Positions 1 through 64,000 of a DNA stretch of 64,000 bases are shown piece by piece; within the stretch, counting starts at the first letter, position 1, and each line of letters begins with the position of its first letter. This DNA comes from an uncultured Clostridia bacterium. GTDB lineage: Bacteria; Bacillota; Clostridia; Lachnospirales; Anaerotignaceae. The translations under genes and the position numbers were made by a program. The stretch lies in NCBI GenBank assembly GCA_944379995.1, contig CALWGF010000002.1, positions 62,001 through 126,000 on the forward strand. Reading direction: 5' to 3'. The notes under the pieces are model-generated. The model made no database searches, was not told the origin of the DNA, and was given only the letters and a program-made list of their open reading frames with translations.

Positions 1-903
1 AAATTTACACCTTCACTTATAAATAAGGCTCTTCAAGGACTTATTTATGGTGACTTATTTATGCGTGTACTTTATAGAACAAGACCATATGAAAAAGTTA
101 AAGGTTCTGCAGATGCACTTTATGAAAAATGGAATGAAAAAGTTAAAAAAGATGTAAGAACAGGAAATATTATTAAATTTAATTCAAATATTAAGAATAT
201 AGTAAAAGATTTTGATAATATTGAAATTACAAATGAGATTAAGCCTAGAGTTGGTGTTGTTGGTGAAATTCTTGTAAAATATCACCCAACAGCAAATAAT
301 GATATTGTTGGTCTTCTTGAAAAAGAAGGTGCAGAAGCTGTTGTTCCTGACCTTGCGGGATTTGCTCTTTATAGTGCTTATAATAGTGTTCAAAAAGAAA
401 AATTCCTTGGTGGTACAAAGAAAGGTAAGAAAACAGCAGAAGCTGTAATTAAAGTAATTGAAATGTATCAAAGCTCTATGATAAAAGCACTTAAAGAAAG
501 TAATAGATTTGATGCTCCAGTAAGTATTAAAGAACTTGGAGAAATGGCAGAACCTATTGTTTCACTTTGTAATCAAACTGGTGAAGGTTGGTTCCTTACT
601 GGTGAAATGCTTGAACTTATACATACAGGTGTTAATAATATAGTTTGTACACAGCCTTTTGGTTGTCTTCCTAACCATGTTGTGGGTAAAGGTGTAATAA
701 AAGAACTTAGAAGAAGATACCCTCTTTCAAATGTTGTTGCAATAGATTATGACCCTGGTGCAAGTGAAGTTAATCAGCTTAACCGTATTAAACTTATGCT
801 TGCAAGTGCAGAAAAAAATCTTTATAGAGATGAAGAAAATGCAGCAAAATTACATTCAAAAGGTTATAATGTTAAACCACAAAATAAGAGTATAAATGCA
901 TAA
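1..903 (+). CDS. 2-hydroxyacyl-CoA dehydratase activase-type protein, C-terminal part (5' truncated)
   Basis: The frame is open from the first base of the window, so this is the last 300 codons of a longer gene cut by the window edge. The C-terminal segment carries motifs typical of the large activase/dehydratase-like fusion proteins of anaerobes (DUF2229 type, normally over 1000 residues): TGEGWFLTGEM, then CTQPFGCLPNHVVGKG and DYDPGASEVNQLNRI. Family members carry iron-sulfur clusters and are related to the ATP-dependent activators of 2-hydroxyacyl-CoA dehydratases; the substrate of this one is unknown. The ATPase half must lie upstream of the window. A strong terminator follows 10 bases after the stop. 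Family assignment is confident, precise function is not. Confidence 0.8.
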   Translation, partial: KFTPSLINKALQGLIYGDLFMRVLYRTRPYEKVKGSADALYEKWNEKVKKDVRTGNIIKFNSNIKNIVKDFDNIEITNEIKPRVGVVGEILVKYHPTANNDIVGLLEKEGAEAVVPDLAGFALYSAYNSVQKEKFLGGTKKGKKTAEAVIKVIEMYQSSMIKALKESNRFDAPVSIKELGEMAEPIVSLCNQTGEGWFLTGEMLELIHTGVNNIVCTQPFGCLPNHVVGKGVIKELRRRYPLSNVVAIDYDPGASEVNQLNRIKLMLASAEKNLYRDEENAAKLHSKGYNVKPQNKSINA

Positions 904-910
904 ATTATAT

Positions 911-946
911 AAAAAGGACTTTCATTTTGAAAGTCCTTTTTGTTTT
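911..946 (+). terminator. intrinsic terminator
   Basis: An 11-bp stem (AAAGGACTTTC / GAAAGTCCTTT) with an ATTTT loop is followed by a T-rich run, just after the activase-type gene. Confidence 0.9.
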
Positions 947-1229
947 GTCAATTTATTTTGTTATAATATATAATTTATTGTATATTTTTAACAAAGTTTA
1001 TATAATTATTAAATAATAATGTTTTTAATGATTAGCAGTAGTATATAATGGGAAATACCATAATTTTATTATATATGCTTTAAATATCTTAAAATATCTT
1101 TATTTTACTTTAAATTTGGTTAATTGTTTAATGTATATACCAATATTATAATCTTTTATGATAATAGAAAATATAAACTGTCCAAAGGTTTATTTAATTT
1201 CTACTTATTATTTATAGGAGTTCATAGCT
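947..1229. other. AT-rich intergenic region upstream of the histidine kinase
   Basis: Very AT-rich spacer with no credible ORF. It must contain the promoter of the histidine kinase operon, but several TATAAT-like hexamers occur without a matching -35 at 16-18 bp, so none is assigned. A ribosome binding site (ATAGGAG) precedes the kinase start. Confidence 0.5.
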
Positions 1230-3095
1230 ATGAAAAAATCAATAAAGTTTAAGATTTCTATGCTTTATATAAGCCTTATATGTATTATGCTTATTTTAGG
1301 GGCGGCCTCCCTTTGGAATATGTTTACTATAAGGCAATCTGTAACAAATCTTATTACTACAAATTATAACAGTATTAAGCGTATAACATCTATGAAAGAA
1401 GCCCTTGAAGCTCAAAAACTAGAAGTGATGTTATATATTTATGATGATAATAAAAATAATCATCAACAAAATTTTAATGACTTAGATAGTATTTTTATGT
1501 CTAATTATAATGAGGAGTATAAGACTATAATAATATCTTCTGAAGTCGATATGATAAACAATATATTTTATTGTTATGATGAATTTAAAAAGAGTTTTGA
1601 TAATTTAAAAACTATTGAATTTAATGGTGTGGTAGAGTTAGATGGTAAACTTGAGTATTATAATAAAAATATAATTACTGCTTATGATAATACTGAAAAT
1701 GCACTTAATAACCTTATAACGTCTAATGAGAAGGCATTATTTGCAAGGAGAGATGAAGCAACAGCTGTAATACAGTTTTCTATAAAAATACTTATATTTC
1801 TTTTTACAGTTACAGTAATTATAAGTTATTTTACTTCAAAGTTTTATACGAACAGACTTTTAAAACCTATTTATGAGGTTACTGAAAATATAAAATCTAT
1901 AAGACAAGGAAATATGAATAGTAAAACTTCTGTTTTTTCAGGAGATGAACTTGGAGAACTTTGTGCTGAATTTAATAATATGACACAAAGACTTTCTGAG
2001 TTTGAAAAAAGTACTATGGGAAGTCTTATGGAGGAAAAAAACAGAACTTTTGCGGTGATGAGGAGTATTACTGAACCTATGGTTATAATAGATGATAAAT
2101 CTATTGTAACTCTTATGAACCGTTCCTTTGAAAAGCTGTTTTCAACAACATTTGAGGACTCAAGAGGAAAACATTTTCTTGAGGTTGTTTCTGAAAGCGG
2201 AAGATTAAAGGAATTATCAAAAATTAATTACAAACCCTATAAATTTACAGAACAGATTATTGAATTGTCTGAAAATGATAAAACAAGATATTATAATGTT
2301 AAGGTTACACCTTTTTCATATGGAAGTATTGAGGAGAAGGCTTCAGTTATTATTGTTTTTTATGATATAACAGATATGAAAGAGTTGGAAAAAATGCGTA
2401 TTGACTTTATTGCAACAATATCCCATGAGTTTAAAACCCCACTCACATCAATAGTTATGGGAGCAGACCTTATTCCTATGGTTGGAGATAATGAACTTAA
2501 TCCTGAACAAAGTGAAATAATAAACACAATTAAGGAAGATGGCGAAAGACTTTGCAATCTTGTTAATGACCTTCTTGAAATTTCTAAAATAGAGTCAGCA
2601 GACGGTATTTATAACTTTACTTTATGCAGTATGGAAGATATTATTAATGAGTCTGTAAAACATTTTAAAAATATAGCAAGAAATAATAAGGTCGAAATAT
2701 TTACATATATTCAAGATAATTTACCCCTTGTTTATGTTGATTGCGATAAAATAAGTTGGGTTATTAATAATCTTATTTCAAACGCACTTAAATATACTAA
2801 TGAAAATGATATAATATCTATAAAATCATATTATGAAGATGGATTTGTAAAAACATCTGTAAGTGATACAGGTGTTGGCATACCTGAGGAATTTATAGAA
2901 AAAGTATTTGAAAAGTATGTACAAGTTGCTGGTTGCGACATTGAAGTACGAGGTACAGGGATAGGACTTTCTGCATCAAAAAATATAATAAATGGTCATA
3001 ATGGTTTTATATGGTGTGAAAGTGACGTTAATGAAGGAAGTACATTTACTTTTTCAATACCTGTAAATAATTTTGATAAAGGTGATTATAAATGA
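1230..3095 (+). CDS. membrane sensor histidine kinase (HAMP-PAS-HisKA-HATPase)
   Basis: A 621-residue two-component sensor kinase. TM helix 1 spans about residues 9-30 and TM helix 2 about 181-203, bracketing a roughly 150-residue extracytoplasmic helical sensor region. A HAMP linker (about 204-257), a PAS domain (about 268-385), a HisKA dimerisation domain with the phospho-acceptor His399 in SHEFKTPLTS, and a C-terminal ATPase domain follow. The ATPase domain has the N box (NNLISNALKYT, about 513-523), G1 (SDTGVGIP) and G2 (GTGIGL, about 575-580). All catalytic motifs are intact, so it should autophosphorylate. The stop overlaps the start of the response regulator by ATGA, so the pair is translationally coupled. 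The ligand is unknown. Confidence 0.93.
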   Translation: MKKSIKFKISMLYISLICIMLILGAASLWNMFTIRQSVTNLITTNYNSIKRITSMKEALEAQKLEVMLYIYDDNKNNHQQNFNDLDSIFMSNYNEEYKTIIISSEVDMINNIFYCYDEFKKSFDNLKTIEFNGVVELDGKLEYYNKNIITAYDNTENALNNLITSNEKALFARRDEATAVIQFSIKILIFLFTVTVIISYFTSKFYTNRLLKPIYEVTENIKSIRQGNMNSKTSVFSGDELGELCAEFNNMTQRLSEFEKSTMGSLMEEKNRTFAVMRSITEPMVIIDDKSIVTLMNRSFEKLFSTTFEDSRGKHFLEVVSESGRLKELSKINYKPYKFTEQIIELSENDKTRYYNVKVTPFSYGSIEEKASVIIVFYDITDMKELEKMRIDFIATISHEFKTPLTSIVMGADLIPMVGDNELNPEQSEIINTIKEDGERLCNLVNDLLEISKIESADGIYNFTLCSMEDIINESVKHFKNIARNNKVEIFTYIQDNLPLVYVDCDKISWVINNLISNALKYTNENDIISIKSYYEDGFVKTSVSDTGVGIPEEFIEKVFEKYVQVAGCDIEVRGTGIGLSASKNIINGHNGFIWCESDVNEGSTFTFSIPVNNFDKGDYK

Positions 3096-3622
3096 AAAAA
3101 GCTCTTATTATAGATGATACTAAAAATATACGTATTATGCTTACAAAATGCCTTGAAATATCAGGATATGAAGCACAGGCTGTGCAAAACGGAATAGAAG
3201 GTTTAAAATGTATGGAAAATAATACTTATGACCTTATTTTTCTTGATATAAAACTTCCGGAGTTAAGTGGTACTGAAGTTCTTAAAAGAATTCGTTCTAA
3301 AGGTATAAATACTCCTGTAATAATAATAACAGCATACCCCACAGTTAAAAATGCTGTTGAATGTACTAAAATGGGAGCAGTTTCATATCTTCAAAAGCCT
3401 TTTACAGCAGATAGACTTAAAAATACACTTGAGTCACTTAATTTAGATTTTAAAGATAATATTCAAGAAGAAAAGTTTAGTATTAAAAATATTATAAATC
3501 TTTTTGAAAAAGACCCTTCAAATCCTGAAATTTATAATATGCTTAGTGAATTTTATAATGAAAAAGGAGATATTTTAAAATCAGAAAAGTTTATTAAAAT
3601 AAGAGATATTCTGAATATATAA
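3092..3622 (+). CDS. receiver-only response regulator with helical C-terminal extension
   Basis: Partner of the upstream kinase. Residues 1-115 form a CheY-like receiver with the acidic pair D8/D9, phospho-acceptor Asp52 (LDIKLP), Thr80 and Lys102 (QKPF). The remaining about 60 residues are predicted helical and TPR-like (DPSNPEIYNMLSEFYNEKGD), with no helix-turn-helix, AAA+ or enzymatic output domain. Output is therefore probably by protein-protein interaction or phosphotransfer rather than direct promoter binding. The start overlaps the kinase stop by 4 bp. Receiver assignment is certain; the role of the tail is inference. Confidence 0.92.
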   Translation: MKKALIIDDTKNIRIMLTKCLEISGYEAQAVQNGIEGLKCMENNTYDLIFLDIKLPELSGTEVLKRIRSKGINTPVIIITAYPTVKNAVECTKMGAVSYLQKPFTADRLKNTLESLNLDFKDNIQEEKFSIKNIINLFEKDPSNPEIYNMLSEFYNEKGDILKSEKFIKIRDILNI

Positions 3623-3662
3623 TAAATTTTAATTTATCTTTTAAAATAAGGAGATTATAATT

Positions 3663-4211
3663 ATGAAAGCAAGAGATTTACTTTTGCAAAATATTGAAAA
3701 AGATGAACATATAATTTGGGAAGGAAAGCCTTGCAATATAAATGTTTTTGAAAATATTTCAATGCTATGTCTTATTTTAAGATGGATATTCAGTATATTT
3801 CTTATTGTATTTGGAATGAAATATTTTGATATAACACAAGGTAATATTCAAAATTCAATAAGAGTAACATTTACTGTTTTTGTATTATTTTTTGGTGTGT
3901 TTAATGCCATAAAACCATGGCGTGACGGTGTTAAATATTTAAAAAATACATTTTATATACTAACTAATAAAAGAGTTATTTTATATAAAGTACAAAATGA
4001 TTATAGTATTTCAACATATATAAATATTGATAAAATTAAAAATACTTGTATATATAAAAATTCTTGTGATATTGCTAATGTATATTTTAACGAAAAAGAA
4101 AGAGTATTAAGAAAAAATGATACATATGATAATATTGTTTTTCATAATATAGAAAATATAAGTGAATTTGAAAAAGCTATATCACCTTTTATTAAAGTTG
4201 TGTATGAGTAA
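3663..4211 (+). CDS. bacterial PH-domain membrane protein
   Basis: A 182-residue protein with two hydrophobic segments (about residues 32-53 and 66-84) and a C-terminal bacterial pleckstrin-homology-like domain. The domain opens with the characteristic YILTNKRVILYK strand-turn around residue 98-109. Members of this family are small membrane-anchored proteins of mostly unknown function. It has its own ribosome binding site (AAGGAGAT) 40 bases after the response regulator and may be co-transcribed with it. No catalytic motif is visible. Confidence 0.72.
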   Translation: MKARDLLLQNIEKDEHIIWEGKPCNINVFENISMLCLILRWIFSIFLIVFGMKYFDITQGNIQNSIRVTFTVFVLFFGVFNAIKPWRDGVKYLKNTFYILTNKRVILYKVQNDYSISTYINIDKIKNTCIYKNSCDIANVYFNEKERVLRKNDTYDNIVFHNIENISEFEKAISPFIKVVYE

Positions 4212-4214
4212 AAA

Positions 4215-4275
4215 AATGCCCTTTGGAATGTATCTTTGTAGATTTATGAAGATATATTTTTAAGGGTATTTTTAT
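4215..4275 (+). terminator. probable intrinsic terminator
   Basis: Two nested stems: outer AATGCCCTT / AAGGGTATT with one G-U pair, inner TATCTT / AAGATA. A TTTTATTG tract follows. Weaker than the other terminators in the window. Confidence 0.55.
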
Positions 4276-4302
4276 TGTTATTATTATTTTTTTGTGTATA
4301 AT
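4275..4302 (+). promoter_or_regulatory. SigA-type promoter of pth-mfd
   Basis: TTGTTA, 16-bp spacer, TATAAT. The expected transcript start near 4309 lies just before a long hairpin in the 5' leader of pth. Confidence 0.6.
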
Positions 4303-4320
4303 ATTATATGGAATTTATGG

Positions 4321-4359
4321 AGGCTACTGTTATTATACTATTGTATAATAAAGTAGCCT
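4321..4359 (+). repeat. long inverted repeat in the pth 5' leader
   Basis: Arms AGGCTACT plus TTATTATAC pair with GTATAATAA plus AGTAGCCT around a TATT loop: 17 bp with one bulged G. No T-run follows, so it does not look like a terminator. See findings. Confidence 0.8.
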
Positions 4360-4406
4360 AAAAGTCGTTGTATGAATTTTATTGTTTAAATATAGGAGGA
4401 TTAATA

Positions 4407-4976
4407 ATGATAGTTATTGCAGGACTTGGAAATCCCGGCTCAAAATATGATGGTACAAAACATAATGTTGGTTTTAGAGTAATAGATAAGCTTGCTTGCG
4501 ACTATAATATCAATATGACAAAACTTAAGCATAAGGCTTTTATTGGTGAAGGAATGATTAAAAATAAAAAAGTTATGCTTGTAAAACCACAAACTTATAT
4601 GAATTTAAGTGGTGAAAGCATAAGAGAGATTTTAAATTTTTATAAAGTACCTATGGAAAACTTTATTGTTATATATGATGATATAAGCCTTCCAATAGGT
4701 GGTACAAGAATACGTGAAAAAGGTAGTGCCGGAGGTCACAATGGTATTAAAAATATAATAAGCCAAACAGGAACAGACGTATTTTTAAGAATTAAAGTAG
4801 GTGTTGGTGAAAAGCCTAACGGTTGGGATTTAGCCGATTATGTTTTAAGTAAATTTACTAAAGATGAGGAGGCTTCTCTTGTTGGAGGTATTGATAGAGC
4901 AGTTTCTGCTGTTGAAATAATACTTTCTGAAGGAGTTAAAGAAGCAATGAATAAAACTAACCAAAAATTGAGGTGA
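4407..4976 (+). CDS. pth: peptidyl-tRNA hydrolase
   Basis: A 189-residue Pth that cleaves the ester bond of peptidyl-tRNA released from stalled ribosomes, recycling tRNA. The N-terminal signature IAGLGNPGSKYDGTKHNVG contains the conserved Asn (LGNPG) and catalytic His (TKHN). PQTYMNLSG, VIYDDISLP (catalytic Asp) and GSAGGHNGIK follow as expected. An upstream in-frame ATG exists 13 codons earlier, but the start chosen has the TAGGAGGA ribosome binding site and matches the family N-terminus. The next gene, mfd, begins 7 bases after the stop and its ribosome binding site overlaps that stop, so the two form an operon, as in many Firmicutes. Confidence 0.97.
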   Translation: MIVIAGLGNPGSKYDGTKHNVGFRVIDKLACDYNINMTKLKHKAFIGEGMIKNKKVMLVKPQTYMNLSGESIREILNFYKVPMENFIVIYDDISLPIGGTRIREKGSAGGHNGIKNIISQTGTDVFLRIKVGVGEKPNGWDLADYVLSKFTKDEEASLVGGIDRAVSAVEIILSEGVKEAMNKTNQKLR

Positions 4977-4983
4977 TATAAAA

Positions 4984-7900
4984 GTGAGTACTCTTACAAA
5001 ACCACTTTTAAAGCTTGATGGTTTTAAAAAATTAAGTAATGATATTGAAAATAATATTTCACCTGTACTTGTTACAGGTGTTGTTGATGTTCAAAAAAAT
5101 CATATTATAGGTGGGGTAAATGAATTTATGGATAAACCTGCACTTATAATAACTCATAGTGAAATAAGAGCTAAAGAAATATGTCAAGATATGCTTCTAT
5201 TTGATAAAAATTGTATGTACTATCCTTCAAAAGACATACTTTTTTATAGTGCAGATGTTAGAAGTGATGATATTGTAAGAAAAAGACTTTCTGTAATAGA
5301 TAATGTTCTTGAAAATAATAAGCCTATTGTAGTCCTTTCAGCAGAGGCTCTTTTTGATAGACTTGTTTTAAAAGATGAGTTTAAAAAATATATTATATAT
5401 CTTAAAGAAGGAGATATTATAAATATAGATGAGTTTTGTGAAAAACTTATTTTTATGGGATATGAAAGAGAAGAAATTACAGAGCATAGAGGTACATTTT
5501 CAATACGTGGGGGGATTATAGATATATTCTCTCCTATTGATGATAATGCTATAAGAATTGAACTTTGGGACGATGAGATAGACAGTATAAGAATTATGGA
5601 CGCAAATTCTCAAAGGTCTATTGAAAAGATTAGTGAAGTAAAAATATTTCCAGTAAGAGAAATGGTTTATGGAAAAGAACAACTTGCTAATGCTCTTTTA
5701 AAAATAAAATCAGAACTTAAAAGTTGTACTGAAAAATACGCTAAAAAAGGCCTTAATGATGAAGCCGAAAGACTTCTTGAATATATAAATGAAGATATTG
5801 AAAGATTTTCAGAAGATAAATCATATGGTGGGGCAATAAGCTATATACAATATTTTTATGATAAAACAGAAAGCCTTATTGACTATATGCCAGATGATAC
5901 AATAGTTTATTATGATGAGCCCCAAAGGATAGCCGAACATACAAAAAATATATATATGGAATATAGTGAAAGTATTAAAAGTCGTATAGAAAAAGGTTAT
6001 CTTCTTCCAGAACAAAGTAAAATGGTTTTTGATTATAATGATATATTGAGAGCATCAGAGAAAAAAACAGAAGTACTTTTTACATCGGTTACTGTTAATA
6101 TAAAAGATTTTAAATTAAAAGATATAATCGAAATTGCAGGTAAAAATTCTTCTTCATTTAGTCAAAGAATAGACCTTTTTTGTGATGAACTTTCATATCT
6201 TAAAAATAATGGATATAGTATATTAATACTTGCAGGTGCACAGACAAGATGTGAAAGATTTGTTAGAGAAATAGGTGAAAGAAATATTGAAAGTTACTAT
6301 ATGGAAAATAATGATAATGAAATTCCAAATGGTAATATTGCTGTAATGAAAGGTAAATTTAGTAAAGGCTTTGAGTATCCTGAAATAAAATTTGCTGTTT
6401 TTTCTGAAAGTGAACTTTTTGGTGAAATACAAAAGAAAAAGGCTAAAAAGAAACACAAAAAAGGCTCACCTATTGAAAGTTTTACAGACCTTAAAGTAGG
6501 TGATTATGTAGTTCATGAAACACATGGTATAGGTGTTTATAGAGGTCTTGAAAAAATTGTTGTTGACGGAATAAGTAAAGATTATATGAAAGTTTCATAT
6601 TCTGATGGCGGAAGTCTTTTTGTACCTGTAAATCAAATGGAACTTATTCAAAAATATATAGGAAATGGTGGGGCTTCTCCTAAACTTAACAAACTTGGAA
6701 GTCAGGAATGGACAAAGGCAAAAAATAAAGTTCGTTCTGCTGTAAAAGTTCTTGCTGAGGATTTAGTAATGCTTTATGCAAAAAGACAGGCTGCAAAAGG
6801 TTTTCAGTATTCTGAAGATAATATGTGGCAAAGAGAATTTGAGGAGTCATTTCCATATGAAGAAACAGATGACCAACTTTCTGCTATTGAAGATGTAAAA
6901 AGAGATATGGAAGGTAGAGGAGTAATGGATAGGCTCATTTGTGGTGATGTTGGTTATGGAAAAACAGAAGTTGCCATAAGAGCCGCTTTTAAAGCTGTTC
7001 AAGACGGAAAACAAGTTGCATATCTTGTGCCTACAACAATACTTGCACAACAGCATTATAATACATTTTGTTCAAGAATGGCAGATTATCCTGTAAGGGT
7101 TGAACTTCTTTCACGTTTTAGAACTCCAAAACAACAAAAAGAAACTCTTGAAGCACTTAATAAGGGATATGCTGATATAGTTATAGGTACACATAGAATA
7201 CTTTCTAAAGATGTTAAATTTAGAGATTTAGGACTTATAATAGTGGACGAAGAACAGCGTTTTGGTGTAAATCATAAAGAAAAACTTAAAGCTATGAAAG
7301 AAAATGTTGATGTCCTTACTCTTACAGCTACACCTATACCAAGAACACTTCATATGAGCCTTGCAGGTATAAGAGATATGAGCGTTCTTGAAGAACCACC
7401 ACAAGAAAGACGACCTGTTCAGACATATGTTTTAGAAGATAATCCAGAGTTTGTTAAAGAAGCTATAAACAGAGAGCTTGCAAGAGGCGGACAGGTTTAT
7501 TATCTTAATAATAGAGTTCATAATATTGCTGAAACAGCCTTGAAAATACAAAATATTGTTCCTGAGGCTGTTGTTTCATATGCTCATGGTCAAATGACAG
7601 AAAGAGAACTTGAAAGAATAATGAATGACTTTATTGAAGGTGAAATTGATGTACTTGTTTGTACTACCATTATAGAAACAGGTCTTGATATTTCAAATGT
7701 AAATACAATAATAATACAAGATGCTGACTATATGGGACTTTCACAGCTTTATCAGCTTAGAGGGCGTGTTGGTCGTTCAAATAAAATAGCATATGCTTAT
7801 CTTATGTATAAAAGAGATAAAGTCCTTAATGAAGTTGCTGAAAAGCGTTTGCAAACAATACGAGAGTTTACAGAGTTTGGTTCTGGATTTAAAGTAGCTA

Positions 7901-8481
7901 TGCGTGACCTTGAACTTAGAGGTGCAGGAAATCTTTTAGGTGCAGAACAGCATGGACATATGGAAAGTGTTGGTTATGATATGTATTGTAAACTTCTTGA
8001 TGAGGCTGTAAGGAAACTTAAAGGTGAAGATGTATCTGAGAATTTTGAAACAGGAATTGATGTTGATGTTAATGCATATATTCCGGATTTTTATATTAAA
8101 GATGAAAAACAAAGACTTGAAATATATAAAAAAATAGCAGCTGTTACAACTACTGAAGATTATTATGACATACAAGAAGAAATAGAGGACAGATTTGGTG
8201 ATATTCCTAAAACTGTACAAACACTTCTTGAAATAGTACTTATAAAAGCTAATGCTCATAATTTAGGTATAACGAATATTGTACAAAAAGGTAATAACAT
8301 TGTTGTATCATTTAAAGCTGATGCAAATATTGACCCAACTAAACTTACAAAACTTATTTCTGAAAATAAAAATAGATACCTTTTTACATCAGGAGCAAAT
8401 CCTTATCTTACAATAAAAATGAATACAAAAGATAAGATTACGCCTGTTGTTTATATTAAGAATATGTTACAAGAACTGTAA
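4984..8481 (+). CDS. mfd: transcription-repair coupling factor
   Basis: A 1165-residue ATP-dependent DNA translocase that removes RNA polymerase stalled at lesions and recruits UvrA. The N-terminal UvrB-like module is followed by the RNA polymerase interaction domain around residue 500 (VGDYVVHETHGIGVYRG). The helicase core has Walker A at 654-661 (GDVGYGKT), DEEQ at 755-758 and the TATPIPRTLHMS motif. QLRGRVGRS, the RAGNLLG-like translocation motif (LRGAGNLLG) and a C-terminal regulatory domain complete the family length. The start is GTG, placed by the AGGTGAT ribosome binding site that overlaps the pth stop codon. Confidence 0.97.
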   Translation: MSTLTKPLLKLDGFKKLSNDIENNISPVLVTGVVDVQKNHIIGGVNEFMDKPALIITHSEIRAKEICQDMLLFDKNCMYYPSKDILFYSADVRSDDIVRKRLSVIDNVLENNKPIVVLSAEALFDRLVLKDEFKKYIIYLKEGDIINIDEFCEKLIFMGYEREEITEHRGTFSIRGGIIDIFSPIDDNAIRIELWDDEIDSIRIMDANSQRSIEKISEVKIFPVREMVYGKEQLANALLKIKSELKSCTEKYAKKGLNDEAERLLEYINEDIERFSEDKSYGGAISYIQYFYDKTESLIDYMPDDTIVYYDEPQRIAEHTKNIYMEYSESIKSRIEKGYLLPEQSKMVFDYNDILRASEKKTEVLFTSVTVNIKDFKLKDIIEIAGKNSSSFSQRIDLFCDELSYLKNNGYSILILAGAQTRCERFVREIGERNIESYYMENNDNEIPNGNIAVMKGKFSKGFEYPEIKFAVFSESELFGEIQKKKAKKKHKKGSPIESFTDLKVGDYVVHETHGIGVYRGLEKIVVDGISKDYMKVSYSDGGSLFVPVNQMELIQKYIGNGGASPKLNKLGSQEWTKAKNKVRSAVKVLAEDLVMLYAKRQAAKGFQYSEDNMWQREFEESFPYEETDDQLSAIEDVKRDMEGRGVMDRLICGDVGYGKTEVAIRAAFKAVQDGKQVAYLVPTTILAQQHYNTFCSRMADYPVRVELLSRFRTPKQQKETLEALNKGYADIVIGTHRILSKDVKFRDLGLIIVDEEQRFGVNHKEKLKAMKENVDVLTLTATPIPRTLHMSLAGIRDMSVLEEPPQERRPVQTYVLEDNPEFVKEAINRELARGGQVYYLNNRVHNIAETALKIQNIVPEAVVSYAHGQMTERELERIMNDFIEGEIDVLVCTTIIETGLDISNVNTIIIQDADYMGLSQLYQLRGRVGRSNKIAYAYLMYKRDKVLNEVAEKRLQTIREFTEFGSGFKVAMRDLELRGAGNLLGAEQHGHMESVGYDMYCKLLDEAVRKLKGEDVSENFETGIDVDVNAYIPDFYIKDEKQRLEIYKKIAAVTTTEDYYDIQEEIEDRFGDIPKTVQTLLEIVLIKANAHNLGITNIVQKGNNIVVSFKADANIDPTKLTKLISENKNRYLFTSGANPYLTIKMNTKDKITPVVYIKNMLQEL

Positions 8482-8560
8482 TATATTTTAATCTAATTTG
8501 TTTTAGTGTATAATATATTAACCAACATAGATAGTTTATTTTTAGAAGTAGGTGTATATA

Positions 8561-9505
8561 ATGAGAAGATTTTTAAAAACGGCTATATGTATAATGTCAA
8601 TGCTAATTATGATAACAGGTTGTAGCTCTAATAATAATGAATATGTTCTTAAAATTAATGATAAACCAGTATCAAAAGGTGAATTTATGGTTTATCTTAA
8701 TGAAGCAAAAACTAATTTTGAGTCAGTTGGCGGAACAGATATTTGGGAAACTGATTTTGAAGGTATGACAGCAGAAGATGTTGCAAAAAATAGTGCAGTT
8801 AATGCTATTGAACTTGTTAAAATATCTGCTGATAAAGCAGAAGAATTTCAGGTTTCTTTAAGTGATGAAGAAAAAGAACAGGCAAAAGAGCAAGCAAAAA
8901 CTAAATTTGACAACCTTGGAGAATATGCAAAAGAAGCAGGTATAACTCTTTCTGATGTTGAAAATGTAATGAATGAACAAATGCTTTATAGTAAGGTATA
9001 TAACAAAGTTACAGATGATTTTGAAGCTAGCGAAGCCGATTTTAATGCTTATTTTGAAACTGTTAAATCAGATTTTATGGATTATTATAAACAATATACA
9101 ATTAAAAGTATATTTGTTACTGACTATTCAAAAGCAGAGGAAATAGTTAGTAAATATAATTCTGGTACTGATTTTGACATTCTTTTTGATGAGTATGAAG
9201 AACAAGAAGGTGTTAAAAATGAATTACAAACATCTTATAAAGGTACTCTCGAAAGTTTTTTTGGACTTGAATTTGATATTGAAGCTGGAAATATAACAAG
9301 TATACTTGAAGGTGATGGAGGATATTATATAATTAAAGTTGAAACTATATCTGATACATCTGAAGATGAAGTTAGAGAGATAGCAAAAGGTATATATACG
9401 GAAAATACTAAACAAGAACTTTTTAACAATGAATATCAAAAATGGTCTGAAAATGCAAATATTGAAAAGAATGAAGAAGTATTTAATTCTATTAAAATTA
9501 AATAA
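8561..9505 (+). CDS. PrsA/SurA-like foldase lipoprotein
   Basis: A 314-residue exported lipoprotein with basic N-terminus, hydrophobic core and lipobox MITGC. The mature part resembles SurA/PrsA-type chaperones: an N-terminal SurA-like segment with the KINDKPVSKGEF opening, a long helical region, then a parvulin-like region (KSIFVTDYSKAEEIVSKYNS...). The parvulin region is poorly conserved, so isomerase activity is uncertain and a holdase role at the outer face of the membrane is equally plausible. A GTG nine bases upstream is in frame but overlaps the AGGTG ribosome binding site. It ends at a bidirectional terminator opposite ppk. Confidence 0.75.
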   Translation: MRRFLKTAICIMSMLIMITGCSSNNNEYVLKINDKPVSKGEFMVYLNEAKTNFESVGGTDIWETDFEGMTAEDVAKNSAVNAIELVKISADKAEEFQVSLSDEEKEQAKEQAKTKFDNLGEYAKEAGITLSDVENVMNEQMLYSKVYNKVTDDFEASEADFNAYFETVKSDFMDYYKQYTIKSIFVTDYSKAEEIVSKYNSGTDFDILFDEYEEQEGVKNELQTSYKGTLESFFGLEFDIEAGNITSILEGDGGYYIIKVETISDTSEDEVREIAKGIYTENTKQELFNNEYQKWSENANIEKNEEVFNSIKIK

Positions 9506-9524
9506 AACAAAATTAAGTAATAGT

Positions 9525-9554
9525 AAAAGGGTTGATTATTAAATCAACCCTTTT
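9525..9554. terminator. bidirectional terminator between convergent genes
   Basis: A perfect 13-bp stem (AAAAGGGTTGATT / AATCAACCCTTTT) with an ATTA loop serves both the PrsA-like gene (plus) and ppk (minus). Confidence 0.92.
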
Positions 9555-9560
9555 ATATTT

Positions 9561-11663
9561 TTAATCATTTTTACCTTCAATAGGTATAAACATATCAGTA
9601 TTATTTTCTTTTTTTGCTTTTTTGTATGCTTCAACAGCTTGTGAATGGAATATAAGCTGTGAGTGGATAACTTCTTTTCCACGACGGTCAATATGTTCAT
9701 AAGTTCCGTCAGGTTGTTGTTCACGAACTTTTACAGTATCATTAAGTGTTATTTTAAGAGTTTCTTTTATTCTTTCTTTAAGAGCTTCATCTTCAATAGG
9801 GAATGCTGTTTCAACACGCTTATTTAAGTTTCTTGGCATCCAGTCAGCACTTGAAAGGAATATTTTTTCATTTCCGTCATCATGGAAATAATAAATTCTG
9901 CTATGTTCAAGAAATCTATCTACTATACTTATAACTCTTATATTATCACTTACTCCTGGTATTCCAGATTTAAGACAGCATATACCTCTTACTATAAGGT
10001 TTATTTTTACTCCAGCAATAGAAGCCTTATAAAGTGCTTTTATTATTTCGTCATCAACAAGTGAATTCATTTTTGCTGTTATTTCAGCATAACGTCCTTT
10101 TTTTGCTATTTTTGTTTCATTTTCAATCCATTGTAAAAATGTTTGACGTAATGTTGTTGGTGCAACAGATATTTTTTTCCATTGTGGTGGTTTTGAATAT
10201 CCTGTAAGTACATTGAAAAGTGCAGAAACATCTGTGCCAAAACTTTCTCTTGCTGTAAATAAGCCAAAGTCTGTATAAAGTTTTGCTGTACTATCATTGT
10301 AGTTACCTGTTGCCATATGAACATATCTCTTTATACCATCTTCTTCTTGGCGTACAACAAGACAAATTTTACAATGTGTTTTTAATCCAACAAGACCGTA
10401 TATTACATGGCAACCTGCTTTTTCAAGTTTTTTCGCCCATATGATATTATTTGCTTCATCAAATCTTGCTTTTAATTCTACAAGAACAGTTACTTGTTTT
10501 CCGTTTTCAGCAGCTTGTATAAGTGCAGCAACAATAGGGGAGTTACCACTTACACGATAAAGTGTTTGTTTTATAGCTAAAACATTTGGGTCTTTTGCAG
10601 CTTCTTGAATATATTTTACAACACAATCAAAACTTTCATAAGGGTGATGTACAAGTATATCTTTTTCACGAATTGCATCAAATATATTTTTGTCCATAAA
10701 TGCAGGTACAGGCTGTGGTTTTAATACTTCATTTCTTAAATGGTCAAATCCATTTATAGAACTAAATTTCATCCATACATTAAAATCTATATATCCTGTA
10801 CTTTCATATATATCTTCTCCATCAAGTTCAAGCATATCAAGAAGGAATGTTTTTATTTCACTATCCATATTTTTTTCTATTTCAAGACGTACAGGGTCTC
10901 CCCATTTTCTTTTCTTTATAGATTTTTCTATTTCCATAAGAAGGTCTTCTGTATCTTCTTCATCTATTGTAAGGTCAGAATTTCTTGTTATTCTAAAATA
11001 GCTAAGGTTTTTTACTTCACAACCTTCAAAAAGCTCACCTACAAACATAGATAATATATCTTCAAGCATTATAAATTCTCTTAAACCGTTTGAAGAAGGT
11101 AACTCTGTTATTCTTGGTACAACAGTAGGTACTTGCATAACTGCATAAAGTTTTTCATCATCTTTTACAATTTGAAGAATTATATTAAGTGATTTATTTG
11201 GAAGCAGAGGAAAAGGTCTGCTTTGGTCTATTGCCATAGGTGTAACTATTGGATAAAGAGTAGAATTAAAATACTCTTTAATAAAATTCTTTTGTTCATT
11301 TGTAAGTTCTTTTGGGTCGACAAATACAATTCCTTCTTTTTCTAATGCAGGAAGGAGTGAACGCATAAGACAACTATTTTGTTTTGCATACATTTCATGT
11401 GCTTTTTCTGAAATTTTTTGAAGCTGTTCTTGTGGTGTAAGTCCTGCAATATCTCTTTTTGAATAGCCTATATCAACTTGGTCAAGAAGTCCAGATACAC
11501 GAACCATAAAAAATTCATCAAGATTTGATGCAGTTATTGCAAGAAATTTTAATCTTTCAAGTAAAGGGTTTGATTTGTCATATGCTTCTTCTAAAACCCT
11601 TTCATTAAACATAAGCCAGCTAAGTTCTCTATTTACGTAGTAATCTTTATTTTCTAAATCCAT
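9561..11663 (-). CDS. ppk: polyphosphate kinase 1
   Basis: A 700-residue PPK1 that reversibly polymerises the gamma-phosphate of ATP into polyphosphate. The N domain opens with YVNRELSWLMFNERVLEEA and the head domain follows. The two phospholipase-D-like C domains contain HHPYESF, LKTHCK (His430, matching the autophosphorylated histidine of E. coli PPK) and YVHMATGNYN (His449). RFLEHSRIYYF and SADWMPRNL lie near the end. All catalytic residues appear intact. The gene starts 2 bp after the stop of the upstream Ppx/GppA-like gene, so both are co-transcribed and probably act on the same polymer or signal. Confidence 0.97.
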   Translation of the reverse strand: MDLENKDYYVNRELSWLMFNERVLEEAYDKSNPLLERLKFLAITASNLDEFFMVRVSGLLDQVDIGYSKRDIAGLTPQEQLQKISEKAHEMYAKQNSCLMRSLLPALEKEGIVFVDPKELTNEQKNFIKEYFNSTLYPIVTPMAIDQSRPFPLLPNKSLNIILQIVKDDEKLYAVMQVPTVVPRITELPSSNGLREFIMLEDILSMFVGELFEGCEVKNLSYFRITRNSDLTIDEEDTEDLLMEIEKSIKKRKWGDPVRLEIEKNMDSEIKTFLLDMLELDGEDIYESTGYIDFNVWMKFSSINGFDHLRNEVLKPQPVPAFMDKNIFDAIREKDILVHHPYESFDCVVKYIQEAAKDPNVLAIKQTLYRVSGNSPIVAALIQAAENGKQVTVLVELKARFDEANNIIWAKKLEKAGCHVIYGLVGLKTHCKICLVVRQEEDGIKRYVHMATGNYNDSTAKLYTDFGLFTARESFGTDVSALFNVLTGYSKPPQWKKISVAPTTLRQTFLQWIENETKIAKKGRYAEITAKMNSLVDDEIIKALYKASIAGVKINLIVRGICCLKSGIPGVSDNIRVISIVDRFLEHSRIYYFHDDGNEKIFLSSADWMPRNLNKRVETAFPIEDEALKERIKETLKITLNDTVKVREQQPDGTYEHIDRRGKEVIHSQLIFHSQAVEAYKKAKKENNTDMFIPIEGKND

Positions 11664-11665
11664 TA

Positions 11666-13213
11666 TTACATCACTCTTTTCTTTTTAATTACTGCTTTCA
11701 TACCAAATACTTCTTCAAAATATTTACTCTTAATTCCAAATGACCACTCTTCTATTTGTGTATTTTTTAAAGTGGAAATTCCTATTGTTAATGTATTATT
11801 TTTTATTTTTACATCTATATTATCAAATTTTTTAATGTGTCCTTTATCAAGAGCTTCTGCAAGTCTAAGAATTGCTGTAAGTTTTGAAACTCGCATTCTA
11901 TCTTCATAACTTAAACGATTGAAATTATAATCAAGCATATTAGGTGTAGAAGAACTATGATATTTTGTTGTATTTGCAATTATCTCCATATCATGACTGC
12001 TAAGTCCTACAATTTCGGAACTTCTTATTATTTCATATGAATGATTATAATGTCCAACTACATTAATATATTTTCCAACATCATGTGTTATAGCTGCAAC
12101 ACTTAAAAGTAATCTATCTTTTTTATTGAGCCCATGATAATTTTTCATTTTATCAAATATTTCAAGAGAATATTTTTCTACAAAGTGTGCATGTTCTTCA
12201 TCAAAGTTATAACGCTTTGCCATTGTTTTTGCACTTATTATAGTGTTTTCTGTAAATGTTTCGTTATAAATTTGTGCTTCTTTAGGTCTTAATTGTTCAA
12301 AAAGAAGAGCATCTTCTATAAATACATCAGGAAGTATTATTTTTGTAGCATTTGTATAGCTTAAAAGCATTGAATGTATACTCATTGAATATTTTAAGAG
12401 CTCTGCATTTTCTTCTGATATATTATAATCTTCCATAATCTGTTCAAATGATTTTTCTTCGATTTCATTATAAAGTTTTATAAAGTCTTCTACCTGTATG
12501 TAATTTATTCTTTCTGTAAGTTTTTGTGCATTACAAAGTTGTGCAATAAGAGGTACTTGACGACCGCTTGCTACAAAGTGTTTAAATTCACCTTTTGGTA
12601 AAACTGTAAGAAATGTTTCTTGAAAACTTCTTAAATAGTCTGCTATTATAATTTTGTATTGTTCTTCAAAATCATACATTGAAGTAAACATTTCTGATAT
12701 TCTTAAACTTCCTATTTTGATGTTTGTTGTAAAAGGTATATTTCCATTATCTATAAATGATATACCTAAATTTCCAACACCAGAATATATCATAAGAGCA
12801 GGGTTTTTATATGTTTTATACTCTGTAAGTCTTCTCATTATTTCTTTATATATGATAGTTTTTTCTTGAGAGTCATCAAGAACTTCAACATCTAAACCTG
12901 TACGAAGTTTTATTTGGTCAACAACATAATCTTTATTTTGAGCTTCTCTAACTGCTGTTGTAGCAACAGTTTTTATTTTTGTTACCTTATATTCTGTTGA
13001 AGATTTTATAAATTTATTTAGTATTTCACAAGTTTTGTTTATTTTTTCAAAACTTATTCTTCCAGTACTAAAAGTATCTTTTCCAAGACTCATTGGATAT
13101 TCAAGTTCTTGGAGTATTTCTATTTTACCGTTTGTATATTGACCTGTACACATTGTAAGAGAATTTGAACCTATATTTATTACAGATGCAATATTAAAAT
13201 TTTTTTTATTCAT
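11666..13213 (-). CDS. ppx: Ppx/GppA-family protein with C-terminal HD domain, active-site motifs degenerate
   Basis: A 515-residue protein with the architecture of exopolyphosphatase/pppGpp phosphatase: an actin-like Ppx/GppA domain (residues 1-300) and an HD domain (about 320-510, ITHDVGKY with His377/Asp378). Family landmarks such as IGSNSLTM and VATTAVREAQN are present. Key phosphate-binding residues differ: the first motif reads INIGSNS rather than (I/V)D(L/I)GSNS, and the DIGGGSTE-type loop reads YSGVGNLGI. Hydrolase activity is therefore doubtful, whereas the HD motif is intact. It is the first gene of a two-gene operon with ppk. The gene symbol marks family, not proven activity. Confidence 0.85.
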   Translation of the reverse strand: MNKKNFNIASVINIGSNSLTMCTGQYTNGKIEILQELEYPMSLGKDTFSTGRISFEKINKTCEILNKFIKSSTEYKVTKIKTVATTAVREAQNKDYVVDQIKLRTGLDVEVLDDSQEKTIIYKEIMRRLTEYKTYKNPALMIYSGVGNLGISFIDNGNIPFTTNIKIGSLRISEMFTSMYDFEEQYKIIIADYLRSFQETFLTVLPKGEFKHFVASGRQVPLIAQLCNAQKLTERINYIQVEDFIKLYNEIEEKSFEQIMEDYNISEENAELLKYSMSIHSMLLSYTNATKIILPDVFIEDALLFEQLRPKEAQIYNETFTENTIISAKTMAKRYNFDEEHAHFVEKYSLEIFDKMKNYHGLNKKDRLLLSVAAITHDVGKYINVVGHYNHSYEIIRSSEIVGLSSHDMEIIANTTKYHSSSTPNMLDYNFNRLSYEDRMRVSKLTAILRLAEALDKGHIKKFDNIDVKIKNNTLTIGISTLKNTQIEEWSFGIKSKYFEEVFGMKAVIKKKRVM

Positions 13214-13323
13214 ATATATTCACCTCTGGTGTTATTGAAAAAATTGTAGATACATAGTTTATTATAGAATATAAAATTAAAAGTGTCATTAATTTTACAT
13301 ATAATTTACATTTTTTATAATAT

Positions 13324-13358
13324 AAAAGTATGTACAATATTTATATGTACATACTTTT
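13324..13358 (-). terminator. terminator of the small lipoprotein gene
   Basis: A perfect 13-bp inverted repeat (AAAAGTATGTACA / TGTACATACTTTT) directly follows the lipoprotein stop on the minus strand; the T-run is short on that strand (TTTTATATT). Confidence 0.7.
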
Positions 13359-13365
13359 TTTAAAA

Positions 13366-13623
13366 TTAATAATTCATTGTATTATTAGCTGTACCATTTC
13401 CAGAACCTTCAAGTACACTTGTATATCCTGAACCGTCACCAGTATCAGTTCCTAAACCATCACCATATCCTACACCATCTGTATATTCAGCATAACCATC
13501 ACTATTATCTATATAATCATAATAATATCCAGATGTTACTTCTTCAGCATTTTCCATATCACTATCAGAACAGCCTGTAAATGATAAACATAATAATGAT
13601 AAAACTAATAATTTTTGTTTCAT
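13366..13623 (-). CDS. small Gly/Tyr/Asp-rich lipoprotein
   Basis: An 85-residue protein with a short signal peptide and lipobox (LSFTGC), so it is predicted to be lipidated at Cys18 and exposed on the cell surface. The mature 68 residues are low complexity, rich in Gly, Tyr, Asp, Ser and Thr, with no lysine or arginine, and so strongly acidic and probably disordered. A good ribosome binding site (AAAGGAGG) precedes the ATG and an inverted repeat follows the stop. I do not recognise a family. Confidence 0.7.
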   Translation of the reverse strand: MKQKLLVLSLLCLSFTGCSDSDMENAEEVTSGYYYDYIDNSDGYAEYTDGVGYGDGLGTDTGDGSGYTSVLEGSGNGTANNTMNY

Positions 13624-13835
13624 TATTATTCCTCCTTTATAAAAAATATAAAAAGAAATTTTTTCAAATTTAGTTTTTGTGTATTAACATATAAAAATAC
13701 TGTAATTAGTATGGTATTGCATATAAAATTTGGAATTTGAAGAAATTTTTTGTTGTTTGTTATTAATGACATTAAACATAAAAATTGCTAAAATTTAATT
13801 AGAAATTTTTAATTTTTTAAGAGGGGGATTGGGAA

Positions 13836-15434
13836 ATGAGTTTTTTACGTTCTAGTGGTGTTCTTTTACACCCTGTAAGTTTTCCTTCAAATTATGGTAT
13901 TGGGGATTTTGGAGAAAGTGGTTATAAATTTATTGATTTTCTTGAAAAAGCAGGTCAAACACTTTGGCAAGTTTTGCCTTTAGGTCCTACAAGTTTTGGT
14001 GACTCACCTTATCAGAGTTTTTCAACATTTGCAGGTAATATACTTCTTATAAGCCCTGATATACTTATTAAAAAAGGACTTCTTGATGAAAGTATAAAAA
14101 ATGAAATACCACAGTTTTCAAATAATAAAATTGATTATGGAAATGTTATAAAATACAAAACAGGTCTTTATAAAAAAGCTTTTGAAAAATTTAAAAAAAC
14201 AAAAAATAAAGCTTTTGATGAATTTTGTGAAAAAAATAAAAATTGGCTTGAAGACTATGCTCTTTTTGTTTCTTTAAAAGATTACTTTATAGAAGAAAGA
14301 AAAAACGAGTGGGAGTCTCCTGAATTTAAAAAATTCTGTAAAAAGACAAAAGGAAAACTTTCCGAAAATGTTCAGAAAGATTATTATTATGGTGCTGTTT
14401 GGAGTACTTGGCCTATAAGCCTTGTAAAAAGAGAAGCTGCAACAATTAAAAAATGGCAGTCAAAACTTGCTGACTCAATACTTTATTATAAATTCCTTCA
14501 GTTTGAATTTTTCGAAGAATGGTTTGAACTTAAAAAATATGCAAATTCAAAAGATATAAAAATAATAGGCGATATTCCTATTTTCGTTGCATATGATAGT
14601 GCTGATGCTTGGGCAAATCCTAAAAATTATTATATGGATACTGAAGGTTTCCCTACACTTGTTGCAGGTGTTCCTCCTGATTATTTTTCAGCCACAGGAC
14701 AGCTTTGGGGAAATCCTTTATATAAATGGAGTGAGCATAAAAACAGTAAATATAAATGGTGGATAGATAGAATAAAATCTGTACTTTCTATGGTTGATAT
14801 TGTAAGAATAGACCACTTTAGAGGTTTTGAAAGTTTTTGGCAAGTTCCTTTTGGTGAAGAAACAGCTATTAATGGAAAATGGACAAAAGGCCCTGGGGCA
14901 GACCTTTTTAATGCAATAAAAAAAGAACTTGGAAGCCTTCCTATAATTGCAGAAGACCTTGGTATTATAACTGATGAAGTTAATGAACTTAGAGATAAAC
15001 TTCAATTTCCGGGTATGAAAGTATTACAGTTTGCTTTTGATGACTCTGAAAATAATGATTATCTTCCTCATAATTATGATAAAAATTGTGTTGTATACAC
15101 AGGTACTCATGATAATGATACTACACTTGGCTGGTATAGAAATGCAAATGAAAATGAAAAAGATAAATTAAGAAGATATATGAATGTAAGCGGAGAAAAT
15201 GTTTCTTGGGACCTTATAAGACTTGCTATGTCATCAACTGCTGTATTCTCAATATTCCCTCTTCAAGATATTATGAAACTTGATGAAAGTGCAAGAATGA
15301 ATACACCTTCTGTTGCAGGTGGAAATTGGCAATGGAGATATACTGATGATATGTTAAAAGATGAATATTCAGAAAGTCTTATGTATTTAACAAAACTTTT
15401 TGCAAGAAAAACAGTTATAAAAAAAGATAAGTAA
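13836..15434 (+). CDS. malQ: 4-alpha-glucanotransferase (amylomaltase)
   Basis: A 532-residue GH77 disproportionating enzyme that transfers maltooligosaccharide segments between alpha-1,4-glucans in cytoplasmic glycogen/maltodextrin metabolism. Landmarks: LPLGPT and DSPYQSFSTFAGN near residue 50-68, GDIPIFVAYDSADAW (245-259), the nucleophile Asp326 in VRIDHFRG, acid/base Glu373 in IAEDLG, and Asp426 in GTHDNDT. The region around residues 145-210 is longer and more lysine-rich than in compact amylomaltases of about 500 residues. It stands alone, divergent from the small lipoprotein gene and convergent with pncB, with ribosome binding site GAGGGGG. Confidence 0.96.
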   Translation: MSFLRSSGVLLHPVSFPSNYGIGDFGESGYKFIDFLEKAGQTLWQVLPLGPTSFGDSPYQSFSTFAGNILLISPDILIKKGLLDESIKNEIPQFSNNKIDYGNVIKYKTGLYKKAFEKFKKTKNKAFDEFCEKNKNWLEDYALFVSLKDYFIEERKNEWESPEFKKFCKKTKGKLSENVQKDYYYGAVWSTWPISLVKREAATIKKWQSKLADSILYYKFLQFEFFEEWFELKKYANSKDIKIIGDIPIFVAYDSADAWANPKNYYMDTEGFPTLVAGVPPDYFSATGQLWGNPLYKWSEHKNSKYKWWIDRIKSVLSMVDIVRIDHFRGFESFWQVPFGEETAINGKWTKGPGADLFNAIKKELGSLPIIAEDLGIITDEVNELRDKLQFPGMKVLQFAFDDSENNDYLPHNYDKNCVVYTGTHDNDTTLGWYRNANENEKDKLRRYMNVSGENVSWDLIRLAMSSTAVFSIFPLQDIMKLDESARMNTPSVAGGNWQWRYTDDMLKDEYSESLMYLTKLFARKTVIKKDK

Positions 15435-15440
15435 GTAATA

Positions 15441-15479
15441 AAAAAAGATGTAAAAGCAATATGCTTTTACATCTTTTTT
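15441..15479. terminator. bidirectional terminator between malQ and pncB
   Basis: A perfect 18-bp stem (AAAAAAGATGTAAAAGCA and its complement) around a 3-base loop gives T-runs on both strands between convergent genes. Confidence 0.94.
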
Positions 15480-15480
15480 A

Positions 15481-16938
15481 TTATTCTGATTTACTGAGTT
15501 CTTCTATAAGTTCATGTTTTAAATTATAAAGTTTTTCTGAAAGGTCAACAGGTACTATATGAGGATTTTTAAGACGTCTATGCTCGTCCCAAAGTGTATC
15601 AAGTTCTTTATCACAATATTTCTTAATATCCATTGTTTTTGGTGACTCATATACACATTCACCGTTTTTAAATATAGGAACAAGAAGTTCTCTTATATAA
15701 TATTCACCCGGTTTTAAAGTCATTTTTTTCCATTTTGCACTTGAGTCAAAAAGTTTTAATGGCTTTGTTGTATCTATTGTTTCGTCATCAAGTGTTATAA
15801 GGTCTGCTTTTATTTTATTTGTATTTTTATCATATATACGGAATATTTTCTTAATACCCGGATTTGTAACTTTTTCAGTATTATTAGAAAGTTTTATTTT
15901 TGGTACAAATTCACCATTTTCATCTGTTTCTGCTGCAAGTTTATAAACTCCACCAAAAGCAGGGCAGTCATCACTTGTTATAAGTTTTGTTCCAACACCC
16001 CAAAGATGTATTTGTGCATTTTGTAATTTAAGACTTGCAATAAGATTTTCATCAAGGTCACTTGATGCACTTATAACAGCATCTTTAAAACCTGCTTCAT
16101 CAAGCATTACTCTTGCTTTTTTTGAAAGATATGCAAGGTCGCCACTATCAAGTCTTATACCATAATTTTTAAGTTCAATTCCTTTTTCTCGCATTTCGCT
16201 AAATACTTTTATAGCATTTGGTACACCAGATTCAAGAGTATTATATGTGTCTACAAGAAGTGTACAAGCATTAGGGAAAAGGTCTGCGTATTTTCTGAAT
16301 GCTGTAAGTTCATCAGGAAAACTCATTACCCAACTATGAGCATGTGTACCTTTTACAGGTACATCAAAAAGACGTCCTGTAAGAACATTACTTGTACCAA
16401 CACAACCACCTATTACAGCGGCTCTTGCTCCATATGTGCCTGCATCAGGACCTTGTGCTCGTCTAAGACCAAATTCAAGTACTGGGTCACCTTCTGCTGC
16501 CCATACAACTCTAGCTGCTTTTGTTGCTATAAGACTTTGATGATTTATTATATTTAAAAGTGCTGTTTCTATAAGCTGTGCTTCCATTATAGGTGCTTTT
16601 ATACGCATAAGAGGTTCATGTGGAAATACAACTGTTCCTTCCGGTATTGCATAAATATCGCCGGAAAATTTAAAATTTTCAAGATATTTTATAAAATCTT
16701 CATTAAATGTATTAAGGCTTTTAAGATATTCTATATCTTCTTTTGAAAAGCTAAGATTTTTTATATAATCAATAGCTTGTTCAAGTCCAGCACATATTGC
16801 AAATCCATTTCCGCTTGGATTTTTACGATAAAAAAGGTCAAAAACAACTATTTTATTTGTAATACCAGTTGATTGATAACCTTGCATCATTGTAAGTTCA
16901 TAAAAGTCTGTAAGCAAAGACATTTCATTAAAATTCAT
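15481..16938 (-). CDS. pncB: nicotinate phosphoribosyltransferase
   Basis: A 485-residue enzyme of the NAD salvage pathway that joins nicotinate and PRPP to form nicotinate mononucleotide, coupled to ATP hydrolysis. Motifs include LLTDFYELTMMQGY at the N-terminus, FGLRRAQGPDAG, and KGTHAHSWVMSF containing the histidine region associated with autophosphorylation. RLDSGDLAYLS (phosphoribosyl binding) follows. The C-terminal extension seen in the long form of the family is present. A consensus SigA promoter lies upstream, the ribosome binding site is AAAGGAAG, and the gene ends in a shared terminator with malQ. Confidence 0.96.
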   Translation of the reverse strand: MNFNEMSLLTDFYELTMMQGYQSTGITNKIVVFDLFYRKNPSGNGFAICAGLEQAIDYIKNLSFSKEDIEYLKSLNTFNEDFIKYLENFKFSGDIYAIPEGTVVFPHEPLMRIKAPIMEAQLIETALLNIINHQSLIATKAARVVWAAEGDPVLEFGLRRAQGPDAGTYGARAAVIGGCVGTSNVLTGRLFDVPVKGTHAHSWVMSFPDELTAFRKYADLFPNACTLLVDTYNTLESGVPNAIKVFSEMREKGIELKNYGIRLDSGDLAYLSKKARVMLDEAGFKDAVISASSDLDENLIASLKLQNAQIHLWGVGTKLITSDDCPAFGGVYKLAAETDENGEFVPKIKLSNNTEKVTNPGIKKIFRIYDKNTNKIKADLITLDDETIDTTKPLKLFDSSAKWKKMTLKPGEYYIRELLVPIFKNGECVYESPKTMDIKKYCDKELDTLWDEHRRLKNPHIVPVDLSEKLYNLKHELIEELSKSE

Positions 16939-17004
16939 TTAATACGCTTCCTTTCATAACGAGATGTTTAAAACTATTCCGTCATAATCTGAGTAATTAG
17001 TGAT

Positions 17005-17033
17005 ATTATACACAATAATAGGCTTAAATTCAA
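17005..17033 (-). promoter_or_regulatory. SigA-type promoter of pncB
   Basis: On the minus strand TTGAAT, 17-bp spacer, TATAAT, about 60 bp before the pncB start. Confidence 0.75.
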
Positions 17034-17052
17034 TTTAATTTTATAAAAGTTC

Positions 17053-17081
17053 TTTACAAAACATAAGGCGTATTGTATAAT
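17053..17081 (+). promoter_or_regulatory. SigA-type promoter of the ileS T-box transcript
   Basis: TTTACA, 17-bp spacer, TATAAT. The predicted start near 17088 lies just upstream of the T-box leader. Confidence 0.8.
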
Positions 17082-17130
17082 ACCTCCGTATTGGTATGAT
17101 TTTTTTATTTGAATATAGAAAATAGATAAA

Positions 17131-17371
17131 CACATTGATGGGGACAGTAGTCTTTTATTGAAAACTTCAGCGAGTTGGAGATGGTGAAAGTCCGACGTGA
17201 TTAGATTTTTGACGAACATCACCCCTTAGTGGCATAGTGAAAAGTTATTCTTAGTAGCTTATGACGTATATCCAACGTTAAAGGGAATTTTTGAGAGGCT
17301 ATTTTTTTATAGCAATTCAGGTGGTAACGCGGTAACCTTCGTCCTGTTATATTGGGAACGAAGGTTTTTTT
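17131..17371 (+). promoter_or_regulatory. T-box riboswitch (isoleucine) controlling ileS
   Basis: Stem I spans about 17131-17231: its base pairs CATTGA-GGGG with CCCC-TTAGTG, with an AGTA box (GACAGTAG) on the 5' side. The likely specifier ATC at 17218-17220 (context GAACATCA) matches isoleucine. The conserved T-box AGGTGGTAACGCGG is at 17319-17332. It overlaps the competing terminator AACCTTCGT / ACGAAGGTT with a T-run (17334-17371). Uncharged tRNA-Ile should stabilise the antiterminator and turn on ileS. T-box identity is certain; the specifier is assigned by eye. Confidence 0.93.
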
Positions 17372-17432
17372 ATTTTTATCTATTTTTCTATATTAAACAC
17401 ATATCTTTTAAATCTATTTAGGAGGATTGATT

Positions 17433-20400
17433 ATGTATAATAAGGTTTCAACAAATCTTGAGTTTGTCGAAAGAGAACTTGAGATAATGAAATTTTGGAA
17501 AGAACACAAAATTGCTGACAAATGTATAGAAATAAGAGAAGGTCGCCCACAGTTTACATTCTATGATGGGCCTCCAACTGCTAACGGTAAACCACATATA
17601 GGACATATTATAACAAGAGCTGTTAAAGATATTATTCCACGTTATAAAACTATGAAAGGCTATGAAGTATTCAGAAAAGCTGGTTGGGATACACATGGTC
17701 TTCCTGTTGAACTTGAAGTTGAAAAAATGCTTGGAATAAGCGGAAAACCACAGATTGAAGATTATGGTGTTGAACCTTTCATACAGAAATGTAAAGAAAG
17801 CGTTTGGAAATATGAAACAGAATGGCGTGAAATGAGTGACCGTGTTGGTTATTGGGCTGATATGGACCACCCATATGTAACATACCATAATGATTATATA
17901 GAGTCTGTATGGTGGGCTTTAAGACAGATTTGGGACAAAGGTCTTATTTATAAAGGTCATAAAATTGTTCCTTACTGCCCACGTTGTGGAACTGCTCTTT
18001 CAAGCCACGAAGTTGCACAGGGTTATAAAGATGTAAAAGAAACTTCAGCTATTGCAAAATTTGCTGTAAGAGGTGAAGAAAACACATATATTCTTGCTTG
18101 GACAACAACACCTTGGACACTTCCTTCAAACGTTGGTCTTTGTATGAACCCTAACGAAACATATGTAAAAGTTAAAACAAATGATGAATATTATATACTT
18201 GCAGAAGCACTTGTAAAATCAGTTCTTGGTGAAGAAGCTGAATATGAAGTTGTTGAAAGCAAAAAAGGTGATGATTTCAAAGGTATCCGTTATATGCCAT
18301 TATTTGATTTCGTTGCTGATGATGATAATGCATTTAAAATTGTTACAGATAGCTATGTAACACTTACAGATGGTACAGGTGTTGTTCATATTGCTCCTGC
18401 ATTTGGTGAAGATGACGCTCGTGTTGGTCGTGCAAATGGTCTTCCATTCCGTCAGTATGTTGACCCACAAGGTAATTTTACAAAAGAAGTTACTCCTTGG
18501 GTTGGAACATTCGTTAAAGATGGTGACAAATTTGTTCTTGAATACTTAAAAGAAAGAGGAACACTTTTTGCTGCTTTACCATTTGAACATAGCTATCCTT
18601 TCTGTTGGAGATGTGATACACCACTTATCTACTATGCAAGAGATACTTGGTTTATTGAAATGACTAAAGTTCGTGATAGACTTGTTGCTAATAACAGAAC
18701 TGTAAACTGGCTTCCAGATAATATTAAAGAAGGTCGTTTTGGAAACTTCCTTGAAAATGTTATTGACTGGGGTCTTTCAAGAGAAAGATATTGGGGAACT
18801 CCACTTCCAATTTGGGAATGTGAATGTGGTCACAGACACTTAATCGGTAGTGTTGAAGAGCTTAAATCAATGAGCGACGATTGTCCAGAAGATATTGAAC
18901 TTCATAAACCATTTATAGATAATGTTCATATTAAGTGTCCAGAATGTGGAAAACAGATGACAAGAGTAACAGAAGTTATCGACTGTTGGTTTGACTCAGG
19001 AAGTATGCCTTTTGCTCAGCATCATTATCCATTTGAAAATAAAGAACTTTTTGAGAAAAACTATCCAGCACAGTTCATAAGTGAGGCTGTTGACCAGACA
19101 AGAGGTTGGTTCTATACTCTTATGGCTATATCAACACTTATATTTGATAAAGCCCCATTCCAGAATTGTATCGTTATGGGACATGTTCAGGATAAGAATG
19201 GTCAGAAAATGAGTAAACACAAAGGTAACGTTGTTGACCCTTGGAGTGTATTAAATAAACAGGGTGCAGACGCTGTTAGATGGTATTTCTATACAAATTC
19301 AGCTCCTTGGCTTCCAAGTCGTTTCTATGATGAAGCTGTTAGTGAAGGACAGAGAAAATTCATGGGTACATTATGGAACACATATGCTTTCTATGTACTT
19401 TATGCTAATATAGATAACTTTAATCCAAAAGACTATACTCTTGATTATGAAAAACTTGCTCCTATGGATAAATGGGTTCTTTCAAAACTTCAAACACTTA
19501 TTAAAACAGTTGATGAAGGTCTTGAAAATTATAAAATTACAGAACCTGCAAGAGCTATTCAAGAATTTGTTGATGAGCTTTCAAACTGGTATGTAAGAAG
19601 AAGCCGTGAACGTTTCTGGGGTAAAGATATGCCACAGGATAAAGTTAATGCATATATGACACTTTATACTGTTCTTGAAACAGTTATAAAGATTTCAGCT
19701 CCATTTACACCATTTATGGCAGAAGAAATTTACAGAAACCTTGTATTAAATTCATATAGTGACGCTCCTGAAAGTGTTCACCTCTGTGATTTCCCTGTTG
19801 TAAAAGAAGAATGGATTGATAAAGAACTTGAAGAAAATATGGACGAAGTTCTTAATATCGTTATTCTTGGACGTGCAGGAAGAAATGCTGCAAATATTAA
19901 AAACAGACAGCCTATGGGACAGATGTTTGTAAAAGCTCCTAAAGTTCTTCCGGAAATGTTTATAGATATTGTATCTGAAGAACTTAATGTTAAAGAAGTA
20001 ATATTCTCTGACGATGTTGCTAACTTTACAACATATAAATTTAAACCACAGCTTAGAACATTAGGACCAAAATATGGAAAACTTGTTCCAAAAATCGGTG
20101 CTTATCTTGCTGATGTTGATGGTACTGCTGTTATGAATGAGCTTAAAGCAAATGGTGTTGTTAAATTCAATATTGAAGGTACAGACGTTGAACTTGCTGA
20201 AAGTGACCTTTTAATCGAAACAGCTGAAAAAGGTGGATTTGTAACAGAAGAAGGTAATGGAATAACAGTTGTTATTGATACAAACCTTACACCAGAACTT
20301 ATTGAAGAAGGTTTCGTTCGTGAAATTGTAAGTAAAATACAGACAATGCGTAAAGAAGCTGACTTTGAAGTTATGGACAGAATAAAAGTTGGTTTTGTTG

Positions 20401-20555
20401 GTAGTGACGTTGTTAAAGGTGTTATCGAAAGAAATGCCGAAGAAATTAAAACAGATGTACTTGCTAATGAAGTTGTTGAAGGTGAGTTCGAAGGCTTTGC
20501 TAAAGAATGGAACATCAATGGCGAAAAAGTAAATATCATTGTTGCTAAAAATTAA
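17433..20555 (+). CDS. ileS: isoleucyl-tRNA synthetase, eukaryote-like type 2
   Basis: A 1040-residue class I synthetase that charges tRNA-Ile. The HIGH motif is literal at residues 55-58 (GKPHIGHI) and the KMSKS motif reads KMSKH at 592-596. The CP1 editing domain includes TTPWTLPSN and HIAPAFGEDDA. The sequence style (YCPRCGTALSSHEVAQGYKDV, DCWFDSGSMPFAQHHYPF) and the absence of a C-terminal zinc finger mark the type 2 class related to eukaryotic cytosolic enzymes and plasmid MupA. A TTG six bases upstream is in frame, but the AGGAGG site fits the ATG. Expression is controlled by the T-box leader. Confidence 0.96.
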   Translation: MYNKVSTNLEFVERELEIMKFWKEHKIADKCIEIREGRPQFTFYDGPPTANGKPHIGHIITRAVKDIIPRYKTMKGYEVFRKAGWDTHGLPVELEVEKMLGISGKPQIEDYGVEPFIQKCKESVWKYETEWREMSDRVGYWADMDHPYVTYHNDYIESVWWALRQIWDKGLIYKGHKIVPYCPRCGTALSSHEVAQGYKDVKETSAIAKFAVRGEENTYILAWTTTPWTLPSNVGLCMNPNETYVKVKTNDEYYILAEALVKSVLGEEAEYEVVESKKGDDFKGIRYMPLFDFVADDDNAFKIVTDSYVTLTDGTGVVHIAPAFGEDDARVGRANGLPFRQYVDPQGNFTKEVTPWVGTFVKDGDKFVLEYLKERGTLFAALPFEHSYPFCWRCDTPLIYYARDTWFIEMTKVRDRLVANNRTVNWLPDNIKEGRFGNFLENVIDWGLSRERYWGTPLPIWECECGHRHLIGSVEELKSMSDDCPEDIELHKPFIDNVHIKCPECGKQMTRVTEVIDCWFDSGSMPFAQHHYPFENKELFEKNYPAQFISEAVDQTRGWFYTLMAISTLIFDKAPFQNCIVMGHVQDKNGQKMSKHKGNVVDPWSVLNKQGADAVRWYFYTNSAPWLPSRFYDEAVSEGQRKFMGTLWNTYAFYVLYANIDNFNPKDYTLDYEKLAPMDKWVLSKLQTLIKTVDEGLENYKITEPARAIQEFVDELSNWYVRRSRERFWGKDMPQDKVNAYMTLYTVLETVIKISAPFTPFMAEEIYRNLVLNSYSDAPESVHLCDFPVVKEEWIDKELEENMDEVLNIVILGRAGRNAANIKNRQPMGQMFVKAPKVLPEMFIDIVSEELNVKEVIFSDDVANFTTYKFKPQLRTLGPKYGKLVPKIGAYLADVDGTAVMNELKANGVVKFNIEGTDVELAESDLLIETAEKGGFVTEEGNGITVVIDTNLTPELIEEGFVREIVSKIQTMRKEADFEVMDRIKVGFVGSDVVKGVIERNAEEIKTDVLANEVVEGEFEGFAKEWNINGEKVNIIVAKN

Positions 20556-20566
20556 TATATAATTTT

Positions 20567-20601
20567 AAAAGAGTGTAGATTTTTTCTACACTCTTTTTTT
20601 A
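20567..20601 (+). terminator. ileS terminator
   Basis: A 13-bp stem (AAAAGAGTGTAGA / TCTACACTCTTTT) followed by a T-run. Confidence 0.93.
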
Positions 20602-20669
20602 TAAAGAATTAAAATCATTTCTTATAAATATAATTGTAAAGCAATATATTTTAGAAAGAGGTGGTTGTA

Positions 20670-21656
20670 ATGTCTATGGATAAAACTTCATATAAAAATT
20701 TTATAATAAAAAATGCTTTATCTTTTACAGCAGGAATACTTGCTTTTTCAATACTTATAGGAATAGGACAAAAAGGCTTTGAATTTGATGGTACTCAGAT
20801 TATAAATATACCTTTTTATGATAAAAATGTTGTTGGAAGTGATGATATAACATTTCAGGAGGAAAAAGAAGAACTTAATACTGATATTGATGTACCAACA
20901 ACTGATTTTGCAACATTAAAAAGTAAATATTATACTGTTGATAGCAGTACTGACCTTTTGCCTACTGATATAGATGTTGAAAAATTTAAAAATATGGATT
21001 TAAGTATTGATAATACTGTTGATGGTCCTAAAATACTTATATTTCATACACATGCAAATGAAATGTATGCTGATAGTAATGGAGCTCTTGAAGATGGTAT
21101 ATGGGGCGTTGGAGAAGAACTTAAAAAATATCTTGAGGATTTTATGGGAGTAGAAGTTATACATGATACAGGTCAGTATGATAGAGTAAACGGTAAAGGA
21201 CAGGTTATTGGTGCATATGAAAGAATGGAAGTGTCTATACAAAAAATACTTGATGAAAATCCTTCTATACAAATGGTTATAGATTTACATAGAGATGGTG
21301 TACCTGAAAATACTCATCTTGTTACTGAAATAGATGGTAAACAATGTGCTAAAATAATGTTTTTTAATGGTTTGTGTCGTCTTTATGAAAATGGTAGTCT
21401 TAATGAGATAAGTTATCTCCCTAATCCTTATTTAGAACAAAATTTAGCTTTAAGTTTTAGAATGCAAACTCTTGCACAGCAATATGAAGGTTTTACAAGA
21501 AAAATATATGTAAATGCATATAGATATAGTTTGCATATGAAACCATTATCAATGCTTGTAGAAGTGGGAGCACAAACAAATACTAAACAAGAAGCAATAA
21601 ATTCTATGTATTATCTTGCTAATATAATAAGTAATACTATAACTGTAAATAATTAA
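20670..21656 (+). CDS. spoIIP: stage II sporulation protein P
   Basis: A 328-residue peptidoglycan amidase/endopeptidase of the SpoIID-SpoIIP-SpoIIM engulfment machinery, made in the mother cell. A single TM segment (about residues 13-33) anchors it, followed by a variable linker. The catalytic domain has ILIFHTHANEMY (about 122-133), GVGEELKKYLE, VIDLHRDG (203-210) and a C-terminal VEVGAQTNT segment, all typical of the family and including its zinc-binding His/Glu residues. In-frame GTG upstream overlaps the AGAGGTGG ribosome binding site, so the ATG is taken. It shows that the organism belongs to a sporulating lineage. Confidence 0.93.
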   Translation: MSMDKTSYKNFIIKNALSFTAGILAFSILIGIGQKGFEFDGTQIINIPFYDKNVVGSDDITFQEEKEELNTDIDVPTTDFATLKSKYYTVDSSTDLLPTDIDVEKFKNMDLSIDNTVDGPKILIFHTHANEMYADSNGALEDGIWGVGEELKKYLEDFMGVEVIHDTGQYDRVNGKGQVIGAYERMEVSIQKILDENPSIQMVIDLHRDGVPENTHLVTEIDGKQCAKIMFFNGLCRLYENGSLNEISYLPNPYLEQNLALSFRMQTLAQQYEGFTRKIYVNAYRYSLHMKPLSMLVEVGAQTNTKQEAINSMYYLANIISNTITVNN

Positions 21657-21743
21657 AAATATTGTATTTTTACTTTAAACAAGTATAATTTTTTTTCGTA
21701 TTATTTTATAAAAATGTAATTTTAAAATGGGGAGATGATTTTT

Positions 21744-23609
21744 ATGCCTACGGGTAAAGAACCTAAAGGTAATGATACTAAGACGCTTATGTCTTTTATT
21801 ATTATGGCAGTTATATTTACTTCTGTCATAAATATATTTATGGCAGCTTTAACATCAAGACATTCTCAAGAAATATCATATACTGAATTTCTTCAAATGC
21901 TTGATGAAAAAAGGGTTGATACTGTTGAAAGACAAGTTGATAGACTTATTGTAACAGAAAAACAAAAAGAAGATGGACAGGTTGGTATTTATTCAAAACC
22001 TAATACTTATATAGTTGGTGCTGTTGATGACCCTGAACTTACAGATAGAATTATAGCTTCTGGTGCTACTCAATATTCAAATGTTGAAAATAATTCTGTA
22101 ATTTATGAATTTATGACATCTTGGGTTCTTCCAAGTGTGCTTATTTATATTGTTGTTACACTTCTTATGCGTTCATTTGCAAAAAGAATGGGTGGCGGAA
22201 GTGGTGGACCTATGAGTTTTGGTAAAAATACTGCAAAAATATATGCTCAAAAAGAAACAGGAGTTACCTTTGCAGATGTTGCAGGACAGGAAGAAGCAAA
22301 AGAATCTCTTAATGAAATAGTTGATTTCCTTCACCAGCCAGACAAATATAATGCAATAGGTGCTAAGCTTCCAAAAGGTGCTTTACTTGTTGGACCTCCG
22401 GGAACTGGTAAAACACTTCTTGCTAAAGCTGTTGCTGGTGAGGCAAATGTTCCTTTTTATTCTCTTTCTGGTTCTGACTTTGTTGAAATGTTTGTTGGTG
22501 TTGGTGCATCAAGAGTTAGAGATTTATTTAAACAAGCTGTTACAAATGCACCTTGTATTGTATTTATAGATGAAATTGACGCTATTGGAAAAAGCAGAGA
22601 TAATCAAATGGGAAGTAATGACGAAAGAGAACAAACTCTTAATCAGCTTTTATCAGAAATGGACGGCTTTGACTCATCAAAAGGTGTTGTAATACTTGGT
22701 GCTACAAATAGACCAGAAGTTCTTGATAAAGCCCTTTTAAGACCAGGGCGTTTCGATAGACGTGTAATAGTCGAAAAACCTGACCTTAAAGGTAGAAAGG
22801 CTATTTTAGATGTTCACGTGAAAAATGTTAAACTTAGTGATGATGTTGACCTTGATGCTGTTGCTCTTGGTACAAGCGGTTGTGCCGGTGCTGATATTGC
22901 AAATATAGTAAATGAAGCGGCTCTTAGAGCTGTAAGACTTGGTAGAGATAAAGTTAATCAAAGTGACTTTATGGAGGCAATAGAAGTTATTATTGCTGGT
23001 AAAGAGAAAAAAGACCGTATTCTTACAGAAAAAGAGAAGAAAATTGTTGCATACCACGAAGTTGGACATGCTCTTGCAACTGCAATGCAAAAAAATACAA
23101 TGCCTGTGCAAAAAATTACAATAGTACCAAGAACAATGGGTTCTCTTGGTTATACAATGCAAATGCCAGAAGAAGAAAAATATCTTATGAGCAAAGAAGA
23201 AATGCTTGAACAGATAACAACACTTCTTGCAGGTCGTGCCGCTGAGGAGGTTATATTTAATACTGTTACAACAGGTGCTTCAAATGATATTGAAAGAGCA
23301 ACTTCAATGGCAAGGGCTATGGTTGCACAGTATGGTATGAGTGAAAAGTTTGATATGATGGGACTTGAAAGTATTCAAAATAAATATCTTGACGGAAGAA
23401 ATGTAAGAAACTGTGCAGAGGTTACTTCCGCAGAGGTTGATGCTGAGGTTCTTAAAATAATAAGAGAATGTCACAAAAAAGCTATTGATATACTTAATAA
23501 TAATGAAGAAGTTCTTCATAAAATAGCAGCTTTTCTTATTGAAAAAGAAACAATAACAGGTAAAGAATTTATGGATATTCTTGAAGAAAAAGTTAGTGTT
23601 GAAATTTAA
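21744..23609 (+). CDS. ftsH: ATP-dependent zinc metalloprotease FtsH
   Basis: A 621-residue membrane AAA+ protease that degrades misassembled membrane proteins and short-lived regulators. Two TM helices (about residues 14-36 and 127-145) enclose the extracytoplasmic domain. Walker A is GPPGTGKT (217-224), Walker [12 protein letters not shown], and the SRH ends in RPGRFDR. The protease HEVGH motif is at 438-442 and the third zinc ligand Asp515 in [11 protein letters not shown]. The first ATG in the frame abuts the GGGGAG ribosome binding site, so the ATG nine bases downstream is used. It is monocistronic, with its own terminator. Confidence 0.97.
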
Positions 23610-23620
23610 TATTTGTATTA

Positions 23621-23655
23621 AAAACTTCTTGTATTAAAATTACAAGAAGTTTTTT
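23621..23655 (+). terminator. ftsH terminator
   Basis: Stem AAAACTTCTTGTA / TACAAGAAGTTTT with a 7-base loop, followed by a long T-rich tract. Confidence 0.92.
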
Positions 23656-23735
23656 ATTTTTTGTATACTATTTTTACATGTTTTGTATTATAATTTTTCT
23701 CATATTAATTTTTAATTTTTTAGGGGGTTTTAATT

Positions 23736-24908
23736 ATGAATTTTGTTTTTTCTGATAGAGAGGAAAGTTTTAAACCTAATATATTTTCTGTACTTAATGA
23801 AAAGAAAAATCAAAGACTTAAAGAAGGAAAAGTTGTATATAATCTTTCAGTAGGTACACCAGATTTTAAGCCAGATGAACATGTTATGGAGGCTGTTTCT
23901 AAAGCTTGTTTAAATCCTGATAATTATAAATATGCTCTTGCTGATATGCCAGAACTTTTGGAGGCTGTTCAGAATTGGTATAAAAGAAGATTTGATGTTT
24001 CTCTTGAAAAAGATGAAATAATGTCTGTATATGGTTCTCAAGAAGGTATTACACATGTTTGTCTTGCTCTTTGTAATGAAGGGGATATAGTGCTTGTTCC
24101 AGACCCTTGTTATCCTATATTTAGCACTGCACCATTTCTTGTAGGGGCTAAACTTGAATATTATAAACTTCTTAAAGAAAATAATTATTTGCCTGACCTT
24201 GAAGGTATTGACCCTGAAATTGCTAAAAAAGCAAAAGCTATGATAGTTTCTTTCCCTGCTAATCCTGTTTGTAAAACTGCGCCTGATGAGTTTTATGTTA
24301 AACTTATTGAGTTTGCAAAAAAATATAATATTATGATTATACATGATAATGCTTATTCTGAAATATTATTTGATGGTAGAAAGGGAACTTCATTTTTAAA
24401 ATTTGAAGGTGCAAAAGATGTTGGTATTGAATTTAATTCACTTTCAAAAAGTTACAATTTAACAGGTGCAAGAATTTCTTTTGCTCTTGGTAATAAAGAA
24501 ATAATAAGTAAATTTAAAAATATAAGAACTCAAATAGATTATGGTATATTTTTACCTGTACAATATGCAGCAATAGCAGCATTAAATGGTCCACAGGATA
24601 TACTCGAAAGAAATCGTTCTGAATATGAAAAAAGAAGAAATGCCCTTTGTGGTGGACTTAGAAAAATAGGTTGGGATATTCCAGACTCTGAAGGAACTAT
24701 GTTTGCTTGGGGACCTTTACCAGAAGGTTACACAAATTCTGAAGAATTTTGTATGGAACTTCTTGAAAAAACTGGTGTTATATGTACTCCAGGCTCAAGT
24801 TTTGGTCCTCTTGGAGAAGGGCATGTAAGATTTGCTCTTGTTCTTCCTGTTGAAAAAATAGAGGAACTTATAGATGTTATTGATAAAAGTGGAATAATTA
24901 AAAAGTAA
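23736..24908 (+). CDS. class I/II PLP-dependent aminotransferase
   Basis: A 390-residue fold-type I aminotransferase. The N-terminal LSVGTPDFKPD, aromatic YKYALADMPELLEAV, and YGSQEGI phosphate-binding region are present. The cofactor Asn lies in FPANPV and the Asp/Tyr in IIHDNAYSEI. The Schiff-base Lys238 lies in SLSKSYNLTGAR, and the C-terminal substrate Arg in GHVRFALV. Overall it resembles the LL-diaminopimelate/alanine/aspartate aminotransferase group, but the amino donor cannot be read from sequence. It is monocistronic, with ribosome binding site AGGGGG. Confidence 0.9.
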   Translation: MNFVFSDREESFKPNIFSVLNEKKNQRLKEGKVVYNLSVGTPDFKPDEHVMEAVSKACLNPDNYKYALADMPELLEAVQNWYKRRFDVSLEKDEIMSVYGSQEGITHVCLALCNEGDIVLVPDPCYPIFSTAPFLVGAKLEYYKLLKENNYLPDLEGIDPEIAKKAKAMIVSFPANPVCKTAPDEFYVKLIEFAKKYNIMIIHDNAYSEILFDGRKGTSFLKFEGAKDVGIEFNSLSKSYNLTGARISFALGNKEIISKFKNIRTQIDYGIFLPVQYAAIAALNGPQDILERNRSEYEKRRNALCGGLRKIGWDIPDSEGTMFAWGPLPEGYTNSEEFCMELLEKTGVICTPGSSFGPLGEGHVRFALVLPVEKIEELIDVIDKSGIIKK

Positions 24909-24959
24909 CATTTATAGTTAATATATTACAAAAATTATTATGTTTTTAGTGATAAATTA

Positions 24960-24987
24960 TTGAAAATATAATGGTGTATGTTATAAT
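24960..24987 (+). promoter_or_regulatory. SigA-type promoter of the stalk-domain protein
   Basis: TTGAAA, 16-bp spacer, TATAAT, about 50 bp before the gene. Confidence 0.65.
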
Positions 24988-25037
24988 TACCATAGTAATA
25001 TTTTTAAAATTTACTAAATAAAAGGGGGCACTTAAAT

Positions 25038-25991
25038 ATGAAATTTAAGTTAAAATCAATTATTGCAGGAATGGTAGTTATGGCAGCTATGTCAACAACA
25101 GTTTTTGGGGCAGAAACTGTACAAATTAATGGTTATCAGCATTATGAAGTTGGGGGAGAAATAACATCTGAATTTCAGGTAAGTATTTCAAATGTTATTA
25201 AAACAGAAGATGATGGTACAATATATGCAAGTGATACATATTATTGTGAAGCTCCAGTAGAAGTAGTAGCTGTTGACAATTTATCTGGATTTGGTGTCTC
25301 AAAAATGGGAGAAATGATGGGACAGTATATTGAAGAAGAATTTCTTATTCCTGATGGGTATACACAAGAAGATTGGTATATGCAATTAGAAGATGAACTT
25401 AATGATGTTAAAAAGGGTACAAAATTTACATTAACAGAACCAGGAGTTTATTATGTATATGGAAATTATGGTCCTTTAGATGGTGGTGTTAGTTGTAAAG
25501 TTATTATTGAAGGCACAAGTTCATCTACTCAACAAACACCTGCTGAAACACCTGTTGTTACAGAACCAGTATCAGCTAAATATACAAATTCAAATGTTAA
25601 TGTAAATGGAAAAGCAACAGAATTTGAAGCTTATAATATTGATGGAAGTAATTATTTTAAACTTCGTGACTTTGCTAAAGTTGTTTCAGGTACAGACAAA
25701 CAATTTGATGTAACTTGGGATAAAGATAAACAAGAAATAAATCTTATTTCTAATAAAGCATATACTGTCGCAGGTGGAGAACTTGTAAAAGGTGATGGAA
25801 CTGATAAAACAGCTACTTTATATAAAAATGGTCTTTTAAAAGATGGTGCTAGTGTTCAAATTAATGCTTATACAATAAATAATAATAACTATTTTAAATT
25901 AAGAGATTTATGTCAGATGTTTAATATTGGTGTAACTTGGAACGCTGCAACAAATACTATTGGAATTGATACATCAATAGCTTATGAATAA
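25038..25991 (+). CDS. secreted protein with copper amine oxidase-like (stalk) domain
   Basis: A 317-residue exported protein with a signal peptide likely cleaved after VFG (AETVQ...). An N-terminal domain of about 145 residues of unknown function and a Thr/Pro linker (around residues 165-180) precede the C-terminal stalk domain. The stalk is related to the copper amine oxidase N-terminal domain and carries two copies of the NYFKLRDxxxxx motif (SNYFKLRDFAKV and NNYFKLRDLCQM). Such domains are common in cell-surface proteins of Clostridia and probably mediate wall attachment or protein contacts; no copper chemistry is implied. Ribosome binding site AAAGGGGG. Confidence 0.85.
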   Translation: MKFKLKSIIAGMVVMAAMSTTVFGAETVQINGYQHYEVGGEITSEFQVSISNVIKTEDDGTIYASDTYYCEAPVEVVAVDNLSGFGVSKMGEMMGQYIEEEFLIPDGYTQEDWYMQLEDELNDVKKGTKFTLTEPGVYYVYGNYGPLDGGVSCKVIIEGTSSSTQQTPAETPVVTEPVSAKYTNSNVNVNGKATEFEAYNIDGSNYFKLRDFAKVVSGTDKQFDVTWDKDKQEINLISNKAYTVAGGELVKGDGTDKTATLYKNGLLKDGASVQINAYTINNNNYFKLRDLCQMFNIGVTWNAATNTIGIDTSIAYE

Positions 25992-25994
25992 TAT

Positions 25995-26028
25995 AAAAAA
26001 GGGTTTAACGAAAGTTAAACCCTTTTTT
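25995..26028. terminator. bidirectional terminator
   Basis: A perfect 15-bp stem (AAAAAAGGGTTTAAC and complement) with a GAAA tetraloop lies between the stalk protein gene and convergent cotJC. Confidence 0.95.
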
Positions 26029-26030
26029 CA

Positions 26031-26636
26031 TTATCTTTTTTTCATAAAATCTGGCTTTGAAATAAAAGCTGTTCTGTTTTCATTCAAATGGTCTCTTACA
26101 ATTCCTAACGCTTCACCGAAACGCTGGAAATGTACTACTTCTCTTTCTCTTAAAAATTTTAGAGGTGTTAAAACATCAGGGTCATCTGTTAAGTCCATAA
26201 GATATTCATATGTTGAGCGGGCTTTTTGCTCTGCTGCCATATTTTCGTAAAGGTCTGTTACAGGGTCACCTTTTGACTGTAAAGCTCCTGCACTAAATGG
26301 AACACCTGCCGCTGATGATGGATAAATACCAAGACCATGAGCTACATAATAAGGGTCAAGTCCTGCTTCTTTAATCTGCTTATCAGTAAGACCTTGTGTA
26401 AGTTGTTTTACTATTGTTCCCATCATTTCAAGATGTGCAAGTTCTTCTGTTCCTATATCATTTAAAGTAGCTTTTGCTTGTGGAGTAACCATAGTAAATT
26501 TTTGACTTAAATATCTTATGGCTGCCCCAAGTTCTCCATCAGCTCCACCATATTGTTCTATCATTATTTTTGCAAGTCTTGCATCAGGTTTCTTTATATT
26601 TACAGGGAATTCTAATTTTTTTTCATATATCCACAT
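26031..26636 (-). CDS. cotJC: spore coat protein CotJC, manganese-catalase family
   Basis: A 201-residue ferritin-like protein of the non-haem manganese catalase family. Helices carry the metal-ligand patterns around GADGELGAAIRYLSQ, GTEELAHLEMM and REREVVHFQRFGE. It is the last gene of cotJA-cotJB-cotJC, a mother-cell operon whose products are assembled in the spore coat; catalase activity is inferred from family only. The ribosome binding site (AAAGGAG) precedes the ATG and the intergenic gap to cotJB is 19 bp. Confidence 0.95.
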   Translation of the reverse strand: MWIYEKKLEFPVNIKKPDARLAKIMIEQYGGADGELGAAIRYLSQKFTMVTPQAKATLNDIGTEELAHLEMMGTIVKQLTQGLTDKQIKEAGLDPYYVAHGLGIYPSSAAGVPFSAGALQSKGDPVTDLYENMAAEQKARSTYEYLMDLTDDPDVLTPLKFLREREVVHFQRFGEALGIVRDHLNENRTAFISKPDFMKKR

Positions 26637-26655
26637 TTTTGACTGCTCCTTTCAT

Positions 26656-26916
26656 TTATAAATCAAAATTTGCTTCTTTCTGCCATGGCCATGGATTATC
26701 AATCCATTCCCAGCCTTTCTGAGCATATGACCTGAAAGAGCAGAGAGGACCATACATATTTTCAAATTTTTCACGGAGAATTTGTGCCGCTGTTATAATT
26801 TTATTATATTCTTCAATCATTACACTATCATTAGGGTGTGTGTTTAGAAAAAGACCTATATCAACTGCCATAAAGTCAAGCTCCATAAGACTTTTTAATA
26901 ATTCTTCACGGGTCAT
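26656..26916 (-). CDS. cotJB: spore coat protein CotJB
   Basis: An 86-residue protein matching the CotJB family in length and pattern: an N-terminal helix (LMELDFMAVDIGLFLNTHP) and the C-terminal aromatic segment with GPL, KGWEWIDNPWPWQ. In Bacillus it is incorporated in the coat together with CotJA and CotJC. Its ribosome binding site (AAAGGAGTGAG) overlaps the end of cotJA, with only 6 bp between genes. Confidence 0.94.
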   Translation of the reverse strand: MTREELLKSLMELDFMAVDIGLFLNTHPNDSVMIEEYNKIITAAQILREKFENMYGPLCSFRSYAQKGWEWIDNPWPWQKEANFDL

Positions 26917-26922
26917 ATTAAC

Positions 26923-27180
26923 TCACTCCTTTACATTAAATCTTTTAAGTGCTGAATTTTTTTCATAAGGCATTACAAGAGCACTAAAGACAGTACCAGA
27001 ATAAAAACTTTTATCCTCTTTCATAATGTTTGTATCCTCTTGATATGGTATATAGGCTTGTGCATAACCAGATTTTTCTATTACACAACTATTACAACTA
27101 TTGTTACTTGTGTTTTGATTGCAAGAACAATCTTTGGTTTTTGAAAATTTCTGAATATAATTTTTGAAGCATTCTTCCAT
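26923..27180 (-). CDS. cotJA: spore coat-associated protein CotJA
   Basis: An 85-residue protein. The C-terminal half has the CotJA pattern (AQAYIPYQ..., then SGTVFSALVMPY), and the N-terminal half holds a Cys/Asn-rich stretch (four cysteines in CSCNQNTSNNSCNSC) unusual for the family. The open frame extends 37 codons further upstream, but the internal ATG is preceded by TAAGGAGT and matches the expected length. First gene of the coat operon, divergent from ridA. In Bacillus this operon is SigE-controlled; no convincing SigE element was identified here. Confidence 0.88.
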   Translation of the reverse strand: MEECFKNYIQKFSKTKDCSCNQNTSNNSCNSCVIEKSGYAQAYIPYQEDTNIMKEDKSFYSGTVFSALVMPYEKNSALKRFNVKE

Positions 27181-27247
27181 TTTGCTAAACTCCTTATATA
27201 TCTTTACAAATATTTTATGCAATAAATTAAAATGTGTTAATTGTTGT

Positions 27248-27275
27248 ATTATAGAGCTTATTTTCAACTTGACAA
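27248..27275 (-). promoter_or_regulatory. candidate SigA-like promoter facing cotJA
   Basis: On the minus strand TTGTCA, 16-bp spacer, TATAAT. Its -35 lies on the same bases as the -35 of the divergent ridA promoter. Sporulation-specific control would be expected for this operon, so this may be fortuitous. Confidence 0.4.
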
Positions 27276-27297
27276 TAATGTTTATAAACACTAATAT
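27269..27297 (+). promoter_or_regulatory. SigA-type promoter of ridA
   Basis: Perfect -35 TTGACA, 17-bp spacer, TAATAT. Confidence 0.75.
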
Positions 27298-27344
27298 TAA
27301 ATTATTCTAAGTAATAAAATCTAATTTATAGGGAGGTTTTTTTA

Positions 27345-27728
27345 ATGAGTTTAAAAATGATTACAGCAGAAAATGCACCAGAGGCTCTTGGACCATACTC
27401 ACATGCTGTTGTTGCAGGCGGTTTTGCCTTTGTTTCAGGTCAAATCCCTATTGACCCAAAAACAAATACTATTGTGGAAGGTATTGAAGCTCAAACAAGA
27501 CAATCTCTTGAAAATTGTGTTGCAATACTTAAATCATGTGGTGCTACTATAAAAGATGTTGTTAAAGCAGGTATATTTATTTCAGATATGAATAATTTCG
27601 GTGCTATAAATGAAGTTTATGGCGAATATTTCAACGAACATAAACCTGCAAGAGCTTGTGTTGAAGTTGCAAGACTTCCTAAAGATGTTATGGTTGAAAT
27701 AGAAATGATAGCATATATAGGTGAATAA
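27345..27728 (+). CDS. ridA: RidA family reactive enamine/imine deaminase
   Basis: A 127-residue trimeric RidA/YjgF/UK114 protein that hydrolyses reactive 2-aminoacrylate and related enamines released by PLP enzymes. Motifs: [11 protein letters not shown] near the N-terminus, [10 protein letters not shown], and the C-terminal [21 protein letters not shown] containing the conserved Arg and Glu of the active site. Monocistronic between a TTGACA promoter and a terminator, with ribosome binding site GGGAGG. Confidence 0.96.
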
Positions 27729-27739
27729 TTTATTTTTTT

Positions 27740-27766
27740 GGCGGAAATTTTCCGCCTTTTTAATTT
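27740..27766 (+). terminator. ridA terminator
   Basis: GGCGGAAA / TTTCCGCC inverted repeat followed by TTTTTAATTTTTTT. Confidence 0.88.
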
Positions 27767-27780
27767 TTTTAAAAAAGTTG

Positions 27781-27809
27781 TTGACAAAATCGTTATTATT
27801 ATGTAGAAT
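27781..27809 (+). promoter_or_regulatory. SigA promoter of tRNA-Arg
   Basis: Perfect -35 TTGACA, 17-bp spacer, TAGAAT, about 25 bp before the tRNA. Confidence 0.85.
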
Positions 27810-27834
27810 ATAGTTCGTGCCAATAATACTTTAT

Positions 27835-27908
<74 letters not shown>

Positions 27909-27912
27909 TCTT

Positions 27913-27944
27913 AAACAGTTCTGATTTTTCAGAACTGTTTTTTT
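27913..27944 (+). terminator. tRNA-Arg terminator
   Basis: A 12-bp stem (AAACAGTTCTGA / TCAGAACTGTTT) with a TTTT loop and a T-run. Confidence 0.94.
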
Positions 27945-27955
27945 ATTTCTAAAAT

Positions 27956-28001
27956 AAAAAAGAGAGGTTACTTACTTATTATTAAGTGACCTCTCTTTTT
28001 T
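27956..28001 (-). terminator. terminator downstream of the 36-codon gene
   Basis: A 19-bp stem with one G-U pair (AAAAAAGAGAGGT + ACTTA pairing with TAAGT + ACCTCTCTTTTTT). It lies 13 bases past the stop of the minus-strand small gene and can also work on the plus strand. Confidence 0.88.
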
Positions 28002-28014
28002 GTTAGTATATCAA

Positions 28015-28125
28015 TTATTCTACAAGGTAAAGACATTCTTCTAATACCTCCACTGGTACGCTAGTTGTTGTATTTGTTGGGTTTTCTTTTTCTGGTGTAG
28101 TAAGTATAACATGATGACTTTTCAT
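28015..28125 (-). CDS. 36-residue hypothetical peptide
   Basis: A short ORF with all signs of a real gene: strong ribosome binding site (AAAGGAGATGAT) 5-6 bases before the ATG, a stop followed at once by a 19-bp terminator, and isolation between tRNA-Arg and the divergent hydrolase. The peptide begins MKSHHVILTT, has a Thr/Pro/Asn-rich middle (TNTTTSVPVEV) and ends EECLYLVE with a single Cys. There is no signal peptide or membrane helix. I do not recognise a family, and no modification or immunity gene is adjacent. Confidence 0.65.
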   Translation of the reverse strand: MKSHHVILTTPEKENPTNTTTSVPVEVLEECLYLVE

Positions 28126-28244
28126 TTTTATCATCTCCTTTCTTTATATAATAAATAACATAATAGAGTTATATAAATATTTAAGTAATGTTATATATAT
28201 GTAAATATAAATACATTTATGAATATTTTTTTGAAATAAATATA

Positions 28245-28274
28245 TTGATAGATTTGTTCATTTACCATTATAAT
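28245..28274 (+). promoter_or_regulatory. SigA-type promoter of the metallo-hydrolase
   Basis: TTGATA, 18-bp spacer, TATAAT, about 45 bp before the gene. Confidence 0.65.
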
Positions 28275-28318
28275 ATGTATATTAAATACTATTTGTTAAT
28301 ATAGGAGAGATAAATTTT

Positions 28319-28936
28319 ATGATAGACATGAAGTGTTTTGTTATGGGAAATGGTGGTACAAATTGTTATGTTCTTACAGATAGCAATAAAAATTGTGTTA
28401 TTGTAGACTGTGAAGGTGACGCTGGAATATTTGAAGACTATTTTGATAAAAATAATATAAAACCATCATATATAATACTTACTCATGGTCATGGTGACCA
28501 TATAAGTGCAGTTAATGAAATTAAAGAAAAGTATGGTTGTAAAGTTTGTGCAGGTGAAAAAGAAACAAGAGTACTTAAAGACCCAGCTATAAATCTTTCT
28601 TGTTATATGGGTGGTGATGTGAGTATTACTCCTGATATACTTTTAAAAGATGGTGAAACTTTTACTGTTGGTGAAATGGAATTTAAAGTTATGCATACAC
28701 CAGGGCATACTGAAGGTAGTATATGCCTTTTTATAGGTGATTGTATACTTTCTGGAGACACTCTTTTTCAAGGAAGTTGTGGAAGAACAGATTTTGAAAC
28801 AGGTGATATGAATGCAATTATGGCATCACTTAAAAAACTTGCAAATATTAATGGTGATTTTAAAGTGTTCCCGGGACATGGACCTTCAACAACTCTTGAG
28901 TATGAAAGAAAAAATAATCCTTTTATGAGAGTATAA
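28319..28936 (+). CDS. metallo-beta-lactamase fold hydrolase (glyoxalase II-like)
   Basis: A 205-residue single-domain MBL-fold hydrolase. The binuclear metal site is complete: HGHGDH (His56, His58, Asp60, His61), His130 in TPGH, Asp147 in LSGDTLF and His187 in FPGHGPST. This compact form is the usual glyoxalase II-like hydrolase of Firmicutes and probably cleaves a thioester, but the substrate is not defined by sequence. The following yqeG-like gene begins 73 bp downstream with no obvious terminator, so the two may be co-transcribed. Confidence 0.9.
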   Translation: MIDMKCFVMGNGGTNCYVLTDSNKNCVIVDCEGDAGIFEDYFDKNNIKPSYIILTHGHGDHISAVNEIKEKYGCKVCAGEKETRVLKDPAINLSCYMGGDVSITPDILLKDGETFTVGEMEFKVMHTPGHTEGSICLFIGDCILSGDTLFQGSCGRTDFETGDMNAIMASLKKLANINGDFKVFPGHGPSTTLEYERKNNPFMRV

Positions 28937-29008
28937 GCCTTTTTCTTTACAATATTACCTTAGTTTGATATAATTTTTTTACAAAAATTTTAATTGAGGT
29001 GTTTTTTT

Positions 29009-29533
29009 GTGATTTTTGACAGATTTTTTCCAGATATGTATATAAGGTCTGTATATGAACTTCCTCTTGAGGAACTTAAAAACAAAGGTATAAAACTTCT
29101 TGTTTTTGATATTGATAATACTCTTGTTCCTTTTGATGTTGAAAAACCTGATGATAAGCTTTTAAAATTATTTGTATTTCTTAAAAATCAAGGGTTTAAA
29201 GTTGCTATACTTTCAAATAATAATAAAGCAAGAATAGAACTTTTTAATGAACAACTGGGAGCTATTGCTATATATAAAGCAGGTAAACCAGGAATTAAAA
29301 AGATTTCTTATGTTATGAAAAAATTGAATATTAAAAATAGTGAAACAGCCATGATTGGTGACCAAGCCTTTACTGATGTTTGGTGCGGAAACAGAGCAGG
29401 TGCTTATTCTATTCTTACTGCACCTATATGTAATCGTGACCAGCTTATCACAAAGGTTAAAAGAGGTATGGAAAAGTTTGTAATGGGATTTTATTTTAGA
29501 CGTGAAGGTATAAAACCTTTCCAAAATTATTGA
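29009..29533 (+). CDS. yqeG: YqeG-family HAD phosphatase
   Basis: A 174-residue HAD-superfamily subclass IIIA phosphatase. The nucleophile/acid pair Asp34/Asp36 lies in LLVFDIDNTLV, and motif II-III residues are AILSNNNK and MIGDQAFTDVWCGNRAG. Length and sequence match YqeG, often found near ribosome-biogenesis genes in Firmicutes; the physiological substrate is not established. The start is GTG, placed by the GAGGTG ribosome binding site; an upstream in-frame TTG overlaps that site. Confidence 0.9.
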   Translation: MIFDRFFPDMYIRSVYELPLEELKNKGIKLLVFDIDNTLVPFDVEKPDDKLLKLFVFLKNQGFKVAILSNNNKARIELFNEQLGAIAIYKAGKPGIKKISYVMKKLNIKNSETAMIGDQAFTDVWCGNRAGAYSILTAPICNRDQLITKVKRGMEKFVMGFYFRREGIKPFQNY

Positions 29534-29570
29534 AAATCCCTATATTTTGCACCAAAATCAAAACTTTATA

Positions 29571-29599
29571 TTGAAAAATGTTAAAAATTAATTTAAAAT
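29571..29599 (+). promoter_or_regulatory. candidate SigA promoter of efp
   Basis: TTGAAA, 17-bp spacer, TAAAAT, about 35 bp before efp. Confidence 0.5.
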
Positions 29600-29636
29600 G
29601 GTAGATGATTTGTTTTATTAACGAGGAGGAAAACTA

Positions 29637-30194
29637 ATGATTTCAGCAGGTGAATTTAGAAATGGTGTAACAATGGAATACGAAGGTGAAATTTACGTTA
29701 TTCTTGAGTTCCAGCATGTTAAACCAGGTAAAGGAGCAGCTTTCGTTCGTACAAAAATTAAAAATCTTAAAACAGGAGCTGTTGTTGAAAAAACTTTCAG
29801 ACCAACTGAAAAAATGCCAAGAGCTCATATTGACAGACTTGATATGCAGTATCTTTACACAGATGGAGACCTTTTCCACTTTATGAATGTGGAAACATTT
29901 GACCAGATTGCAGTAAACTCAAATGATGTTGGTGATGCTCTTAAATTTGTTAAAGAAAACGAAATGGTTAAAATCCTTTCTTATGAAGGACAGGTATTCG
30001 GTATCGAACCTCCATTATTCGTAGAACTTGAAATTACAGAAACAGAACCAGGATTTGCAGGAAATACAGCACAGGGTGCTACAAAACCTGCTGTTGTTGA
30101 AACAGGTGCAACTGTTCAAGTACCTCTTTTCATCAATCAGGGTGAAGTTATAAAAATTGATACTCGTACAGGTGAATACTTAGGAAGAGCTTAA
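29637..30194 (+). CDS. efp: elongation factor P
   Basis: A 185-residue EF-P that enters the ribosomal E site to relieve stalling at polyproline stretches. Three beta-barrel domains are evident: an N-terminal KOW-like domain with the tip loop [11 protein letters not shown] (Lys32, the residue modified in other bacteria), the central domain, and the C-terminal domain ending in [12 protein letters not shown]. The ribosome binding site is GAGGAGG and the terminator is close. No modification enzyme gene is adjacent. Confidence 0.97.
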
Positions 30195-30210
30195 TTTGTC
30201 TGAAATTTTT

Positions 30211-30243
30211 GGTGCAGAATGTTTTTTCTGCACCTTATTTTTT
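30211..30243 (+). terminator. efp terminator
   Basis: GGTGCAGAA / TTCTGCACC stem followed by TTATTTTTTT. The next gene's ribosome binding site comes right after. Confidence 0.88.
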
Positions 30244-30258
30244 TAGGAGGTATAATTT

Positions 30259-30591
30259 ATGGAATATTTTAAAAATAAAGTAGATTATTTAAGAGATTAT
30301 TGCAAAGAAAACGGTTTTTCTGATGATACAAAAGAAGGTAAAGTTTTTATGGCTTTTGCTGATGTTCTTGATGATATGAGTGAACTTCTTGATGGCATAC
30401 TTGAACAGTTTGGTAATGATGAAGAAAATGAAGAGGCTACTTATGAATATGCTTTTATTTGTCCAGAATGTGGTGAAGAAATAGAAGTTTCTCAAGAAGT
30501 TTTTGAGGAAGAAGAAGAAATTTGTTGCCCTAAGTGTGGTAATATGATACCTGTTTGTGCCACAGATTTTTCTGATGAGGATTTTGAATAA
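30259..30591 (+). CDS. acidic zinc-ribbon protein (CD1247 N-terminal domain type)
   Basis: A 110-residue, strongly acidic protein. The N-terminal about 55 residues are helical (MEYFKNKVDYLRDYCKENG...) and match the clostridial CD1247-type domain. The C-terminal part is a zinc ribbon with two CxxC pairs (CPECG and CPKCG) flanking a run of glutamates. Function is unknown; zinc-ribbon plus acidic linker suggests a protein or nucleic-acid contact role, which is inference. It starts 16 bp after the efp terminator stem, with an AGGAGG site. Confidence 0.8.
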   Translation: MEYFKNKVDYLRDYCKENGFSDDTKEGKVFMAFADVLDDMSELLDGILEQFGNDEENEEATYEYAFICPECGEEIEVSQEVFEEEEEICCPKCGNMIPVCATDFSDEDFE

Positions 30592-30854
30592 TAATTTGTG
30601 AAAATATGTAATAAAAACTTTAACAAAAATCAAAATTTTTTAAAATTTTTTTGATGTTATTTTTAATGAAATTTTATTATTAATATATAATATTTGTTAT
30701 GCAATTTTTAAAATTGGTAATAATTATATTTTGTAATAGATTTTTTTATATTAAATAATATTTTTTGAATATTAAAAATTTTAAAATATATTGAATATAG
30801 TTTTTATTGAAAATATGTTTAAATCAAGGGATTTTTAAAAAAGAGCAAAACAAA

Positions 30855-30876
30855 AAGACCTTGACAAAAAGGTCTT
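30855..30876. repeat. operator-like palindrome on the rpoB -35
   Basis: Perfect inverted repeat AAGACCTT-6-AAGGTCTT whose centre covers the TTGACA -35 hexamer. There is no T-run, so it is not a terminator. Confidence 0.75.
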
Positions 30877-30889
30877 AATATGATAGAAT
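30861..30889 (+). promoter_or_regulatory. SigA promoter of rpoB-rpoC
   Basis: Perfect -35 TTGACA, 17-bp spacer, TAGAAT, about 345 bp before rpoB. Confidence 0.85.
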
Positions 30890-31234
30890 TATGAAACATA
30901 ACGCTATAATATAAATTAGAATTTCAGATAATTTATTATAGCACAATGTAAATTTTATTTCAACATATATTTTTGGTTAAAATTTCTGTTTATTACAGTA
31001 TATTAAAAAATTGTAACCAATGTTAATTGCCTATTGGTGATTTTTTTGTAATTTTACAAACAACCTTTTCTTTTTTGTAAGAAAAGTAAAATTTTATTAG
31101 AATTTCTTAAATTTGGTGGCTTTTGTTTCGGGCTGTTGATTAAAGATAGCTTGTGCAAAGGTCTAACTGTGTTTAAGCAGCTCTAATTTTTTTACGTTAA
31201 GATAGTTTTTTTAATTTTTTTAAGGGGTGACTTT

Positions 31235-34200
31235 ATGGAAAAAAACAGAATTCACTCTGTCCAGTACGGTGACGGAGGAAGGAAAAGCTACTCAAGAATA
31301 AATGAAGTCCTTGATATGCCTAACCTTATTGAAGTTCAAAAAGACAGTTACAAGTGGTTTTTAGAAGAAGGTCTTTCAGAAGTATTTGACGACATAAACC
31401 CTATAACTGACTTCAGTGGTAATATTATTCTTCGTTTCACCGACTTTTCTTTGGATTCAGAGCCTAAGTATTCTATTGAAGAATGTAAAGAAAGAGATGC
31501 AACTTATGCAGCTGCTCTCAAAGTAAAGGCAAGACTTATAAACAAAGAGCTCGATGAAATTAAAGAGCAAGAAATATTTATGGGAGAATTCCCACTTATG
31601 ACAGAAACAGGTACATTTATTATAAATGGTGCCGAACGTGTTATTGTAAGCCAGCTTGTACGTTCACCTGGTATATATTATGCTTCAGACTTTGATAAAG
31701 TAGGAAAGAAACTTCTTTCTTCAACTGTTATTCCTAATCGTGGAGCTTGGCTTGAATATGAAACTGATTCAAATGATGTTTTCTATGTACGTGTTGACCG
31801 TACAAGAAAAGTTCCTGTAACAGTTCTTATAAGAGCTTTAGGAATAGGTTCAGATACAGAAATTATTGACCTTTTTGGTGAAGAACCAAAAATACTTGCT
31901 ACAATCGAAAAAGATTCAAGCAAGTCTTATGAAGAAGGTCTTATTGAATTATATAAAAAGCTTCGTCCAGGCGAGCCACCAACTGTTGAAAGTTCAGAAT
32001 CTCTTTTAAGAGGTATGTTCTTTGACCCTAAACGTTATGACCTTGCTAAAGTTGGTCGTTATAAATTCAACAAAAAACTTGCTTTAAAAAATCGTATCGT
32101 AGGGGCTACCCTTGCGGAAGATGTTGTTGACCCACTTACAGGTGAAATCGTTTGCGAAGCAGAAACAAAACTTACTATGGAAAACTGTGAAGATATTCAG
32201 AACACAGGTGTTCCTTTCGTTTATATCAATGTTGAAGGTGAAGAAAGAGCTATTAAGATACTTACAAATCAGGCAGTTGATATTGATTGCTTTATAGGTG
32301 AGTATGACCTTAGTGCTAAAGACCTTGGTATTAAAGAATATGTTTACTATCCTGTACTTGCTAAAATACTTGAAGAGTATGACAATGCACAGGAAATTAA
32401 AGAAGCTATTAAAGAAAATATCCATGAACTTATGCCAAAGCATATTACTTTAGAAGATATTATGGCTTCTATAAATTATATTATGCAGCTTGATTATGGT
32501 TTCGGAAATGTTGACGACATTGACCACCTTGGAAATAGACGTATTCGTTCAGTAGGTGAACTTTTACAGAACCAATTTAGAATAGGTCTTACAAGAATGG
32601 AAAGAGTTGTTCGTGAAAGAATGACAACTCAAGATATTGATGCAGCAGTTCCACAAAACCTTATTAATGTTAAACCTGTTACAGCTGCTATTAAAGAATT
32701 CTTCGGAAGTTCACAGCTTTCACAGTTTATGGACCAGAACAACCCTCTTTCAGAGCTTACTCATAAGAGAAGACTTTCTGCACTTGGTCCTGGAGGTCTT
32801 TCAAGAGAAAGAGCCGGTTTCGAAGTTCGTGACGTTCACCATTCTCACTACGGAAGAATGTGTCCTATCGAAACACCTGAAGGTCCTAACATCGGTCTTA
32901 TTAACTCACTTGCAACTTTTGCAAAAATCAATGAATATGGTTTTATTGAGTCTCCTTATAGAGTTGTTGACCACTCTGGAGAAAGACCACGTGTTACAGA
33001 TGAATTTATATATGTAACAGCTGACGAAGAAGAAAACTTCATGGTTGCACAGGCTAATGAACCTCTTGACGAAAATGGATATTTCGTTCATAAGAAAGTT
33101 GCTGGTCGTTTCCGTGATGATACAATAGAAGTTGATGAGAAACAAATCAACCTTATGGACGTTTCTCCAAAACAGATGGTTTCAGTTGCTACTGCACTTA
33201 TTCCTTTCCTTGAAAATGACGACGCTAACCGTGCTCTTATGGGTTCTAACATGCAGCGTCAGGCAGTACCTCTTTTGATGACAGATTCACCAATTGTTGG
33301 TACAGGTATGGAATATAAAACTGCTAAAGACTCTGGTATCTGTGTTATAGCTAAAAATGACGGTATTGTTGAAAGAATATCTTCTGACGAAATCGTTATT
33401 AAAACAGAAACAGGTAAAAGAGATAAATATAAACTTATTAAATATCAGAGAAGTAACCAGTCTACTTGTCTTAACCAAAGACCAATAATAAATGTTGGCG
33501 ATTATGTAAAAGCTGACCAGATTATTGCTGATGGTGCTTCAACATATAAAGGAGAGCTTGCTCTTGGTAAAAACCCTCTTATCGGTTTCATGACTTGGGA
33601 AGGTTATAACTACGAAGATGCTGTTCTTCTTAGTGAAAGACTTGTTCAAGAAGATGTTTATACTTCTGTTCATATAAATGAATTTGAAGCTGAAGCAAGA
33701 GATACTAAACTTGGACCAGAAGAAATCACAAGAGATATTCCTAATGTTGGTGAAGATGCTCTTCGTGACCTTGACGAAAGAGGTATTATTCGTATTGGTG
33801 CTGAAGTTCGTTCAAATGATATTCTTGTTGGTAAAGTTACACCTAAGGGTGAAACAGAACTTACAGCTGAAGAAAGACTTCTTCGTGCAATATTTGGTGA
33901 AAAAGCAAGAGAAGTTAGAGATACATCACTTCGTGTTCCACATGGTGAAAGTGGTATAATTGTAGACGTTAAAATATTTACAAGAGAAAACGGTGACGAT
34001 ATTGGACCTGGTGTAAATCAGCTTGTTCGTGTTTATATCGCTCAGAAACGTAAAATCTCAGTTGGTGACAAAATGGCCGGTCGTCACGGTAACAAGGGTG
34101 TTGTCTCCAGAGTACTTCCTAAAGAGGATATGCCTTTCCTCGAAAATGGTCGTCCTTTGGATATCGTTCTTAACCCACTTGGTATTCCTTCACGTATGAA

Positions 34201-35125
34201 TATCGGTCAGGTGCTTGAAACTCACTTAAGCCTTGCTGCTAAGGCTCTTGGTTGGAAGATTGCCACACCTGTATTTGACGGTGCAGACGAGATTGACATT
34301 ATGGATACTCTTGAAATGGCAAACGACTATGTAAACCTTGAATGGGACGAGTTCTCAGAAAAATGGAAAGAACTTCTTGATGGTGATATATATGAGGAAC
34401 TTTGGGAAAATAGAGACCATAGAGAAGAATGGAAAGGTGTTCAGTTAAGCCGTGACGGTAAAGTTAAACTTCGTGACGGACGTACAGGAGAATTCTTTGA
34501 TAATAGAGTTACAATAGGTTTCATGCACTACCTTAAACTCCACCACCTTGTTGATGATAAAATCCATGCTCGTTCAACAGGTCCTTACTCTCTCGTTACA
34601 CAGCAGCCTCTCGGTGGTAAAGCACAGTTTGGTGGACAGCGTTTCGGAGAAATGGAAGTTTGGGCTCTTGAAGCTTATGGTGCTGCTTATACACTTCAGG
34701 AAATACTTACAGTTAAGTCTGACGATATTGTAGGACGTGTTAAGACTTATGAAGCTATTGTTAAAGGTGAAAATATACCTGAACCAGGCGTTCCTGAATC
34801 ATTTAAAGTTCTTCTTAAAGAACTCCAGTCACTTGGTCTTGATATAAGAGTTCTTCGTGAAGATAATACAGAAGTTGAAATTAAAGAATCTATTGATGAT
34901 ATAGATGACCTTAATGTAAAAATCGACGGTTTCGAAAGAGATGACGACGACGATTATTACAAAGCTAAAGATAATGAAGAAGAAGACGAAGATGAAAAAT
35001 TAAGTGATTTCTTTGGTGATATCATACCAATGTCTGATGATGCTTTCTTAAAAGATGAGTATACTGATGATGTTTTATCAGATGATTTAAGCTTTGATGA
35101 TGATTTTTCAGATTTGGACGATTAA
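31235..35125 (+). CDS. rpoB: RNA polymerase beta subunit
   Basis: A 1296-residue catalytic subunit of RNA polymerase. The rifampicin pocket reads [20 protein letters not shown] then [12 protein letters not shown], identical to drug-sensitive enzymes at the Gln, Asp, His and Ser positions commonly mutated in resistance. The conserved [13 protein letters not shown] and the C-terminal clamp region ([18 protein letters not shown]) are intact. The last about 77 residues form a highly acidic tail with roughly 35 Asp/Glu, longer than in Bacillus. Ribosome binding site AAGGGGTGA. The gap to rpoC is 19 bp. Confidence 0.98.
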
Positions 35126-35144
35126 TAAGAAAGGAGATTGAACC

Positions 35145-38100
35145 ATGGGAACTCAGAATACAGAACAGGGTATAGTTTTCGATTCTATTAAAATCGGCTT
35201 GGCTTCTCCTGAAAAAATCCGTGAATGGTCCAGAGGAGAGGTTAAAAAACCTGAAACTATAAACTACAGAACACTTAAACCTGAAAAGGACGGTCTTTTC
35301 TGTGAAAGAATTTTCGGACCTAACAAGGACTGGGAGTGTCATTGTGGTAAATATAAAAGAATAAGATACAAAGGCGTTGTTTGTGACAGATGTGGCGTTG
35401 AGGTTACTAAGTCAAAAGTACGTCGTGAAAGAATGGGACACATCGAGCTTGCTGCTCCTGTGTCACATATCTGGTATTTTAAAGGTATTCCTTCAAGAAT
35501 GGGTCTTATACTTTCTATGAGCCCTAGAGCTCTTGAAAAAATTCTTTACTTTGCTTCATATGTTGTACTTGATAGCGGAGATACAGAGCTTACTTATAAA
35601 CAGCTTCTTACAGAAAAAGAATTTAGAGATGCTTATGATAGATGGGGTAATACATTTAAAGTAGGTATGGGTGCTGAGGCTGTTAAACAGCTTCTTATGG
35701 ACATCGACCTTGAAAAAGAATCTGTTGAGCTTAAAAAACAGCTTGTTGATACAACAGGTCAGAAAAGAATTAGAATTATAAAAAGACTTGAAGTTATTGA
35801 ATCATTCAGAACTTCAAATAATAAACCTGAATGGATGATACTTGATGCAATCCCTGTTATTCCACCAGACATACGTCCTATGGTACAGCTTGATGGTGGT
35901 CGTTTTGCAACAAGTGACCTTAATGACCTTTACAGACGTGTTATAAATAGAAATAACCGTCTTAAAAGACTTCTTGAGCTTGGTGCTCCTGATATTATCG
36001 TAAGAAATGAAAAGAGAATGCTTCAGGAAGCTGTTGACGCCCTTATTGATAATGGTCGTCGTGGTAGACCTGTTACTGGTCCTGGAAATAGACCTCTTAA
36101 ATCTCTTTCAGATATGCTTAAAGGTAAACAGGGACGTTTCCGTCAGAACCTTCTCGGAAAACGTGTTGACTATTCCGGACGTTCTGTTATCGTTGTAGGT
36201 CCTGACCTTAAGATTTATCAGTGTGGTCTTCCTAAAGAAATGGCTATTGAATTATTTAAGCCTTTTGTTATGAAGAAACTTGTTGAAGATGGTCTTGCAC
36301 ATAATATTAAATCAGCAAAAAGAATGGTTGAAAGATTACAGACTGAAGTTTGGGACGTTTTAGAAGATGTTATTAAAGAACACCCAGTTATGCTTAACCG
36401 TGCACCTACTCTTCACAGACTTGGTATTCAGGCATTTGAACCTAAACTTGTTGAAGGTAGAGCTATAAAACTTCACCCACTCGTTTGTACAGCTTATAAT
36501 GCTGACTTCGACGGTGACCAGATGGCTGTTCACGTTCCTCTTTCAGTAGAGGCTCAGGCTGAATGCCGTTTCCTTCTTCTTTCACCAAATAACCTTTTAA
36601 AACCTTCTGATGGTGCTCCTGTTACTGTTCCTTCACAGGACATGATTTTAGGTATGTACTATCTTACACTTACTAAAGATGGTGAAGTTGGAGAAGGTAA
36701 AGTATTTAAAGATGAAAACGAGGCTCTTCTTGCTTATGATAACCATGAAGTTTCACTTCACGCTCGTATTAAAGTAAGAAAAACTATGGAATTTAATGGT
36801 GTTAAAGAAACAAGAATTGTTCCTACAACTGTTGGTTTCATAATATTTAATGAGGCTATTCCTCAGAACCTTGGATATATCAATAGAACTAATGAAGAAG
36901 ATAAATTTAGATATGAAATTGACTTCCTTGTAGACAAAAAAGGAATAGGTAAAATCATAAATAGATGTATAAATAAATGTGGTTCAACTGAAACAGCTAT
37001 TGTTCTTGATAAAATCAAAGCACTTGGTTATAAATTCTCAACAAGAGCTGCTCTTACAGTTTCTGTTTCTGATATGGAAATTCCTAAGGAAAAACAAGAA
37101 TTCCTTAAAGAAGCAGAAGATAAAGTTGAAGTTATTACTAAGAAATTCAGACGTGGTCTTATGACTGATGAAGAACGTCATACTAAAGTAATTGAAGCTT
37201 GGAATATTGCCAACGATAAGATTACAGATGCTCTTCTTAAAGGACTTGGTAAATACAATAACATATTCATGATGGCTAACTCTGGTGCCCGTGGTTCTAA
37301 CAGCCAGATTAAACAGCTTGCCGGTATGCGTGGTCTTATGGCTAACCCATCTGGTGGTATTATTGAGCTCCCTATTAAGTCTAACTTCCGTGAAGGTCTT
37401 ACAGTTCTCGAATACTTTATTTCTGCCCATGGTGCTAGAAAAGGTCTTACTGATACTGCTCTTAGAACTGCCGACTCTGGTTATCTTACACGTCGTCTTG
37501 TTGACGTTTCTCAGGATATTATTATCCGTGAATGGGATTGTTGTGCAGAAAGCGGTAAAGAAGCTCCTGGTCTTGTAGTTAGAGCCGTTGTTGATGGAAA
37601 TGAAGTTATTGAAGGACTTCAAGATAGAATTAGAGGAAGATGGTCTGTTAATGATATTCTTCACCCAGAAACAGGCGAAGTTATCGTTCCGGCAGATACT
37701 ATGATTTCTCCTGACCTTGCTGAAAAAGTTGAAAAAGCAGGTGTTAAAGAAGTTCTTATAAGAACTGTTCTTACATGCCGTTCTGAAATCGGTATATGTT
37801 CAAAATGTTATGGTGCAAATATGGCCAGCGGTCGTTCAGTTCGTATCGGTGAATCTGTTGGTATCATAGCTGCTCAGTCTATCGGTGAACCTGGTACACA
37901 GCTTACAATGCGTACTTTCCATACTGGTGGTATCGCCGGAGATGACATCACACAGGGTCTTCCTCGTGTTGAAGAGCTTTTTGAAGCAAGAAAACCTAAG
38001 GGTCTTGCTATAATTGCTGAGTTTGCAGGTACTGTAACACTTAATGATACAAAGAAAAAACGTGAGGTTATTATAACTAATCCAACAACAGGAGAAGTTA

Positions 38101-38699
38101 AAGATTATCTTATACCTTATGGTTCAAGAATAAAAGTTTATGATGGCGACTATATTGAAGCCGGTGACGAAATAACAGAAGGTAGCGTAAATCCACACGA
38201 TATTCTTAAAATTAAAGGTCTTCGTGGTGTTCAGGATTATATGATACAGGAAGTTCAGAGAGTTTACCGTCTTCAGGGTGTTGAAATCAACGATAAACAT
38301 ATTGAAGTTATAGTTCGTCAGATGCTTAAGAGAGTTAAAATTGAAGAAAACGGAGATACAGATTTCCTTCCAGGTAGCCTTGTTGATTGGCTTACATTTG
38401 AAAATACAAATGAAGCTCTTGAAAAAGAAGGTAAAGAACCTGCAAAAGGTAGCCGTGTTCTTCTTGGTATTACAAAAGCATCTCTTGCTACTGATTCATT
38501 CCTTTCAGCAGCATCATTCCAGGAAACAACAAGAGTTCTTACTGAAGCTGCTATTAAAGGTAAAGTTGACCCTCTTATCGGTCTTAAAGAAAATGTTATC
38601 ATTGGTAAGCTTATACCAGCTGGTACAGGTATGAACAGATATCGTGATATTGATATTGTTCCTTCTGGTGATGCTTCTGATGAAGATGATGATATTTAA
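35145..38699 (+). CDS. rpoC: RNA polymerase beta' subunit
   Basis: A 1184-residue catalytic subunit. The N-terminal zinc site ([20 protein letters not shown]), the lid/rudder region, and the absolutely conserved [12 protein letters not shown] at residues 452-463 carrying the catalytic Mg-binding aspartates are present. The second zinc site ([13 protein letters not shown]) and the trigger-loop [11 protein letters not shown] are also intact. It lacks large lineage-specific insertions. It is co-transcribed with rpoB (AAAGGAG site in the 19-bp gap) and ends at a weak terminator. Confidence 0.98.
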
Positions 38700-38710
38700 T
38701 ATTTGATTTT

Positions 38711-38750
38711 TAGGCACAGACATTTGTTTGTGCCTATTATCATTTTTAAC
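38711..38750 (+). terminator. probable rpoBC terminator
   Basis: An 8-bp stem TAGGCACA / TGTGCCTA followed by a discontinuous T-run (TTATCATTTTT). Confidence 0.7.
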
Positions 38751-38887
38751 ATAAAATGTGTTTATTTTACAAATGTTATTTTACAGTTTTTTGAAATATA
38801 GTGTGCAGTAGGGCATATTTCTCTAAAAAAAACAAAAAATCATTGAAAATTCTACATTAATTTAAAATTAAGTTTTAGAAAAATTCC

Positions 38888-38916
38888 TTGACTTTTAAGT
38901 ATTTAGATGATATGAT
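38888..38916 (+). promoter_or_regulatory. SigA promoter of the str operon
   Basis: TTGACT, 17-bp spacer, TATGAT upstream of rpsL. Confidence 0.8.
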
Positions 38917-39020
38917 TTTTGAGTGTCTGTGAGCAGGCTTATTTTAGTATGTTCATAGATATATATTTTGCATATAATGCAATGGCAGAAACGTATTAAT
39001 TTGTAAGGAGGTGCAATTAA

Positions 39021-39443
39021 ATGCCAACATTTAATCAGTTAGTAAGAAAAGGTAGACAGACAGTAGAAAAGAAATCAACTGCTCCAGCTCTTCAGAAAGG
39101 ATTCAACTCTTTAAAGAAGAAAGCAACAGATATTTCTTCTCCTCAGAGACGTGGTGTTTGTACAGCAGTTAAAACATCTACACCTAAAAAACCTAACTCA
39201 GCTTTAAGAAAAATTGCCAGAGTTCGTCTTTCAAATGGTATTGAAGTAACAGCTTATATCCCAGGTGAAGGACATAACCTTCAGGAACACTCTGTTGTTC
39301 TTATAAGAGGTGGTAGAGTTAAAGACCTTCCTGGTGTTCGTTACCACATCATCAGAGGTACACTCGATACTGCTGGTGTTGCTAAGAGAATGCAGGCTCG
39401 TTCTAAATACGGTGCTAAACGTCCAAAACCAGCTAAAAAGTAA
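39021..39443 (+). CDS. rpsL: 30S ribosomal protein S12
   Basis: A 140-residue decoding-site protein of the 30S subunit. [11 protein letters not shown] and [13 protein letters not shown] carry the lysines equivalent to E. coli K42/K43 and K87 in their wild-type, streptomycin-sensitive form, and the Asp that is methylthiolated in many bacteria. Length is normal for Firmicutes, with the usual N-terminal insert compared with E. coli. First gene of the str operon, ribosome binding site AAGGAGG. Confidence 0.98.
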
Positions 39444-39475
39444 TTTTAATTTAAACTAATTTTTAAAAATAGGTT

Positions 39476-39569
39476 ATGCCTTATACAAATCAATACAATC
39501 TGCTGATTGCCGGTATAGATTAAGATATAGTATTAAGGCATGTACGCACACGTTAGTATGTGCGAGTAC
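39476..39569 (+). promoter_or_regulatory. structured rpsL-rpsG intercistronic region
   Basis: Two hairpins fill the gap: ATGCCTTA+TAC pairing with GTA+TAAGGCAT (39476-39541), and GTAC+GCACA pairing with TGTGC+GTAC across a GA bulge (39542-39569). The S7 ribosome binding site follows. Position matches the S7 autoregulatory site of E. coli, but homology is not shown. Confidence 0.55.
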
Positions 39570-39604
39570 CGAGAATATATTTATTCATTAAGGAGGGAAG
39601 AATC

Positions 39605-40075
39605 GTGCCAAGAAAAGGACATGTTGCAAAAAGAGAAGTTTTACCAGACCCATTATACAAAAGCAAGCTTGTAACAAAGCTTATCAACAGCATAATGCTT
39701 GATGGTAAAAAAGGTGTTGCCCAGAAAATAGTTTACGGCGCATTCGAAAAAGTATCAGAAAAAACAGGTAAAGAAGCTTTAGAAGCTTTCGAAGAAGCTT
39801 TAAACAACATTATGCCTGTACTTGAGGTAAAAGCTCGCCGTGTTGGTGGTGCTACTTACCAGGTTCCAATGGAAATTAGACCAGAAAGAAGACGTACACT
39901 TGGTCTTCGTTGGTTAACAGTATACAGCAGAAAACGTGGCGAAAAAACTATGGTTGACCGTTTAGCAGGTGAAATCTTAGACGCTTTAAACAATGCTGGT
40001 GGTGCTGTAAAGAAAAAAGACGAAACACACAAAATGGCAGAAGCAAACAAAGCTTTCTCACATTACAAATGGTGA
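39605..40075 (+). CDS. rpsG: 30S ribosomal protein S7
   Basis: A 156-residue primary 16S rRNA binding protein that organises the 30S head, exact family length. Typical segments: [36 protein letters not shown] and [23 protein letters not shown]. The start is GTG with an AAGGAGGG site; an upstream in-frame ATG would add 15 residues foreign to the family. S7 represses its own operon in other bacteria. Confidence 0.97.
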
Positions 40076-40095
40076 TTCTGAAAATCGTGAAACTT

Positions 40096-40132
40096 ATATA
40101 CGGGCGAGACTTTATGGAGTTTTCGCCCATAT
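40096..40132 (+). repeat. hairpin between rpsG and fusA
   Basis: GGGCGA / TCGCCC stem with flanking ATAT pairing and a 15-base loop; no T-run, so probably an RNA structure rather than a terminator. Confidence 0.5.
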
Positions 40133-40221
40133 ATTGATGTTTGGATTTTCAAAAAAATGTATGAAATTAAATCCCTTTGGGATAATAAACGTATAAAATA
40201 TGGAAAAAAGGAGGAGTACAA

Positions 40222-42315
40222 GTGGCTGCTAAAAGAGAATTTCCTCTTGAGAGAACTAGAAATATTGGTATTATGGCCCACATTGACGCAGGTAAGACTA
40301 CATTAACAGAACGTATTCTTTTCTACACAGGTCGTAATTACAAAATCGGTGATACTCACGAAGGTACAGCTACAATGGACTGGATGGAGCAGGAACAGGA
40401 AAGAGGTATAACAATTACTTCTGCTGCTACAACTTGCCATTGGCTTGATAATAGAATTAATATTATTGATACACCGGGACACGTTGACTTCACAGTAGAA
40501 GTTGAACGTTCACTCCGTGTACTTGACGGTGCTGTTTGCGTATTCTGTGCAAAAGGTGGCGTTGAGCCTCAGTCAGAAACTGTTTGGAGACAGGCTGATA
40601 ACTATAACGTACCTAGAATGGCATTTGTAAACAAAATGGACATTATGGGTGCTAACTTCTATAACGTACTTCAGATGATGGTTGACAGACTTGGATGTAA
40701 TCCAGTTGCTGTTACACTTCCAATCGGTGCTGAAAGTGATTTCAAAGGTATTATTGACCTTATGAAAATGAAAGCTTATATCTATGAAAATGATACAGGA
40801 ACAGAAATCGATGAAGAAGATATTCCTGCTGATTACATGGACAAAGCTGAAGAATATAGAGAAAAAATGGTTGAAGCTATCTGTGAAACAGATGAAGAGC
40901 TTATGGAAAAATACTTCGGTGGTGAAGAACTTACTGAAGAAGAACTTAAAGCTGCTCTTCGTAAAGCTTGTATCGCTTGTGAAATTATACCTGTATTCTG
41001 TGGTTCTGCTTACAGAAACAAAGGTGTACAGAAACTTCTTGATGGTGTAATTGACTATATGCCAGCTCCAACAGATATTCCAGCTATTAAAGGTATCGAC
41101 CCAGATACTAACGAAGAAATCGAAAGACATGCATCAGATGAAGAACCATTCTCAGCTCTTGCATTCAAAATTATGAATGACCCATTCGTTGGTAAACTTG
41201 CTTTCTTTAGAGTTTATTCAGGAACTTGCGAAGCTGGTTCTTATGTATATAACTCAACAAAAGGCAAAAAAGAACGTATTGGACGTATCCTTCAGATGCA
41301 CGCTAACCACCGTGAAGAAATCGATAAGGTTTATGCTGGTGACATCGCTGCTGCAGTAGGATTTAAGTTCACTACAACTGGTGATACAATCTGTTTCGAA
41401 GATAACGAAGTTATACTTGAATCAATGGTATTCCCAGAACCTGTTATTGAGGTTGCTATCGAGCCTAAAACAAAAGCTGGTAGAGATAAAATGGGTATTG
41501 CTCTTGCAAAACTTGCAGAAGAAGACCCAACATTCAAAACATATACAAACCAGGATACTGGTGATACAATCATCGCTGGTATGGGTGAGCTCCACCTTGA
41601 AATCATCGTTGACCGTCTCTTAAGAGAATTCAAAGTTGAAGCTAACGTTGGTGCTCCACAGGTTTCATATAAAGAAACATTCCGTAAAGCTGTTGACGTT
41701 GAAGGTAAATTCGTACGTCAGTCAGGTGGTCGTGGTCAGTATGGTCACTGTAAGGTAAGATTCTTCCCTATCGGTACAGATGCTGAACATAACTATGAAT
41801 TCGTAAATAGTACAGTTGGTGGTTCTATTCCTAAAGAATATATCCCAGCTATCGACAAAGGTATACAGCAGGCTATGCAGAGCGGTATACTTGGTGGATA
41901 TCCTGTACTTGGTGTTAAAGCTGAAGTTTATGACGGAAGCTACCATGAAGTTGACTCATCTGAAACAGCTTATCAGATTGCCGGTTCTATGGCATTCAAA
42001 GAAGCTATGAAGAAGGGTGATGCTGTTCTTCTTGAGCCAATCATGAAAGTTACAGTTTCTGTTCCTGAAGAATACATGGGCGACGTTATCGGTGATATTA
42101 ACTCACGTCGTGGACGTATCGAAGGTATGGAAGCAAGAAGTGGTGTACAGGTTGTTCATTCATTTGTTCCACTTGCAGAAATGTTTGGATACTCAACAGA
42201 CCTTCGTTCTAAAACACAGGGTCGTGGTACTTACGTAATGGAAGTTGACCACTATGAACCTTGTCCAAAGAGCGTACAGGAAAAAGTACTTGCAGGAAAA
42301 GCTGCTAAAGAGTGA
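40222..42315 (+). CDS. fusA: elongation factor G
   Basis: A 697-residue translocation GTPase. G1 is AHIDAGKTT, the switch region has [12 protein letters not shown]3 DTPGHVDF and G4 NKMD. Domains II-V follow with the expected [12 protein letters not shown] loop in domain IV ([10 protein letters not shown]) near residue 630. The start is GTG with a GGAGGAG site, matching the family N-terminus [16 protein letters not shown]. Third gene of the str operon. Confidence 0.98.
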
Positions 42316-42324
42316 TAAATGAAT

Positions 42325-42365
42325 ATTGTTTTTGGTAATACCTATTGCCAAAAACAATTATTTTT
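42325..42365 (+). terminator. terminator between fusA and tuf
   Basis: An 11-bp stem ATTGTTTTTGG / CCAAAAACAAT followed by TATTTTTAATA; may be partial, leaving some readthrough into tuf. Confidence 0.7.
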
Positions 42366-42429
42366 AATATAATTATATTTGATTTATAAGCTTTATAAGC
42401 TAATTTATTGAATTTTCATTAATTTTTTG

Positions 42430-42459
42430 GAGGGTAACACCCTCATTACCTAAAGGAGG
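42430..42459 (+). promoter_or_regulatory. possible translational switch before tuf
   Basis: GAGGGT-AAC-ACCCTC forms a hairpin just upstream of the AAAGGAGG ribosome binding site. The same CCTC can pair instead with GAGG of that site, and GGTAA can pair with TTACC. Mutually exclusive pairings are visible; regulation is inference. Confidence 0.4.
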
Positions 42460-42469
42460 AAGTTTAAAA

Positions 42470-43663
42470 ATGGCAAAGGCTAAATTTGAAAGAACTAAAC
42501 CACATATGAACATTGGTACAATCGGACACGTTGACCATGGTAAAACAACATTAACAGCTGCTATCACAAAAACACTTCATGATAGATACCAGATTGGTGA
42601 AGCTGTTGCTTTCGAAAATATCGACAAAGCTCCAGAAGAAAGAGAAAGAGGTATCACAATCTCTACAGCTCACGTTGAATATGAAACACCTAACAGACAC
42701 TACGCTCACGTAGACTGCCCAGGTCATGCTGACTACGTTAAAAACATGATTACTGGTGCTGCTCAGATGGACGGTGCTATCCTCGTTGTTGCTGCAACAG
42801 ACGGTCCTATGGCTCAGACAAGAGAACATATCCTTCTTTCAAGACAGGTTGGTGTTCCTTACATCGTAGTATTCATGAACAAATGTGACATGGTAGACGA
42901 CGAAGAACTTCTTGACCTTGTTGAAATGGAAATCAGAGACCTTCTTAGCGAATATGAATTCCCAGGTGATGATACACCAATTATCCGTGGTTCAGCTTTC
43001 CAGGCTCTTCAGGATACATCAAGCGTATGGGGAGACAAAATCCTTGACCTCTTCAATGAAATCGAAGCTTACATTCCAGAACCAAAAAGAGATGTTGACA
43101 AACCATTCCTTATGCCTGTTGAAGACGTATTCTCAATCACAGGACGTGGTACAGTTGCTACAGGTAGAGTTGAAAGCGGTATCGTAAAAGTTTCTGACGA
43201 AGTTGAAATCGTTGGTCTTGCTGACGAACCAAGAAAAGTTGTTGTAACTGGTGTAGAAATGTTCAGAAAACTTCTTGACCAGGCTGAAGCTGGTGACAAC
43301 ATCGGTGTTCTTCTTCGTGGTGTTCAGAGAAACGAAATCGAAAGAGGACAGGTTCTTGCTAAAGTAGGTTCAATCACACCTCATACAAAATTCAAAGCTC
43401 AGGTTTACGTATTAAGTAAAGAAGAAGGTGGACGTCATACTCCATTCTTCAACAACTACAGACCACAGTTCTACTTCAGAACAACAGACGTTACAGGTGT
43501 TATCTCTCTTCCAGAAGGAACAGAAATGTGTATGCCTGGTGACAACGTTGAAATGACAATCGAACTTATCACAAAAGTAGCTATGGCTCCTGGTCTTAGA
43601 TTCGCTATCCGTGAAGGTGGTAGAACAGTAGGCGCTGGCTCAGTTGTTGAAATCATCGAGTAA
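42470..43663 (+). CDS. tuf: elongation factor Tu
   Basis: A 397-residue EF-Tu delivering aminoacyl-tRNA to the ribosome. G motifs are complete: [43 protein letters not shown] and [11 protein letters not shown]. Domains 2 and 3 have normal length, with [17 protein letters not shown] near the C-terminus. Residues contacting kirromycin-type drugs cannot be judged by eye. It has the strongest ribosome binding site in the area (AAAGGAGGAA) and its own terminator. Codons are highly biased, consistent with very high expression. Confidence 0.98.
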
Positions 43664-43716
43664 TTTTAACTGAGATAGTTTAAACTTAATATATAAATTT
43701 GTGTCCGGAAGATATT

Positions 43717-43749
43717 CACCCTAAAGGTTTGCCCTTTAGGGTGTTTTTG
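43717..43749 (+). terminator. tuf terminator
   Basis: An 11-bp stem CACCCTAAAGG / CCTTTAGGGTG and a T-run. Confidence 0.93.
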
Positions 43750-43979
43750 TATTTTTATGATTTTGATATGTTTTATGCAAGTTTTGTATAAAATATATGT
43801 TTTATATTAAATCATAAATTAATATTGCACAAAAAAATGGTGTTATTTTTTAAATATAGACGCCTGTGAAAGACACTTGTTTAATATGTGTTGTAATATA
43901 TATACAAAAAAGTTTTTGAAATAAGTTTGTTTTTTTATTAAAAATCTAAGAAAAAATACGAATTTTTTTTAAAAAACTC

Positions 43980-44008
43980 TTGCCAAAATAAATGTTATAG
44001 TGTATAAT
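43980..44008 (+). promoter_or_regulatory. SigA promoter of the S10-spc-alpha cluster
   Basis: TTGCCA, 17-bp spacer, perfect TATAAT; start expected near 44015. Confidence 0.8.
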
Positions 44009-44020
44009 CATCTATGTTGT

Positions 44021-44187
44021 GACATAAGAGCGAAGAAACAGAAGGTTGCTAAATTACATAGTAGTTTAGGTTTTTCTGCGGAGCGATGTCCAGTTCAAGA
44101 AACCGGGCGACAAGGTCACTGTACAGAATATAAGGGTAGAAAATCGTCATTAGGGCGATGAGTGTGTCTATAAGTGTGTAGATACAC
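44021..44187 (+). promoter_or_regulatory. structured S10-operon leader RNA
   Basis: Three helices are visible. The first is a long interrupted hairpin GACAT...CAGAA...CTAAA / TTTAG...TTCTG...ATGTC (44021-44090). The second is ATCGTC / GGCGAT (44143-44159), the third a 9-bp GTGTGTCTA / TAGATACAC hairpin (44162-44187). The leader is much less AT-rich than its surroundings. Autoregulation by a ribosomal protein (L4 in E. coli) is plausible, not shown. Confidence 0.6.
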
Positions 44188-44257
44188 CCGGATAAGTGTG
44201 CAGTCACCACTTGTCGTACTGAAATTATTAAGTGCGAAAAGGAGGGGACTTTTTTTT

Positions 44258-44569
44258 ATGGCAAATCAGAAAATCAGAATCAGTCTCAAAGCGTATGATC
44301 ATAAATTAATCGATCAGTCAGCAGTTCAGATAATCGAAACTGCAAAGAAAACAGGTGCTCAGATAAGTGGACCTATCCCACTTCCAACTAAAAAGGAAGT
44401 AGTTACAATCTTAAGAGCTGTACACAAATACAAAGACTCTAGAGAGCAGTTCGAAATGAGAACACATAAGAGACTTATTGATATTCTTACACCAAACGCT
44501 AAAACAGTTGACGCTTTAAGCCGTCTCGACTTACCAGCTGGTGTTGATATCACATTAAAAATAATGTAA
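44258..44569 (+). CDS. rpsJ: 30S ribosomal protein S10
   Basis: A 103-residue 30S head protein, also the NusE transcription antitermination factor. Typical segments: [38 protein letters not shown] and [15 protein letters not shown]. The open frame continues 28 codons upstream into the leader, but the ATG with GGAGGGG and the family N-terminus fix the start. First gene of the S10 cluster; 155 bases, without obvious signals, separate it from rplC. Confidence 0.98.
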
Positions 44570-44724
44570 TAAAAAAAAGTACAACAAATTAGGAATTTAT
44601 CCAAAAGAATGGTTTATATAAGGGAAACACACCAACGCAACTTATATTAAACTAGAATGATTACCCGTAAGAATTTTATTTCGAGAAGGGCAATCCGCTG
44701 TAGAAAATCAGGAGGTGCAAGAGA

Positions 44725-45354
44725 ATGAAAAAAGCTATTATGGCAAAAAAAGTTGGAATGACACAAGTTTTCACAGATAACGGTGTTTTCGTTCCAGTAA
44801 CAGTTCTTGAAGCAGGTCCATGCGTTGTTGTTCAGAAGAAAACAGTAGAAAACGACGGATACGCTGCTATTCAGGTTGGTTACACAGAAATTAGAGAAAA
44901 ACTTGTTAACAAACCAGAAAAAGGTCATTTTGACAAAGCTGGTGTTACTGCAAAAAGATACTTAAAAGAATTCAGACTTGAAGATGCTGAAAACTATGAA
45001 GTAGGTGCAGAAATTAAAGCAGACGTATTTGCTGCAGGAGATAAAGTTGACGTTAGCGGTATTACAAAAGGTAAAGGCTTCCAGTCAACAATTAAAAGAT
45101 ACAATGCTCAGAGAGGACCTATGGGACATGGTTCTAAATCACACAGAGTTGTAGGTTCTATGTCATCAGGTACTACACCAGGTCGTGTTAAAAAAGGTAA
45201 AAAAATGCCTGGACATATGGGTCACATTAACGTTACAATTCAGAACCTTGAAATTGTACGTGCTGATGCAGAAAAGAACATTATCCTTGTTAAGGGTGCT
45301 GTTCCAGGACCAAAAGGTTCAATCTTAGTAATTAAAGACAGCGTAAAGGCTTAA
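44725..45354 (+). CDS. rplC: 50S ribosomal protein L3
   Basis: A 209-residue early-assembly 23S rRNA protein whose long extension approaches the peptidyl transferase centre. KVGMTQVF at the N-terminus, [15 protein letters not shown] and the loop [21 protein letters not shown] are conserved; the glutamine preceding the loop region that is methylated in E. coli cannot be assigned safely. Ribosome binding site AGGAGGTG. It is 27 bp from rplD. Confidence 0.97.
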
Positions 45355-45381
45355 TTTCTTTACGAAAGGAGGATAACACAC

Positions 45382-46002
45382 ATGGCAAATGTTGCATTAT
45401 ATAACATGAACGGCGAGCAGGTTGGTACAATCGACCTTAACGACGACATTTTCGGATTAGAAGCAAGTGAACATGCTATGCATATGGCAGTAGTACAGTA
45501 CCTTGCTAATCAGAGACAAGGCACACAGAGTGCTAAGACTCGTGCAGAAGTTAGAGGCGGTGGAAGAAAGCCTTGGAGACAGAAAGGAACAGGTCATGCT
45601 AGACAGGGTTCAATCCGTGCTCCACAGTGGACTGGCGGTGGCGTAGTATTCGCTCCAAAGCCAAGAGATTACTCTTTCAAACTTAACAAAAAAGTTAAAA
45701 GACTTGCTCTTAAATCAGCTCTTTCAACAAAAGTTGCTGAAAACAGCATCATCGTTTTAGATGAATTAAAATTAGACGAAGTTAAAACAAAAGCTATGGT
45801 TAATGTTTTAGGAAACATCAAAGCTGAAAAAGCTCTTATCGTAATGGACGGTGTTAACAAAAACGTTATGCTTTCAGCTAGAAACATAGAAGGCGTTAAA
45901 ACAGCTTCTGTAAGTACAATCAATGTATATGATTTATTAAAATACAATACACTTGTAGTTACAAAAGATGCTGTAGCTAAAATCGAGGAGGTGTACGCAT
46001 AA
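45382..46002 (+). CDS. rplD: 50S ribosomal protein L4
   Basis: A 206-residue 23S protein lining the exit tunnel. The extended loop [19 protein letters not shown] has no macrolide-resistance change obvious by eye. In E. coli L4 represses the S10 operon by binding its leader. The stop codon shares its last base with the ATG of rplW, giving tight translational coupling. Confidence 0.97.
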
Positions 46003-46301
46003 TGGCAGACCTTAAATATTATGACGTAATACTCAAACCTGTTATCACTGAAAACAGTATGTCAATTATGGACGAAAAGAAATATACTTTCCTCGTTCAT
46101 CCAGAAGCTAACAAAACTATGATTAAAGATGCAGTTGAAAAAATGTTCGACGGAGCTAAAGTTGCATCTGTAAATACAATGAACTACTCAGGAAAACCAA
46201 AAAGAAGAGGTATGATTTGGGGTAAGACAGCTAAATATAAAAAAGCTATTGTAAAACTTACAGCAGACAGCAAAGATATCGAAATCTTCCAGGGTATGTA
46301 A
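46002..46301 (+). CDS. rplW: 50S ribosomal protein L23
   Basis: A 99-residue protein at the tunnel exit, docking site for trigger factor and signal recognition particle. Family segments [30 protein letters not shown] and the loop GKPKRRG are present. The start overlaps the rplD stop by one base and the ribosome binding site lies inside rplD (GAGGAGGTG). Confidence 0.97.
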
Positions 46302-46382
46302 TTAATTTTTTTTGAAACAATGAGTAAAACACACGGCTGTGTGTAGAATATATTTGAAAACGTATCGAAAGGAGTGGAACAC

Positions 46383-47213
46383 ATGGGCATTAAAAGATAT
46401 AAGCCTTATACACCTTCCAGAAGACACATGACAGTGTCAACATTTGATGAAATTACAAAATCCACACCTGAAAAATCATTAGTAATTCATTTAAAGAAAA
46501 ATTCAGGTAGAAATAATCAGGGTAAAATAACTGTTCGTCATAAAGGCGGCGGAGCTAAAATCAAATACAGAATTATCGACTTTAAACGTAATAAAGACGG
46601 TATTCCAGCAAAAGTAACAGCTATTGAATACGATCCAAACAGAACAGCAAATATTGCTCTTATCGTATATGCTGATGGTACAAAATCATACATTATTGCA
46701 CCTTACGGTTTAAAAGTAGGCGATACTGTAATGAGTGGTCCAGATGCAGAAGTTAGAACAGGTAACACTCTTCCAATGAGAAATATTCCTGTTGGTGCAA
46801 GTATCCACAATATTGAAATGAAAGTTGGCAAAGGTGCTCAGCTTGTTCGTTCAGCTGGTAACGTTGCTCAGCTTATGGCTAAAGAGGGAAAATACGCTAC
46901 TGTAAAATTACCTTCAGGCGAAATGAGATTACTTCCTATTGATTGTAGAGCTACAATCGGTCAGGTTGGTAACATTGATAATGAACTTGTTCATATTGGT
47001 AAAGCAGGTAGAAAACGTCATATGGGTATCAGACCTACTGTAAGAGGTTCTGTAATGAACCCTAACGACCATCCACACGGTGGTGGTGAAGGTAGAGCAC
47101 CTATCGGACGTCCATCTCCAATGACACCTTGGGGTAAACCAGCTATGGGTTATAAAACAAGAAATAAACACAAAGCTTCAAACAAACTTATCATCAGAAG
47201 AAGAGATAAGTAA
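46383..47213 (+). CDS. rplB: 50S ribosomal protein L2
   Basis: A 276-residue, highly conserved 23S protein required for subunit joining and peptidyl transferase assembly. [17 protein letters not shown], the central SH3-like fold and the C-terminal [20 protein letters not shown] with the functionally important histidine region ([10 protein letters not shown]) are intact. A GTG nine bases earlier is in frame but overlaps the AAAGGAGTGG site, so the ATG is preferred. Confidence 0.97.
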
Positions 47214-47278
47214 TAGTAAAAAAGCTTGTTTTCGTATAGCGGCATAGGTCGCATTAAACGTAAAAGGAGGACTAGAAA

Positions 47279-47563
47279 ATGGGTAGATCACTCAAAAAGG
47301 GAGCTTTCGCTGATGACCATCTTTTAAAGAAAATTGATGCGTTAAACGCTGACAACAAAAAAGAAGTTGTTAAAACTTGGTCACGCCGCTCAACAATTTT
47401 CCCAGAATTCATCGGACACACTATCGCTGTTCATGACGGTAGAAAACATGTGCCTGTATATATAACAGAAGATATGGTTGGACATAAACTTGGTGAGTTC
47501 GCTTTAACAAGAACTTACAGAGGTCACGGAAAAGACGCAGAAAAGAAATCAAAAGTTCGTTAA
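47279..47563 (+). CDS. rpsS: 30S ribosomal protein S19
   Basis: A 94-residue 30S head protein forming a complex with S13. [38 protein letters not shown] and [12 protein letters not shown] are typical. Ribosome binding site AAAGGAGG, and 28 bp to rplV. Confidence 0.98.
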
Positions 47564-47591
47564 TTAGATTTATTGGAAGGAGGTTTCGTTC

Positions 47592-47981
47592 ATGGCAAAA
47601 GGACATAGAAGCCAAATTAAAAAGGAAAGAAATATAGCAACTAAGGACAAACGCCCACAGGCAACAGCCAAATATGTTGGAATTCCTGCTTCAAAGGCTA
47701 AAATCGTTTTAGACCAGATTAAGGGTAAAGACGTAGTTACAGCAGCAGCTATGTTAAACTACTCTCCAAGAGTTGCAGCAGATATAATCGGAAAAGTATT
47801 AAAATCAGCAGTAGCAAACGCTGAAAATAATTTAGGTATGGATGTTAGCAAATTATATGTTGAAGAAGTAATAGCAGGACAGGGTCCTACAATGAAAAGA
47901 ATTCGCCCAAGAGCAAAGGGTAGAGCATATAGAATATTAAAAAGAAGCAGTCATATATCCATAATCCTCAATGAGAGATAA
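47592..47981 (+). CDS. rplV: 50S ribosomal protein L22
   Basis: A 129-residue tunnel-wall protein. The N-terminus is slightly longer than in E. coli ([14 protein letters not shown]). The conserved [34 protein letters not shown] and the beta-hairpin [18 protein letters not shown] that protrudes into the exit tunnel are present without deletions of the sort that give macrolide resistance. Ribosome binding site AAGGAGG. Confidence 0.97.
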
Positions 47982-47992
47982 GGAGGTACGTA

Positions 47993-48652
47993 ATGGGACA
48001 GAAAGTTAATCCACATGGCTTAAGAGTTGGCATTATTAAAGACTGGGATACAAAATGGTATGCTGAAAAAGAATTTGCTAACTACTTAGTTGAAGATGTT
48101 AAAATAAGAGAATATATCAAAAAGAAACTTTACACAGCTGGTGTTTCTAAAATCGCTATCGAAAGAACAGCAGACAGAGTTAAAGTTACTGTAAATACAG
48201 CAAAACCAGGTATCGTTATCGGTAGAAACGGTGCTGCAATCGAAGAACTTAAATCAGAAGTTCAGAAATTAACAAAACAGAACGTTGCAATCAACGTTGA
48301 AGAAATCAAAAGACCAGAGCTCGATGCTCAGTTAGTAGCTGAAAACATTGCTTTACAGCTTGAAAACCGTGTTACTTTCCGTCGTGCTATGAAGCAGGCT
48401 ATGGGAAGAACAATGAAATTTGGTGCTAAAGGTATCAAAACAGCTGTTTCAGGACGTTTAGGCGGTGCTGATATGGCAAGAACAGAAACTTACCACGATG
48501 GAACTATTCCACTTCAGACATTACGTGCAGATATCGATTACGGATTTGCAGAAGCTGACACAACATACGGAAAGCTTGGCGTAAAAGTTTGGATTTACAA
48601 AGGTGAGGTTCTTCCTGTTAAAACAGCTAAAAAGGAAGGAGGAGCTGAGTAA
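47993..48652 (+). CDS. rpsC: 30S ribosomal protein S3
   Basis: A 219-residue mRNA-entry protein with a KH domain ([21 protein letters not shown]) and the C-terminal domain [20 protein letters not shown]. Starts 11 bases after rplV with AAGGAGGT, and runs 2 bases from rplP. Confidence 0.98.
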
Positions 48653-48654
48653 TC

Positions 48655-49101
48655 ATGTTAATGCCAAAAAGAGTTAAAAGACGTAAACAGATGAGAGGCA
48701 GAATGAAAGGAAAAGCCCTCAGAGGAAATAAAGTAACATACGGCGATTTCGGTATTCAGGCTCTTGAGCCAAGCTGGGTAACATCAAACCAGATTGAAGC
48801 AGCCCGTATCGCTATGACTAGATATATCAAACGTGGTGGTAAAGTTTGGATTAAAATTTTCCCAGACAAACCAATCACATCAAAACCTGCTGAAACTCGT
48901 ATGGGTTCCGGTAAAGGAACACCAGAATACTGGGTAGCAGTAGTAAAACCTGGCAGAGTAATGTTTGAAATCGGCGGAGTTGCAGAGGAAACAGCTAGAG
49001 AGGCTTTAAGACTTGCTATCCACAAGTTGCCAATCAAATGTAAAATAGTTTCCAAAGCAGAACAGCAGGCGGAAATGGAAGGTGAAAGCAGTGAAAACTA
49101 A
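48655..49101 (+). CDS. rplP: 50S ribosomal protein L16
   Basis: A 148-residue protein next to the A site and central protuberance. [19 protein letters not shown], the basic loop and the conserved [22 protein letters not shown] are typical; the Arg hydroxylated in some bacteria lies in this area. The C-terminal tail is somewhat longer and acidic. The coding end overlaps the start of rpmC by 11 bases. Confidence 0.97.
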
Positions 49102-49300
49102 AGGTTACGTTAAGGACTTAAGAGCAAAATCAATTGATGAATTAAATAAAGACCTTGTTTCTGCAAAGAAAGAATTATTCAACTTAAGATTCCAGAACGC
49201 AACAAATCAGTTGGATAATACTGCAAGAATCAAGGAAGTTCGTAAAAATATAGCAAGAATTCAGACTGTTATTACACAGAGTCAGAGAACAGCTGAATAA
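49091..49300 (+). CDS. rpmC: 50S ribosomal protein L29
   Basis: A 69-residue helical-hairpin protein near the tunnel exit, with the L29 signature ([21 protein letters not shown]) intact. The start is GTG inside the end of rplP, placed by the GGAAGGTG site; a GTG three codons earlier overlaps that site. The reading frames overlap by 11 bases. Confidence 0.93.
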
Positions 49301-49332
49301 TTTCTAATAGTCAGTGAAAGGAGGCACACCTC

Positions 49333-49590
49333 GTGGAAGAAAGAAATCTTCGTAAGACTAGAGTTGGTAGAGTAGTAAGCGACAAGATGGATAAAACAAT
49401 CGTTGTTGCTGTTGAAGATAAAGTAAAACATCCTTTATATGGAAAAATCGTAAACAGAACATATAAACTTAAAGCTCATGACGAAAACAATGAGTGTCAC
49501 GTAGGCGACAGAGTAAAAGTTATGGAAACAAGACCATTATCAAAAGATAAAAGATGGAGACTTGTTTCAATCGTAGAAAAAGCTAAATAA
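49333..49590 (+). CDS. rpsQ: 30S ribosomal protein S17
   Basis: An 85-residue OB-fold 16S rRNA binding protein. [29 protein letters not shown] and [20 protein letters not shown] are typical. The start is GTG. Its AAAGGAGG site is followed by CACACCTC, so GAGG and CCTC can pair as a short hairpin just before the start. Confidence 0.97.
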
Positions 49591-49619
49591 TAAGCTGTTA
49601 CGAAAGGAGGCAATCAAGT

Positions 49620-49988
49620 ATGGTTCAGCAGGAAACCAGATTAAAAGTAGCAGACAATTCAGGAGCAAAAGAACTCCTTTGCATCAGAGTACTTGGTGGT
49701 TCTACAAGAAGATATGCAGGAGTTGGCGATATAATAGTAGCTGCAGTTAAAGACGCAACACCTGGCGGAGTTGTTAAAAAAGGTGACGTTGTTAAAGCAG
49801 TTGTAGTTAGAACAGTACAGAGAGTAAGAAGAGCTGACGGAAGCTACATCAGATTTGATGAAAACGCAGCGGTTATAATCAAAGATGACAAAAACCCAAG
49901 AGGTACTCGTATATTCGGACCAGTAGCCAGAGAGCTTAGAGAAAAACATTTCATGAAAATTTTATCTCTTGCTCCTGAAGTATTATAA
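49620..49988 (+). CDS. rplN: 50S ribosomal protein L14
   Basis: A 122-residue intersubunit-bridge protein of exact family length, with [42 protein letters not shown] and the C-terminal [12 protein letters not shown]. Ribosome binding site AAAGGAGG. The stop is immediately followed by the ribosome binding site of rplX. Confidence 0.98.
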
Positions 49989-50002
49989 TGGAGGTGTTTC
50001 GG

Positions 50003-50311
50003 GTGTCAATGAGATTAAAAAAAGGCGACAATGTTGTTGTTATCGCTGGTAAAGATAAAGGTAAAGAGGGAAAAATCCTCGTTGTAGATAGAAAAAACAA
50101 CAAAGTTATCGTTGAAGGTATCAACATGATAACAAAACACGTTAAACCAAACGCTATGAATCAGCAGGGTGGTATCGTGACTAAAGAAGGTTACATTCAC
50201 GCATCAAACGTTATGTATCTTCATAACGGAAAAGCAACAAGACTTGGTGCTGTAATCAAAGACGGAAAAAAAGTAAGAATTGCTAAAAAGACAGGCGAAA
50301 TTATCGACTAA
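50003..50311 (+). CDS. rplX: 50S ribosomal protein L24
   Basis: A 102-residue assembly initiator with the KOW motif ([20 protein letters not shown]). Four in-frame starts cluster here: an ATG overlapping the rplN stop, a GTG inside the ribosome binding site, this GTG, and an ATG two codons on. GGAGGTG lies 6 bases before the GTG chosen, and the protein then begins like other L24 proteins (M-S-MRLKKGD). Confidence 0.9.
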
Positions 50312-50334
50312 TAACCTGTGAAAGGAGGTAAATG

Positions 50335-50874
50335 ATGAACAGATTAAGAGAATTCTATGAAACAGAAGTTATGGACGGAATGACTAAAAAGTTTTCATAT
50401 ACAAATAAAATGGCTGTGCCAAAACTCGAAAAAATCATAATCAACATGGGTGTTGGTGAAGCTAAAGAAAATGCAAAGGTTCTTGACGGTGCTGTTAAAG
50501 ACCTTACAATAATCTCAGGTCAGAAACCTGTAATCACAAGAGCTAAAAAATCAGTAGCTGCTTTCAAACTTCGTGAAGGTATGCCAATCGGATGTAAAGT
50601 TACTCTCCGTGGAGATAGAATGTACGAATTTGCTGATAGACTTATCAACATCGCACTTCCACGTGTACGTGACTTTAGAGGTGTAAAAGCTAACTCTTTC
50701 GACGGAAGAGGAAACTACACAATGGGTATTAAAGAACAGCTTATCTTCCCTGAAATCGAATACGATAAAGTAGACAAAATCAGAGGTATGGACGTTGTTT
50801 TCGTTACAACAGCTAATACTGATGAAGAAGCAAGAGAATTATTAAGATTATTCGGAATGCCATTCGCAAAATAA
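50335..50874 (+). CDS. rplE: 50S ribosomal protein L5
   Basis: A 179-residue 5S rRNA binding protein of the central protuberance. Segments: [47 protein letters not shown] and [30 protein letters not shown]. Two ATGs stand in tandem; the second has a 6-base spacing from GGAGG while the first has only 3, so the second is preferred. Confidence 0.95.
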
Positions 50875-50888
50875 GGGAGGGAATAGAT

Positions 50889-51074
50889 ATGGCTAAAAAG
50901 TCAATGGTTGTTAAGCAGCAGAGAGCACCTAAGTTCTCAACAAGAGCTTACACACGTTGTAGAGTATGTGGTAGACCACACGCTGTACTCAGAAAGTATG
51001 GAATATGCCGTATTTGCTTCCGTGAATTAGCTTACAAAGGACAGATTCCGGGAGTAAAGAAAGCTAGCTGGTAA
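50889..51074 (+). CDS. rpsZ: 30S ribosomal protein S14, zinc-binding type Z
   Basis: A 61-residue, short, zinc-containing S14 ([21 protein letters not shown], two CxxC pairs) that helps assemble the 30S head. This short form is typical of Gram-positives and depends on zinc. A second, zinc-free paralogue may exist elsewhere in the genome; none is in this window. Ribosome binding site GGGAGGG. Confidence 0.97.
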
Positions 51075-51094
51075 ACGAAAGGAGGACAACACAA

Positions 51095-51496
51095 ATGTCA
51101 ATGAGTGATCCAATCGCAGATATGCTCACAAGAATCAGAAATGGCAATACTGCAAAACATGACACAGTAGATGTGCCTTCATCAAAAATGAAAAAGGCTA
51201 TCGCTGATATATTAACTAACGAAGGTTATGTTAAAGGATATGAAGTTATTGAAGACGGAGTTAAAGCTACACTTCGTATTTCATTAAAATATGGTAAAGA
51301 TAAAAACGAAAAAGTTATCACAGGTATTAAGAGAATTTCTAAACCTGGTCTTAGAGTTTTCGCTGGTAAAGATGAACTTCCAAAAGTTCTTGGTGGACTT
51401 GGAACAGCTATCATCTCTACAAACAAAGGCGTTATGACTGACAAAGAAGCTAGAGAGCTCGGAGTTGGTGGCGAAGTTATCGCTTTCATTTGGTAA
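51095..51496 (+). CDS. rpsH: 30S ribosomal protein S8
   Basis: A 133-residue central-domain 16S rRNA protein with [14 protein letters not shown] and the C-terminal [26 protein letters not shown]. In E. coli S8 represses the spc operon at the L5 start, which cannot be judged here. A second ATG two codons on is possible, but the first fits AAAGGAGG. It is 42 bp from rplF. Confidence 0.97.
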
Positions 51497-51537
51497 TTAA
51501 TAATTAATATATATAGAATATTCAGGAGGTGCAGAAC

Positions 51538-52080
51538 ATGTCAAGAATAGGTAAATTACCTGTTGAGGTACCAGCTGGTGTTGAAGTTACAATCGGCGAA
51601 GGTAACCTTGTTACTGTAAAAGGACCTAAAGGTACTTTAACTCGTAAAATGGCTGAAGACATGAACATCGCAGTAGAAGCTGGTCAGATTGTTGTTACAA
51701 GACCAAGCGATTTAAAAAGACACAAAGCATTACACGGCTTAACAAGAACACTTCTTAACAATATGGTTATCGGTGTTACTAAAGGATACGAAAAAGTTCT
51801 TGAAATCAACGGTGTTGGTTACAGAGCTGCTAAATCAGGAAAAAAATTAACTTTAACACTTGGTTATTCACACCCTGTTGAAATGACAGACCCAGAAGGA
51901 ATTGAAACAGTTCTTGAAGGACAGAATAAAATCACTGTTAAAGGTATCGATAAAGAAAAAGTTGGTCAGTTTGCTGCTGAAATCAGAACAAAAAGACCAC
52001 CAGAACCTTACAAAGGTAAAGGTATCAAATATGCTGATGAAACAATCAGACGTAAAGTTGGTAAGACTGGTAAGAAATAA
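51538..52080 (+). CDS. rplF: 50S ribosomal protein L6
   Basis: A 180-residue protein near the sarcin-ricin loop with [16 protein letters not shown], two homologous subdomains and the C-terminal [26 protein letters not shown] nine bases earlier overlaps the AGGAGGTG ribosome binding site, so the ATG is used. Confidence 0.97.
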
Positions 52081-52083
52081 TTT

Positions 52084-52125
52084 AAGTCGTAATATGCAGC
52101 ATGCAAATGCTGCTGCATAAGACTT
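52084..52125 (+). repeat. hairpin between rplF and rplR
   Basis: Outer AAGTC / GACTT encloses ATGCAGCAT / ATGCTGC(T)GCAT around GCAA. TTTTATATATTT follows, so it could act as a partial terminator inside the operon. Confidence 0.6.
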
Positions 52126-52185
52126 TTATATATTTATATCAGAAAGTGACTAATTTAGAAGAAAGAGCAAAGGAGTGAAATCCAT

Positions 52186-52554
52186 ATGATAAATAAGCCA
52201 TCACGTGCTGTTGCCCGTATGAAACGTCATTACAGAATTCGTAATAAAATCAACGGTACTGCACAGAAACCAAGATTGGCAGTTTTTAGATCAAATAAAC
52301 ATATGTATGCTCAGATTATTGATGATGTTTGCGGTAACACATTAGTTGCAGCATCAACAATGGAATCTGAAATAGCTAGCACAGTTGAATTTACATCAAC
52401 AGTAGCTGCTGCTGAAGCTGTTGGAACAGCTATCGCTAAAAAAGCAATCGAAAAAGGTATTACTGAAGTAGTATTTGACCGTGGCGGTTTCGTATACCAT
52501 GGAAAAATCAAAGCACTTGCTGAAGCAGCAAGAGAAGCCGGATTAAAATTCTAA
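52186..52554 (+). CDS. rplR: 50S ribosomal protein L18
   Basis: A 122-residue 5S rRNA binding protein with [26 protein letters not shown] and the C-terminal [28 protein letters not shown]. Ribosome binding site AAAGGAGTGA, 17 bp from rpsE. Confidence 0.98.
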
Positions 52555-52571
52555 GGCAGGGAGGAAGAAAA

Positions 52572-53075
52572 GTGAAAAGAATCGATCCAAGTACTTTAGA
52601 TCTTAAAGATAAAGTAGTTACTATCAACCGTGTAACTAAGGTTGTTAAGGGTGGACGTACTTTCAGATTTGCTGCATTAGTTGTAGTAGGTGACGAAAAC
52701 GGACACGTTGGATGCGGACTTGGAAAAGCATCAGAAATTCCAGATGCTATCCGTAAAGGTAAAGAGGACGCTATGAAAAACCTTATTTACGTTGAAAGAA
52801 ACGACGTAGACAGCATTTACCACGACATTACAGGTCAGTTCGGAAGTGCAAGCGTATTATTAATGACAGCTGTTGAAGGTACAGGTATCATAGCAGGTGG
52901 TCCTGCTCGTGCCGTTCTTGAACTTGCTGGTATCAGAAATATCAGAACAAAATCCTTAGGCTCAAACAACAAGAGAAACGTTGTAAGTGCTACAATTGAG
53001 GGATTAAGCAAAACAAAAACTCCTGAAGAAGTAGCTAGATTACGTGGTATCAGCGTAGAGAAGCTCTTAGGATAA
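52572..53075 (+). CDS. rpsE: 30S ribosomal protein S5
   Basis: A 167-residue decoding-fidelity protein. The N-terminal double-stranded-RNA-binding-like fold carries [21 protein letters not shown], the spectinomycin loop region is unremarkable, and the C-terminus has [26 protein letters not shown]. The start is GTG with GGGAGGAAG. Confidence 0.97.
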
Positions 53076-53089
53076 GGAGGGTAAAATAA

Positions 53090-53269
53090 ATGGCAGATTT
53101 AAAAATCACATTAGCTAAATCAACAATTGGTGCTAAGCCAAATCACAAAAAAATCGTTCAGGCTTTAGGTCTTAAAAAGACACAGAGCTCTGTTATTCAG
53201 AAAGATAATGCTGCTATCAGAGGTATGATAGCTAAAGTAAGCCACCTTGTAAAGGTAGAAGAAATTTAA
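53090..53269 (+). CDS. rpmD: 50S ribosomal protein L30
   Basis: A 59-residue protein of the short bacterial L30 family, beginning [20 protein letters not shown] and containing [20 protein letters not shown]. Ribosome binding site AAGGAGGG. It sits in its canonical place between rpsE and rplO. Confidence 0.96.
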
Positions 53270-53292
53270 TTATAAATTAAGGAGGTGCCAAA

Positions 53293-53733
53293 ATGAACTT
53301 AAGCGAATTAAGACCTGCTGAAGGCTCAAACGCTAAAGCTTGGAGAAGAGGTAGAGGCCACGCTTCAGGTAATGGTAAAACAGCCGGTAGAGGACATAAA
53401 GGACAGGGAGCTCGTTCAGGAAGCGGCGGAAAGAACGGATTTGAAGGCGGACAGATGCCACTTTACAGAAGACTTCCTAAGAGAGGCTTCAAATGTAGAA
53501 ACTCTAAAGAAATTATCGGTATCAACTTACATTACTTAAACATGTTTGAAGATGGTGCTGTTGTAGATATAGACGCTTTAAAAGCTGCTGGACTTGTTAG
53601 CAATCCAAAAGATGGCGTTAAAATTCTCGGTGTAGGAGAAATCGAAAGAAAGTTAACAGTAAGAGTAAACCACTTTAGCAAATCCGCTGCAGAGAAAATT
53701 GAAGCTGCAGGAGGAAAAGCAGAGGTGATCTAA
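53293..53733 (+). CDS. rplO: 50S ribosomal protein L15
   Basis: A 146-residue protein with a glycine/arginine-rich N-terminal extension ([20 protein letters not shown] and [20 protein letters not shown]) that threads into 23S rRNA, and a globular C-terminus. The stop codon is immediately followed by the TTG start of secY, whose AGAGGTGAT site lies inside rplO, implying translational coupling. Confidence 0.97.
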
Positions 53734-54996
53734 TTGTTTACCGTATTCAAGAATGCATGGAAGGTTAAAGACATTAGAATGAAAATGCTTTATACCTTGA
53801 TGATACTTGCAATAGTCAGACTTGGTTCCCATATAGCTATTCCGGGAATTGATGTTATGGCTGTCAAAGCTGCTAGAGAATCAGCTTCAACTGGTACTTT
53901 ATATAATATAATTGCCGGTGGAGCAAATTCAAGATGGTCTATAATGGCTATGGGTATTGGTCCATACATTACATCATCAATCATTATGCAGCTTTTACGT
54001 GTAGCAATACCAAAACTTGACCAGATTGGCAAGGAAGGCGAGGACGGTCGTAGAAAAATCCAAGCCTATACAAGAAACATTACTGTTTTACTTGCTGCCA
54101 TTCAGGGTATAGGTTTAACATTAAGCTATAAAAGTATGTTCATTACACAAAGTGCTTGGATATATGTAATAGCTGTGTTATCATTAATATGTGGGACTAC
54201 ATTTGTAATGTGGCTCGCAGAACAAATTACATCAAAAGGCATTGGAAATGGTTCTTCTATGATTATCTTCATAAATATCGTTTCAAATCTTCCTCTTGGT
54301 GTTTCAACACTCTACTATTATGCAAGTGGTGGAGATGTTAAAGGTATCCTTAAAATAGTAGGATTAATATTAATATTACTTGCAGTAATTGTATTTATAG
54401 TAATTGCAAACAATGGTGAAAGAAGAATTCCTGTTCAATATTCATCAAAAATGGTGGGTAGAAGAAGTGTAGGCGGTAGAAGTACTTTTATGCCTATAAA
54501 AGTTAATACTTCAGGTGTTATATCTATTATCTTTGCAATTTCATTACTTCAGTTTCCTGAAACAATCGCAAATTTTGTAAAACCTTCAGGTACATTCCAG
54601 AAGGTAATTGAAGTTCTTAGAATGACTCACCCTGTGGGATTTGTATTATATATTTTACTTATACTTTTTTTCACATATTTCTATGCTTCAATTGTTATAA
54701 ATCCAAATGAGATTGCAGCAAACATGAAGAAAAACGGTGGTTTCATTCCTGGTATAAGACCAGGACAGCCAACAAGCAACTATATTACAAAGACAGTAAG
54801 CCGTATCACATTTGTAGGAGCTATATGTTATGCTTTAATAGCTATGGTACCTATACTTTTACAATGGATATTTAATATGAATGTAGGTTTTGGAGGTACA
54901 ACACTTATAATCGTTGTTGGTGTATGTCTTGACCTCGTTAAGGCTTTGGAATCTCAGTTGCTTATGAGACACTACAAAGGTTTTTTAAATAATTAA
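53734..54996 (+). CDS. secY: protein translocase subunit SecY
   Basis: A 420-residue polytopic channel of the Sec translocon with ten predicted TM helices. The plug/TM2 region GIGPYITSSIIMQLL and the cytosolic loop NGERRIPVQYSSK are typical; the family C-terminus LLMRHYKGFL is present. It starts with TTG directly after the rplO stop. Such a weak start with translational coupling is common for secY and limits expression. A stem-loop separates it from adk. Confidence 0.97.
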   Translation: MFTVFKNAWKVKDIRMKMLYTLMILAIVRLGSHIAIPGIDVMAVKAARESASTGTLYNIIAGGANSRWSIMAMGIGPYITSSIIMQLLRVAIPKLDQIGKEGEDGRRKIQAYTRNITVLLAAIQGIGLTLSYKSMFITQSAWIYVIAVLSLICGTTFVMWLAEQITSKGIGNGSSMIIFINIVSNLPLGVSTLYYYASGGDVKGILKIVGLILILLAVIVFIVIANNGERRIPVQYSSKMVGRRSVGGRSTFMPIKVNTSGVISIIFAISLLQFPETIANFVKPSGTFQKVIEVLRMTHPVGFVLYILLILFFTYFYASIVINPNEIAANMKKNGGFIPGIRPGQPTSNYITKTVSRITFVGAICYALIAMVPILLQWIFNMNVGFGGTTLIIVVGVCLDLVKALESQLLMRHYKGFLNN

Positions 54997-55009
54997 TAAA
55001 AATTCTTTG

Positions 55010-55028
55010 GGGAATGCAACGCATTCCC
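55010..55028 (+). repeat. hairpin between secY and adk
   Basis: A tight 8-bp inverted repeat GGGAATGC-AAC-GCATTCCC without T-run; possibly an mRNA processing or stability element. Confidence 0.55.
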
Positions 55029-55065
55029 TAGGGGATTAGTTGTAAGTAAGGAGGGGCTTTGTATT

Positions 55066-55704
55066 ATGAAATTAGTTCTTATTGGTGCTCCTGCCGCTGG
55101 TAAAGGGACACAAGCAAAAAGACTTATAGAGTATTATAACATAGCACATATATCAACAGGTGATATGCTTAGAGATGAAATAAGCAGAGGAACTGAACTC
55201 GGTGAAAAAATACAGCACGTTATGGCATCAGGAGGACTTGTTTCTGATGAACTTATTCTTGAAATAGTAAAAGAACGTATCAAAAAAGACGATTGTAAAA
55301 ACGGTTATATTTTTGATGGTTTCCCACGTACTATTGTTCAGGCTGAAAAGCTTGATGAAGCTATTGGTCACATTGATAGAGCAATTTATATAACTGCTCC
55401 TGATGATGTTATACTTAATAGACTTACAGCAAGAGAAACATGCCCTAAATGTGGAGCTACTTATAATAAAATTTCTCTTCCTTCAAAAGTTTCAGGAATA
55501 TGTGATGCCTGTGGTGAGAAACTTACACAAAGAAAAGATGATACTGTGGAAGCTGGTAAAGCAAGACTTGAAACATTCCATAGTCAGTCTGAACCTTTAG
55601 TAGATTATTATAAAAAGCAAAATCTTCTTTTTGAAGTAAATGGACTCTTAGAGATTGATGAAGTTACTAAAGCTATAATCTCAGAGTTAGGAGAGAAGGC
55701 TTAA
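55066..55704 (+). CDS. adk: adenylate kinase
   Basis: A 212-residue long-form adenylate kinase (ATP + AMP = 2 ADP). The lid holds a four-cysteine zinc site (CPKCG...CDACG), the AMP-binding STGDMLR and GFPRTIVQA motifs are present, and the C-terminal core is normal. The P-loop reads GAPAAGKGT, with alanine where the family nearly always has the second glycine (GxPGxGKGT); activity is nonetheless expected. It is 2 bp from map, so it is co-translated. Confidence 0.97.
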   Translation: MKLVLIGAPAAGKGTQAKRLIEYYNIAHISTGDMLRDEISRGTELGEKIQHVMASGGLVSDELILEIVKERIKKDDCKNGYIFDGFPRTIVQAEKLDEAIGHIDRAIYITAPDDVILNRLTARETCPKCGATYNKISLPSKVSGICDACGEKLTQRKDDTVEAGKARLETFHSQSEPLVDYYKKQNLLFEVNGLLEIDEVTKAIISELGEKA

Positions 55705-55706
55705 AA

Positions 55707-56456
55707 ATGGCTATAACAATAAAAACACAGGAACAGATAGAAAAAATGCGTAAAGCTGGTAAAATTCTTGCTAATTTGGATAAAATATTAGCTAAGGAAA
55801 TAAAACCCGGCGTGTCAACAAAACATCTTGATAAAATAGCTGAAGACTATATAAGAAGCTGTGGTGCAGTTCCTTCTTTTAAAGGATATGCAGGCTTCCC
55901 TGCTTCCATATGTGCTTCTATTAATGAAGAAGTAATACATGGAATACCAGGTTCAAGAATATTAAAAGAAGGTGACATTATAAGCATAGATATGGGTTCA
56001 TATATTGACGGTTTCCACGGAGACTGTGCAAGAACTTATCCTGTTGGTAAAATCTCACCAGAGGCACAGAAGCTTATTGATGTTACAAAACAAAGCTTTT
56101 TTGAAGGCATAAAATTTGCAAAAGCCGGTTGCCATCTTAATGAAATCGGTGCTGCTATACAGAAATATGTTGAAGATAATGGTTTTTCTGTTGTACGTGA
56201 CTATGTTGGTCATGGAATAGGAAAAAATCTTCATGAAGACCCAGCTGTTTATAACTATAAGACTACTGGTAGAGGACCAAAACTTGCAAAAGGTATGGTT
56301 CTTGCAATAGAGCCTATGGTTAATATGGGAACATATAAAGTAGATGTTCTTGATGATGATTGGACAGTTGTTACAAGAGATGGTTTATGGGCTGCTCATT
56401 ATGAAAATACTGTTCTTATAACTGACGGTGAGCCTGAACTGCTTACTTTACTTTGA
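55707..56456 (+). CDS. map: methionine aminopeptidase, type I
   Basis: A 249-residue enzyme removing the N-terminal Met of nascent proteins. Metal ligands are in DMGSYIDGFHGDCART (two Asp), YVGHGIG (His), AIEPM (Glu) and YENTVLIT (Glu). There is no N-terminal zinc-finger extension. It lies in its usual place after adk, with AGGAGAGA as ribosome binding site. Its stop overlaps the open frame of the downstream KOW gene. Confidence 0.97.
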   Translation: MAITIKTQEQIEKMRKAGKILANLDKILAKEIKPGVSTKHLDKIAEDYIRSCGAVPSFKGYAGFPASICASINEEVIHGIPGSRILKEGDIISIDMGSYIDGFHGDCARTYPVGKISPEAQKLIDVTKQSFFEGIKFAKAGCHLNEIGAAIQKYVEDNGFSVVRDYVGHGIGKNLHEDPAVYNYKTTGRGPKLAKGMVLAIEPMVNMGTYKVDVLDDDWTVVTRDGLWAAHYENTVLITDGEPELLTLL

Positions 56457-56479
56457 TGAAAAGTTGTGGTGATATCCAT

Positions 56480-56743
56480 ATGGAATTTACAGCAGGACAG
56501 ATTGTGTTTTCTAAAAGCGGTCATGACAAGGGTGGTGCTTTTATAGTTATTGCTCTTGAAGAAGAATATTTATATATTGCTGACGGCAAAAGAAGAACAC
56601 TTGAAAAGCCAAAAAGAAAAAAAATAAAGCATGTTCAGAAAACTAACTATGTTGATATAGAGCTTAAAGAAAGACTTGAAAATAGAAGTCAAATTCTTAA
56701 TGCTGACATAGTGAAAGCTTTAAAGAAATATATTAATAATTGA
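56480..56743 (+). CDS. KOW-domain RNA-binding protein (L14e-like)
   Basis: An 87-residue protein beginning with the KOW-like segment MEFTAGQIVFSKSGHDKGG, typical of the L14e/L6e/L27e-like proteins found between map and infA in Firmicutes. Rich in Lys, likely RNA binding; ribosome association is inferred. The frame opens 9 codons earlier at an ATG overlapping the map stop, but the internal ATG has a GGTGAT site at proper spacing and matches the family start; the longer form cannot be excluded. Confidence 0.85.
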   Translation: MEFTAGQIVFSKSGHDKGGAFIVIALEEEYLYIADGKRRTLEKPKRKKIKHVQKTNYVDIELKERLENRSQILNADIVKALKKYINN

Positions 56744-56771
56744 TGTAACACATTTAAGGAGGTTCTAGGCC

Positions 56772-56990
56772 TTGTCAAAAGACGATGTTATAGAAGTAGA
56801 AGGAACCGTATTAGAAAAATTACCTAATGCCATGTTTCAGGTTGAACTTGAAAACGGGCATCAGATATTAGCACATATCTCAGGAAAACTTCGTATGAAT
56901 TTCATAAGAATTCTTCCTGGTGATAAGGTACTCGTTGAAATGTCTCCATATGACCTTACAAAAGGAAGAATCATTTGGAGAGCTAAATAA
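56772..56990 (+). CDS. infA: translation initiation factor IF-1
   Basis: A 72-residue OB-fold factor that blocks the A site during initiation. [21 protein letters not shown] and [28 protein letters not shown] are standard. The start is TTG with an AAGGAGGTTC site; no ATG or GTG alternative would give a full-length protein. Confidence 0.96.
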
Positions 56991-57017
56991 GTAGGCATTA
57001 AGAAAGGAGCGATCACA

Positions 57018-57131
57018 ATGAAGGTTAGACCATCTGTAAAACCAATGTGTGAAAAATGCAGAATTATCAAAAGAAAAGGTCGTGTAATGGTCATTTGTGA
57101 AAATCCAAAACATAAACAGAAACAAGGCTGA
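57018..57131 (+). CDS. rpmJ: 50S ribosomal protein L36
   Basis: A 37-residue protein, [20 protein letters not shown] at the N-terminus, with the zinc ligands Cys11, Cys14, Cys27 and His32 of the zinc-binding form. Ribosome binding site AAAGGAGCG. It is followed by a structured spacer before rpsM. Confidence 0.97.
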
Positions 57132-57342
57132 TAAATCTGCGGTTTATTATATATGGTTATGAAGGAGGTCAGGTGCCTCCACAAATCATCGATAAATCCG
57201 TCAACCGCCGGGAGGAGTATATAGTTAAAAGCGGACTCCGCACACAGGCTGACGGTCTGTGCAGTCTGTTTGTATACCCAATGGGCAATGTTTTTTAGAT
57301 AGATAATATAAAGTTTGAATAATTCAGGAGGTGTAAATATAC
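57132..57342 (+). promoter_or_regulatory. structured leader between rpmJ and rpsM
   Basis: A 211-base spacer with unusually high GC for this genome. It has a GGAGG / CCTCC hairpin (57164-57180), a decoy GGGAGGAG, and a strong interrupted hairpin, CGGACT+GCAC+AG pairing with CTGTGC+AGTCTG (57232-57268). A small CCC/GGG stem before a T6 run precedes the real AGGAGGTG site. Position equals that of the S4-regulated alpha-operon leader of E. coli, but sequence homology is not evident. Confidence 0.55.
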
Positions 57343-57711
57343 ATGGCACGTATTGCTGGTGTAGACTTACCAAGAGAGAAACGTATAGAGATAGGTCTTA
57401 CTTATGTATATGGTATCGGTCATTCAAGCGCTGTTAGAATTCTTAAAGAAGCTGGCGTAAACCCTGATACTAGAGTAAGAGATTTAACAGATGATGAAGT
57501 TGCTAAAATTCGTGAAGTTATCGACCGTTCACAGACAGTTGAAGGTGATTTAAGAAGAGAAATAGCTCTTAATATCAAACGCCTTATGGAAATCGGTTGC
57601 TACCGTGGAATTCGTCATAGAAAAGGTCTTCCTGTAAGAGGACAGAAAACAAAGACAAACGCTAGAACAAGAAAAGGTCCTAGAAAAACAGTAGCTAACA
57701 AGAAGAAATAA
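57343..57711 (+). CDS. rpsM: 30S ribosomal protein S13
   Basis: A 122-residue 30S head protein contacting the 50S subunit and t[23 protein letters not shown], the helix-hairpin region and the basic C-terminus [20 protein letters not shown] ([18 protein letters not shown]) are typical. First gene of the alpha operon section. Confidence 0.98.
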
Positions 57712-57731
57712 TAAATAGGGAGGTTTGAATA

Positions 57732-58133
57732 ATGGCAAAGAAAGCTGTTAAAAAAGCGTCTAGCCGTAGACGCCGTGACAAAAGACGTGTAGAACGTGGT
57801 CAGGCTCATATCCAGTCCACATTTAACAATACAATAGTAACAATTACTGACGCAGCAGGAAACGCTCTTTCATGGGCAAGTGCCGGACAGTTAGGTTTTA
57901 GAGGCTCAAGAAAATCTACTCCATATGCAGCTCAGATGGCAGCTGATACAGCAGCTAAAGCAGCTTCAGATTATGGTTTAAAGACAGTTGAAGTTTTCGT
58001 TAAAGGTCCTGGTTCAGGACGTGAAGCAGCTATCCGTGCTTTACAGGCAGCTGGTCTTGAAGTAACACTTATCAAAGACGTAACACCTGTACCACACAAC
58101 GGCTGTAGACCACCAAAACGCAGAAGAGTCTAA
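57732..58133 (+). CDS. rpsK: 30S ribosomal protein S11
   Basis: A 133-residue platform protein near the mRNA exit with [40 protein letters not shown] and the C-terminal [18 protein letters not shown], all conserved. Ribosome binding site GGGAGG, 22 bp from rpsD. Confidence 0.98.
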
Positions 58134-58155
58134 TCTAATAGGAGGTGCTTAATAA

Positions 58156-58758
58156 ATGGCAAGAGATAGAGTTCCAGTTCTTAAGAGATGTAGATCACTT
58201 GACCTTGACCCAATCTACTTAGGAATTGACAAAAAATCAAAAAAACAGTCACTTAGAGCCGGAAAGAAAATGAGCGAGTACGGACTTCAGTTAAGAGAAA
58301 AACAGAAAGCAAAATTTATCTACGGTGTACTTGAAAAACAGTTCAGAGGATACTATGCTAAAGCTGAAAAAATAGCTAAAAAAGAAGGTATCCCTGGTGA
58401 AAACTTACTTATGTTATTAGAGATGCGTCTTGATAACGTAATGTTCAGACTTGGATATGGTAGAACAAGAAAAGAATCTAGACAGATTGTTCGCCACAAA
58501 CACGTATTAGTAAATGGTAAACCAGTTGACATTCCATCATATGCTGTAAAAGTTGGAGATGTTATCGAAGTTAAAGAAAAATATAAAGACATGCAGAGAT
58601 ACAAAGACATTCTTGAAGTAACAGATTCAAGAATAGTTCCAGAATGGTTACAGGCTGACCATGAAGGTTTAAAAGGAACTGTAATGTCAAAACCACAGAG
58701 AGAACAGATTGATGTTCCAGTGGAAGAAACACTCATAGTTGAGTTGTACTCAAAATAA
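58156..58758 (+). CDS. rpsD: 30S ribosomal protein S4
   Basis: A 200-residue 16S assembly initiator and mRNA helicase-site protein. The S4 domain [33 protein letters not shown] is intact. The N-terminus ([20 protein letters not shown]) lacks the zinc-type cysteines found in some species and matches the zinc-free clostridial form. A new promoter and hairpin follow before rpoA. Confidence 0.97.
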
Positions 58759-58773
58759 TTTTAAATTTGAGAC

Positions 58774-58801
58774 TTGCCGAAAGGTCAAAATTGTGTATAA
58801 T
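58774..58801 (+). promoter_or_regulatory. internal promoter for rpoA-rplQ
   Basis: TTGCCG, 16-bp spacer, TATAAT in the rpsD-rpoA gap. Confidence 0.6.
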
Positions 58802-58819
58802 ATATTTTGTAGTAAATGC

Positions 58820-58846
58820 AGGGAACGGTTTATTATGTCGTTCCCT
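58820..58846 (+). repeat. hairpin in the rpoA 5' leader
   Basis: AGGGAACG / CGTTCCCT 8-bp stem with an 11-base loop, about 20 bases after the internal -10; no T-run follows. Confidence 0.65.
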
Positions 58847-58894
58847 ACGATTTTCATAGTCTCACTTTATTATCCAAAGGGAGGTTTAAGATAA

Positions 58895-59848
58895 GTGATT
58901 GAGTTTGAGAAACCTCGTATTGAAATTGACGAGATAAACGGTTCTTATGGTCGTTTTATCGTGTCTCCTCTTGAAAGAGGATACGCAACTACACTTGGTA
59001 ATTCTTTAAGAAGAATTCTTCTTTCATCTTTACCGGGTGCAGCTGTAAGCAATGTTAAAATTGATGGTGTAGTTCATGAATTTTCAGTAATTCCAGGTGT
59101 TAAGGAAGATGTTACAGAAATCATTCTTAACCTTAAAGGACTTGCCATTAAGAACAATAGTGAAAGTAATGAGCCTAAAATCGTTTATATTGACATGGAA
59201 GGTGAAGGCGAAGTTAAAGGTTCTGATATTAAAGCAGATGGTGATATTGAGATTTTAAATCCAAACCACCATATCGCTACTTTAAGCGGTGGCCCTAACA
59301 GCAAACTTTATATGGAGATTACTGTTCAAAAAGGCAGAGGTTATATCGGTGCTGATAAGAACAAAAAAGATGACCAGCCAATAGGAATGCTTCCTGTTGA
59401 CTCTATATTCACTCCTATAACAAGAGTTAATTTCCTTGTTGAAAATACACGTGTAGGTCAAATTACTGACTACGACAAATTGACACTTGAAGTATGGACA
59501 AACGGAACTATTGCTCCTGATGATGCTGTAAGCCTTGGAGCAAGAATTCTTAACGAACACTTAAATCTTTTCGTCGATTTATCAGATACTGCAAAGAATA
59601 CTGAAATAATGGTCGAAAAAGAAGAAGGCAAGAAAGAAAAAGTACTTGAAATGAGTATTGAAGAACTTGACCTTTCTGTTCGTTCATATAACTGTTTAAA
59701 ACGTGCAGGTATCAACACTGTTGAAGACCTTGCAAATAAAACTGAAGAGGAAATGATGAAAGTTCGTAACCTTGGACGTAAATCCCTTGAAGAAGTTTTA
59801 AACAAAATGGCTGACCTTGGTCTTGCTTTAAGACCTGGTGATGAATAA
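58895..59848 (+). CDS. rpoA: RNA polymerase alpha subunit
   Basis: A 317-residue subunit. The N-terminal assembly domain ([24 protein letters not shown]) dimerises to nucleate polymerase assembly. The C-terminal domain ([20 protein letters not shown] and [12 protein letters not shown]) binds UP elements and activators. The start is GTG with an AAAGGGAGG site. Co-transcribed with rplQ. Confidence 0.98.
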
Positions 59849-59872
59849 TTTTTTTATTGTTAATTATAGTTG

Positions 59873-59939
59873 TGCAGGGTGCAGAGTAATGTAAGACCGA
59901 AGAGTTATTACCCTACAATAAGCCCTGTAGAGGATTACA
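59873..59939 (+). promoter_or_regulatory. structured rpoA-rplQ intercistronic region
   Basis: TGCAGGG pairs with CCCTGTA around an inner GTAAT / ATTAC stem. AGGGT can alternatively pair with ACCCT, giving two exclusive folds before the rplQ site. Confidence 0.45.
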
Positions 59940-59955
59940 AGGAGGATTTGTAATA

Positions 59956-60498
59956 ATGACAGGTTCAGGATACAGAAAACTTGGTAAAACAGCAGCACAG
60001 AGAAAAGCTCTCTTAAGAAACCAGGTAACTAATCTTTTATATCATGGAAAAATTAAAACAACAGAGACAAGAGCTAAAGAAGTAAGAAGACTTGCTGAAA
60101 AGCTCATCACTCTTGCAGTTAAAGAAAAAGACAACTTTACAGAAGTTGAAGTAACAGCTAAAGTTGCTAAAAAAGATGCTAACGGTAAGAGAGTTAAAGA
60201 AACAGTAAACGGCAAAAAAGTTACAGTTTTTGATGAAGTTAAGAAAACAATCAAAAAAGACAACCCAAGTCGTTTAAACGCTAGACGTAAAATGTTAAGC
60301 GTTCTTTACCCTGTAACAGAAGTTCCTGCTGATGGAAAGAAAGTTAGAAAGCTCACAAAGAAAGTAGATATGTGTGCTAAACTTTTCGATGAAATCGCTC
60401 CAAAATACGTTGACCGTAAAGGTGGTTACACAAGAATCATCAAAATCGGACCTCGTAAAGGTGACGGTGCTCCAGAAGTAATTATTGAATTAGTATAA
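59956..60498 (+). CDS. rplQ: 50S ribosomal protein L17 with large insertion
   Basis: A 180-residue tunnel-exit protein, about 50 residues longer than usual (113-130). The N-terminal part ([20 protein letters not shown], then [18 protein letters not shown]) and the C-terminal part ([25 protein letters not shown]) are standard. Between them, residues about 58-107 form a lysine-rich insertion ([20 protein letters not shown]...), plus a shorter one near 123-133. Last gene of the ribosomal cluster, ending at a strong terminator. Confidence 0.95.
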
Positions 60499-60538
60499 TT
60501 AATTCATATATAATTTAATTTTGTGTTGTGAAGATATT

Positions 60539-60564
60539 AGCGGTGGATTTTCCACCGCTTTTTT
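60539..60564 (+). terminator. terminator of the ribosomal protein cluster
   Basis: AGCGGTGG / CCACCGCT stem followed by a T-run. Confidence 0.95.
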
Positions 60565-60612
60565 GTTATTATGAATATATTAATCATATTATCTTCTGAC
60601 AGGAGTGAGTTT

Positions 60613-60912
60613 ATGAGTACATCTTTAATATTTGGTATATTAATTATTATTGAAGGTATAGTGTGTATGAAAAGTGATAAGTATTTTTTATCAAAAAGTA
60701 CTGTTGAAAAAATACCACCACAATATAGAAAAGAATATTCATTCAAAACAGGTATAATGATTGTTTGTGTGGGTGTTTTTATAATTGCTATGGGTTATTT
60801 AAACTCTTATGGCATACTTCTTGGTACACAAGGGCTTATATGCTATATAGTTGTTGCAGCTGCTATATTTTCATATGGTAAATATATGCATAAAAAATAT
60901 TCAAATAAATAA
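60613..60912 (+). CDS. small hypothetical membrane protein
   Basis: A 99-residue protein with three hydrophobic segments (about residues 3-20, 45-65 and 70-88) and a charged loop with PPQYRKEYSFK between the first two. No motif I recognise. The frame extends 14 codons upstream, but the ATG behind AGGAGTGAG is the likely start. It lies between the ribosomal terminator and its own terminator. Confidence 0.65.
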   Translation: MSTSLIFGILIIIEGIVCMKSDKYFLSKSTVEKIPPQYRKEYSFKTGIMIVCVGVFIIAMGYLNSYGILLGTQGLICYIVVAAAIFSYGKYMHKKYSNK

Positions 60913-60916
60913 GTGT

Positions 60917-60960
60917 AAGGGTGATTTGTCAGTAAAAAATATTGACATTTCACCTTTTTT
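60917..60960 (+). terminator. terminator of the small membrane protein gene
   Basis: AAGG(G)TGA / TCACCTT and inner TGTCA / TGACA stems, then a T-run. Confidence 0.8.
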
Positions 60961-61031
60961 AAATTATTATTTCACTAGCTGTGAGCATTTTTTAAATGCC
61001 ATAGACTTAATATTTTCAGGCGGTGAAGCTA

Positions 61032-62852
61032 ATGGATATGGTTAAAGCAAAAGGTTTAACCTATGAATATAAAAGAATGATTGATACTGAAGAAGGGACT
61101 AAAGAAGAAAAATTTCTTGCCCTTAAAAATATAGATATTTCTATTAAAAAAGGTGAATTTGTTGCTGTACTTGGTCATAATGGTTCTGGAAAGTCAACTT
61201 TTGCAAAACATATAAACGCTCTTGTTAAACCAACAGAAGGTACTTTATGGATTAAAGGGCTTGACACTAAAAATGATGAATTTGTATGGGATATAAGACA
61301 AAGTGCAGGAATGGTTTTCCAAAATCCTGATAACCAACTTGTTGCTACTGTTGTTGAAGAAGATATTGCTTTTGGTCCTGAAAATTTAGGTCTTGAGTCT
61401 TCGGAAATACATAATAGAGTAAATTCTGCTTTAGATACAGTACGTATGCAAGAATATAGAAAAAATTCTCCTTCAAAACTTTCAGGAGGTCAAAAACAAA
61501 GAATAGCAATAGCCGGTGTACTTGCTATGAAACCAGATTGTATTGTACTTGATGAGCCTACTGCTATGCTTGACCCTTTAGGAAGAAAAGATGTTATTGA
61601 AACTGTTATGCGTCTTAATAAAGAGGAAGGTATAACTATTGTACTTATTACTCATTATATGGACGAGGCTGTTCGTGCTGATAGAGTATTTGTTATTGAT
61701 GACGGTGATGTTGTTATGGAAGGTGTTCCTAAAGAAATATTCTGTCAGGTTGATAAATTAAAGGGATTTGGTCTTGATGTTCCACAGGTTACAGAGGTTG
61801 CTAACATTCTTAATAAAAAAGGTGTGAATATTGCTACTGATATTTTGAATGTTGATGAAATGGTATCTGAAATTTGCCGTATTAAAGGTGTAGAGGCTGA
61901 TTTATCAGAAATAAAGAGAGATATTCCCCTTGATGTAGATAAACTTAAAAAAGAAGCTGAAAGTACCTTTGATGGAAGCAGTAATTTTGACGGTATACAG
62001 ATTAAAAATCTTACTCATATATATAATGAAGGTACTGTTTTTGAGAAAAAAGCTCTTGATGATATTAATATATCAGTTAAAAGAGGAGAATTTATAGGTG
62101 TTATTGGTCATACTGGTTCAGGAAAATCAACACTTATACAGCATCTTAATGCTATTATGACACCTTCAAGTGGTACTATATATCTTGATGGAAAAGATAT
62201 ATTTGCTGATAAAACTAAACTTAAAGAGATAAGACAAAAAGTTGGTCTTGTATTTCAATATCCGGAACATCAGCTTTTTGAAATGACAATATATAAAGAT
62301 GTAGCTTTTGGCCCTACAAATATGAAACTTCCAGAAGATGAAATTAAACGTAGAGTTAAATCTGCTCTTGAAACTGTTGGTCTTTCTGAAGAATATTATG
62401 AAAAATCTCCTTTTGAACTTTCTGGTGGTCAAAAAAGACGTGTTGCAATAGCCGGTGTACTTGCTATGGAGCCAGAGGTTCTTGTGCTTGATGAGCCAAC
62501 AGCAGGTCTTGACCCTAAAGGTCGTGATGAAATTCTTGATGCAGTTAAAAAAATGCAAGAAAAACTTGGTATAACTGTTATTCTTGTTTCTCACTCTATG
62601 GAAGACGTTGCAAAACTTGTTAGTCGTATTATTGTTATGCATAGAGGTAAATGTGTAATGACAGGTACTCCAAGAGAAGTTTTTGCTCGTGTTGATGAAG
62701 TTGAAAAAATGGGACTTGCTGCACCACAAATAAGTTATGTTTTTGAAAAACTTGCTAAAAATATGAATATTGATGTGCCTCTTGATGTTTATACAACTAA
62801 TGAAGCAGCAGATGTTCTTTACAGAATACTTACTGGAGGTACAAAAATATGA
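61032..62852 (+). CDS. fused energy-coupling factor ATPase EcfA1-EcfA2
   Basis: A 606-residue tandem ABC ATPase that drives the ECF vitamin/metal transporter. The first ATPase has Walker A GHNGSGKS (48-55), FQNPDNQL Q-loop, LSGGQ (150-154) and Walker B IVLDEP (171-176). The second has GHTGSGKS (359-366), [13 protein letters not shown] (463-467) and LVLDEP (484-489). A linker of about 50 residues joins them. In most Firmicutes these are two genes (ecfA1, ecfA2) at the same place after rplQ. The stop overlaps ecfT by ATGA. The start is the ATG behind GGCGGTGA. Confidence 0.95.
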
Positions 62853-63652
62853 TAAGAGATATTACAATAGGACAGTTTTATCCTGTGGACTCTATAATAC
62901 ACAGACTTGATGCAAGAGTAAAAATTATTGCTACATTTATATATATTATTTCGCTTTTTATAATGGATAGTTTTATTGCTTATGCATTTGTAATACTTGC
63001 TTTAGCTGCTACTATAAAAGCATCAAAAGTACCTCTTTCATTTATGCTTAGAGGTATAAAAAGTATTTTTATAATTATAATTTTTACAGCATTTTTAAAT
63101 GTATTTACAACAAGTGAGGGAACTGTACTTTTTAACTGGGGTATTATTACAATAACATCTAAAGGTGTTTATATGGCTGTTTTAATGTGTTTAAGACTTG
63201 TACTTCTTATTGTTGGGTCATCTCTTATGACACTTACAACAACACCTATACAGCTTACAGACGGTATTGAATATATACTTAGACCACTTAAAAAAATAGG
63301 TGTTCCTTCTCATGAAATTGCTATGATGATGACAATAGCTTTAAGATTTATACCAACTTTGCTTGATGAAACAGATAAAATTATGAAAGCACAACAGGCA
63401 AGAGGTGCTGATTTTGATACAGGTAATTTAATTCAAAAAGCAAAAAGCCTTGTACCTATACTTGTTCCGCTTTTTATATCAGCTTTTAGACGTGCTGATG
63501 AACTTGCTATGGCTATGGAAGCAAGATGTTATAATGGTGCTGAAAACAGAACAAGAATGAATGTTATGAGATATAGCAAAGGTGATTATAAGGCTTATGT
63601 TATTATTGTAATTTATGTTGTACTTAGTTTTGTATTGAGATATATATTTTAA
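62849..63652 (+). CDS. ecfT: energy-coupling factor transporter membrane protein EcfT
   Basis: A 267-residue scaffold protein with about five or six TM helices that couples the ATPases to exchangeable S components. The first coupling motif is ARG in QQARGADF. The second reads ARC in [13 protein letters not shown], an allowed variant. The start overlaps the end of the fused ATPase gene by 4 bp. No S component gene is in the window, consistent with a shared group II ECF module. Confidence 0.95.
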
Positions 63653-63657
63653 AATAT

Positions 63658-63690
63658 AAAGACCTTGTGAAATATCAAGGTCTTTTTTTT
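63658..63690 (+). terminator. ecf operon terminator
   Basis: A 10-bp stem AAAGACCTTG / CAAGGTCTTT followed by eight T. Confidence 0.93.
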
Positions 63691-63702
63691 GGAGGGGTAT
63701 TT

Positions 63703-64000
63703 TTGAGAAGAAAAGAGCTTTCTTTTATAAATGTGCTTTTATGTGTGCTTGTAATGCTTATACATATATGTTCTTCATCTGTAAATGACCTTGATAAAAG
63801 CAGTATTTTTTATATGGGTATATTTGTACCTTGGCGTCTTTCTGCTTTTGTTGTGCAAGGTTTTATACTTTTAAGCAGTATTAAATTTTTTATAGGATTT
63901 AAAAATAAACAGCTTGATTATTTTAAATTTATAATTTCGAGAGTAAAAAAAATATTATTGCCTTATATTATAAGTGTAACTATATATTATATTTATTTTA
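63703..64000 (+). CDS. membrane acyltransferase, N-terminal part (3' truncated)
   Basis: The first 99 codons of a gene cut by the window edge. A TTG start is placed by GGAGGGG five bases upstream; no ATG is available before residue 18. The sequence RRKELSFINVLLCVLVMLIH, then FVPWRLSAFVVQGFI and FKFIISRVKKILLPYIIS resembles the N-terminal TM helices of acyltransferase family 3 proteins that O-acylate surface glycans. Family assignment rests on this partial match only. Confidence 0.6.
   Translation, partial: MRRKELSFINVLLCVLVMLIHICSSSVNDLDKSSIFYMGIFVPWRLSAFVVQGFILLSSIKFFIGFKNKQLDYFKFIISRVKKILLPYIISVTIYYIYF

Follow-up and report, generated by a model that had tools for sequence, protein, structure and literature searches.

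A conserved structured leader before rpsM in Anaerotignaceae, a probable S4-sensing RNA of the alpha operon

Why does a densely packed ribosomal protein cluster leave a long spacer between rpmJ and rpsM? In the stretch of DNA analyzed here (64,000 nt from an uncultured Clostridia bacterium, referred to as the window), the rpmJ stop codon ends at 57131 and the rpsM ATG lies at 57343, and the whole intergenic leader is exactly 211 nt (57132–57342; coordinates of the leader, its parts, and the operon genes are all on the plus strand). Eight of the eleven other gaps listed for the stretch measure −4 to 28 nt, and three measure 69, 107, and 136 nt. The spacer is followed by rpsM (S13; 57343–57711; NCBIfam TIGR03631), the first gene of the operon, rpsK (S11; 57732–58133), rpsD (S4; 58156–58758), which encodes the proposed ligand and sits two genes 3′ of rpsM, rpoA (58895–59848), and rplQ (L17; 59956–60498); the identities of these genes, and of infA and rpmJ upstream, were checked with NCBIfam. 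GC content is 0.40 over the spacer and 0.495 over its core versus 0.33 for the window, and there are two hairpin units, a variable one at 57153–57189 and the core at 57191–57293. The original prediction was thus right to describe a GC-rich spacer of 211 bases, with at least two hairpins, inside a dense cluster.

The answer that we favor, at a probability of roughly 0.6, is that the spacer holds a cis-acting r-leader of the rpsM–rpsK–rpsD–rpoA–rplQ operon in Anaerotignaceae that most likely senses S4, where we infer both the ligand and the mechanism. A repeat or mobile element was also considered and rejected: the leader occurs just once in its own genome, and the 30 other matches are short (best E 0.018). 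Elsewhere in the window, positions 17126–17349 and 44025–44113 match a T-box leader (RF00230) and an S10-Clostridia leader (RF03136), respectively, at curated Rfam cut-offs.

Taken singly, the window sequence says little about structure. Its folding energy (z = −1.12, with 24 of 200 shuffles folding equally well) is unremarkable and was set aside as evidence, and the case for structure therefore rests on comparison. At the DNA level, 24 of 98 genomes (the window's own counted) have a sequence similar to the leader, all of them in the same family, and the aligned leaders share the block AAAUCCGUCA ... AGGAGYAUACAGUUAA ... UGACGG ... GUAAUGCCC. We call leaders of this kind type A. Folding z scores of 24 distinct cores of this type average a modest −1.47, and 9 of the 24 are below −2.

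The core motif (57191–57293) matches our covariance model R1, built from 25 family sequences, over its full length at 98.2 bits. It is one stack of four helices with bulges and is a real conserved RNA. From the outside inward come P1, an internal loop, a GG/CC element with P2, a 6-nt bulge, P3, a short bulge containing GCRGC, and the hairpin P4. P1 pairs 57207–57209 with 57284–57286 (alignments A1 and A2), which makes 3 bp here versus 5 bp modeled in relatives. P2, mostly invariant in A1, pairs 57214–57224 (GGaGUAUAUAG, with a single bulged A on this 5′ side) with 57270–57279; most relatives have one bulged A on the 3′ side as well. The 6-nt bulge (57225–57230) is conserved, reading UUAAAA in the window and UUAAUA in most relatives, and is followed by P3, in which 57231–57237 pair with 57263–57269 (both from A1). 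P4 (57244–57260; A1 and A2) has the form ACAG–loop–CUGU, and its loop holds UGACGG. The window's own copy is weaker than the consensus, both in the three pairs of P1 and in the P3–P4 bulge, which reads CCGC here and GCRGC in most relatives.

Covariation, which the original prediction had named as a check, is strong. Alignment A1 is a plain MAFFT alignment of 25 family cores, 24 of them distinct, with the structure drawn on one of them (L013). Within it, 97.0% of 740 cells are paired, 12 of 31 pairs have changed on both sides, and there are 62 double-substitution cells; when the partners are slid by 1–3 columns, these values fall to 33–43%, 2–5 pairs, and 2–15 cells, and the covariation measure falls from 0.264 to 0.066–0.097. 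Controls in which the 3′ letters were shuffled give 90.8%, 7.6 pairs, and 15.4 cells, and none of 500 reached the real figures; for further pair types, one of five measures, the real alignment scores no higher than the shuffles (23 versus 24.8). The signal is carried by P1 (doubly substituted in four of five pairs in A1 and five of five in A2) and P3 (five of six modeled pairs in A1), with some contribution from P4 (two of four modeled pairs) and a largely invariant P2 (1 of 10 pairs). Alignment A2, which is fitted to the model and has 32 distinct rows, is similar (97.5% paired, 14 pairs), and RNAalifold given no structure recovered P1, most of P2, and P3, with P4 missing. Because the fold has been kept while the letters changed, we read it as very probably a switch through which a ribosomal protein lowers expression of its own genes, with an architecture unlike that of the catalogued ones.

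The apical loop of P4 likely reaches back to the upstream strand. Its UGACGG (57250–57255; A1 and A2) is complementary to a CCGUCA box (57198–57203) within the invariant AAAUCCGUCA, and we predict that the two form a pseudoknot. All six pairs can form in all 24 distinct rows of A1, and 3 of the 32 rows of A2 lack the outermost one. When a 13-nt box and a 9-nt loop of this composition are drawn at random, a 6-bp complement between them turns up in 0.7% of cases, for lengths that were chosen post hoc. In A1 the two strands show no covariation, being nearly invariant; since covariation cannot appear in strands that do not vary, the pseudoknot is likely but unproven.

How widely is this RNA distributed? 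Of the 58 family genomes, 33, representing 7 of 17 genera, have exactly one R1 match, and each match precedes rpsM on the strand of that gene, 49–115 nt from the ATG (median 67). The match is followed by rpsK in 33 of 33 cases and by rpsD in 32, the contig ending soon after rpsM in the other. A scan of 291 genomes of the class gave two matches, both in Anaerotignaceae, under strict filters that scored only 13 candidate places per listed genome, so that weak R1 matches may have been lost. A strict pattern scan of genome contigs returned 31 records, including Anaerotignum, Tyzzerella sp. An114, Chakrabartyella piscis, and Candidatus Coprocola; the leaders in 30 of these are identical to those of family genomes already in our sample, and rpsM is present in 30, the remaining record being cut at the motif. 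By its named members the family of the window is Anaerotignaceae, and NCBI places Anaerotignum in Anaerotignaceae, Lachnospirales. As far as sampled, then, the type A leader is specific to this family.

The sequence between rpmJ and the core contains a hairpin of its own. This imperfect hairpin, H0 (57153–57189), lies just after rpmJ, and the pattern UAUGGYU..AGGG..CCCU..RGCC recurs directly after rpmJ in the window's family (f1) and in families f12 and f17. In alignment A3, made from 46 hand-picked leader starts of these three families, the mean folding z score is −1.77, with 39 of 46 leaders below −1 and 18 below −2. In the spacers of some genomes (for example, L130, L150, and L233) H0 is the only structure seen.

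Two local features on which the original prediction had leaned do not survive comparison across 29 of the 33 type A leaders. The supposed decoy ribosome binding site, GAAGGAGGT (57161–57169), is the 5′ strand of H0, and only 3 of the 29 have AGGAGG or GGAGGT on the 5′ side of the core. The T6 run (57291–57296), which had been read together with a small stem, occurs at that place only in the two members of the window's genus, and a T5 run anywhere in the 30 nt examined per leader was found in 6 of 29. Neither an intrinsic terminator nor a decoy ribosome site is conserved among these leaders, and both were rejected as the mechanism. These counts also weigh against transcription attenuation or antitermination through the weak stem and T6, or an RNA-processing or stability element with no protein ligand, an alternative that we consider improbable. 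The T6 run does exist in the window, S4 has been reported as an antitermination factor in Escherichia coli (in the relevant passages of PMC10931766), and the leader contains three terminator-like sites versus 0.5 in shuffles. Two of these sites are on the other strand, however, and the third is the P4 hairpin itself, after which the U-rich stretch is the P3/P2 strand. Promoter matches within the leader are at the level of chance (4 versus 3.5) and so give no sign of a local transcription start.

For a protein-sensing leader, the simplest proposal is repression of rpsM translation with coupling to the genes downstream. When 16S rRNA is scarce, free S4 would bind the folded core and thereby reduce expression of rpsM and the genes after it, most likely at the level of translation; the distal alpha genes would follow by translational coupling, whereas infA and rpmJ, being upstream, would be untouched. 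The contact would most likely be the P3–P4 bulge (GCRGC in most relatives, CCGC here), a suggestion that stems from the rpsM leaders of sister groups, in which GCGGCUG recurs next to a hairpin. The rpsM Shine–Dalgarno sequence, AGGAGGUG (57326–57333), is invariant in 24 aligned leaders, and no conserved partner for it was found; in a folding model that takes no account of the pseudoknot, its pairing partners are mostly local, and its mean unpaired probability (0.38) is close to that of the leader (0.41). With no such partner, and with a distance from the core that varies, direct occlusion of the Shine–Dalgarno sequence is not obvious, and both points count in favor of the alternative of attenuation, antitermination, or RNA processing. 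Between the core and the Shine–Dalgarno sequence, just after P1, most of the type A leaders from genera g7, g10, and g17 have a conserved UUUAUGYGAA; by eye, GCAUA in P2 is a potential pairing partner for the UAUGC within it. Several genera have a conserved UUUAUGCGAA downstream of the core, and a mini-ORF there was considered and rejected, since by eye no Shine–Dalgarno sequence precedes it; in six leaders of one genus, UUUAUGCGAA becomes AUGUGA, a start codon followed directly by a stop.

Which protein would the leader sense? Several lines of evidence bear on this question, and they do not all point the same way. First, Eckert and Weinberg take the known leader ligand encoded in the operon as the likeliest one (as set out in the relevant part of PMC7247131), and in E. 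coli, S4 controls the alpha operon through the rpsM start region (as described in PMC10931766). Rule and analogy together make S4 the default. We favor S4 as the candidate over another operon product by about three to one. Autoregulation through S13, S11, or L17 instead is unlikely in our view, though not negligibly so. That rpsM is the first gene speaks for it, whereas the closest published leader here has been assigned to S4, by argument rather than by experiment (in the portion of PMC7247131 that treats it).

Second, gene order offers a natural comparison, with mixed results. In a sister family (f2), all three checked alpha operons without rpsD have only 22–26 nt before rpsM, and all four checked genomes with rpsD in the operon have a leader with GCGGCUG; two further f2 genomes lie outside this check. 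That the leader is missing where rpsD is missing tells against a ligand other than S4. In family f22 the picture is less regular. The rpsM leader of one genome with rpsD outside the operon (G078) has no GCGGCUG, nor do those of two in which the sole rpsD match is on a different contig from rpsM (G112 and G191), and these three argue in the same direction as f2. In G139, rpsD is also outside the operon, yet the rpsM leader keeps GCGGCUG, a counter-example that would be expected if another product were sensed. Several further f22 leaders are without GCGGCUG with rpsD in the operon. In addition, 17 genomes of f5, f9, f10, f18, and f19 were picked because their spacers are short; every one has rpsD in the operon and just 13–39 nt before rpsM, and a leader is thus not obligatory. 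Where rpsD has been relocated in f22 (L314, L315, L316, and L318), the leaders share AAAUUAUCGCGGCA, which contains the GCGGC of rpsM leaders; the three f2 loci (L312, L313, and L317) are without AAAUUAUCGCGGCA, and no Rfam match at these rpsD leaders reaches its cut-off.

Third, we asked whether the core resembles rRNA. By eye, the conserved AGGAGCAUACAGUUAAU looked like a stretch of E. coli 16S rRNA. Mimicry at the sequence level was nevertheless rejected: in local alignments to the 16S rRNA of a family member (G049; none was found in the window's own genome), all scores were within the random range, with 678 of 1000 random sequences scoring at least as high as the conserved 20-mer and 48–300 of 300 at least as high as five cores. 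A core without similarity to 16S rRNA is a point in favor of another operon product. According to the corresponding sections of PMC7247131, 16S mimicry is seen in some S4 leaders but is no requirement, since the gammaproteobacterial one lacks it. On balance, S4 remains the ligand that we consider most likely.

What precedes rpsM in the relatives without a type A core? Family genomes without an R1 match commonly have a second leader, type B, in which CCGUCA(UU), present in most, is followed by a stem strand, GCGGCU(G), a hairpin that often starts with ACAG, and then the strand that closes the stem. Among 18 non-A family loci, seven leaders, two of them nearly identical, give weak full-length matches to R1 (E 0.06–0.38), and none of 25 loci from other families does. 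The type B fold is drawn from single-sequence folds and from a scan for stem–GCGGCU(G)–hairpin–stem, which found the arrangement in 9 of 15 leaders; with shuffled flanks the mean was 4.3 of 15, and 9 was reached in 2 of 200 shuffles, so that support for the fold is moderate. A third group, in several other families (L086, L068, L077, L118, L071, L056, L065, and L075), starts behind a TATAAT that resembles a promoter and contains AGCGGCUG or a close variant, then, in most, UUGCUGAUAGAAG or something similar. By eye, we take this type C to be a separate conserved leader.

The element common to many of these leaders is a heptamer. GCGGCTG occurs in 51 of 115 rpsM leaders of at least 100 nt across the order, in 11 families, whereas its reverse complement occurs in none of the 115; only AT-only 7-mers are common to more families. 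Leaders shorter than 100 nt do not contain it (0 of 41). These counts leave out ten loci at which rpmJ was not found upstream, of which five contain GCGGCTG. In those rpsM leaders that were folded or read, GCGGCUG adjoins a hairpin, and type A leaders of the window's kind have GCRGC at the matching place, the exact heptamer being absent. This correspondence hints that GCGGCUG and GCRGC may be a shared recognition site, with no implication that the scaffolds are homologous. A broader reading, which we offer tentatively and think somewhat unlikely to hold, is that one site, GCRGC or GCGGCUG with its hairpin, has been kept before rpsM in at least 11 Lachnospirales families as a shared S4 contact, while the scaffolds were rebuilt as type A, with the pseudoknot from loop to upstream strand; type B, which lacks this pseudoknot and is found in sister genera; and type C, which immediately follows a promoter in other families. 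If so, the alpha operon would provide a natural series in which one ribosomal protein's mRNA site is being rehoused, and the contact would differ from both the E. coli and the Bacillus solutions.

Is the type A leader, then, a new RNA? The original prediction, which proposed a new leader, also suggested scans with the Alpha_RBS and S4-leader models. Rfam 15 at curated cut-offs gives nothing at the leader. Up to E 10, Alpha_RBS comes closest, with 20.3 bits (E 0.02; the cut-off is 38) and a match that runs from the last part of the leader into the beginning of rpsM, and RF03140 (S4-Clostridia; cut-off 37.5 bits) has no match up to E 10 in the 601 nt of 56900–57500. Among leaders of the related types, 20 loci gave no Rfam match at cut-off, and another 20 gave one at the f6 locus L153 only (RF03140). 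A full-text literature search that took in PMC8040213 and PMC11109978 found this RNA undescribed in the texts so far as they were covered; supplements, including that of PMC7247131, lay outside it, and an unnamed entry there is possible. Leaders at the alpha operon are already known, and this structure is one not found in Rfam 15 or the literature search. The claim of novelty therefore stands for a conserved, structured alpha-operon leader without an Rfam 15 match and falls in so far as a Clostridia S4 r-leader at the same operon had already been listed by Eckert and Weinberg in 2020 (in the pertinent part of PMC7247131). Descriptions of how Clostridia control the alpha operon are sparse, and the sole S4 leader for the class that we found in print passes its cut-off, among the genomes sampled, in a single family of this order. 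The type A leader, with its clear and different fold, its core of about 100 nt, and the cultured hosts Anaerotignum lactatifermentans and A. neopropionicum, would be a direct candidate for S4 binding tests and, if S4 is the ligand, a comparative case of different RNAs serving the same ribosomal protein.

The published Clostridia leader, RF03140, is the nearest of the known systems. Like the type A leader, it lies upstream of rpsM–rpsK–rpsD–rpoA–rplQ in Clostridia, S4 is its proposed ligand, and it has matches in the same order. Its 55-nt motif, however, consists of two side-by-side hairpins with a 5′ GAAAGG, whereas the window core is one stack of P1 through P4 with no GAAA at its 5′ end. That the window leader is an RF03140 member diverged beyond recognition is very doubtful: besides the different topology and the lack of any match at the leader, all 12 over-cut-off matches in 295 genomes of the order, obtained with strict filters, are in family f6 and none is in the window's family, and of three sub-threshold matches in that family none is at an rpsM leader (two, in G042 and G039, are away from R1, and that in G017 is off the rpsM contig). 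Shared operon and position speak for such a kinship, as does a loose resemblance, by eye only, between GAAAGG...CCCCAAU of RF03140 and GAAGGAG...CCCAAC of type A. In f6 itself (L163–L179), RF03140 seems by eye to cover part of a larger element, in which complementary strands such as AUAUUG/CAAUAU and UUACUU/AAGUAA flank it outside the model.

The other known systems are more distant. The S4-Fusobacteriales leader, compared here by description, has the same gene order and likely senses S4 (according to its entry in PMC7247131), and no Rfam match of any kind passes its cut-off at the window leader. The Bacillus rpsD leader, also compared by description alone, is likewise S4-responsive and in Bacillota; it belongs to an rpsD gene that stands apart, and it is described as forming no pseudoknot (in the relevant passage of PMC10931766). 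Eckert and Weinberg call GUAA conserved in that leader (in their treatment of it in PMC7247131); among 31 complete, distinct type A cores, 25 have GUAA in P2, and the window's copy does not. Finally, Alpha_RBS (RF00140) of E. coli shares with the type A leader the same operon, with rpsM first, and a leader pseudoknot, known there and only proposed here. In E. coli, the pseudoknot includes the ribosome binding site (as described in PMC10931766), whereas the window core ends 49 nt before the ATG.
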